A stretch of 37,308 nucleotides of DNA, taken from positions 1-37,308 of the IMG/VR virus record IMGVR_UViG_3300019763_000015; one strand, written 5' to 3'. Below are positions 1 through 37,308 of the stretch, in pieces. Numbering within the stretch: position 1 is the stretch's first letter; each line of letters begins with the position of its first letter. The position numbers and the translations under genes are program-made. A model generated the notes under the pieces. That model worked only from the letters and a program-made list of their open reading frames with translations, did no database searches and was not told the DNA's origin. The DNA is from a virus.

Positions 1-210
1 CGTGCTGATCTGATTCGCTGCCGTATTCGGTATGATCAAAACAGGTACAAAGCAGTTATTCGCAATGCTGCATTGGATAATGACGAGTTCATCTGGTACG
101 GGACTCACAAGAGCAAGGAGGGTCGGTATGTGGTGCTTTACACCATCGATTCCCGGCTTCCTGGTGCTCACAAAATCTTAAAACTTTTCCAAGGAGAACC
201 AAGTGGTTAA
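1..210 (+). CDS. Hypothetical protein, C-terminal part (open at window edge)
   Basis: The first reading frame is open from base 1 to a TAA at 208-210 and gives 69 residues, ending in LFQGEPSG. The start lies outside the window. The fragment is rich in charged and aromatic residues (for example FIWYGTHKSKEGRYVVLY) and looks like a small soluble beta-rich domain, but I recognise no family. The next gene starts eight bases before this one ends, which suggests translational coupling within a rightward operon. Confidence 0.55.
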   Translation, partial: RADLIRCRIRYDQNRYKAVIRNAALDNDEFIWYGTHKSKEGRYVVLYTIDSRLPGAHKILKLFQGEPSG

Positions 211-520
211 ATTGAAGGGAGTGCGAGTCATCGCAGATGAGTCAGGAGCACCGACTCACCAAACCCACTTGGAGGCAACCTTTAACATCCAAGATTGCAA
301 CCGAAAAACTACCCTGGAGCAAGATTTGGTTTTAACCAAAAACCATGAGGGATGGACCGCATCTATGGTTATGGATGGTTTTCCTCCGCAAGAGAGTACC
401 GAACTGGCAGTGCTCAAATTGGCTGACTGGTTCACTCGAATGGGTAACGCCATAACCCAGGACAAAGAAAAGTTTGGGGTCATCAACCTTAACGAAATTC
501 AGAGAGGAGGTAAGCTTTAG
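203..520 (+). CDS. Hypothetical protein (105 aa)
   Basis: It starts at GTG 203, six bases after an AAGGAG ribosome site at 191-196, and overlaps the end of the preceding gene. The product is a small soluble protein with no membrane segment and no motif I recognise. Its middle (about residues 38-60) is beta-like and its C-terminal part is helical (LAVLKLADWFTRMGNAI). Its TAG overlaps the GTG start of the MazG-like gene by one base, so the two are probably coupled. The function is unknown. Confidence 0.7.
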   Translation: MVKLKGVRVIADESGAPTHQTHLEATFNIQDCNRKTTLEQDLVLTKNHEGWTASMVMDGFPPQESTELAVLKLADWFTRMGNAITQDKEKFGVINLNEIQRGGKL

Positions 521-1089
521 TGGATGAATACTGTAAGGGGGATGTAGTGAAATCCCAATACAAAAGGGATTCCATTGCTGCTCAAAACAAACAGATCATC
601 AATGACACCGTTGCAGCTCATTGGACCTACATGAAAAAGGTGCTTGAAGTCACCATGGGCACCAATGTAACCAGTGTGGATTTATCCCTGAAAGAGTACA
701 TGGCCATGAGGGAGTGGGATTACACCTCTGCCTTTGCTCATGGTTTCGCTCACGGCATTGAACATGTGGAAGCCCAGGGACCTTCTTTTGCCAAGGCTAT
801 CCATCGCCAGAAAAACTGGTCCCGGGAAGCTTTTGGTGAAGGCAGAGATACCAGCTATATCCTGCAACACATCCTCAAAGAGGTGGGGGAGATCAAAGAA
901 GACCCTACCGATATTGAAGAGTGGGTGGATGTCATGATCCTGGCCATGCATGGTGCCTGGCGCAGTGGGGCATCGCCCGAAGAGATCGTAGCGATCTTCG
1001 AAACTAAAATGCTGAAAAACGAGATGCGCCGTTGGCCTTCTGCTGAAGACCAGGTTCCCGGCAAACCCATCGAGCACATCAAGGAGTAA
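520..1089 (+). CDS. MazG-like dATP/dGTP pyrophosphohydrolase (DUF550/MazZ family)
   Basis: The C-terminal half (about 95-187) matches the DUF550 pattern seen in phages: KNWSREAFGEG, then a helical MazG core with the metal-binding pairs ExxE (E121, E124) and ExxD (E134, D137), then AWRSGASPEEI, RRWP and IEHI. Members of this all-alpha NTP pyrophosphohydrolase fold hydrolyse dATP/dGTP to the monophosphate plus pyrophosphate. In 2-aminoadenine phages the related MazZ feeds Z-genome synthesis; other phages carry such enzymes for nucleotide-pool control. Residues 1-90 are a helical extension I do not recognise. The start is GTG 520 with GGAGG at 506-510. Family assignment is fairly sure; the Z-DNA role is only a possibility, since PurZ and DatZ are not in this window. 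Confidence 0.8.
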   Translation: MDEYCKGDVVKSQYKRDSIAAQNKQIINDTVAAHWTYMKKVLEVTMGTNVTSVDLSLKEYMAMREWDYTSAFAHGFAHGIEHVEAQGPSFAKAIHRQKNWSREAFGEGRDTSYILQHILKEVGEIKEDPTDIEEWVDVMILAMHGAWRSGASPEEIVAIFETKMLKNEMRRWPSAEDQVPGKPIEHIKE

Positions 1090-1092
1090 ACC

Positions 1093-1383
1093 ATGGCAAA
1101 AAAGAAATCGTACAAGGTGGGTGATACCGTCTCCTGGGAGTCTGCCTCCGGCAGCGGTCGAACCAAAAAGACAGGTAAGGTGGTCAAGGTGCTGAAGCCC
1201 CATGACCCGAATCGGCGGGCAGCTGAAGAGCCGTTCAGGGAAACCCACCGGATCATGTTTGACGGCCTGGCCCGGGACCATGAATCCTACTGGGTCGAAG
1301 TGCCCGGCGGCAAGACTGCCAGAGCCAAGCCCAGACTGTATTGGCCTTTGGTTCAAAATCTGAGGAAGGTGCGCAATGGATAA
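1093..1383 (+). CDS. Small SH3/Tudor-like barrel protein (HVA1/DUF2945-like)
   Basis: The 96-residue basic protein opens with KSYKVGDTVSWES, a charged loop, and TGKVVKVLKP. This resembles the beginning of the hypervirulence-associated Tudor domain (DUF2945), a small beta barrel in many bacterial and phage proteins. The remainder (YWVEVPGGKTARAKPRLYWPL) is also beta-like. The start is ATG 1093, six bases after AAGGAG at 1081-1086. It overlaps the lipase gene by eight bases, so the two are probably translated together. The family link rests on pattern only; the function is unknown. Confidence 0.65.
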   Translation: MAKKKSYKVGDTVSWESASGSGRTKKTGKVVKVLKPHDPNRRAAEEPFRETHRIMFDGLARDHESYWVEVPGGKTARAKPRLYWPLVQNLRKVRNG

Positions 1384-2152
1384 GGATACCCTGCACACCA
1401 TCAATACCGTGGTACGTCAGGCCATCAGAATGTCCTTGATGGCTTATGGTGATACCTGTGATATCAGACAACTTGCACAGGATGCTATTGGTGCTCAGGC
1501 TACTCGTTTCGATCGTGCTTATACAGACACCCAGGGGTTCTTCGTTGAATTTGACAATGATCCCAGTTTGTGGATCGCTATTCGCGGTACTGAATTCGAC
1601 AACGTGGATGACTGGCTGACCAACTTGGACTGCCGGAAAGTTATCACCTGTTGGGGCAGAAGCCACAAAGGCTTTTACGGTGATGCCATGTCAGTTTATG
1701 ATGTTTTGCATCATCGGATTCGCCAAGCTGCAGAGCATAAGGGAACCATCTTCCTCACAGGGCACTCACAAGGCGGTGCAGTGGCCGAACAGCTCTTCGC
1801 CCTTATCAAGGGTGACTACCCGGAAGCAAGGGTCCTGTGCGTCCCCATTGAGGCCCCTAAAGGCTTTGATGACATAGCAGCAAAAGCCTTGGGCAAGCAT
1901 GGCCATTGGGTATTTCCGGTAGTGCACAATAATGATATTGTGCCTCACCTGCCTCCTGGCTTCAGGCATATCAAAAACACCGCTGTTCAGTACATTGACC
2001 GCAAGGGCAAGGTACGACGCTCTACTCGTTGGTGGAGTCGATTTTGGGACAGGTTGGTGGGTATGACGAAGGCCGTAGGTAAGCCTGGAGTGGACTGCCT
2101 TGAAGACCATAATCTGGCCCGTATCGAAGAGATCTGGAAAAAGCAGATGTAG
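1376..2152 (+). CDS. Class 3 lipase-like alpha/beta hydrolase
   Basis: The protein has the Lipase_3 layout: LWIAIRGTEFDNVDDWLTNL (about 65-84) is the oxyanion strand-loop region, TGHSQGGA (128-135) is the nucleophile elbow with Ser131, NNDIVPH (185-191) supplies the acid Asp187, and LEDHNLARI near the end supplies His245. At 258 residues it is close to a bare catalytic domain. There is no signal peptide, so it would act in the cytoplasm or need lysis or another route out. It is the last gene of the rightward unit, directly before the terminator. Possible roles are membrane or lipid attack or host metabolic change; the substrate is unknown. Confidence 0.8.
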   Translation: MDKDTLHTINTVVRQAIRMSLMAYGDTCDIRQLAQDAIGAQATRFDRAYTDTQGFFVEFDNDPSLWIAIRGTEFDNVDDWLTNLDCRKVITCWGRSHKGFYGDAMSVYDVLHHRIRQAAEHKGTIFLTGHSQGGAVAEQLFALIKGDYPEARVLCVPIEAPKGFDDIAAKALGKHGHWVFPVVHNNDIVPHLPPGFRHIKNTAVQYIDRKGKVRRSTRWWSRFWDRLVGMTKAVGKPGVDCLEDHNLARIEEIWKKQM

Positions 2153-2155
2153 GGT

Positions 2156-2188
2156 AAGGCCCTGGGATTTAAAGTCACCCAGGGCCTT
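2156..2188. terminator. Bidirectional hairpin between convergent operons
   Basis: A perfect 11-bp stem, AAGGCCCTGGG (2156-2166) with CCCAGGGCCTT (2178-2188), encloses an 11-base loop and is followed by TTATTT on the plus strand. It lies four bases after the lipase stop and seven bases from the end of the minus-strand peptidase gene, so it can serve both units. The U-tract is short on the minus side. Confidence 0.75.
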
Positions 2189-2195
2189 ATTTGGG

Positions 2196-2714
2196 TCACT
2201 TGTAGAGCTCTTTGTAGAGCTTGGCATTCTGGAGCAGGGACCAACATTGACTGCTGGTCTGAGGATAGAAATACTTGGTGACGATTTCACCTTCAGAAGA
2301 GATGACCTTTTTAGCCACCCAAACCAGAGGCATTCCCTCATACCCTTTTTCCCTTTTATCAAGATGGAACATGACCCAGGCTGTGCCGTCATAGTAGGTG
2401 TTAAGATAAACACCAATGCCGTTAAACAGGCCTGAACCAAAAAGAAGGAGGAAGTTCTCCATAGGCATGCCCTCGGCGAAGACATCCACTGCCGTGGCTT
2501 CGCGAACAATGTCCTGGGGAGACTCGCCTACGTAATGTTGAGAAGTCTTGCTGCCACCGAATCTGGCTGCAGCACCTTCTACGGGACTGGGGAATATCCG
2601 CTGGCCAAGGAGGGCTCGGCCTTTGTCGAGAGACAAGAGAAGGGAATCGCTGAGGTGTCGCCCATTGAGTGGAAACTCCGACGGGCTGAAGTGTTTAAGT
2701 TGTTTCCAGATCAT
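2196..2714 (-). CDS. Peptidase M15-like protein, probable endolysin
   Basis: The 172-aa product has the M15A/M15_3 pattern: an FSPSEF start (9-14), a leucine-rich helix, ARFGGSKTSQHYVG with the probable zinc ligand His60, AVDVFAEG with Asp77, and a final AWVMFHLD with His117. These enzymes cut peptide cross-links of peptidoglycan. His60 and Asp77 are farther apart than in the usual SxHxxGxAxD motif, so there is an insertion or a divergent loop. No signal peptide is visible, so a holin would be needed. It overlaps the membrane-protein gene upstream by 20 bases, as lysis genes often do. Family probable, function inferred. Confidence 0.65.
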   Translation of the reverse strand: MIWKQLKHFSPSEFPLNGRHLSDSLLLSLDKGRALLGQRIFPSPVEGAAARFGGSKTSQHYVGESPQDIVREATAVDVFAEGMPMENFLLLFGSGLFNGIGVYLNTYYDGTAWVMFHLDKREKGYEGMPLVWVAKKVISSEGEIVTKYFYPQTSSQCWSLLQNAKLYKELYK

Positions 2715-3048
2715 TGGGGATCAACCCTTTCGCCTGCATATAGGTCGTGATGATGGTTGTGTTCTTGCTGAGCTGAGCGAGCTCTTTATTGCTCGCCTTA
2801 ACAGTGCTATGCATGTCCGCCAGTTCAGTCGTCACTTGGGTCATCTTGAGATCATTCTCTGCCTTGTAGATTCGAAAATCTTCTTTCAGATCAGCGACTG
2901 TTTGACAACCACCATGTTTTTCTTGGCAGGCGGTTTTTGTTACATACTTCTTGCCTGAAGTAAAAAAATCATAAGCAAGAGCTGCTAATACGGTACCAAT
3001 TGATCCGATACCTACTTTTAAAAGTGTATCTGTTAAATCTGCTGTCAT
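2695..3048 (-). CDS. Membrane-anchored coiled-coil protein, candidate holin or spanin
   Basis: The 117-aa product has one hydrophobic segment near the N-terminus (about 9-31, VGIGSIGTVLAALAYDFF), then TKTACQEKHGGC with two cysteines, then a long helical and probably coiled-coil stretch to about residue 100. One N-terminal anchor with a helical tail fits a pinholin-like, spanin-like or antiholin role. The gene overlaps the M15 peptidase gene, which is the main reason to place it in the lysis cassette. No sequence family is recognised. Confidence 0.6.
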   Translation of the reverse strand: MTADLTDTLLKVGIGSIGTVLAALAYDFFTSGKKYVTKTACQEKHGGCQTVADLKEDFRIYKAENDLKMTQVTTELADMHSTVKASNKELAQLSKNTTIITTYMQAKGLIPNDLETT

Positions 3049-3064
3049 GTGTTACTCCCTACTA

Positions 3065-3113
3065 TTTTAATGGATAAGCTGTACTGCCCTCCTATAACAT
3101 AAACCCATTAAAA
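3065..3113 (-). promoter_or_regulatory. Inverted repeat and weak promoter candidate before the lysis genes
   Basis: The 91-base gap upstream of the membrane-protein gene holds a perfect 9-bp inverted repeat, TTTTAATGG (3065-3073) and CCATTAAAA (3105-3113). On the minus strand a CTGACC box is followed after 17 bases by TATAGG, an imperfect sigma70-like spacing. The repeat overlaps this candidate, which would suit an operator or a long hairpin before the lysis genes. Confidence 0.3.
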
Positions 3114-3139
3114 GGTCAGGCTAATTTAGCAGAAAGTAA

Positions 3140-3409
3140 TTACGATCGCAGTTTAATATTCTGTTCTACAATTTTAGATCTCACTACAACTTTACGGCCG
3201 CATTTTAAACATATTGGCATCATGTCCTGATTGACCATAATAGAAGGTACTTTACAGACAGGGCAGTTAAACTTGAAACCTTGGTATGATCCGTAGATTT
3301 CTTTACTGATATCTTCATCAGTAATAACCATTAAATCTTCCCCAAAAGACTTCTCTTCAGTTGCAGCATCTTCTTGAGTGCTGGTCTCATTTTCATTTAC
3401 AGAATCCAT
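3140..3409 (-). CDS. Small zinc-ribbon protein
   Basis: The 89-aa protein begins with an acidic, probably disordered tail (1-25), followed by a C-terminal zinc ribbon with ligands C49/C52 (CPVC) and C67/C70 (CLKC). Such ribbons bind zinc and often contact nucleic acid or protein. The gene sits in the late unit between a Cys-rich protein gene and the lysis genes. I do not recognise a specific family. Confidence 0.65.
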   Translation of the reverse strand: MDSVNENETSTQEDAATEEKSFGEDLMVITDEDISKEIYGSYQGFKFNCPVCKVPSIMVNQDMMPICLKCGRKVVVRSKIVEQNIKLRS

Positions 3410-3434
3410 GATATCTCCTTATCTGATTGCGGAA

Positions 3435-3462
3435 GGGGGAGAGGTTATATGGCCTCTCCCCC
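3435..3462 (-). terminator. 10-bp hairpin between two small late genes, weak terminator
   Basis: GGGGGAGAGG (3435-3444) pairs perfectly with CCTCTCCCCC (3453-3462) around an 8-base loop. On the minus transcript the stem is followed only by TT, so it is a weak or factor-assisted terminator, or an RNA-protecting stem. It lies between the 97-aa and 89-aa genes. Confidence 0.45.
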
Positions 3463-3491
3463 TATAGAGTTGCCCAACTTGGTTTGATAAC

Positions 3492-3785
3492 CTATTCGGG
3501 CGGTTCCGGAATTGGGCATGCACCACAAGTACCACCTGCTTGCAAAATACCCTCACAAGCATTTTTATTAACAGAGATGGTAACGTCATTCAAGCACATT
3601 TCAACTTTACCATCAATTACCGGGGTATCCGGACAACATGCAGCAGGTTCATCCCCAGAGCAAAGATTTTCAAAAATTTCGCTGAATAACTCAGCCATTT
3701 GCTCTTTAAATTCTTCTGTGGCAGAAACACAAACAAATTTGAGACAAACCGGAATCTCACAACAGTTTTCTTCTGAACAAGGCAT
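3492..3785 (-). CDS. Cysteine-rich small protein (97 aa)
   Basis: I start the gene at ATG 3785 (MPCSEENCCE) because GGAGG lies four bases upstream, although the frame is open farther. The product has about a dozen cysteines (for example ENCCEIPVC, AACCPD, GTCGACP) and an acidic amphipathic helix in the middle (EEFKEQMAELFSEIFENL). It may bind metal or be disulphide-bonded in the virion. No family is recognised. It lies downstream of a terminator hairpin at 3804-3831. Confidence 0.6.
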   Translation of the reverse strand: MPCSEENCCEIPVCLKFVCVSATEEFKEQMAELFSEIFENLCSGDEPAACCPDTPVIDGKVEMCLNDVTISVNKNACEGILQAGGTCGACPIPEPPE

Positions 3786-3803
3786 AATACCTCCTAAATA
3801 AAA

Positions 3804-3831
3804 ACCGGGATGGGTGTTAACCCACCCCGGT
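3804..3831 (-). terminator. Intrinsic terminator, minus strand
   Basis: ACCGGGATGGGT (3804-3815) pairs with ACCCACCCCGGT (3820-3831) with one non-Watson-Crick position and a 4-base loop. Read on the minus strand the stem is followed by TTTTTATTTAGG, a good U-tract. It follows the 181-aa gene and would lower expression of the genes beyond. Confidence 0.8.
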
Positions 3832-3924
3832 CTATTTACCCCCAGGTGCTCGCAATCACGTCGGATACAATCTGACAAAACTCATCAGTGTTGCATTCAT
3901 TTGTGAGTGCAGAGCACAGCTGCT

Positions 3925-4470
3925 CTACGAAGGGCAGTTACAGCCGCAGGCAATCTGGGTTTTCAGAGCAGTGAGCTCTGCATTGGCAGCGTTGAGGCTG
4001 CGTTCCACAGCGCGGGATTCAACGGCCAGGGCAGTAGCTTTGCTGTCCGCGATGGCTGCCAGGATGTCCGCTTTGTCCTGACAAGACTGCAACTTGAGAT
4101 CGCAGCAGCACTCGTCGGCTTTACGGGCATTGGCGTTCATTTCACGTTCGATGTCACGAAGGCGATCGCTGGTGCGAATCTCCATGTTGGTCTGGCCTTC
4201 CCGGAGAGATTCGAACTGGGCGGATCGACGAGTCTCCTCAGCCTGATCGGAAATCCGGTCCATCCCTGCACCAAGAACTTCTTTGGTGCAACGATCATTG
4301 GCTTCGCCAACAGCCAGGTTACGGTTTACACGAACCGCATTGGATCCCATATCGGCAAAGGGGGAACCATAACCACGGTTACCCCAGCCGCCACCACCAC
4401 CGTAACCGCCAAAACCACCACTCATTGCAGAAGTCAGAACCGCATCAGATGCACTGAAACCATTGTCCAT
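3925..4470 (-). CDS. Gly-rich, coiled-coil late protein (181 aa)
   Basis: The N-terminal 40 residues are Gly/Tyr-rich (GGFGGYGGGGGWGNRGYG), followed by a long helical region (about 55-170) with a CCC cluster at 121-123 and a terminal CGCNCPS. Similar Gly-rich plus helix plus Cys proteins occur near the ends of late operons in many marine and N4-like phages, but I know no function. After the TAG at 3925-3927 the -1 frame stays open to 3836 and ends just before the terminator (see findings). Confidence 0.65.
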   Translation of the reverse strand: MDNGFSASDAVLTSAMSGGFGGYGGGGGWGNRGYGSPFADMGSNAVRVNRNLAVGEANDRCTKEVLGAGMDRISDQAEETRRSAQFESLREGQTNMEIRTSDRLRDIEREMNANARKADECCCDLKLQSCQDKADILAAIADSKATALAVESRAVERSLNAANAELTALKTQIACGCNCPS

Positions 4471-4507
4471 TTTTGTACCTCTTTCGTTTTGTGTTGTTTA
4501 CCACAGC

Positions 4508-4867
4508 CTACATGGCTGCAGTATGGATATCCTTACCCCACTGGGTAATAGGATCGTATTTCACCTGGTCAAAACCATCATGCTCTACAGCCCATACAAT
4601 ACCTCGGGCCAGCACATGCATATTTTCCAGGCAAAGTGTTTCTGCTTGATCCAACCGGTTGCCATACAAGGAGAGCCTTGTATCAGCATAGTTGGCCACA
4701 TTCTCAAAGAGCTCGTAAACAGCCCCACGAGTATGAGCAGAAGCAGGATTGACATGTTTGAGCAGAAAGCCTCTGGCTAAACGCTTCGCGTCAGCCATGA
4801 GTACAGGGTTATTTTGCGAGCGAACCCACTGCTCAAACGTAGGGAGTACATCATTTTTCAGATACAC
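4508..4867 (-). CDS. Hypothetical helical protein (119 aa)
   Basis: It starts at GTG 4867 after a GGTGG ribosome site. The product is soluble and mostly helical (DAKRLARGFLLKHV, AVYELFENVANYADTRLSLYG) and I recognise no family. It is the first gene after vRNAP and lies immediately downstream of the structured control region at 4897-4965, so it may head a separately regulated sub-unit of small late genes. Confidence 0.6.
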   Translation of the reverse strand: MYLKNDVLPTFEQWVRSQNNPVLMADAKRLARGFLLKHVNPASAHTRGAVYELFENVANYADTRLSLYGNRLDQAETLCLENMHVLARGIVWAVEHDGFDQVKYDPITQWGKDIHTAAM

Positions 4868-4896
4868 AGTACCACCTTTCCTTTTTGTGATTGAGC

Positions 4897-4965
4897 CAAC
4901 AACGTTGTTGATTTGATATAACTGTAGAACAACTGGCAGGGATTGTAAACAGTTATATCAAATCA
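4897..4965 (-). promoter_or_regulatory. Structured control region: palindrome, 16-bp inverted repeat, promoter candidate
   Basis: Two adjacent symmetric elements fill the gap after vRNAP. A perfect 14-bp palindrome, CAACAACGTTGTTG, is at 4897-4910. A perfect 16-bp inverted repeat has arms at 4909-4924 and 4950-4965 around 25 bases. On the minus strand TTTACA (4944-4949) and TACAGT (4921-4926) are 17 bases apart, a plausible sigma70-type promoter reading toward the 119-aa gene. The inverted repeat brackets this promoter and the palindrome sits near the expected transcription start, like an operator. It could also act as an RNA hairpin. Confidence 0.5.
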
Positions 4966-4977
4966 CGCATTTACCCT

Positions 4978-7900
4978 TTAAAACAGCGAAAGAGCTGAAT
5001 CAATGATAAGCGATTCGTCTGCACTTTCCACTATGGAACTTACTGGATCTCCAAGGTTGCTGAAAAGACTTTTCGTTACCCCAGGAATTGAATTGATGAT
5101 GTTGTCCAAACCAAGATGCACAGAAAACATGAAGGCCATAAACACATCATAGGGTTTATCAATCACACTTTCAGCGATGACCTTCAGAACCCGGGAACCA
5201 TACTTGGTGAACCAAAGGAGACCAATAGTATTCCCATACTCGATCATCCTGTGGGTAGGTACGCTGAAGTTGATGAATTCATCCGACACCGCGGCTACTG
5301 CCTCGCTGTTGGGCATGCCCCCTTCCAGGTAGTGGTTGTACAGAACATGCCGGCCGATGAAGTCGGTCATCTTGACCGCGTTGTTCAGGACCTTATAGGC
5401 CTGGGTATCCTCGGTGAGCAGTACCACCTTACCCACCTTCTGGACAGTCTCCGGGAGCTTCCCGGTCAGGGTGGTCATCTTCTTTTCAAAGTCCGTGGGG
5501 AAGTTCTCCCCGGAGGTTACCGTTTCCACATCATCCACCAGTGAGGGCATGAGGCCCAACTCAATGGAGCGGGTGGTGGGGTTATCTTTCAGAGCTGTCT
5601 GCAGCCGAGCAATCTGGCTGTCCAGGTTCTTCAGCTGAGCAGGTGTGTGCTTGCCCCGGGCAACAATGTCTCTGCGGAGTTTCAGCTGCCCAAGCCTCTT
5701 GCTGTCTGCCTGGTACTTGTTGCCCATGGCAATGGCTTCCCAGCCAAGTTTGAGGATCTTGGATACAGGCACTCCTCGTGATTTGAGGTATATCATGTTG
5801 CTGCCCAAGTTGCCCAGTGTAACATAGAGGGACTTCACGATGATGTTGTTCTTGGCATACTTGGTCATCTCCGTGAAGAGAGCCTCTACTGTTGCCATCC
5901 GCTGAGCTGCTTTGTCTTTGAAGAACATCTGGGCCACTGCCACCACCATCTTCTCCAGCTGAGCTCTTTCTTTTGGTTCACGCGTGAAGGCATCTACGAT
6001 GGAATATTGCCGGTACCCAAAGGCCAGGTCCACCACATCCTTGGAAACCATCATGCTATTGGAACCCCAAACCCTCTTGACCTCCTTCCGGGCTGACTCA
6101 GGCAGCATGTAGTAGATCTCCCTCAATCGGGAGTCTGTGGAGTTGGGGGAGATCTCCACATAACCTTTCGGATTGGATTGACCCTCTGTGGACCACATGG
6201 CCTCCAGGCCTTGGATCAACTCCTTGTTGATGATAGGGCTTCTCACCTTATCGACTACCTGCCCAGCCATGGCCCCAAGGATCTTGTCAAAGGCAGTGAC
6301 CTGCTCCATGAAGGAGTCCTTGGTGGTTTCAGCCATCATGTACCGGTACCCGATCACGTTGCCAATGTTGTCCACTTTGGGCACCATGAAGTTGCCCGGC
6401 TTGAGGTCAGGAGTGTAAGCCGGATCCATCATGGCATCAATGGTCTTTTGTTTGGCTTCAACCAGGGTCTTATTATTCTCTATTCCCTCCTGTGTTGTAA
6501 TATCCATTTGGCGGGCAATACGAGCTGAATCTGTGCCCTTTGCCCTGTTGTTGGTGTAAGAGGCTATAGTGGACATCAAGTCGTTAACACGGCCTGTTTT
6601 GGACGTGTATACGTAGAACTTGGTGGCAATGGTGGGATCATCATTATCCCGGGCCATAGCCTTGGGCACAATGGTGTAACCCTCCCGGGCAAGGATCTCT
6701 CGATCATCCCAAGTACCATATCGAAAACCAATCCTGGGGTTCAGGATCTGCTTGGTGTAGCCCTTGATGAATTTGTGCTTATTGCCACCAAAGGCTTGTG
6801 CCAGGGACTCATCCTTCAGCACCTCATGCATTCGAAGTAATCCGTTGACTCCTTCAGGGTCCTGCACCAGCATCTCATGAAATGCGTTCCTATAGTCCTG
6901 AGCAGTGTAACCAAGTGCGTAGAGAGACGCAAGCTGGTCAATGAGGCCATCGGCCTTCTCGACTTGCGTACTATCCAAGGAACCCGCTTTTTGGGTGTTG
7001 GCAAGGGATGCAATTACTCGGGTGCTTTGAAAGACCACTTCCCCTCGTCGGCCTCGGGCATGGATCATGAAGTGCCCCAGGGCATCTGCCGCCTTACGGT
7101 AGTAGTGCTCATAGGGGGCCAAATCTGCGTCTGCTTTGATCTGATCCAGCACCTTATTCACTTGGGCCTGCAGCTCTGCAGAGTCCTCTAAAACGGCTCG
7201 TAGACCCTCTGAACCAAGTGAGTTAAGCAGTACGCTCAAATCCGCTTTTAAGCCTACCTTGGTGGCTACCGTCTTCTGGTAATCCGTGATGGGTTGGGTA
7301 TTGCCTTCTTCATCTTTCAAGGTGGTAAATAGGTCACTGGCCATGTTGATGTATCGCTCAGTCTCCTGCTCCTTGGCAGAGTCCAAAAACAGCTGCCTAC
7401 GGCCAAGCATGTCGTACAGCCAGGCCAACCTATCTGTCCGGCCCCGGACCTCAGCCAGCAGCGATTTAATGATCCCCTGGTCCAGCTGCCGGTAGGCATA
7501 CTCTGCCTCCCTCATACGCTGCCCGAGCAGGGTGTCACTTTCATGGGCCATGGTCAGGGTGGTCTTCAGGCCGTGCCCTACCTTCAGGATAGGGGTCTTG
7601 GACAGAGCCTTCTTGATGAACATGTTGCAGTACCCGGACCACCTCTGAGATCCCTTACCTAATTGAACCATGGAGTTATACAGAGCACTCTTCTGGTCGG
7701 TATCCCTCTTGGCGATAACCACTGCCAAGTCCCGGAGCTCATCAGCCATGGTCATGCGAGCAGACCCGGCAGTAAGCCGGCGATAGAAGAAATCCATGAT
7801 GGCCTGGCCAATATTGTTCAAGGTCTCTTGGATGTTCTTGCCAATCAGGCCCTGCCATGAATGCTTGGTGTACTCAGTACCGATCAGCTCGATGTCCTTC

Positions 7901-10900
7901 AGAGCATTCATGAAGTTCTTGTTTGTAAGGGCCAGGACCATGAACTCATCCAGGTGGGTAGACCTCCTGTCAGAATCCAGGGTATCAGTATTCCGGAAAA
8001 CATAGTCATACCGTTCCTGAGCTGCTTCCACCTCGTACTGATAGGCCGGATCGGTCATGTCGATGGTGGGGTCATCAAGGAAGTGTTGCGCACCGATTTT
8101 CTTCTCGGCCAGTTTAAACAGCTGCTCCACTTTGGTCTTGTAGAGGCTATTCATACTCAAGCCGGTATGGAGCACACTGTGCAGCAATTCATGTGTGTAG
8201 ACTTCCCCGGTGCTCATCCTCAGTCCTTGGCTTAAGGCCCCGGACACAGGACCAATGACCCGGTTCTGGTTGGTAATGAATACCCGATCTTTCTCCGAAC
8301 CAAGGTGAACAAATGCGCCTTCGGTCTCCAGGTCAGGGTTGTCCTTCAGGTAAAGGTCCATGGGCCGCAGGACATTCTGGACCACATCCCGGAGAACACC
8401 TTTGAGGTGAGTATCATGCTCTGCATCATCCACCACGTCGGAGTTGTTCTTGATATGGTCGTAAACGTCCATAGCATTCATACTGTCCACTTCCTGGCGG
8501 ATAGCATATTCCACCGGATCAACGGAGAGCTTGGCCGGGCCACTCATAAAGACATCACCTTCAGGCAAATCCTCATCGGTGTAATAGTCTTCAACCTCAG
8601 CAACATCCAGATTCTCTTGCACCATAAGAGTACCAATTGCATCGGCCACTTCGTTGGTATTATCCATGGATTCAGTGAGCCTCTTTTCTGCTTCCTCGGT
8701 AATGGTCCGGGGGTTATACTCCTGGCCATTATGCTTGATGGTTTTGGCCTTATTGCCGGTGACATACTGACCACCAGGGTAGCTGTATTGTTCAACGCTT
8801 ACCGTGGCATCCATGATGATGTCTTTGTTGGTTTTGGTGACAACAGCTACTTCTTTCATATCACCCATGATCTGTTTCATGGCTTGCTGGTAGTTGGCCA
8901 CACTGATTGGCTTGGCCTTGCCACCATCAGGTGAAGGCATGGATCGAATCTTCATGACCTTCAGCTGTTCCACCATTGCCTGGTCGATAAAGCCTTGACG
9001 TACCCCAGCAGCTTTCAGAACCTCTTGCTGCTTGGCAAACTCAGCCAGTACCGTCTCTACCCCGGCATGGAGTTCCATACCCATGTCATAGTCTTTCATG
9101 ACATTGAAGAACGTCTCGCAGACATGGGTGGATAAGTCCCTGGCCTGCCCGGCACCGATGGTGAAGCCATCATGGTTGTTCAGGATGGGGAATGCACCCA
9201 TGGTGGTATTGGCGATCATACTGTCCTGGTTATGAATGGTCAGGATGGTACCGGCTACACCCGGGGCATCCAAGCCCTCTTTCTTGTAGGGTGCAGCTTT
9301 CTTGCCTGGCAGGTCATTGTAGGATTGCTTTACTTCTTGGTTCACAACCCCCTTGGCTCGGATACTGTAGATCTTCTCCTTACTCATTTTGGCCAGAGGA
9401 ATCTCACCACCCAGGTAAGTCCTCACCCGAGGGAAGAGACCCTTGAGGCTTGCGTCAATCTCCCTCATTTTACCTACAGTGATAGGTCCCTGCTTAGCTG
9501 CTTCTCTGATCTTGATTTTGCGGATCGTGTTGTAAGCTGCCGCGGCAAGGTTAATGCCCTTGTTCAGGGGCTTGAATGAATCCTGCATTGGGCCATAAAC
9601 CTGGGTGATGGCTTCTTTCAAAGCAGCACCATGGTAGTCAGCCAGGTTGGTCTGGACTGCATTCAACAGGTCCAAAGGCAGCTCGGTGTTGAGGAGTACC
9701 TTGGGATTGACTACACCGTCGGTGACTGCATCTGAACCAAATACATGGACACCAGCCAGGTCCTTGAGGTCCTTGGCGAGAGCCCGGAGGTCAGTCAGTG
9801 CTTTCTCTTGGTTCGCCTCCTGAGCAATGGCTGTGATCTTCTTTTTGATGATCTCTTGCACTGAGTTGTTCAACTCCACCAGCAAAGCAGTTTCACCCAT
9901 TCCATAGACTGTCCTCATGGTGGGATCCTTGGATACCTTCCGGACAGTCTTGCTGATATGCCCGTCTTCATCCCGGAACTCTCCAAGCAGGTGCTTCATA
10001 GCTTCCAGTTGGACATACTCGCCTTGAGCAATCAGCTTCTCTCTGCCGGTGGATGCATTTGCAATGCGATCCATCAGCTCCTTCTCTTTATTCACCAAAG
10101 CCTCTGTCCAGGCAAAGCCTGTGGCTTGGTAGGCATCATGACTCAGCTTCCTTGCCAAGTGTTCAGCCAGACCCGGCTGAGCCTTGGAGAAGGCAAACCC
10201 ACCGTTCTGAAGAGCGGTAAGTGTCTCGGGCATATTGGCTCCGGGACCCATGAGTTGGGTGCGGCCGATGACAACCCCGTTGGATACCCCGTCGATCTCT
10301 GTGGCCAGGTCTGTGGTGAAAGTCTTGTCACCGGCTGCCAAGGCATTCAGGTACCGGGCATACTCCAAGATGGTCTTCACAGAGTGCATACCCATACCGC
10401 CGGCCAAGGCTCCTTCCGTGATCAAGGCCATGTCTTCTTTGTGATCGTCCACCATATCGCGCATGATGTCCGGATGCAGTTCGTTCAAACCCTGGTGGAA
10501 TGCCACCACCCTTTGAGCCGCTGCCACAGCATTGGCCAGTACTGGCTTTGCCAGCTCTGCCCGGGCCTTGGCCAGGGTCTGCTCCATACCACCTTCTTTG
10601 GTTGTCTCGATGTCAAGGCCCAGGGCCACTGCCTCCATGAACTGGTCCTGCACATCAATGTCAGTGATGTCCAGTTCACGTTCCCATTCAGTCAGGTTGA
10701 AAAGGAATCGGTGGGTCTTGTTGCCCTGCATGTTGATGTCCCCAACTTCCCCCATCCTGCCCTGGCGCCAAAACTCTTCAGGCACATAGAACTCTGACTC
10801 AAAGCCTTCAGGTCTGGCCTCTGCCTCTGCAAGCCACTCGTCGATGAATGCATTACCCCGCTCGATACCCGCGTTGATACCTTCAGCAGTTTCGATGTCA

Positions 10901-13900
10901 TCCACGTGGGTAAGCATTGGGTCAACCCAGCCTTGGATCTTTTTGAGGTTCTCCTCCCCCATCATCAGGAAAATGGCCATGGACCGCTTGCTCACTTTAC
11001 GTGGCCTGGCCATATGATTCTTGATATTCTCCATCTGCTTCTCAGAGGCGGTAAAGGAAGTGCCCTTGAGGAGCATGTCACCTTTCGGTGCCACTGCATC
11101 CCAGGAGTAATTCCTCTTGTCCCGCTCCCCGGTGAAGATCTGGGACCATAGACCTTTGGCCTCTTTCTGTGGTTCAGACACCTTCGTGAAAAGCTCCGGG
11201 TCAAACTTGTCGTCGGCAGTGAGCACTTTGTAGAAGGAGATGGTACCCACTCCTTTGATCTCTCGGTAGTCTTTTGCTTTAGGGTCCCGCTTAAAGGTTT
11301 CAGCCATGGCCATGTAGGAAGACAGGTCCGCCTCCTTCTGGCTGGCAATCAAAGCATCAAAGTCTGACTTCAGAACTTTGGTGTGCTCCAAGTACCCCAT
11401 GCTCTCCAAGGTGGCTATGGCCTGCAGACCTAAGGACAGCTCCATCTTGTTTTGGAAATCTGCTTCGGTGTCGTCAGTGACTTTTACCCCAAGCAGCTGG
11501 AAGATCTCCTGACCCAAGGACTCCTGCAGCATGGTGGCTGTGACTCCTATATCTCCCAGCAGATTGTGTGCGAGGAAGTTCAGAGGGTGCTCATCATCCA
11601 AACCCATAATGCTGCGCAGGTCATCATCATAGTTGTGCACCGTCTCACTGGCCCTGGTGCCCAGCCACTTGTAGGCCACAGCCATAATTGTGTTGGTTAC
11701 CGCCGGAGGCATCTTCCCGTTATCATCCAGCAGATACTGGATAGGGTCTTCAAACCTGAAGGCTTTGTTCTTTTTGACTTTGAACTGCTTGGTGAAATGC
11801 CCGTGGAAATCTTTACCAAACTCTTTGATGGAAGAGACCATGGCTGTTGATGCATCGTCAGTGGCAAACTCATCCAGAGCATTGAAGATCTTGTCTGCCT
11901 TGTGGATGACCCCCTTCACACCCTTCTTCGGTGCCAGAGTTTTCTTGGCGTGGTTGTCTGGGTCTGCCTCAGTGGGGGTGGTTACATGAGACTGTAAAGA
12001 GGATACCGTCTCTTCAGCTGCTTGATCGTCTTGCACATCTTCTGTTCTTGCAGCAACCTCTCCTTCGTTCTCTTCTTCACTGACAGGCTCTTGGATAACC
12101 TCCTCTCCAGCAGCCTCAGGTTCTTTTGGTTCCTGAGTGATCTGGTCTTCAGTGACTGATTCATCAGCTGCTTGTGTGATCTGGTCTTTCTGCGCATCGG
12201 TCTTCTCCTCTGTTTTGGTTTCTTCAATTAGGGTATCAACCCCCTCGGCATCCACCGACCGGGTACTGCCCTTCTCATCGACGACAGGGGCCTCCTCCGC
12301 TGGCGCTACGTCAGCCACCTGCGTCTCTTCGGCGGTTGTACCACTCACGGTGTCTGCTGCCGGGGTAGGAGCCATCCAGGAGGTGGCCATGGTGACTGCT
12401 TCCTGAAGAGTCTTTACTTCTGCTTTAACCAGGGAAATGAAATAGGGCGCATGAGGCTTACCATTAGCCTGAACTGCCCCGGGGGCAGTAATACTCTCAA
12501 GCTTAGCTGCGTGCCTGTCAGCGAACGTTTTGAGGCCTTCAAGCTGCTCCTGAGCTACTGCCGTATTGCCGGTCTTTAAGGCAACCCCAATGGCTTGAGT
12601 ATAGGTCTTGGTTCCTTTGAACCCGGGACCACCATCAATGATGTTGGAATGTACCTCTTCAGGACGTTTCCCCTCGCCTCGATCCTGGACCTGTATGAGC
12701 TCTTCTTCAGCCTTCTGGTATGCTTGTACCTGCCGAACCTGATCCTTCGTAGAATCGCTGATTTGGGGGTTCTCAAGGATGGTGTCCAAATCCTGCAGGT
12801 CCTGGCTTCGCCTTGAACCAAATAAAGAAATGATGGAGTCACTGACCGCCTGACTGTCATCACTCTTAAGGGCATCGCGTACTTGGGTCAGAGTCTCATC
12901 GGTATCCACCTCGCCAAGCTGCATGCTCTGCAGGAGTGGCTTAACTGCCTTGATGGTCTTGGTGACTGACTTGGCCTCGGACATGAGAGACTGGAGCTTG
13001 GCATACTCATCTTCGTTGATGGTATCCTTCTTGGCATTCAGCTCATTGGCCTCAGCCAGGATGACCTTCTTCTTCTCAGTGAGGTTGTCGTAGATGGTTT
13101 GAACCTGCTCCTGGTTACGGATCTTCTCCACCGGAGACACATCAGGCTTCTGGTTAATCTTCTGCTTCACCTCAGCTGCCATAATGGGGTTGGACTTTGC
13201 TACAGACTCATCGATCTCACCAGCCTCTACGGCTGTCTCAACAGTCTTTTTGTATCCCTTGGCTGTAGGAGCTTTGGCCATTCGTTGGGCAGCCATTTCA
13301 GATTCGGTCTTGGGACGAAGAGCCTTCTTGGCTGTCTTCTTCCCGTAGGCTGCAGTATGAGCAGGTGCCTGAATAACAGCGCCACCGCCGATAGCACCCA
13401 GGGTTTCTGCCATGAGTTCCCCGGCATCCACCTTACCTTCGGCGAGCAGCTGACCTGCCGCTTCACTGACCGGTTCGGAGACAATCTCTGCCACCACCTT
13501 CTTGCTGCCTTGAGCCAAGTTCCTTAAGGTTTGCTCTGCAGACTGTTCAGCAGTTCGTGCTGTAGCACTACCCATGCGACCAACACCAAAACCTAAACCG
13601 GCATCTACTGCCGCGGTACCCAGAGCTTTACGTTGAGCTTTGGAAGAAGCCTCAGCAATAAATTTTGGATCCTCCAAAACAGTAAGGATGTTGGCCTCAG
13701 TAGGTTCCAGACCTCTTCGATATACTTCCTGGGAAACCTGATCCATAAGGTACCCACCAGCTTCTGTGGAAAAAGATCCAGCAAAAGATCCTACAGCAGA
13801 ACCACCAGTACCTGCAGCAGAACCCGCTGCCATACCAAACATGGACGGAATCATGTTAGCTGAGGATTTAGCAAACAAGTAAGCCACACCCTTCGGGTTG

Positions 13901-14421
13901 TTGAGCACTTCCTTGCCTGTGGCAATGGTTGTGTCCATGGCTGCGGAGAGTTTTTCCGCGAAGGTATCCGCAGACTCCCAAGCCTTGGACTCAGCTGCAA
14001 TATGAGATTCCGCTTCCTTCAACTCCATAGGGGTGAATGCTGCTTGACGCCTGGCTTCAGACCGAGCAATGCGGGAAGCAAGGTCTTCTCCATGCCGGCC
14101 ATGCATGGCATCATCCGCTGAACGGACAGCATCAATGGTATCCAAAGCTCCTTGCCGGGCCATCTCCACCATGTTGCCAAAGAAGGTGTTGGCAGCATTA
14201 TCCTCTTGAGCATGGGTAGCCGGTGCCTTGGGGTACAAAGTATCAAAGACAACTCTGGCCTTCTGCCTGGCTGCTTCACCACCAGTCACATAGTTGGGTG
14301 AGCGGGTAGTTTCTTCCCAGGCTTCTTTGGTATATTGAGTTTCTACTTTCTGTTGGTTCTGAGGGGAGAGGGAAGTGAAATCAGGAGACTTACGGAGTTC
14401 CTGTAATGAGATATCGGGCAT
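4978..14421 (-). CDS. Giant virion RNA polymerase (N4 vRNAP type) with zincin-like domain
   Basis: The 3147-aa protein should be packaged in the head and injected with the DNA to transcribe early genes. Visible parts: a Gly/Ala-rich hydrophobic stretch (about 187-224) suited to membrane insertion; an acidic Glu/Thr linker (about 685-810); and a T7-like RNA polymerase core. Core motifs are WRQGR (1218-1222, the T/DxxGR place) followed by QGN (1232-1234), motif A IDGVSNG (D1377), motif B RKVSKDPTMRTVYG (R1494, K1498, Y1506) and motif C NHDGF (D1751). Their spacing resembles that of N4 vRNAP. The C-terminal part has HELLH (2077-2081) and DEFMVLAL (E2159), a probable zincin metallopeptidase site. 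The start at 14421 has AAGGAG. Length and late-operon position match N4 gp50 (3500 aa). Confidence 0.9.
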   Translation of the reverse strand: MPDISLQELRKSPDFTSLSPQNQQKVETQYTKEAWEETTRSPNYVTGGEAARQKARVVFDTLYPKAPATHAQEDNAANTFFGNMVEMARQGALDTIDAVRSADDAMHGRHGEDLASRIARSEARRQAAFTPMELKEAESHIAAESKAWESADTFAEKLSAAMDTTIATGKEVLNNPKGVAYLFAKSSANMIPSMFGMAAGSAAGTGGSAVGSFAGSFSTEAGGYLMDQVSQEVYRRGLEPTEANILTVLEDPKFIAEASSKAQRKALGTAAVDAGLGFGVGRMGSATARTAEQSAEQTLRNLAQGSKKVVAEIVSEPVSEAAGQLLAEGKVDAGELMAETLGAIGGGAVIQAPAHTAAYGKKTAKKALRPKTESEMAAQRMAKAPTAKGYKKTVETAVEAGEIDESVAKSNPIMAAEVKQKINQKPDVSPVEKIRNQEQVQTIYDNLTEKKKVILAEANELNAKKDTINEDEYAKLQSLMSEAKSVTKTIKAVKPLLQSMQLGEVDTDETLTQVRDALKSDDSQAVSDSIISLFGSRRSQDLQDLDTILENPQISDSTKDQVRQVQAYQKAEEELIQVQDRGEGKRPEEVHSNIIDGGPGFKGTKTYTQAIGVALKTGNTAVAQEQLEGLKTFADRHAAKLESITAPGAVQANGKPHAPYFISLVKAEVKTLQEAVTMATSWMAPTPAADTVSGTTAEETQVADVAPAEEAPVVDEKGSTRSVDAEGVDTLIEETKTEEKTDAQKDQITQAADESVTEDQITQEPKEPEAAGEEVIQEPVSEEENEGEVAARTEDVQDDQAAEETVSSLQSHVTTPTEADPDNHAKKTLAPKKGVKGVIHKADKIFNALDEFATDDASTAMVSSIKEFGKDFHGHFTKQFKVKKNKAFRFEDPIQYLLDDNGKMPPAVTNTIMAVAYKWLGTRASETVHNYDDDLRSIMGLDDEHPLNFLAHNLLGDIGVTATMLQESLGQEIFQLLGVKVTDDTEADFQNKMELSLGLQAIATLESMGYLEHTKVLKSDFDALIASQKEADLSSYMAMAETFKRDPKAKDYREIKGVGTISFYKVLTADDKFDPELFTKVSEPQKEAKGLWSQIFTGERDKRNYSWDAVAPKGDMLLKGTSFTASEKQMENIKNHMARPRKVSKRSMAIFLMMGEENLKKIQGWVDPMLTHVDDIETAEGINAGIERGNAFIDEWLAEAEARPEGFESEFYVPEEFWRQGRMGEVGDINMQGNKTHRFLFNLTEWERELDITDIDVQDQFMEAVALGLDIETTKEGGMEQTLAKARAELAKPVLANAVAAAQRVVAFHQGLNELHPDIMRDMVDDHKEDMALITEGALAGGMGMHSVKTILEYARYLNALAAGDKTFTTDLATEIDGVSNGVVIGRTQLMGPGANMPETLTALQNGGFAFSKAQPGLAEHLARKLSHDAYQATGFAWTEALVNKEKELMDRIANASTGREKLIAQGEYVQLEAMKHLLGEFRDEDGHISKTVRKVSKDPTMRTVYGMGETALLVELNNSVQEIIKKKITAIAQEANQEKALTDLRALAKDLKDLAGVHVFGSDAVTDGVVNPKVLLNTELPLDLLNAVQTNLADYHGAALKEAITQVYGPMQDSFKPLNKGINLAAAAYNTIRKIKIREAAKQGPITVGKMREIDASLKGLFPRVRTYLGGEIPLAKMSKEKIYSIRAKGVVNQEVKQSYNDLPGKKAAPYKKEGLDAPGVAGTILTIHNQDSMIANTTMGAFPILNNHDGFTIGAGQARDLSTHVCETFFNVMKDYDMGMELHAGVETVLAEFAKQQEVLKAAGVRQGFIDQAMVEQLKVMKIRSMPSPDGGKAKPISVANYQQAMKQIMGDMKEVAVVTKTNKDIIMDATVSVEQYSYPGGQYVTGNKAKTIKHNGQEYNPRTITEEAEKRLTESMDNTNEVADAIGTLMVQENLDVAEVEDYYTDEDLPEGDVFMSGPAKLSVDPVEYAIRQEVDSMNAMDVYDHIKNNSDVVDDAEHDTHLKGVLRDVVQNVLRPMDLYLKDNPDLETEGAFVHLGSEKDRVFITNQNRVIGPVSGALSQGLRMSTGEVYTHELLHSVLHTGLSMNSLYKTKVEQLFKLAEKKIGAQHFLDDPTIDMTDPAYQYEVEAAQERYDYVFRNTDTLDSDRRSTHLDEFMVLALTNKNFMNALKDIELIGTEYTKHSWQGLIGKNIQETLNNIGQAIMDFFYRRLTAGSARMTMADELRDLAVVIAKRDTDQKSALYNSMVQLGKGSQRWSGYCNMFIKKALSKTPILKVGHGLKTTLTMAHESDTLLGQRMREAEYAYRQLDQGIIKSLLAEVRGRTDRLAWLYDMLGRRQLFLDSAKEQETERYINMASDLFTTLKDEEGNTQPITDYQKTVATKVGLKADLSVLLNSLGSEGLRAVLEDSAELQAQVNKVLDQIKADADLAPYEHYYRKAADALGHFMIHARGRRGEVVFQSTRVIASLANTQKAGSLDSTQVEKADGLIDQLASLYALGYTAQDYRNAFHEMLVQDPEGVNGLLRMHEVLKDESLAQAFGGNKHKFIKGYTKQILNPRIGFRYGTWDDREILAREGYTIVPKAMARDNDDPTIATKFYVYTSKTGRVNDLMSTIASYTNNRAKGTDSARIARQMDITTQEGIENNKTLVEAKQKTIDAMMDPAYTPDLKPGNFMVPKVDNIGNVIGYRYMMAETTKDSFMEQVTAFDKILGAMAGQVVDKVRSPIINKELIQGLEAMWSTEGQSNPKGYVEISPNSTDSRLREIYYMLPESARKEVKRVWGSNSMMVSKDVVDLAFGYRQYSIVDAFTREPKERAQLEKMVVAVAQMFFKDKAAQRMATVEALFTEMTKYAKNNIIVKSLYVTLGNLGSNMIYLKSRGVPVSKILKLGWEAIAMGNKYQADSKRLGQLKLRRDIVARGKHTPAQLKNLDSQIARLQTALKDNPTTRSIELGLMPSLVDDVETVTSGENFPTDFEKKMTTLTGKLPETVQKVGKVVLLTEDTQAYKVLNNAVKMTDFIGRHVLYNHYLEGGMPNSEAVAAVSDEFINFSVPTHRMIEYGNTIGLLWFTKYGSRVLKVIAESVIDKPYDVFMAFMFSVHLGLDNIINSIPGVTKSLFSNLGDPVSSIVESADESLIIDSALSLF

Positions 14422-14437
14422 GTCTTCTCCTTATGTT

Positions 14438-14465
14438 GTATGGTCGCCAGTTGGGACGACCATAC
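14438..14465 (-). promoter_or_regulatory. 9-bp hairpin just upstream of the vRNAP ribosome site
   Basis: GTATGGTCG (14438-14446) pairs perfectly with CGACCATAC (14457-14465) around a 10-base loop. On the minus transcript the stem ends about five bases before the AAGGAG of vRNAP. No U-tract follows, so translational control or mRNA protection is more likely than termination. Confidence 0.45.
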
Positions 14466-14483
14466 GTCATTTTGCTGAATGTG

Positions 14484-16034
14484 TCACTGCCTATTGCGAG
14501 CCCTTTGAATCAGAATCTTCCGGGTACGAGCTTGCTCATCCTCTTCCTGTTGTTTTTGTTTCAATCGCATTTTGGTCAGGTTCTTATTCAATTTCTCCTG
14601 ACTCAACCGTTTGATAGGGGAAGACTTGGGAGCAGGTTTCTCAGATGGGGGTTTAGGTGCTGGAGTTTTCGTGTCAACACCAGCCCTCTCTGCAAGAGCC
14701 TGCACAGCACTCTTCTTCTTCTGAGTTGGAGCCTTTGCCGTTTTCCTCCGGGCAGTAGGCTGATTACCCTTCACCTGTGTCTTGTGCATCTGATCCAGAT
14801 CAGTTTGCATTCGAGTGCTGTACCTGAGCTGTCTTTCCTGCTCTGCCGCCTTGAGGCCACTGACCTTGGTCAGCTGGGTCTTCATAGCTGCTTCTCTTTC
14901 AGCCATGGCATTGACCTGAGCTTCAATGGCCGGCACGTTAATGGACTGCCCGTACCAATGGTCGTTATTTGCCTTGACCGCGGAGTAGCCCTGGGCAATG
15001 AGCCGGGAGGCATCTTCTGAACCATAAACCTTGGACAGACGCTGGTGCAATTCAGAGAGGGGTTTGGTCTTTTCGAGAGTGATAAGACTATCTTCCCTGC
15101 TCATGGCATCCAGCACACTGTCGAAGTTTTCCATACCTTTCAAGCTGCCAAAGATTCTGGTTGCTGCAGTCTTGTCGCCGTCCACCACCTGAGTCAGTTG
15201 AGCAAGCTTGGTCTGTTCAGGAGCCATGGCTTGTTGAGCCTGCATGGTCAGCATATTGCCTTCCGCAGTCCACTCTTCCTGGCGCCTGGAGTAAGCCCGG
15301 TTTTGCTCATCGGTTAAAGCCTGTCTCTTGTTGACTGCCTGGGTCTTTCCAGCAAGAAACTTCTCCGCTGCCCGAGGAGACAGGTCAGTGGAGAACTGAG
15401 CTTCTGCTTCGGCCAGGGGAGTACCTTTGGCCACCGCTGCACTGTACCCCATGAGAGCTTTGGTGGCTGCAAGGTCATCAGCCTCCTGGGTCTGCTTCTT
15501 GAAGTAAGCAGCATCTGCTCTGCTTTGTTGGGTGTCTGCCCGGGTACCCTGTAAACGTTGAGACAGGGTATTTCGCAGAGCAGCCTGATCCAGATTCTCT
15601 GCCCCGGGCAATGCCATGAGACCTTCAATATCTGCGTGGCTGGAGACCTTGTCCTGGTGTGCTGCCAGGAAGTCTTGGGTACCCTCCTCTTTCAATTTGG
15701 TTCGCCTTGCGTTCAGCATCTCGGTTGCCTTGCCTGCATCATACCGAGTACCAAACTGTTGCTGTAGGGTTTCCACACCAAAAGCACCAGCCTCCTCTGC
15801 TTCCACCAAATCACCAATGGATTGCAGTCTTTCAAGGTTGGCTTGGATGGCTGCATTGTTCTGTGCAGTGGCCCTGGCCGCTTGTGCATCATTGGCTGCT
15901 TGGACATTCTGCACAACCCGATTCAGTGCATCGAAACCAGCATTGAACTGAGTGCCAGCCTGTTGGGTGCCAGCCATTGCTCCCCGGAAATCCACGGGAG
16001 CAATGGGTCGAAATTCTCTGATTGCTCGGGGCAT
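14484..16034 (-). CDS. Internal virion/ejection protein candidate (516 aa, N4 gp51 position)
   Basis: The product is almost entirely helical and rich in Ala, Gln, Glu and Arg (residues about 30-400), with a Pro/Lys-rich basic C-terminus (about 410-516, for example KTPAPKPPSEKPAPK). This composition is typical of internal core and ejection proteins of podoviruses. The gene lies directly upstream of vRNAP, as gp51 does in N4. The start at 16034 has AAGGAGG four bases upstream. The basic tail could contact packaged DNA. Function is inferred from position and composition. Confidence 0.65.
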   Translation of the reverse strand: MPRAIREFRPIAPVDFRGAMAGTQQAGTQFNAGFDALNRVVQNVQAANDAQAARATAQNNAAIQANLERLQSIGDLVEAEEAGAFGVETLQQQFGTRYDAGKATEMLNARRTKLKEEGTQDFLAAHQDKVSSHADIEGLMALPGAENLDQAALRNTLSQRLQGTRADTQQSRADAAYFKKQTQEADDLAATKALMGYSAAVAKGTPLAEAEAQFSTDLSPRAAEKFLAGKTQAVNKRQALTDEQNRAYSRRQEEWTAEGNMLTMQAQQAMAPEQTKLAQLTQVVDGDKTAATRIFGSLKGMENFDSVLDAMSREDSLITLEKTKPLSELHQRLSKVYGSEDASRLIAQGYSAVKANNDHWYGQSINVPAIEAQVNAMAEREAAMKTQLTKVSGLKAAEQERQLRYSTRMQTDLDQMHKTQVKGNQPTARRKTAKAPTQKKKSAVQALAERAGVDTKTPAPKPPSEKPAPKSSPIKRLSQEKLNKNLTKMRLKQKQQEEDEQARTRKILIQRARNRQ

Positions 16035-16043
16035 AATCCCTCC

Positions 16044-16532
16044 TTACAGGATACGGTTTTCGTCAAAGTATTGCTGGCCAGTGGGGTTGGCTGTCGGGTT
16101 ACGTGCATACCGACGATCTCCCAGATCTCGGATGTCCCGGTTGATCTCTTGCTTCTGCAAACCAAACTGATCAGCAAATTGCTGTTTGCTGGTTGCCAGA
16201 GATTCCTTGGCCAGATCCAGGTTCTCTTTCCCCAGGTAAAAGTTCAGGCCACCTTGCAGAAGTCCCAGTGCCGGCATAGCCATACCCGGACCAGTCTCCT
16301 TGCTGCCAAAAAACTTATTCCACATTGTTGGTCCACCGGCTCCGGGTGCAACTCCAGGAGTACCGAAGTTAAAACTGGGTACCCCTGTGGTGGTCACCGG
16401 AGTAGTGTTGCCTACACCGAGAGGATTCGTTTGTTGTGCCTGGATGATTTGGTTCACATCAACAGGTCGAGCAAAATCTAATCCTGCCAATGTTTGCGGT
16501 TGTTCATAATCGATAGCTCCAAAAGCTGCCAT
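16044..16532 (-). CDS. Small internal virion protein (162 aa, N4 gp52 position)
   Basis: The first 80 residues are Pro/Gly/Thr-rich and probably flexible. They are followed by a hydrophobic helix (MAMPALGLLQGGLNFYLG, about 84-101) and an amphipathic helix with alternating charges to residue 145. Podoviral gp14-like and N4 gp52-like internal proteins have this plan: one membrane-active helix and a coiled coil, thought to help build the DNA ejection channel. Neighbours on both sides are ejection-protein candidates. The family assignment comes from layout, not a specific motif. Confidence 0.6.
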   Translation of the reverse strand: MAAFGAIDYEQPQTLAGLDFARPVDVNQIIQAQQTNPLGVGNTTPVTTTGVPSFNFGTPGVAPGAGGPTMWNKFFGSKETGPGMAMPALGLLQGGLNFYLGKENLDLAKESLATSKQQFADQFGLQKQEINRDIRDLGDRRYARNPTANPTGQQYFDENRIL

Positions 16533-16544
16533 GTTTCACCTCGT

Positions 16545-18812
16545 TTAAATGGTTTCTGGCTCCGGTAAGAGGAGCGCTACGGTTGTGTAATTCTCTATCA
16601 CATCCAAGCTGAGAGTACCAACGTTTGACACATGCACTCGGTTATAGAGTTCATCTGGTTTAGAGAAGGTCTCCGGCTTGGGATGGCTGAAGGGAGGTTC
16701 CAAGTAGCTGAAGGGTAGAGTGTATTCTGTCTCCAGCAATTCTTGCTTGGCTCGAAGGATCTCCTCTTGAGCTTCCGCATCAACCATAAATTCACTGTAC
16801 TCTGTAGACACATCTTGAATCAACATATTGATTGCCTCATTGGCTGCGTTGATAAAGGACATACCCACTTGAAGGAAAACCTCTGCCACGGGAATCTGTG
16901 AACCAAGAAATTCAATATTGCCTGAGAACTTTTTGGATAAGGCTACTGTCACCACCGCAACAACGAAAGCCCAATCAGGACCTATCTCTTTGGCAATGGC
17001 TACGGTGGCATAATGCAAAGCGGCTGAGATGACGATTGTCTTGAGGATGAAGAGCATCAATGCTGCTATGCCCGCTTCAGCTGCAGTGACCAAACCCATC
17101 ACCCAGGCTTGCCCGGTGGAGATGGTGATGGCTACCCCTACAGCAAACAGGACCATCTTGAAAAAGGTTCGTTGATACCACTTCACCTTGGTGATCACGT
17201 AAGAGTTGATCACGATACGAAGAGACTCCTCATAGAGAGTGGATCGGGTCATCAACCCTATTCGTTGAGCAACGGTGTAGTGCAGGGGTATGATCAGGTT
17301 GTGCTCGTCTTCGCTGTTGGCTACATCCTCACAGGTGGTGACTACAGAGTGCCTTCCATAGATCTGGTTGGTGTGCACCAGACCGGTCACAATGACCTCC
17401 CTGTAGACGTTCGTGGCTACCTGGTGTCGTAGTATAAGCTTGCTGTTATCGACCCTCTGAGTGCCTGTTTTGCTGCTTGTATCAGATAGGGTGATCTCCT
17501 TGGTAGCATGGCCTACCTCCCCTATGGAGCCATTAATCAATACCGACGTAATCGACTTATATGTGATATCGATCTTTAACCCATGCTCTGTGAGGGACAT
17601 GGTTTCGGAGGGATTAATCACTTTGGTTTGGACAAGATCCACAGAGCCCTCTAAGGAGCGATTATGGACCTCTTCTGCCACACCGGAGGTATTGGTATAT
17701 GAACCAAAAGAATAGCTGTTCAGGCGCTCCGTTGAGCCTCCCAGTGCATCCCAAATAGTCTCGTCATCTGCGTCTGCCAGGTAGGTGAAGAACTCTGCCA
17801 GATAGGCCAAAGTGATTGGACTATCCGACTGAACGTCTGCACCAAACATCACGTATGCGTGGTCAATTTCAGCGATATCAGGGTTTGATTCCAGACCCCC
17901 TATGAGGGTATCAAAATCCATACCGAGCTTCTTCATGAGTAGTTTTGATGACCTATATAGGTCAGGCTCGTATGAGCTACTTATTGATCGGTTATCATAC
18001 CTTAAGGGGATGACCGGATATGAGTTAAGGCCATCCACCACATCAGAGTCTGGCTTAAGGGTAGGGTACTTATCTGAGTCCATGGCATAGTACCACCAGT
18101 TCACCAGATTCTGTGCTTCACCAGAGGCATTCAAAATACTGTACCCAGCCATAAGGTATGTGCTGCCCATGCGTAAGCCAGTAGGTAAAGGTTGAGTCTC
18201 AACAAACTGATGGGTGAATTCACTTTGGGGCACATGATTGAGTTCAGGCCTACCGTCATAGGTGATGGTGTATTGCATATCTGCTATGTAGGTAATCTGA
18301 ATGGTCTGGTTATCAGGCAGAATAATTATGTCATCAATAGCGATTTTCGCAACTAACTTGTAGGCACGCCAAGTATTAGGCAAACCCCATTCAGCAGGTG
18401 GTTGGGTAATCTCCCCTGATCTGGTATCCAGACCCCGGGTATCCAGTAGGTAAGGCAAAACCACTGTATCTGGTGTTAAGGGGATTTGGAAATTCTTACG
18501 CACCAAGCAACCATGTGGTAGGGATAAATCTTGTTTGATTACCTCGGCAACTACAGTATCATCCAGTTGATCTGAAGAGCTGTGGTGATTGTTGGGAAGA
18601 CCCAGGATATAGTGATCCCGGGCATACCGTAAGGCTGCATCCACCTTGACCCCCATACCACCAAGAGCTGTGTTTACAATAGAGCTACCAATAGGCTCAT
18701 CCTTAAGGATGGCATATAGTACAGCATCCTCAAGGGCAAACTCTGTGGGTTGTACAAGGGGAGTGGTGAAGGAGTATACGTCAATACGTTTCTTACTGCC
18801 AAATATGCTCAT
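16545..18812 (-). CDS. Large structural protein with membrane-active region (755 aa, N4 gp53 position)
   Basis: Residues 1-540 look beta-rich and structural (many short polar strands, Ser/Thr/Tyr-rich). Residues about 550-625 hold two or three strongly hydrophobic helices (MVLFAVGVAITISTG, IAALMLFILKTIVISAAL, FVVAVVTVALS), and the C-terminus is polar. A large soluble part plus a hydrophobic hairpin suggests a tail or ejection component that inserts in the host membrane. It sits between the 350-aa repeat protein and the gp52-like gene, matching N4 gene order. The exact role is unknown. An intrinsic terminator precedes the gene. Confidence 0.6.
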   Translation of the reverse strand: MSIFGSKKRIDVYSFTTPLVQPTEFALEDAVLYAILKDEPIGSSIVNTALGGMGVKVDAALRYARDHYILGLPNNHHSSSDQLDDTVVAEVIKQDLSLPHGCLVRKNFQIPLTPDTVVLPYLLDTRGLDTRSGEITQPPAEWGLPNTWRAYKLVAKIAIDDIIILPDNQTIQITYIADMQYTITYDGRPELNHVPQSEFTHQFVETQPLPTGLRMGSTYLMAGYSILNASGEAQNLVNWWYYAMDSDKYPTLKPDSDVVDGLNSYPVIPLRYDNRSISSSYEPDLYRSSKLLMKKLGMDFDTLIGGLESNPDIAEIDHAYVMFGADVQSDSPITLAYLAEFFTYLADADDETIWDALGGSTERLNSYSFGSYTNTSGVAEEVHNRSLEGSVDLVQTKVINPSETMSLTEHGLKIDITYKSITSVLINGSIGEVGHATKEITLSDTSSKTGTQRVDNSKLILRHQVATNVYREVIVTGLVHTNQIYGRHSVVTTCEDVANSEDEHNLIIPLHYTVAQRIGLMTRSTLYEESLRIVINSYVITKVKWYQRTFFKMVLFAVGVAITISTGQAWVMGLVTAAEAGIAALMLFILKTIVISAALHYATVAIAKEIGPDWAFVVAVVTVALSKKFSGNIEFLGSQIPVAEVFLQVGMSFINAANEAINMLIQDVSTEYSEFMVDAEAQEEILRAKQELLETEYTLPFSYLEPPFSHPKPETFSKPDELYNRVHVSNVGTLSLDVIENYTTVALLLPEPETI

Positions 18813-18822
18813 AGGACACCTA

Positions 18823-18847
18823 CAAAAATAGGGGCCGAAGCCCCTAT
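18823..18847 (-). terminator. Intrinsic terminator after the 350-aa gene
   Basis: On the minus strand ATAGGGGC and GCCCCTAT form a perfect 8-bp stem (18828-18835 and 18840-18847) closed by a TTCG tetraloop and followed by TTTTTG. This is a classic rho-independent terminator between the 350-aa and 755-aa genes, probably partial, since the genes beyond are also needed late. Confidence 0.85.
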
Positions 18848-18872
18848 CTGATTTGATGGTATGTGGAGAGGA

Positions 18873-19925
18873 TTAGGTGAGGCCAACACCTTCACGGGCT
18901 TTGGTCATCAAACTGCCCAGGGAGGCGTCATCAAGTTTGTTGGTGGCGTTGGCTGTGGCAGCACCTACCGTGGCATCAACGTTCCAAGCCTCGGCTGCGA
19001 TCTTGAGAAGCTTCTGTTCTGCATCCCGGGCAAAGCCACTGATCTGAGCAGAGTAAAGATCCTGCTGCTTCTTGACTGAACCCTGCACAGAGGCAGAGGT
19101 ATTCAATGCTTCTGTGGTGAGAGGAATCGTATCACTGGTTTGTGCCAATTCGGTCATGGTCTTCTGAGCCAAAAAGATTTTCTCAGCATCAGCTTTTGCT
19201 TTCTGACTCTCGGCCAAATCTACTTGAGCCTTGGCGACACCGGAGATGGTTGTAGACGAATCCTTACCCAAGTCATTGGGTTTGGTCTTGCTGGTTTGTG
19301 CCAGCTCTGTAACAACCTTTTGTTCGGTCAAATCTGCAGTAGCTTTAGCTTGAGCAAGAGCATATTCTGAAATGCCTGAAATGGTATCAGCATCGTTGAA
19401 ACCATACCCGGCCAAGCGGGCCTGGGTAATACCAACATCAGTCTGAGCCAGTTCAGAGATGATCTTCTGACCAACATAATCCTTATTGGCTTTATCGGTT
19501 AACACCTTGGATTCCGCCAAGAGGATGTCCTGAGCAGCCAATTCCAGTTTACGTTTAATCAAACCTTGGATCTCTGTGGAGATATTGAAGCCTAAACCTT
19601 CCGGGAGAGAGTCCGCAGTGTTGGCTAATTCAGAAGCTGTCTGCTGACGGATGAGACCAATCTCTGCAGCAATCCGTTTCTCATTTTGATGGTTCATGAG
19701 ATAGTTCACGGATTGCCCCAGTACAGCACTGAGAGCACCCAGATAAACTGTGGCATACTCAGCATTGCTGATCCTGTTGTTGTCCCACTCCTCCACCAAG
19801 TGCAACTTGACCGAGTTCATCAGGATATCAAATACCCCGGTACCAGACAGACTCTTGGTGGTGAGTTGGGTTACATCAGGAGGTTGGGTATCCTCCAGGA
19901 TTCGTATAGGATCTAAAGCATTCAT
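18873..19925 (-). CDS. Structural protein with four helical repeats (350 aa, N4 gp54 position)
   Basis: After an N-terminal domain (1-90) the protein contains four degenerate repeats of 49-58 residues with the core QKxxxELAQT: 95 (QTASELANT), 153, 202 and 254. Each is followed by a Pro/Gly turn and a helix rich in Ala, Lys and Gln. This predicts a rod or bundle of helical hairpins. Position, abundance-type composition and a following strong terminator suggest a virion protein made in many copies. In N4 the gene at this place is a structural protein. I infer a virion role only. Confidence 0.65.
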   Translation of the reverse strand: MNALDPIRILEDTQPPDVTQLTTKSLSGTGVFDILMNSVKLHLVEEWDNNRISNAEYATVYLGALSAVLGQSVNYLMNHQNEKRIAAEIGLIRQQTASELANTADSLPEGLGFNISTEIQGLIKRKLELAAQDILLAESKVLTDKANKDYVGQKIISELAQTDVGITQARLAGYGFNDADTISGISEYALAQAKATADLTEQKVVTELAQTSKTKPNDLGKDSSTTISGVAKAQVDLAESQKAKADAEKIFLAQKTMTELAQTSDTIPLTTEALNTSASVQGSVKKQQDLYSAQISGFARDAEQKLLKIAAEAWNVDATVGAATANATNKLDDASLGSLMTKAREGVGLT

Positions 19926-19927
19926 GC

Positions 19928-20482
19928 TTAATCCTCCACCTCATCCTTTGCCTGCTTAGCAGCCAGGGTCTTGAGCTCTTCCTCGGTAAGGGGATCGAGA
20001 TCACCGATGGCAAATTCCCGGACCAGCTTGCTCCGCTTCTCACTGCGGCCATTGACCTTCTTGGTGTAGAAGGACTGGAACTTCCGTTCCTTCAGAACCT
20101 CAATGATGGCCACGGGCAAGTGCCAACCTTCATCAGCGTTGAAGGGGATGAACTCCTTGATGGTGCCGATGGCCGAGTTGCCAATAGAGATGATCTCTCC
20201 GGACCAACTGGCTTTGGCCGGGTTCAGGCAGGTGATCTGCACACGCTTGAGTTTGAGGGCCTCCATACGGAGCCGGTAGTTGCGCTGAGCCTCAGTCTCT
20301 TTGGGCTTTACCTGCTTCCCCTTCGGGACCGGTTCATCCTTTACAACCTCGCCGGAGGTATGAGCTGCAATCTTTTCTTTGAGTTTATCCAGGCCAATAC
20401 TGGGATGGTAGGTGATGCCCATCTTGTCGGCACGTTCTTTCAGGAGGTCAAGCTCGGTAGGGGTAGCTGCTTCGGTGGTCAT
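19928..20482 (-). CDS. Late protein with N-terminal HeH/LEM-like helix pair (184 aa, N4 gp55 position)
   Basis: Residues about 8-42 (ELDLLKERADKMGITYHPS, then LDKLKEKIAAH) follow the HeH/LEM-like pattern of two helices around a GITY turn, a fold that can bind nucleic acid or protein. A charged Lys/Glu linker follows (45-70), then a beta-rich domain with many basic residues. It lies just downstream of the capsid gene, past a strong terminator. N4-like phages carry a protein of unknown function here. A head-completion or DNA-associated virion role is possible but not shown. Confidence 0.6.
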   Translation of the reverse strand: MTTEAATPTELDLLKERADKMGITYHPSIGLDKLKEKIAAHTSGEVVKDEPVPKGKQVKPKETEAQRNYRLRMEALKLKRVQITCLNPAKASWSGEIISIGNSAIGTIKEFIPFNADEGWHLPVAIIEVLKERKFQSFYTKKVNGRSEKRSKLVREFAIGDLDPLTEEELKTLAAKQAKDEVED

Positions 20483-20502
20483 GATATTTCCTTTCTTGGT
20501 TC

Positions 20503-20527
20503 AAAAAGCCTCCCCCGGAGGGGAGGC
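20503..20527 (-). terminator. Intrinsic terminator after the capsid gene
   Basis: On the minus strand GCCTCCCC and GGGGAGGC (stem 20508-20515 with 20520-20527, 4-base loop) are followed by TTTTTGA. It begins 17 bases past the capsid stop. Placement right after the most highly needed product fits dosage control of later genes. Confidence 0.88.
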
Positions 20528-20543
20528 AGTTACAGGGAGTGGG

Positions 20544-21917
20544 TTACACGCGGCCGACGGAGTAGATGATGGCAATGCGTTCGGAACGCAGAGTCATGAA
20601 GCCGTACCACCACATGATGGACATGAACCCAGTCTGGCCGTAGGGATCGTTGCGGTCTGCCGTGGCATACCCGGGCTTCTTGTGGAAGATCTGGAACTTG
20701 GTGCCTTTGCCGGAGGTCTGGAAGCCAATGGTGGTGAAGGACTCGGAACCAATGACCAGCATGGGGAAGACATCGTACTTGCTGCCGGTAGTGCGGTAAC
20801 CGGCATTGGATGCAGTAGCCGTTGCCCCGGCGCCTGCCCAATGCTGCATCTCGGGAACCACAACGATACGGAACTGGCCAACAGTACCAACCTCACCGTT
20901 GAGCAGTTTGGTGCCGGCAGCGTAATGGGCGGTACGGATGAAGGCTTCGTTGTTGAAGTGATCAGTCATGCGCTCAATGGTGGGCAACATCTCAGAACCG
21001 ATCAGCATGGCCCGGGCAGCAGGGATGACTTTGGTATCCACCATCCTGGTGCCGGAGATGATCTTGGTGTCCTTAGGGCAACGGTTGTTGTCCAGCTCAA
21101 TGGACAGGGCAGAGAGGTCTGCATAGGTCACTTCGCAGATGGCACCGGTTTCACCAGAGATGGTCTTCTTGGTGGTGGCAGCACCAGCGTAACGGATAAC
21201 CCCGGCAGCGTTGAGGAGGTCGATCTGCAGAGCATCCTCGGTCATCTCATGAGCGCCACGAAGCATCTCACGGTTAACATGGGACATGAGCTCGGCATCG
21301 GTATCGAAGTCCACGCTGTCCTTGGTGTATTCGTCGAAGAAGCCGAACTTCTCCATGGTGCCTTCCAGCTCCAGGCGTTTGAAGCCAACACGGTTCACAC
21401 GGCCACCGTGCTCGGAAAGAGCTGGGAGCTTGGCTGCGATGGTGCCGACATCTTTGCTGGAACCATAAAGGTTACCAGAGCCGTTGGTGACGATCATCAC
21501 ATCGGCTTCATCCTGGGTAATACGGGTAGCCGTAACGGCAGCAGCAATGGCGGTATCAGCTGCATCGACAGAAACAAAGCCATCAGAGTTGCCGGTAACA
21601 ACAGCGTCAGAGACAAGCTCATGGCCATCATCAGCGAAGACATAAAACTTGGCTGCTTGGAGAAGGGCACCTTTTGCGTCGATGCCCTGGTCGTTGATGT
21701 TGCGGTCGTCGAGCAAAGGCATGTAGTGGTACCGCTTGATCTTCTTGCCGAAGTGCTTAGGCATGGCGGTCACGTCAGCCAGGGGGGTGAAGTAGATTTC
21801 CTTCTGTAGCTCAATGAGAGCTTTGCGGATGTAGTAGAAATCCTGAAGTTGGGTACCGACAGAACTGTCAGTCCCGTCCCCATACATACGTTGTCCAGTG
21901 TTTACATCAATAGTCAT
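20544..21917 (-). CDS. Major capsid protein, N4 gp56 family
   Basis: The 457-aa protein has the features of N4-gp56-type HK97-fold capsid proteins: an N-terminal helix (LQDFYYIRKALIELQKEIYFTPLADVTAMPKHFGKKIKRYHYMP, split about 25-67), a long spine-helix region (about 215-250), and a C-terminal strand ending FMTLRSERIAIIYSV. N4 gp56 is 401 aa, so this version has an insertion, perhaps residues 95-165 (VVTGNSDGFVSVDAADTAI and on), a surface-domain candidate. Genes upstream are scaffold-like and portal; a terminator follows. Start 21917 with AGGA nine bases upstream. Confidence 0.88.
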   Translation of the reverse strand: MTIDVNTGQRMYGDGTDSSVGTQLQDFYYIRKALIELQKEIYFTPLADVTAMPKHFGKKIKRYHYMPLLDDRNINDQGIDAKGALLQAAKFYVFADDGHELVSDAVVTGNSDGFVSVDAADTAIAAAVTATRITQDEADVMIVTNGSGNLYGSSKDVGTIAAKLPALSEHGGRVNRVGFKRLELEGTMEKFGFFDEYTKDSVDFDTDAELMSHVNREMLRGAHEMTEDALQIDLLNAAGVIRYAGAATTKKTISGETGAICEVTYADLSALSIELDNNRCPKDTKIISGTRMVDTKVIPAARAMLIGSEMLPTIERMTDHFNNEAFIRTAHYAAGTKLLNGEVGTVGQFRIVVVPEMQHWAGAGATATASNAGYRTTGSKYDVFPMLVIGSESFTTIGFQTSGKGTKFQIFHKKPGYATADRNDPYGQTGFMSIMWWYGFMTLRSERIAIIYSVGRV

Positions 21918-21929
21918 GATGATAATTCC

Positions 21930-23090
21930 TTATGCTTTGATGCCGAGAAGCTTGGGATCCAGTTTGTTGAATTCCTCTTCGTCGAGATCAAGTGGGTTGA
22001 AGTTGGGCGGTAATTTGGCGATCTTCTTGTTGTTGGATCGGGTAGGGCTTGCAGCCTTTTTCTGTGCAACCCTCTTGGCTTCCTTGGCGGGGTCAGGAGT
22101 TTTGGTCTTAGCAGCCTTCTGAGAGACATCAGGCTGGGCCTGAGTGGTCTGGTCATTGAAGGCTCCTTCGGTCTGCATCCTGGTGCCCACGGCCCGATAA
22201 GCGTCGAGGTCAGAGACTCCGGCAAGCTTGCCCAGACTGCGTTCGTACTGGACCACATCCATCACCTTGTCATAAACACCAGCGAGCTTGTGCTCGTTGA
22301 TGGTGGCTATGATGGCGGGATTGTTGGCCGCTTCGGTGGAACTGGCAGCATCCCACACTTTGGTGACGGTGTTGAGAGTATCCTGGTATGTGGTTGTGCC
22401 CTTAATGGACTCCAGTACCGTATCCAGTTCTACCTCTTCATCCGATGCTGTGTGGTTCTCGGGTGTGTACCCACCCTCTGCCTTCATATCAATTTCGAGA
22501 GGGTCAATGCTGTGCTTCTTGAGCAGAGCAGTGATTGCCTCAGGGTTCCCTTTATAAGCCTCGATGGCCATGGAGAGTTCAGACTCATCCAAGAGGCCGT
22601 TGTTCTCCAGGGTCTTCAAAGCCTTTCTGGCAGGCTTCATACCCGCCATCTTCTGGCTGTAGTCGATACCCATTTGAGCCATGCGTTGAAGGTCTTCGAT
22701 GGACTTGGGTTTCACCTCCCGGCCATTGGCCTTGAAAGGAGTCAGGACTTTGGCCAGGATCTCAGCAGAGAGTTCTTCTCCTTTGGTCTCCTTATCGTCC
22801 TTGGTTTCATCAGCACCCTTGTCCTCTTCTTCCTCGGTTTCCTCGGGCTCTTCTTCCTCAGCTGCATCAGGATCATCCCGTTCCCCGGGATCTTCTTCTT
22901 CCTCTTCCCCAGGGTCCTCTTCCTCTTCAGCAGGATCTTCCTCAGTGTCCTCGACATCAGCCTCTTCTTCTGCCTGCTGGGTGTCGTCTTCACCATCTTG
23001 CCCATCTTCCCCTTCCGGGGGAAGCTTGGGCTCAGGTGCGTTGAGGAAGTCCTCATCGCTCATGTTATCGTAGTCGATCTCTTCAGGCAT
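21930..23090 (-). CDS. Scaffold-like head assembly protein (N4 gp57 position)
   Basis: The first 110 residues are extremely acidic (long Glu/Asp runs). They are followed by a helical part with ILAKVLTPFKANGREVKPKS, DLQRMAQMGIDYSQKMAGMKP and a Pro-free helix to about 185, then linker and a basic C-terminus (KAAKTKTPDPAKEAKR to the end). The acidic start, helical centre and basic end, directly upstream of the capsid gene, are typical of podoviral scaffolding proteins, including the N4 gp57-like family. The basic tail would bind the capsid shell. No protease is seen nearby, so it is probably released intact. Confidence 0.75.
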   Translation of the reverse strand: MPEEIDYDNMSDEDFLNAPEPKLPPEGEDGQDGEDDTQQAEEEADVEDTEEDPAEEEEDPGEEEEEDPGERDDPDAAEEEEPEETEEEEDKGADETKDDKETKGEELSAEILAKVLTPFKANGREVKPKSIEDLQRMAQMGIDYSQKMAGMKPARKALKTLENNGLLDESELSMAIEAYKGNPEAITALLKKHSIDPLEIDMKAEGGYTPENHTASDEEVELDTVLESIKGTTTYQDTLNTVTKVWDAASSTEAANNPAIIATINEHKLAGVYDKVMDVVQYERSLGKLAGVSDLDAYRAVGTRMQTEGAFNDQTTQAQPDVSQKAAKTKTPDPAKEAKRVAQKKAASPTRSNNKKIAKLPPNFNPLDLDEEEFNKLDPKLLGIKA

Positions 23091-23091
23091 G

Positions 23092-23454
23092 CTACACCTC
23101 CTTGTCTTCTACGTTGATGGATGCCCGAAGGGACTCGATGGTGGCTTCAGCCACTTCCTTGGTTTCGAGAGCCATGTTGCCCTGGACCATGATGTGGTTG
23201 AGGAACTTGTTGAAGAAGCCAACAGCATCAATCTCCCGGGAGATGTATGCCTGGTTGTCTGCATCCTTCAAGGCCTCCATGGCTTTACTGCGGACAAGCC
23301 CAGCAGCATACGTAACGAGGAATTCATCCAGGATCAGCTTCTTGAAGTCTGCATTGTCCTGGAGCCTCTTGAGAGCATCGGCCAGTACCAGATGCTTCTC
23401 AGCGTTTTCGATGTCTGCTGCCAATTCCTTGATTTCCTGATCGTACACGATCAC
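23092..23454 (-). CDS. Small helical head-gene protein (120 aa, N4 gp58 position)
   Basis: The short, fully helical, acidic protein (EIKELAADIENAEKHLVLADALKRL and on) has no recognised motif. It starts six bases after the portal gene ends and its stop lies one base from the scaffold-like start, so the three genes are tightly coupled. N4-like phages also have a small gene between portal and scaffold. A role in head assembly is inferred only from position. Confidence 0.55.
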   Translation of the reverse strand: MIVYDQEIKELAADIENAEKHLVLADALKRLQDNADFKKLILDEFLVTYAAGLVRSKAMEALKDADNQAYISREIDAVGFFNKFLNHIMVQGNMALETKEVAEATIESLRASINVEDKEV

Positions 23455-23459
23455 CTCCG

Positions 23460-25643
23460 TTAATCTTTCTTGGTTTCAGATTTGTTCTGCTTGTCCGCTT
23501 CAGCCTTGACCAAAGTGGCCGTTAAATTATGTTCTGCGTTTCTATCCAGTTTGTCAAGCTCTTGCTGGTGATCCAGGCCAGTATGTTTAGCCAGGTAGTC
23601 CAGATTTCGGTTGTCTGCTGAGCTATGCAGATCACGAGACTTGGCCACTTCAGTACCAGCCTTCGACTCGTTGAGATGGCCTTGAGTTGCATCTTTATAA
23701 CCACGTGCACCATTGGCCTGTGCCTCAGTGAGATGCTTCGCTTCGAGAGCCCTCTCTTTAGCAATCTGAGCATCAAGGAGTTCTACCTCCTTCTGAGCCT
23801 TTGCAACTGCCAGTGGATCAGGCTTTGGCTCATACTCTTCGATACGTTTAGCAAACTCTGGCATCTTACGCAAGCGTGCAAGTTCAGCTCTGATCATTCT
23901 TATTTCAACAGGGTCACCGTTGGGACCGGTGGTCTGAAGAAGAAAAGCCAGTTCTTCTGCCTTCTTATTGTCTTCTTCAGCAGTGCTAATCGCCAGAGCA
24001 ATATCAAACTTACCAGCCAGATCATCTCTGCGGACCGTGACAAATTCCTCATCGGTGATTCGAACTACCTCCTCCTCGGAAAGGAAGACAGCATTCATGG
24101 CAACGATCATCCGACCGATCTCTTTAACACCTTGAGCCAAACGAAGAAGGATACCTGCCTCGCGTTTACTGGCTGCATCCATGGCATCACGGCCACCACC
24201 TACACTATCACCCAGGGCCTTGGAGTTGATGCCTGAACCAAAAGCCTTAACACCAGACAGACTCTCCGCATCGGCATTCTGCATAGCCACCATGTTGTAG
24301 GCAGACTGGGGGATTTCCGGGTAAGTGTGCTGGTACACAGAATGGGAAGGATCGCCTTGGCCATTGTAAACGTAATCATCACCACGCTTGAGCTTTCTCA
24401 TGTTGGTGGCATTCACAAAGCCTTGACGTACCCCTGTCTGGCTGTTGGCCGATCTACCCAGGAGGTCAATCATACCCCTGGTGACAGCACCAATGATCTG
24501 CTGGTTCTCTTCCAGCAGCTCACCATCAGGCTCTCCATAAACAGACTTCCTCTTAGGCATGTAGACTGACTTGGCAAAAGGAGGTCTCTTGAAAGGGAAA
24601 GGGTTCTCTTCCAGGCGGATCATTACCCGGCCGACCCAGGAAGCCACGATGGGTACAGCAACCCCTGTATCGTGGATATCCCAGCTGCCCCAGTAGGTGG
24701 TCACCACAAACTCTTTTCTTGGTTCATCCTTGAAGGAGAAAGAGGTGATGTCATCGCTGTCTTTGAAGTCTGAAGAACCCAGAGGATCTGCTTCCTCAAT
24801 CAGGATATGGTTCAGGTTCTTGTATCGACCATCCCTCTTCAGCTCGGACAGGGAAGCCTTGTGCTTCTTGCCAATGAAACGAGCCTTCTTCAAGTCCCCA
24901 TTACAAGTGGGGTCAATGAAGATGTTGGACATCTCACAGACCTCAAGAGCAGGGAAGTTGGCAGTCTCCTTAACCCGGAGCACTGTCTGGGTACCGGTCT
25001 GCCTGGCCTCATAAAGGATCCCTGTTTTGACGAAGGTCATAATGGCTTGGTCCATCCCCTCGTTCATGTGCTCCCAGTAGAGGTCTTGGCTGGTCTGCTT
25101 GATCTGCAGCAGGTACAGGTACCGTTGAGCCAGACCAGGGTCCTGAGAAGGGATGAACTCATAAACAGGCTCTTCCTCCTCAACCTCTTCCTGGTGGGTT
25201 ACCCAGGATACCTCAACCAGTACCGTACCGGTATCCACTGCTTCTCGGACAAAGGCATCGAAGAAGTCCACCTTGTCAATGTAAGTGTTGAACTGGTGAT
25301 TCAAAACCAAAGCATTCTGCTTGGCCCTCTTGGCATCACCAGCAGTGGTGGGATATACGTTGAAGACATCCGGTGTGCTCAGGAAGGGGTTGGACAAACT
25401 GGCATACCGCCACTCTGCATGCTTCCGGATTACCTTGGGTGCTACAGAAGATCTGCCAGGGACCTTGGCCGGCTTGGCCTTACCCTCGATTGCCATGTTA
25501 TCCAACCAACGATCAACATCCTGTTGGTGGATGCCTTGGTCAACTTCTGCATCATCGATGTTTTGTTTGAGATCACTGACCGTTGGAGCATTTGCCCAAT
25601 CAGGTGCCAGGTTCTCTTTTTCTATCTCTAAAGTTTCTGTCAT
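23460..25643 (-). CDS. Portal protein, N4 gp59 type
   Basis: At 727 aa it is near the N4 portal (763 aa). The start region (DWANAPTVSDLKQNIDDAEVD), the motif RKHAEWRYASLSNPFLSTPDVF (about 73-94), AVDTGTVLVEVSW, LEVCEMSNIFIDPTC, the FPFKRPPFAK segment and a long Lys/Glu/Ala-rich coiled C-terminus (about 600-727) are characteristic of N4-like and many other podoviral portals. Twelve copies would form the DNA channel at one vertex. Neighbours are the small head protein, the scaffold-like protein and tail-fibre genes. The start at 25643 has GAGAGGA upstream. Confidence 0.88.
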   Translation of the reverse strand: MTETLEIEKENLAPDWANAPTVSDLKQNIDDAEVDQGIHQQDVDRWLDNMAIEGKAKPAKVPGRSSVAPKVIRKHAEWRYASLSNPFLSTPDVFNVYPTTAGDAKRAKQNALVLNHQFNTYIDKVDFFDAFVREAVDTGTVLVEVSWVTHQEEVEEEEPVYEFIPSQDPGLAQRYLYLLQIKQTSQDLYWEHMNEGMDQAIMTFVKTGILYEARQTGTQTVLRVKETANFPALEVCEMSNIFIDPTCNGDLKKARFIGKKHKASLSELKRDGRYKNLNHILIEEADPLGSSDFKDSDDITSFSFKDEPRKEFVVTTYWGSWDIHDTGVAVPIVASWVGRVMIRLEENPFPFKRPPFAKSVYMPKRKSVYGEPDGELLEENQQIIGAVTRGMIDLLGRSANSQTGVRQGFVNATNMRKLKRGDDYVYNGQGDPSHSVYQHTYPEIPQSAYNMVAMQNADAESLSGVKAFGSGINSKALGDSVGGGRDAMDAASKREAGILLRLAQGVKEIGRMIVAMNAVFLSEEEVVRITDEEFVTVRRDDLAGKFDIALAISTAEEDNKKAEELAFLLQTTGPNGDPVEIRMIRAELARLRKMPEFAKRIEEYEPKPDPLAVAKAQKEVELLDAQIAKERALEAKHLTEAQANGARGYKDATQGHLNESKAGTEVAKSRDLHSSADNRNLDYLAKHTGLDHQQELDKLDRNAEHNLTATLVKAEADKQNKSETKKD

Positions 25644-25698
25644 AGGTTCCTCTCAAAGGTTTTGGCAAATGTACATGGATGAACCAAAAAGATCAAGC

Positions 25699-27126
25699 TT
25701 ACTCTCCAATAGCAGCGTAATTCAGGGAACCTGATAGCAATACAGAAGAGCTTGTGGTATCAGTCCTGGATGTATCCCAGGTAGTTTTACCATAAGTTGT
25801 GTGAGCAGTAGATAGTGTTGTAGTTACTGTGGTGAGTAGCCTCATATATGTAATATCTGAGCCTGCTGATCCGGATACAGAAAAATTGAAAGTTTGTCCT
25901 TGGCCAGAAAAGTGCTGCTCTGTGCCATCGTGCCAAGCGCCCCCATAAAAAAGTTGAGCTTTCACTACAGACGTTGATTGTACAAATACTGTTTTATAAA
26001 CTCCTCCGATATATGTAATGTAAAAAGACATGAGTCTGTGAGACCCTGATGCTGTTACACTACGAGTACCTGCGGGTAAAGCAATTTGATCACTGTAAAA
26101 AGATATTGTAGTTGGGCCATTTTGAGAAAGTTCTTTCTCACCTGAACCACCAACAGTAGTAGAACCTGCAGAAAATATTAACTCAGCCTTAGGCATAAAG
26201 GTGTAGTGGCCATCGTTAGCAGGCTGTTGTATATCAGAGGCGCTGACGTGTAGGGTTTGAGACTGGTCACTATGAGTATGGTCATATGTTGGTACGTTAT
26301 TGGGTGAAACAAAAACCTTAGGTGGGTTCCGAAAAACTCCAGGAATATCTTTGGTGACACCAGACATAGCTGTACCCACCTCTAAACGTTTGAGGGATTT
26401 TGCATGCACGTGCTGATCACCTATGTATTGCCAAAAATCTATATCCCCATCTGTAATCTCACAATAATCTCCGTCCACTGTATTGCCTACAATGATGGTT
26501 GATCCTGCATGTATCTTACCACCATCTATCTTGGTGGTATCTCCTGCAGCTCGCCAAGCACTATCATTGGTTGCCCCTTCCTCACTCCACTCTTCTGTGT
26601 ATGCCTCGTTACAGTTATCCACCAGATCCCTGTAAGCGTTGGCGTATGCTTGAGACACATCAGACATGGTTGAACCAACAAGAAGATACGTCTCTGCCGG
26701 GTGACTCCATACCCCTGCATTGGTGAGGAAGATCCTTAATGAATCATGTGCCCCTACGAGCTCCGTAGAGTCCACTGAGAGGGTTGCGGCATAAGCCACA
26801 AGCTTGGTGTAATCTATGTTGATTTGATGCCAGGATTGGCGCCATGTGGCCTTCTCACCGGGGGAGAGCCTTTGGTCCGATTCCATGTCGGCAATGAGGT
26901 ATCGAGCTGATTGCCGGGAAGCTCCATGAGAACCTACAGAGGTGCCTTCCTGAGCTACCCCTATTAAACCCCCCTCTGTATCAAATGAGTCAGATAAGAT
27001 TTGAGCCTCCGAAGAGGCCCTTACTTGAATCTTAACCAGAGTGCCAGGGGTATCACCTATAGCCCAAATTTTAAGGGTATTTTCGCCCTCTATCACATTG
27101 CCTGCAGGGATGCTTAAAATAGCCAT
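25699..27126 (-). CDS. Tail fibre/receptor-binding protein candidate (475 aa)
   Basis: The N-terminal 50 residues form a beta domain (IPAGNVIEGENTLKIW). Residues about 73-140 hold a helical segment (LIADMESDQRLSPGEKATWRQSWHQINIDY) like one in tail-tip J-type proteins. The C-terminal half is Ser/Thr/Gly-rich beta structure (SAGSTTVGGSGEKELSQ, TTVTTTLSTAHTT), typical of fibre heads. It is the last of three fibre-like genes before the portal gene. Receptor binding is inferred; the host receptor is unknown. A short 6-bp hairpin (AGGGGA/TCCCCT) precedes its ribosome site. Confidence 0.6.
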   Translation of the reverse strand: MAILSIPAGNVIEGENTLKIWAIGDTPGTLVKIQVRASSEAQILSDSFDTEGGLIGVAQEGTSVGSHGASRQSARYLIADMESDQRLSPGEKATWRQSWHQINIDYTKLVAYAATLSVDSTELVGAHDSLRIFLTNAGVWSHPAETYLLVGSTMSDVSQAYANAYRDLVDNCNEAYTEEWSEEGATNDSAWRAAGDTTKIDGGKIHAGSTIIVGNTVDGDYCEITDGDIDFWQYIGDQHVHAKSLKRLEVGTAMSGVTKDIPGVFRNPPKVFVSPNNVPTYDHTHSDQSQTLHVSASDIQQPANDGHYTFMPKAELIFSAGSTTVGGSGEKELSQNGPTTISFYSDQIALPAGTRSVTASGSHRLMSFYITYIGGVYKTVFVQSTSVVKAQLFYGGAWHDGTEQHFSGQGQTFNFSVSGSAGSDITYMRLLTTVTTTLSTAHTTYGKTTWDTSRTDTTSSSVLLSGSLNYAAIGE

Positions 27127-27175
27127 ATTATTCCTTTCAGGGGAAGTTACCCTCCCCTATGAGTAGCAGTTGTGA

Positions 27176-27580
27176 TTATGCCTTATCAACAGTATCCCAG
27201 TACGTCATCAATATAGCAGCATAGGCGTTTTTGACATCATTGAGAATTTTACCAAATTCGTATTCAGTAACTGCGTGTACTACGTTATCAATATCCCTGA
27301 CAAAGGTTTTGATGGGGGACATACTGAGAAGCAGAGTATCATATTCACCACACTGCATCACGATACCTCGAACTGAAGTCACTGTCCCCGCAGCAACAGC
27401 TGCGTTCTTTGTGATTAGTGCATCGGCCTTGACTTGCTTCAGTTTGTCAGACGGCAAGACGATGGGCTCCTCTTGGTAGCCCTCAGGCTTCTTAGCCCCA
27501 AACAAAGGAACCACCTTATCAACACGCTGCTTGCCATCTTCGTTTGTTACCAGTTTATAATACGTTTTAGCTTCATCCAT
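27176..27580 (-). CDS. Hypothetical protein downstream of tail fibre, possible fibre chaperone
   Basis: The 134-aa protein has an N-terminal beta part (YYKLVTNEDGKQRVDKVVPLFG) and a helical C-terminus (EFGKILNDVKNAYAAILMTYWDTV). Its start overlaps the end of the 760-aa fibre gene by eight bases, the arrangement often seen for fibre assembly chaperones such as DUF4376-type proteins. I see no firm family motif, so the chaperone role is inference from position and size. Confidence 0.5.
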   Translation of the reverse strand: MDEAKTYYKLVTNEDGKQRVDKVVPLFGAKKPEGYQEEPIVLPSDKLKQVKADALITKNAAVAAGTVTSVRGIVMQCGEYDTLLLSMSPIKTFVRDIDNVVHAVTEYEFGKILNDVKNAYAAILMTYWDTVDKA

Positions 27581-29855
27581 TGGAAACCCTCCTTACGACG
27601 AGTTTGTAATAACCAGTTAAGTAGCCGAGGTCTGTCAGATAATCACGAGAGCGAACAGAGAATGTATTATTCTCTTCAAGATATACGTTACCACCGCGAA
27701 CTCTATAAGGGTCTTCTGCATCGAGCGTCTGAAGCCCAGTAAGCGCCAGTCTGCCGTCATTGGAAGGCTTGGAGGAGTAGTATAATGCCCACTCAACATT
27801 TCGAGACATCAACATATTCGGGATGATATACGTTGTGTTTGGTACAGCAGGCCAAAGAGGTGATGCCCAAGTATCACCAGTTGCCACAAGGTCAATGTCA
27901 ACCACGAGACCATCCGTCACAGTACATTTACCAAGCAGAACCTTCGTGTTCTTCCAGTCAGGCCCAAGGTCAGCAGTATACGACCCAACAGGGCCATAAT
28001 CCAACGTACCGTCAGGCATAGCAAAGATATCCCACTCACCGTCAGGCCAAGTCATGGGATAAACTGCGTCAGCATCTTTCCCTACGATCAGGTCTTTGTT
28101 TCCGTTGTTAACATTGAAGCCATCCGAGATGGTAGCCACGAAGGGCTTATCCGGTGTGGCCTTGATCTGTATGGACTTCCCAGTGGGTAGGTCGCCTGTT
28201 TTACCAAAGACCATAAATAGTCTTTCACCTGACCAACTCGAAGGAAAAGTTATTTCTGACCCATTTAATGTTGGAATTGCAGATGGACTTTGATTTATTT
28301 CTGCGTCTGGCGAGTCAAGTTTTGTAAGTTTTGCAAAGTTTGAATCCTTTGACATGACATACCAACTATCTTGCCCATCAATCATTTTAGAAATGATTGC
28401 CTCTGGTTCAAACCCACAATCAAATGTCCCACCATCTGTGAGTAGCACTGTAACCGTCACCCCACGTTTACCCCACATGCCGGGCGTGATGTCATCAAGG
28501 CGTTCGCCGAACCAGCCATAGAACATGATCGTACCACCGGGTGCATTAGTGGAGTTTGTTGTGCCTACATATATCTCATCATCTGTTGAATCTTTGTTAT
28601 CGAACATCGCGGCATTAGCAGCAGCAGCATTTGATAAATTCAAGTTTAAGAACTTTGAAGCCCCAATAACTGATGAGTATACAGTCCAGTTCCGAGAGGC
28701 ATCAATCTGCTTAAACCACCCCATGATGAGTGGAGTACCCATTGGGTGTTTTATAACTTTAGGAGACGCGTCGCCTGTATATTTACACATTGCAAATCCT
28801 GTAGCAGGATTAAATGACCACTCAATACCATCAATTGTTACCTTGTTGGTCGTATGAAAGGCCAAGACGTTATTGCCGTCTGGTGAGTTGATTCTTATAT
28901 CATCACCAGCAACAAACCCAGTTGATGTGAATTCTTGTATTTTATCTGCCCATACTGTATCTGAATTAACAGAGTCAGATACAAGAAGATGTCCTGCACC
29001 CCTGATAGTATCAGTAACGAATCGGTCCCCGGCGCGGGTCGGGTCAGTATACATCACCATCCCACCATACTCCCCACCACTGAAGGCCATACCAAGGTCC
29101 ACAGCGAGGCCAGCTACCCCGGTCCCAATGTAGTCAATGGAATCAAAGACCTTTACCTCTACCTCTTCAGCAGTGAGGCCACCACCGAAGGATAAGACAG
29201 ATTGCCGAGTATCCACCATAGTGTTGCTCATAGCACTTACACGAGCTACTTGTGTATCCCCCTCTGCCACCACACGAGCCACTTGTGGAGTACCACCTTC
29301 AGCCTCTACCCGTGCAATTTCTGAAGTACCTTGAGCTATGACGAGATTAGTCTGAGTGGTGCCCTCTGCTGTGACGAGCCCTACTTGGGTAGTGCCTTCA
29401 CCTTGCACTCGGATTATCTGGGCATCACCTTCTGCAGTTGCCCGAGCCGTTTGGGTGTCACCTTCAGTAATTACTCGGGCAACTTGGGTATTACCCTCTA
29501 TGGTTACCCGAGCGACCTGGGTATCCCCACCTTCTGTACCTACCCGGGTTATCTCACTGGTCCCCTTGGCTTCAATAGCAGCAATTTGCTCAGTGGTTAA
29601 TTCCGTAGTTAAAGAAATAAGGGCACCCCAGGTACCATCAGGATTTTTGAATTGTAACTCCCCACCAACCCATTGGTGTTCCGGGGCATCCCCAGATCTA
29701 CCCAAACGATGACCACCCGGAGTAATGCCATCATGAAGACACATCTCCCAGGCAGTCGTATTTACTGTGATCTCTTTAGGCCGGCCGATAAACACATCAG
29801 ATTCGGCAGCAGGACCACCTCTCCATTGAATTACTTGAGGTCCACCTGTAGTCAT
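27573..29855 (-). CDS. Tail fibre with Mtd-like N-terminus and hendecad coiled-coil stalk
   Basis: Residues 8-55 (QWRGGPAAESDVFIGRPKEI, then CLHDGITPGGHRLG) match the N-terminal attachment domain shared with Mtd and many fibres. Residues 95-206 are ten tandem 11-12-residue repeats (consensus AEGDTQVARVT), a parallel trimeric coiled-coil stalk. A beta region follows with a domain common in marine phage fibres (about 340-470: FAMCKYTGDASPKVIKHPMG, IMGWFK, GGTIMFYGWFGERLDD), then a receptor-side C-terminus. It lies between two other fibre genes. No reverse transcriptase or C-type lectin variable region is visible, so a diversity-generating retroelement is not supported. Confidence 0.75.
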   Translation of the reverse strand: MTTGGPQVIQWRGGPAAESDVFIGRPKEITVNTTAWEMCLHDGITPGGHRLGRSGDAPEHQWVGGELQFKNPDGTWGALISLTTELTTEQIAAIEAKGTSEITRVGTEGGDTQVARVTIEGNTQVARVITEGDTQTARATAEGDAQIIRVQGEGTTQVGLVTAEGTTQTNLVIAQGTSEIARVEAEGGTPQVARVVAEGDTQVARVSAMSNTMVDTRQSVLSFGGGLTAEEVEVKVFDSIDYIGTGVAGLAVDLGMAFSGGEYGGMVMYTDPTRAGDRFVTDTIRGAGHLLVSDSVNSDTVWADKIQEFTSTGFVAGDDIRINSPDGNNVLAFHTTNKVTIDGIEWSFNPATGFAMCKYTGDASPKVIKHPMGTPLIMGWFKQIDASRNWTVYSSVIGASKFLNLNLSNAAAANAAMFDNKDSTDDEIYVGTTNSTNAPGGTIMFYGWFGERLDDITPGMWGKRGVTVTVLLTDGGTFDCGFEPEAIISKMIDGQDSWYVMSKDSNFAKLTKLDSPDAEINQSPSAIPTLNGSEITFPSSWSGERLFMVFGKTGDLPTGKSIQIKATPDKPFVATISDGFNVNNGNKDLIVGKDADAVYPMTWPDGEWDIFAMPDGTLDYGPVGSYTADLGPDWKNTKVLLGKCTVTDGLVVDIDLVATGDTWASPLWPAVPNTTYIIPNMLMSRNVEWALYYSSKPSNDGRLALTGLQTLDAEDPYRVRGGNVYLEENNTFSVRSRDYLTDLGYLTGYYKLVVRRVSNG
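29238..29573 (-). repeat. Tandem ~33-bp coding repeats in the fibre stalk
   Basis: Ten degenerate units, eight of 33 bases and two of 36, encode the hendecad stalk of the tail fibre (residues 95-206). Unit cores include GDTQVARV, GNTQVARV, GDTQTARA, GDAQIIRV and GTTQVGLV. Codons vary between units, so the array is old rather than freshly copied. Confidence 0.8.
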
Positions 29856-29856
29856 A

Positions 29857-31593
29857 TTAAAAACCCCCTAAATCATAAAATTTGCCACCCATGGACAAAT
29901 CAATATAGTTGCTTGCTTCACTCTCATCAGAAAAGCCTGTGTTAGCCCAGGCCACATCACCAAGGTCCCTTGAACCAAGTACATCAACAGTAAGGACTAC
30001 CCCATTCAAAGCGACCTGTAATTTGCCTGTGAAAGCATCATCTACCTCTACCTCTATCATAGCTCCGGTAGCTTGAGCAGAATCAAAAGACCAAGCATCA
30101 GCCGCATCAAGGTGGCCATTGGTGACAACTGCCTGACTACCAGTCCAGTTCAACAACAGAGCACCAGTGATTCCCACAGAGTCTTGAAAATCCTTCTTTG
30201 CTTGGGCAGTGCCAAAGGTCATTACCATGTTATTAAACACTGCTTGACCTGTTTCAGGATCCAGGGAGAACCAACTCTCTCCAGGCTCTTGAGCATCAAA
30301 GTTGGTAGACTTGATGGTATTCACCACCAGATCCCCATTTACCGTAACAGCTCCCGTGGTGCCGTCAACCACAAAGAGTGGTACCAGACCTCCAGGGGTA
30401 ATCACATGGAAATGCTCAGCCTTCACATTGAATTCTGATTGGGCTGAATCTGCATGGAGTACCCAGTATGTCGATGAAGATGCTGAACCAGGTGAATTAG
30501 CTGCAGAAGAGGTATGTTCCAGAATGCATCGATAAACTTTCCCATCAGCATAACTCACCAGATTGCCCAACTTATAGACATAAGAAGCATCATCGGTGCT
30601 GGCCAGCCAGGTAGGGTGAATCAACAGCTCAAAGCCAGAGACATAGGGGGTCCCACCCACAGTCTCTTCAATGACCACCCCATACCGATCAGCAGATAAA
30701 GACTCCACTGCTTTGATGGCATATTGCGTATCAGCCAAGCCTTCAGACAAAACCTCTGTCACAACCTCCGTAGCGGTCATGCGAGTCTCCGCAGAATCCA
30801 TACGGCCGGTGAGATCATTCACATTAGTTATCTGGGCCACTAAGGCTTCTGCCGTCTGGGTGATCCGTGTGGTATTCTGCTGTACTGCCCCACTGGCCAG
30901 AGACTCCCGGGCAGTCACTTCTGCAGTAATCCGATCAGAAGATTGGTTCAGCGAAGCAGTATGCTGTGCCACAGTACCAGCCAGCCCATTAGGACTTTCA
31001 ATGACATCCAGCCGGGATACCGTGCTTGATATGTTATTGGCCATGACATCAATGGCAGCTGTTTGAGATTCCAGGATACCTGTGGTCTTATCATCCAGAG
31101 CAGTGACCTGCAAGGTGATCTGCTCGGCATTCATATCAATGGCTGCTTTATTGGCCTGAATGCCTTCCGCATTGCGACCCATTTCAATGGCCTGCAAGCT
31201 AATCTGCTCATCCGTATAAGCCATCGCTGTACGTGAAATATGGTCGATATCAAGCTCCGTAAGGAGTTGATCGACATCCCTACCCACCCGCAGCCAGAGA
31301 TCTCTCAGCAGCCCAATATCAGCTGCTAAAGCAGGGGAGAAAACACTGGTGTCCAGGGAATCTGAAAGTATCTCCATAAGGGTGCTCTTATCAAGCAGAC
31401 CCCCTGAACCACCTACATGGACATTCACCTCTGGACGGTGGTCAGCTACAACCACCTCAATGGGATCCTCATGCACTACAGTGATGTCATGAAGATCCTC
31501 CAAATTCATGATGGTCACAACCGGGGTACCTGAATCAATGGACACCTTAACAGGGGTCTCAGTGACTTCTACAAATACCTGGGGATCGGTCAT
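29857..31593 (-). CDS. Tail-tip J-like protein with central coiled coil and carbohydrate-binding-like module (578 aa)
   Basis: The N-terminus (1-65) is beta-rich. Residues about 90-300 are helical heptad-like repeats (ITLQVTALDDKT, ISSTVSRLDVIE, ITAEVTARESLA, MDSAETRMTAT). Then ADRYGVVIEE (about 298-307) begins a DUF1983-like domain of phage tail-tip proteins. Inside it YKLGNLVSYADGKVYRCILEH followed by TYWVLHA resembles a CBM5/12 chitin-binding fold. The C-terminus is a beta domain. Its start overlaps the 123-aa gene by four bases. J-like domains are commoner in long-tailed phages, so this may be a host-range module acquired by a podovirus. Confidence 0.65.
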   Translation of the reverse strand: MTDPQVFVEVTETPVKVSIDSGTPVVTIMNLEDLHDITVVHEDPIEVVVADHRPEVNVHVGGSGGLLDKSTLMEILSDSLDTSVFSPALAADIGLLRDLWLRVGRDVDQLLTELDIDHISRTAMAYTDEQISLQAIEMGRNAEGIQANKAAIDMNAEQITLQVTALDDKTTGILESQTAAIDVMANNISSTVSRLDVIESPNGLAGTVAQHTASLNQSSDRITAEVTARESLASGAVQQNTTRITQTAEALVAQITNVNDLTGRMDSAETRMTATEVVTEVLSEGLADTQYAIKAVESLSADRYGVVIEETVGGTPYVSGFELLIHPTWLASTDDASYVYKLGNLVSYADGKVYRCILEHTSSAANSPGSASSSTYWVLHADSAQSEFNVKAEHFHVITPGGLVPLFVVDGTTGAVTVNGDLVVNTIKSTNFDAQEPGESWFSLDPETGQAVFNNMVMTFGTAQAKKDFQDSVGITGALLLNWTGSQAVVTNGHLDAADAWSFDSAQATGAMIEVEVDDAFTGKLQVALNGVVLTVDVLGSRDLGDVAWANTGFSDESEASNYIDLSMGGKFYDLGGF

Positions 31594-31961
31594 ACGGTCA
31601 CCTCGCTCATCACGTAGAATTTACCATAGAGCATCTTGTCCACGATATCCTCTTCGCCCTCTGCTTCGATCACCAACTCCAGATCGTAGACCCCCTCATC
31701 AAAAGCAAGGGATGCTGTTTCACTGGCATGCATATTTACCGAGATCCCCAAACCGGCATTAACAACGGTCAAACCCCCATTGGCGGAGGTCAACTCAAGC
31801 AGTGGTTCACCGGCAGCCTTATCCCAGGCATGTCTTACCTGCATCCGCATGGTAGTGTATTTATCGAAGGAGATTGCCACATCACTGGCATCCCGTGCGG
31901 AGAGCCCAATACCCAAGGTACCCCCGCGGTAAACGGTAAAGTCATATCGTCCAGGTCGCAT
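31590..31961 (-). CDS. Small beta-rich tail/fibre-attachment protein (123 aa)
   Basis: The protein starts RPGRYDFTVYRGGTLGIGLSARD and continues with alternating strands (TTMRMQVRHAWD, GVYDLELVIEAEGE), a pattern seen in small phage proteins next to fibre genes that may form a beta-sandwich adaptor. The start overlaps the adaptor stop by one base (TAATG) and the end overlaps the 578-aa gene by four bases, so it is coupled to both. A link between tail and fibre is inferred. Confidence 0.55.
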   Translation of the reverse strand: MRPGRYDFTVYRGGTLGIGLSARDASDVAISFDKYTTMRMQVRHAWDKAAGEPLLELTSANGGLTVVNAGLGISVNMHASETASLAFDEGVYDLELVIEAEGEEDIVDKMLYGKFYVMSEVTV

Positions 31962-32683
31962 TATACAAACCCCCTGTTGTTAAAAGCATTTACTTCAGTG
32001 TCTTCCATAGGCATCAGAACCAAATCCCTGATACGAGAGCATTCAGTCTCATACCGGTACAGGAAGGTGCTGGACATACTTCGTTGACCTTCTCCAACAT
32101 TGGAAGTCTTGCCGGTAAACAGGCGGGAAGCAGCATGCATCATAATGGCTGTCTTGATGGTGGAAGGGACATCCAACCGCACAGCAGCCGGATCAAAATC
32201 GCTGGTGACCCCAATCCGCGGATAAGAGGCTTGGTAAACCAAAGAGATGATACGCCGCTTACCATTGTCTCGAAGCTTGATCACGTCCATCTCAGGCATG
32301 AAGATATCATCAGGGTACTGGTGGTCATTGATGAAGACCCTGTTGCCATCCTCATCGTAGGCCTCAAGGATCTTGATAATGTCGTTGTTGAGTTCATCTT
32401 CCTTGGTTCCATCCAGGTAAATGTCATCCCCACCAGTAAGGGGATCACCTACATGAGAAGCCCGAAGGTAATACCGGGTCACACCGTCCTTCTGGTGCAG
32501 GTCCAGTTCCTTTTTCCTGAAGACAAATCTGGTGAACAAGTCCAGCAGTGCTGCGTTCACCAGGTTGGTTATTTTCTTGTATTTGTCCGGGGTAATTCCC
32601 TCTTGAGTTTTGGCATTACCCACGGCCATGCCTGAAAACTCACCATATGCCAGATCGTCGAAAATCTCTTTCAGTGTAAGCAT
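31961..32683 (-). CDS. Head-to-tail adaptor (tail tubular A-like)
   Basis: The 240-aa protein has the alpha-helical adaptor pattern: an N-terminal helix (LTLKEIFDDLAYGEFSGMA), ITNLVNAALLDLFTRFVFRKKEL (about 37-60), a beta insertion with IIKILEAYDEDGNRV and ISLVYQASYPRI, then helices IKTAIMMHAASRLFTGKT and TFLYRYETECSRI. This is the layout of podoviral gp11/TTPA-like and related connector proteins that bind below the portal. It follows the large terminase gene; the start at 32683 has AAGGAG. In N4 the connector also maps on the terminase side of the late operon. Confidence 0.7.
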   Translation of the reverse strand: MLTLKEIFDDLAYGEFSGMAVGNAKTQEGITPDKYKKITNLVNAALLDLFTRFVFRKKELDLHQKDGVTRYYLRASHVGDPLTGGDDIYLDGTKEDELNNDIIKILEAYDEDGNRVFINDHQYPDDIFMPEMDVIKLRDNGKRRIISLVYQASYPRIGVTSDFDPAAVRLDVPSTIKTAIMMHAASRLFTGKTSNVGEGQRSMSSTFLYRYETECSRIRDLVLMPMEDTEVNAFNNRGFV

Positions 32684-32709
32684 AAACGCTCCTTCTGTTG
32701 TTTGCAGGA

Positions 32710-34374
32710 CTATACCACATAAGAATCCATCGCTGAAACTTCTTCTTCGATTTCTTCCATGTCCCAGATATCATCTTCAGAAGCTTTTGTCATGGGCATC
32801 CCATCATCCGATGGGCGCCACACAACCATGGATGCCAGCATAGAGATGGTATCAATGAAGTCGTCATGCTTGGACTTGAACCCACCCTTAGCCGCCAGGC
32901 CCAATTCATCCATGCATTCCATCATGGGGGCACTGCCACGCAGCTCTTCAGGGAAATAAAATCTCTTGGCTTTGAACCAAGGCAATACCATACTGAAGCG
33001 GAGCATCTTGTTGGTATTCGGTTTGATGCCAGGACGGTTCTGGTTGTTCTCCGAAGCCAGGTTGAAGAAGATGTTCTTGTCCATCATGTCTCGCTCGATG
33101 ATGGATGCAAACCCTTGTTGCTGCCCGGTGACCTCAATACCCACGGACAAGGGATTCCACTTCTGAACCAACCTGAACAGGTCAGCCAGGTTCTTATCCA
33201 TCAGCTGCTTCTTGCAAACACCATCTACCCAGAACCAATAACCCTTGCTGTTCAAGGCCCAGACGGAAATGACAGAGAAGTCGTTGGCATCCTCCTCTGT
33301 GGTGGCAAAGTCAGTGGTAATGTAATAGTTGAATGCTGATCTCCTCTTCATGAGAGAAGTCCGGTTATACCACCGGATATCATCATCCTCTACCAATCTG
33401 TCGTCATCAGACATAATCCTCAGCATAAGCTCCTGGTTGAAGTTCTCGGGAGTGCCCAGAGCCTGGGCTTCATCGTATTCAGCCTTTACATACTCATAGG
33501 GGAAACGATCCTCCCAGGAGCCCCTAAACTCCTCCCTGGTGCACGGATAATGCTGACAGATAGGGTAGACACTAACCCGCCATGCACCTGATTCTACGGC
33601 CTTATAGAGGGGATCTCGGGCGTTGAATGGGGTACCCAGCCATACCATCTTCTGGCGGGTAGGGTGAAGGGCCTTAGAAACGGCCTTATAGATCGTATTT
33701 TCGATCGTTTTGATGACCGTAGGGGATTCTGCATCCGTATCGCTTACGAGGTCGTCAAGGATCGCTACAGAGGGCCTCTGGCCAAGCTCTTTAGCACCCC
33801 TCACTCCCGTTTTGGCCCCATACCCCTTTACTACCAGGATATGACCCTCGTTATTGCGGAATTCAAGGCGAATATCAGTGAATTTACGGCCTGTGGCTAT
33901 CTGGGCCTCAAAGGTATCTAAACCCACAAAACCGGCTCCATCGGTGCCTACAGTGATCCTCTTGTCCGGAATGAGGCTTTTCAGGAAATCACTCTCCCCA
34001 TACCGGTATTCCACGTTTCGGCGGAGGTTCTTTACCCCGTTCTCAATGGAGTCCGTTACATAGAGCAGTAGATTCACGTTCCCAAAGCCAGGAAACTCCC
34101 CAAAGGCCGCGATGAACAGAATCAGGTACTCACCAAAGAGGGTGGTCTTACCGATCCCCCTGTGACAGAGGATCGCACACCTCCTGTCCTTGTTGAATAC
34201 CCTATCCATCATCTTCAGGTGGACCAGGGGAGTCTCGTTCTCCTCGGTGCCGGCATTGACTTGCTTGATGAACCAAACAAATTTAAGAGCCCACTCCGCC
34301 GGCACATACCCTACGAAGTCGTAATCAGTTTCCCTCAGCCACTGCTCGACTGGTTGCTTTTTGTAAAGAGACAT
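32710..34374 (-). CDS. Terminase large subunit (ATPase and nuclease)
   Basis: The 554-aa packaging motor has a Walker A motif HRGIGKTT (71-78), a Walker B VAILDD (203-208) with catalytic acid following, and a coupling motif WLGTPF (245-250). The RNase H-like nuclease has acidic residues D355 (TTDFATTEEDANDFSVI), E414 (VGIEVTG) and the KHDDFID cluster (502-508). It cuts concatemers and pumps DNA through the portal. Its start overlaps the stop of the small-subunit gene. Length and motifs are complete, so it looks functional. Confidence 0.93.
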   Translation of the reverse strand: MSLYKKQPVEQWLRETDYDFVGYVPAEWALKFVWFIKQVNAGTEENETPLVHLKMMDRVFNKDRRCAILCHRGIGKTTLFGEYLILFIAAFGEFPGFGNVNLLLYVTDSIENGVKNLRRNVEYRYGESDFLKSLIPDKRITVGTDGAGFVGLDTFEAQIATGRKFTDIRLEFRNNEGHILVVKGYGAKTGVRGAKELGQRPSVAILDDLVSDTDAESPTVIKTIENTIYKAVSKALHPTRQKMVWLGTPFNARDPLYKAVESGAWRVSVYPICQHYPCTREEFRGSWEDRFPYEYVKAEYDEAQALGTPENFNQELMLRIMSDDDRLVEDDDIRWYNRTSLMKRRSAFNYYITTDFATTEEDANDFSVISVWALNSKGYWFWVDGVCKKQLMDKNLADLFRLVQKWNPLSVGIEVTGQQQGFASIIERDMMDKNIFFNLASENNQNRPGIKPNTNKMLRFSMVLPWFKAKRFYFPEELRGSAPMMECMDELGLAAKGGFKSKHDDFIDTISMLASMVVWRPSDDGMPMTKASEDDIWDMEEIEEEVSAMDSYVV

Positions 34375-35069
34375 TACACATCAATCACCTCTCCCCGGTC
34401 CGGGACAATGGATACGTTGGTGAGGGCCTTCACATCACCACCCTGTTTCATATATTCCAACTGCGTCTTGGCCATCTGATCCATCACTATGCGGAAATCC
34501 TCATGGATGGTCGGAGCAGAGGCACCCACATCCAGCTCAATCTTCTTGGTCTCCGGCGCCTTCAGGTGGGTGAGCAAACTGTTGGCAGCACTCATCCGCA
34601 CCATGGGTGATACCTTGGTATCCATCATGATTGCCCGCTGGGTGTTGATAGCTTCCTGAAACACATCTTGGTTCAAAATGTGGGTGGGGATCATGGCCTG
34701 CTCCATGATCAAGACCACCAACTTGGATTTGTTGTAGGCTGTGTGGTAGCTGGATTGATCCTTCGAAGAAACACCCTGCTCATCCCACTTCTTCTTCTTC
34801 TCTGGAAAGGTCCGGTTGAAGGCATCCCGGTTGGTCATCCCCATAAACTTGTACCCCGCGTAACGCACGGCACTCAAATACTTGGAGATGGGGAATTTCC
34901 CCTGGGTCAGGACATTGGCAAAGCCAAGCAGGTTGTCCCGGTAATGCTCCCAGTCCTCTTCCTGGGTTAAAACGTTGTTAATACCCATCATCAAAATGGG
35001 GTTGACTGCCTTCCTCATACTGGAGGGCAAGACGGCCTTGAACTCATCTTCCGTCAATGCAGGTACCAT
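34374..35069 (-). CDS. Terminase small subunit candidate
   Basis: The 231-aa, mostly helical protein lies immediately upstream of the large terminase and overlaps its start by one base. Residues about 130-180 (ILNQDVFQEAINTQRAIMMDTKVSPMVRMSAANSLLTHLKAPE) resemble the helical oligomerisation part of small terminases that precedes DNA delivery. N4-like phages have a protein of about this size in this place. Position is the strongest support. The start at 35069 has AGGAG. Confidence 0.65.
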   Translation of the reverse strand: MVPALTEDEFKAVLPSSMRKAVNPILMMGINNVLTQEEDWEHYRDNLLGFANVLTQGKFPISKYLSAVRYAGYKFMGMTNRDAFNRTFPEKKKKWDEQGVSSKDQSSYHTAYNKSKLVVLIMEQAMIPTHILNQDVFQEAINTQRAIMMDTKVSPMVRMSAANSLLTHLKAPETKKIELDVGASAPTIHEDFRIVMDQMAKTQLEYMKQGGDVKALTNVSIVPDRGEVIDV

Positions 35070-35077
35070 GACTTCTC

Positions 35078-35449
35078 CTACTCTTTTTCAGCACAAACCA
35101 GATAGGGTTTTTCATTAATGCGAACTACCTTCAACTGAGAGCATACAACACCTTCCAGAATCCGGGGGATAGCTTCATCCTCGATAGGAAAAAGTTTGCC
35201 CGGGTTCTCGAAGGCTTTCACGCAGGTGGCTTCCAGGTGCACCCAGGGTTGTACTTCCTTCTCCGGCAGACGAAGGGTAGCTGCATAGAACTCCCCATTG
35301 TCATCCTGCACGATCAGTTCCCCGATGTGTAAGTCCACCACCCCCTGGGCAGTGATCACGTTGGGGCAGTTGCGGGTGTTGTCATAATTTGAACCAAGAA
35401 AAGAGAGGCAATCCTGGTTGTTGTGGCCGGTGAACTGAATACACTTCAT
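35078..35449 (-). CDS. Small phage protein of unknown function (123 aa)
   Basis: I place the start at ATG 35449 (MKCIQFTGHNNQD), seven bases after AAGGAG, although the frame is open to 35524. The beginning MKCIQFTGHN, then GVVDLHIGELIVQDDNGEFYAA, resembles a small family common in phages (an E-I-x-F-T-G start and a GDxIxxxxGE strand pair). The function of that family is not known to me. The TAG lies in the spacer before the small terminase gene. Confidence 0.6.
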   Translation of the reverse strand: MKCIQFTGHNNQDCLSFLGSNYDNTRNCPNVITAQGVVDLHIGELIVQDDNGEFYAATLRLPEKEVQPWVHLEATCVKAFENPGKLFPIEDEAIPRILEGVVCSQLKVVRINEKPYLVCAEKE

Positions 35450-35451
35450 GT

Positions 35452-36084
35452 TTAATCTCCTTGGGGGTAGAGGGCTACCTGCTTGAGGGTATTCATAACG
35501 TCCTGAGGGGTGTGGCCATCCCACTTATTGGCCGTCTCTCTGATCGGGCACTTGAACAGGTTCCAATCCTTCATCTCATAGTGGTTGGACACCTGCCCGG
35601 AGGGGGTCTGAGCCATAACAATAAACCAGCCTCCACCGAAGCACTCTTCACCATCCGAATGCCGAGCAGACTTGTGCACATCCCACTTGCCCTGCTTGGC
35701 CCACTCATTGAACAGGCAGGCGTTATAGAGCTTCCGGAACTCATAGAGCTCATCGAAGGTGTGGTAGCCGTCAGAAGTACCCCCAGGCATGCCACTGGCC
35801 TGGATAGCATCAAGGACCGTCTTAACCGTCATCCGATTATAGTCCTTCACGTTCTCGGGAAGCTCTCCATAGGGGTACATGTCGGGGTGACATTTATCAC
35901 AGTATTTATGGAACTTCGGGAATGGAGCATCAATACCACCATATTTAGGCTTAACGCTCAGAATATTGCGGTCCGAACAAGCTAAAGAGCTATCGCATTT
36001 AACAGGGGCATGAAATCCCTGCTCCTTCTTCTCTTCCCACCATGCGTTATGCACATGTGCTGCTAACGACTCAATGTCACTCAC
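35452..36084 (-). CDS. RyR-domain plus WDGH-domain protein
   Basis: The start is GTG 36084, five bases after AAAGGAGGG; the open frame extends to 36183 without a better site. Residues about 5-95 match the RyR domain: LAAHVHNAWWEEKKEQGF, then HPDMYPYGELPENVKDYNRMT. C30, C36, C62 and C65 lie between its halves and could hold zinc. Residues about 105-205 are a phage domain with TSDGYHTFDELYEFR, SARHSDGEE, GGGWFIVM and the signature WDGHTPQDV (188-196). RyR domains in prokaryotic and phage proteins have been proposed to bind nucleotide ligands. The gene is next but one to the Tad2-like gene, so a counter-defence role is possible. Domain calls fairly sure; function inferred. Confidence 0.7.
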   Translation of the reverse strand: MSDIESLAAHVHNAWWEEKKEQGFHAPVKCDSSLACSDRNILSVKPKYGGIDAPFPKFHKYCDKCHPDMYPYGELPENVKDYNRMTVKTVLDAIQASGMPGGTSDGYHTFDELYEFRKLYNACLFNEWAKQGKWDVHKSARHSDGEECFGGGWFIVMAQTPSGQVSNHYEMKDWNLFKCPIRETANKWDGHTPQDVMNTLKQVALYPQGD

Positions 36085-36386
36085 GCTTTCCCTCCTTTGT
36101 TGAACCAAATGAAAAAATCTCCCATAGGGGTCTTCTCGAACACCAACTCTTTCAGTCCCAAAGATCTCCCCAGGTGAGTGCAAATGCCGGCCAGGTGGGA
36201 ATGACCCCGGAGGTCATCCCAGTGATCTTTGAGTTGCACCCTCTGCCCGGGGTGCTCCAAAGCCTCAAGCACATACTTCAGGGCCAGCTTCTTGGTCCGG
36301 CCGGTAGCCCGCTGCCCATCGTCATCGTCTTCCCCATACATCGCATAGGGATCCTTGTGCATATTGGCCATGGTATCAATCAGCAC
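36081..36386 (-). CDS. Hypothetical protein (101 aa)
   Basis: The start is GTG 36386 with GGAGG six bases upstream, overlapping the Tad2-like gene by 11 bases and the RyR gene by four, so the three form a coupled set. The N-terminus is acidic (GEDDDDGQ); the rest has a helix (KKLALKYVLEALEHPG) and a compact part with WDDLRGHSHLAGICTHLG and FFIWFNKGG. I recognise no family. Coupling to its neighbours suggests a shared purpose. Confidence 0.55.
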   Translation of the reverse strand: MLIDTMANMHKDPYAMYGEDDDDGQRATGRTKKLALKYVLEALEHPGQRVQLKDHWDDLRGHSHLAGICTHLGRSLGLKELVFEKTPMGDFFIWFNKGGKA

Positions 36387-36738
36387 TGGGTACCTCCGTC
36401 AGCACAACCCAGTCATCAGCCAGGGCATCAGATCCAGAGGGCGCCCAAGTGGCCACATCACCCTGTGCAGTCTTCAGGGCCAGGTAGGGACGGTAGGGTA
36501 CCAGGGTTTCACCGAAGTGTTGCTTGGCTACCCCAGTCTGTGCCGGATAGGCTCCAGCAGGAACCAAATAAACAAACATGCCTTTACCGTTCCAACCCTT
36601 CCGGGTAATGGCAAAGCCTTTCTTCACAGCCATCATGGCAAAGCCGAAAGGAGTGCAACCTTCTTCATCAACAGGCAGATAAAGACAATCGCCGCTTTTA
36701 CAAATACGCATGAAGCTTAATTTCTTGGGAGTGCTCAT
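36376..36738 (-). CDS. Tad2-like (DUF2829) Thoeris anti-defence protein candidate
   Basis: The 120-aa protein matches the DUF2829 plan: FGFAMMAVKKGFAITRKGWNGKGMF (split 31-55), the strand YLVP (57-60), PYLALKT (84-90), W98 and SGSDALADDW (101-110). Tad2 proteins of this family form oligomers that bind and sequester the cyclic ADP-ribose-type signal made by Thoeris TIR enzymes, stopping the abortive response. An N-terminal extension (1-27) with SGDCLYLPVDEEGCTP is added. It is the first gene after the non-coding region, so it is read first in the late unit. Family likely; activity not shown. Confidence 0.8.
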   Translation of the reverse strand: MSTPKKLSFMRICKSGDCLYLPVDEEGCTPFGFAMMAVKKGFAITRKGWNGKGMFVYLVPAGAYPAQTGVAKQHFGETLVPYRPYLALKTAQGDVATWAPSGSDALADDWVVLTEVPSAD

Positions 36739-36871
36739 TTGATTTTCCTTTTCTGTTTACGGTTACCCTTCATCGAGCATTACAGCACTGCGCCTCGTTC
36801 ATTCATCGCTACGCTGCGCTTCGCTCTTCATTCACTCAGCTTGCACTTACATGCTCTCTTCAGGTATAGGT

Positions 36872-36900
36872 ACTGTATAGGTTAGGTTTTATTTATGCAA
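36872..36900 (-). promoter_or_regulatory. Weak candidate late promoter
   Basis: On the minus strand TTGCAT (36895-36900) and TACAGT (36872-36877) are 17 bases apart, ahead of the Tad2-like gene. The -10-like box is identical to the one at 4921-4926. TATAGGT is repeated around it on the plus strand. The match to sigma70 is imperfect, and a phage polymerase promoter is also possible. Confidence 0.3.
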
Positions 36901-37126
36901 TACATTATTTAGGGGATAGGTGAAAGGAAAGGGGTTATTCTACTATGTTATATTATATAGTCTCCCCTCATTTATTTCCTTTTTGTTTTCGACATCTGTT
37001 TTTTACATGAGTTTTTTCACCCTGTCAAATTCATAGTTTTGAACATCTTTTCATTATCCATCAAAAATTTTGATCGAAAAAAATAGAGGGGTCTGAAAAA
37101 TAATTTTTGAGGGAAAATGGATTGGG

Positions 37127-37290
37127 TTATCGAAGTAGTGTGGAAAGAGAAATCCTATTACAGAAAAAATTTACCATACTTATCGAAGTAGCACCAATCC
37201 AAAATCTAATTGGTAAAAAATATGTGATACTTATCGGTGTAGTGATTTTTCCATAAACAAAAAATAATGTGGTACTTATCAAAGTAGTAC
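37127..37290. repeat. Four spaced repeats, candidate vRNAP early promoters
   Basis: The consensus TTATCGAAGTAGTG occurs at 37127-37140, 37180-37194 (TTATCGAAGTAGCAC), 37231-37244 (TTATCGGTGTAGTG) and 37276-37290 (TTATCAAAGTAGTAC), spaced 53, 51 and 45 bases. The last three are preceded by an A-run and a TAC. Copies 2 and 4 form TACTT/AAGTA hairpins with a 4-base loop; copies 1 and 3 pair poorly. Position beyond the late operon matches that of N4 vRNAP hairpin promoters. Origin iterons are the main alternative. Confidence 0.7.
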
Positions 37291-37308
37291 TACTCAGCGA
37301 ACAACCCC

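Follow-up and report, generated by a model that had tools for sequence, protein, structure and literature searches.

A Tad2-like gene coupled to a RyR-WDGH gene just before the terminase genes in a Schitoviridae-like phage: a candidate anti-signalling cassette

Two phage protein families provide the closest described systems for the locus analysed here. Among Tad2 proteins, SPO1 Tad2 binds gcADPR, and ModTad2 binds His-ADPR, so blocking type II Thoeris (PMC13299392). Phage RyR proteins were described in May 2026 (bioRxiv): RyDEP of phage DyoEdafos cleaves 2'cADPR and 3'cADPR, of eight further phage RyR proteins, six bind 2'/3'cADPR without cleavage and two of them rescue phages from Thoeris (PMC13232231). 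The sensing of nucleotides by RyR domains, which an earlier note on this DNA had raised as a proposal, is thus a published fact for phage RyR proteins and no longer new. The main text of the RyDEP paper makes no mention of Tad2, Acb2 or WDGH (PMC13232231).

The DNA under study, referred to below as the window, is the whole 37,308-nt stretch of IMG/VR virus record IMGVR_UViG_3300019763_000015 (positions 1 to 37,308). Judged by its gene content, its source is a Schitoviridae-like (N4-like) phage, because it encodes a 3,147-aa virion RNA polymerase of the N4 type (4978-14421, minus strand; phrog_2206, E 0) and a terminase large subunit (TerL) with 59% identity to that of Schitoviridae. The window probably represents half of a ~75 kb genome, since virion genes are present in its ORF list and no replication genes were seen there. 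An esterase/lipase-like protein (phrog_21992) is encoded at 1376-2152 on the plus strand, close to a protein with a dATP/dGTP pyrophosphohydrolase domain (520-1089). The features relevant to the locus are as follows.

36739-37308, no strand: AT-rich leader upstream of the block, 35% GC, with four TTATCGAAGTAG-like repeats
36376-36738, minus strand: Tad2-like protein, 120 aa, Tad2 domain at residues 31-112 (PF11195, E 2.1e-22)
36081-36386, minus strand: 101-aa protein, distant relative of LUZ19 gp20 (phrog_5437, E 0.017)
35452-36084, minus strand: RyR-WDGH protein, 210 aa, RyR at about residues 1-99 and WDGH at 102-202 (PF02026 and PF25311, both above cut-offs)
35078-35449, minus strand: 123-aa protein, 2 bp after the RyR-WDGH gene (phrog_1810, E 0.034; phrog_419, E 0.23)
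34374-35069, minus strand: gene in the position of the terminase small subunit (phrog_2109, E 4.9e-75; terminase small subunit phrog_7344 only at E 0.009)
32710-34374, minus strand: TerL (phrog_38, E 1e-92)

Four coupled minus-strand genes, directly ahead of the terminase genes, make up the block. The Tad2-like and 101-aa genes overlap by 11 bp and the 101-aa and RyR-WDGH genes by 4 bp, and ribosome-binding sites precede the GTG starts of the 101-aa and RyR-WDGH genes (for the latter, aaaggagg lies just upstream of the start at 36084, and the stop is at 35452). The earlier note had described three overlapping genes at the head of the late unit. These genes are real and coupled, the block extends to a fourth gene because 35078-35449 follows at 2 bp with the terminase genes a further 8 bp on, and the gene in the terminase-small-subunit position (TerS below), TerL and the virion genes do come after it. 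A homologue of this TerS-position gene precedes TerL in all TerL relatives, and the slot ahead of it varies across these relatives, holding unrelated small genes. In one relative (L019, 991-1722), a gene resembling, by eye, a nucleoside 2-deoxyribosyltransferase occupies the slot before the terminase genes. On the other side of the block, the four TTATCGAAGTAG-like copies of the leader lie at 37127-37287 with spacings of 53, 51 and 45 bp and are possible regulatory or replication elements; no promoter match was found on the minus strand of the leader.

The assignment of the first gene to the DUF2829/Tad2 family is secure: the protein matches PF11195 at 79.9 bits, against a curated Pfam cut-off of 25, and its closest solved proteins are the ModTad2 chains 9eib and 8v3e (E 4.1e-29), with 59% identity to ModTad2 over 83 positions and ~37% to SPO1 Tad2. 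Like other members of the family, it keeps the GWNGKGMF and W.PS.SD.LA.DW motifs; unlike known Tad2 proteins, it has ~30 additional N-terminal residues, and its gene is coupled to RyR-WDGH rather than to the usual Gp49 gene. By sequence, both the gene and its place are of an already known kind, as Tad2 genes occupy the same pre-terminase slot in the Schitoviridae Stenotrophomonas phage Pokken and Alcaligenes phage QDWS595, and in the metagenomic TerL relatives L020, L063 and L161. The Tad2 family of 36376-36738 is also matched by PDB entries labelled AcrIIA7 or inhibitor of type II CRISPR-Cas. An old annotation describes DUF2829 as a type I toxin.

The third gene was called RyR-WDGH in the earlier note, and the two Pfam matches bear this out. 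The RyR domain matches PF02026 at E 1.6e-7 (31.9 bits, cut-off 27.4). An insertion of ~28 residues divides the match into two stretches, and within this insertion lie C30, C36, C62 and C65 (CX5C...CX2C), the four-Cys site that had been suspected. With the RyDEP sequence taken from L016 (9664-10080), where H75, W78, H100 and D117 were confirmed, the ligand residues H75/W78/H100 correspond in matching motif positions to H12/W15/H66 of the window RyR, which thus resembles RyDEP and the phage RyR sponges at the published ligand positions. It departs from RyDEP in its four-Cys insertion, its fusion to WDGH and N83, which stands in place of the catalytic D117; the Asp is present in 80 of 80 phage RyR proteins in a separate scan, and human RyR3 carries Asn, as does the window protein. 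A GF also replaces the otherwise invariant GW, the AF2 model of the RyR half is poor (pLDDT mostly below 50), and no relative was confirmed in genome contigs with the window RyR domain alone as query. Because N83 replaces Asp117, we do not class the window RyR as a RyDEP-type glycosidase; with H, W and H kept, Asn for the catalytic Asp and the four-Cys insertion, it is likelier a binder than an enzyme.

The two remaining genes lend no support to a signalling module. The 101-aa protein matched no Pfam or NCBIfam family, and none of its relatives were confirmed in viral contigs; it shares a TGRT..AL..A..PG..DH pattern with LUZ19 gp20-type proteins and has a relative in Drael01 (E 5e-4). A family tie to LUZ19 gp20 is thus indicated, from which neither a function nor a signalling link follows. 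Its membership of a signalling set, as the earlier note had it, finds no support, the LUZ19 gp20 kin (phrog_5437) adjoining DNA polymerase, ligase or exonuclease genes and having no signalling link. For the 123-aa protein, a local HMM gave E 1e-4 for one target, and the two families it matches, phrog_1810 and phrog_419, are also matched by the PGDYG-WDGH protein of L010; a weak likeness to PGDYG, a domain fused to WDGH elsewhere, is suggested only.

We consider it fairly probable that the block is an anti-signalling cassette in the pre-terminase slot of a Schitoviridae-like phage, comprising a Tad2-like sponge, a non-cleaving RyR binder and a further WDGH module. The Tad2-like protein, whose closest relative of solved structure is the His-ADPR binder ModTad2, would most likely sequester a Thoeris signal of the ADP-ribose type, and the RyR part would most likely hold an adenine-containing ADPR-type signal without cleaving it. 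The WDGH part may add another module that binds or processes defence signals of this class, a guess from association. Since the capsid protein triggers ThsB of Thoeris (PMC12043709), sponges co-transcribed with virion genes would be available at the time of need, as capsid protein appears; this timing is inferred. Two features of the block count against the cassette: the misfit of the 101-aa gene, and the divergence of the RyR domain, with its low score, Asn for Asp, GF for GW and poor model.

The families of the block recur together in other phages. In L161, a distant relative with TerL 54% and TerS 42% identical to those of the window, obtained through the WDGH query only, a Tad2 gene is followed by a WDGH gene that adjoins or overlaps it, and TerS and TerL come next, in a window-like order. 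A single protein of csAssE-Sib carries WDGH followed by Tad2, and L010 has consecutive Tad2, PGDYG-WDGH and Acb2-like genes. In L194 (1405-4565), WDGH, an 85-aa gene, an Acb2-like gene and RyR are flanked by phage GroEL and GroES-like genes; a GroES-like gene also adjoins the sponge cluster of L010. The RyR and Acb2 families also occur together: an Acb2 gene lies within 234 bp of RyR at nine of the 80 RyR loci scanned, L242 and L249 encode RyR-Acb2 fusions with both Pfam domains above cut-off, and L179 and L182 encode a RyR-Acb2-like fusion near WDGH. In L273, a Tad2 gene lies 112 bp from RyR. The fusions or Acb2-like fusions of L242, L249, L259, L179 and L182 place anti-Thoeris and anti-CBASS domains in one protein, and no description of RyR-Acb2 fusions was found in the literature. 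The Acb2-like calls come from a local profile; this profile detects L041 (E 1e-17), a protein matching PF24729 (Acb2) at 8.6e-12; the Acb2-like proteins of L010, L194, L179 and L008 are below the Pfam cut-off of PF24729. A PDB profile search with the Acb2-like alignment matched mostly designed proteins, which were judged artefacts. Co-occurrence in related genomes, the absence of which the earlier note had set as refuting, was therefore found, as coupled genes or fusions and in related and unrelated phages alike.

Such recurrence might also arise if Tad2, RyR, WDGH, PGDYG, Gp49 and YxSWSP were freely recombining mobile modules, in which case Tad2 would be a Thoeris sponge, and RyR-WDGH and the others passengers. 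We regard this shared-cargo explanation as rather unlikely, although it is the main rival. It draws on the variable slot ahead of TerS and on the many fusion partners of WDGH (PGDYG, DUF551, DUF5522 and many unique N-termini). The YxSWSP domain and Gp49 (PF13876) precede Tad2 domains and RyR domains in different phages, and PHROG matches confirm YxSWSP as a shared Tad2/RyR partner; these common N-terminal partners would fit a common toolbox, and free module recombination too. PHROG names give no function for Tad2, RyR or WDGH proteins. The distances between genes speak against mere cargo. With near defined as within 1 kb of RyR, sponge or WDGH genes at the 80 RyR loci number 11 near and none farther (p 1.4e-6, identical domains merged), a ratio of 7:0 at 90% clusters (p 1.6e-4) and 6:0 at 80% (p 4e-4); one of these loci, L215, is not independent, because its contig is that of L194, the locus from which the profile was seeded. 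Control accessory domains show no clustering near RyR (6 near, 9 far). In favour of shared cargo, Gp49, a domain with no known signalling link, also adjoins RyR at some loci (6 near, 9 far). At WDGH loci, nine sponge genes fall within 1.5 kb and one beyond (p 8e-4 at 90% clusters), weakening to 5:1 with p 0.026 at 80% clustering. The 870 kb surveyed around Tad2 genes held one Acb2 only, and no separate RyR or WDGH gene. Proximity of sponge families to RyR and WDGH genes is thus commoner than expected. The association is strong between RyR and Acb2 and moderate for WDGH, while for Tad2 it depends on a few clear cases. That Tad2, Acb2 and RyR recur with WDGH in differing orders, and as fusions, also argues for the cassette over shared cargo. 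Weighing against the cassette, most WDGH genes have no sponge neighbour, and the RyR-WDGH architecture was seen in the window only.

In the WDGH domain itself, residues 102-202 match PF25311 at E 1.9e-38 (131.1 bits, cut-off 27) with the conserved residues present, 157 relatives were obtained from one viral-contig scan, and the high-confidence model (pLDDT 95) begins with a helix, continues with three main strands and closes with a second helix. No convincing solved match to this fold was found, Foldseek giving E 0.19 or worse and VIA giving Z values no higher than 4.0 for SPT16, ribosomal and SRP9/14-type chains, with Acb4 not among the matches; set against the dsRBD-like fold (Acb4), the order is helix-strand-strand-strand-helix and the best Z is again 4.0 or lower. 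Across 71 diverse sequences, ~24 columns are invariant, many of them polar, and the near-invariant set comprises K, S, H, C, N, H, Y, W, D and H. This conservation exceeds the needs of a passive module and would suit an enzyme that breaks down an ADPR-based signal through its RyR part, its WDGH part or both, with the near-invariant WDGH residues as active site; RyDEP, after all, is a glycosidase (PMC13232231). We nevertheless find such an enzyme improbable: the catalytic Asp is Asn in the window RyR, the WDGH domain has no solved enzyme-fold match, and the other RyR homologues tested are non-cleaving despite high conservation (PMC13232231).

The RyR gene of Pseudomonas phage H66 (L111) lies between virion-protein genes verified by mass spectrometry, so that the particle may contain RyR proteins in some cases, and in this phage and at many loci among L216-L291 RyR is joined to a long C-terminal region; that RyR-WDGH acts in the virion or in packaging, as its pre-terminase position would suggest, is nevertheless very improbable, given that the slot holds unrelated small genes in TerL relatives and that WDGH and RyR also occur in non-structural settings such as DNA polymerase or GroEL/GroES clusters.

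The anti-signalling cassette is therefore the reading that we carry forward, and by association it makes WDGH a candidate new anti-signalling domain. Our broader proposal, put forward tentatively and with less than even confidence, is that WDGH is a new phage domain family whose members bind or degrade nucleotide immune signals, and which phages combine with Tad2, RyR and Acb2 in multi-sponge cassettes and fusions; the window RyR-WDGH would then have two pockets, and perhaps a ligand loop stabilised by zinc, and work beside a Tad2 sponge. The idea of a set that soaks up nucleotide signals, as the earlier note had framed it, stands for the Tad2 and RyR families, both with members of proven anti-Thoeris activity (PMC13299392, PMC13232231), and falls for the 101-aa protein. 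Its extension to CBASS is not supported for the window, in whose ORFs the local profile found no Acb2 gene or domain; related clusters elsewhere do have one. The impression that the combination was undescribed held up in a literature search with most subscription papers outside its scope, which likewise returned no paper naming the WDGH domain.

The block is thus real, coherent and of a known kind, its architecture is new, and it leads to the uncharacterised WDGH domain. Phage sponges have so far been found singly; if they also come in cassettes, the neighbours and fusion partners of known sponges form a shortlist of anti-defence genes, in which WDGH and the RyR-Acb2 fusions are directly testable candidates. 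A non-catalytic RyR with the animal-type Asn would, in addition, bear on the ligand of the RyR repeat domain in ryanodine receptors.

In comparison with known systems, the window RyR is nearer to the bacterial and animal RyR type than to phage RyDEP, and Acb2 (PF24729), which in other phages adjoins RyR and WDGH or is fused to them, is absent. A parallel in gene organisation is the RyDEP-NARP1 operon of DyoEdafos, where an RyR anti-signalling gene likewise sits within a larger anti-defence operon; its partners there are NAD+ synthesis enzymes, whereas in the window they are a Tad2 sponge and WDGH.
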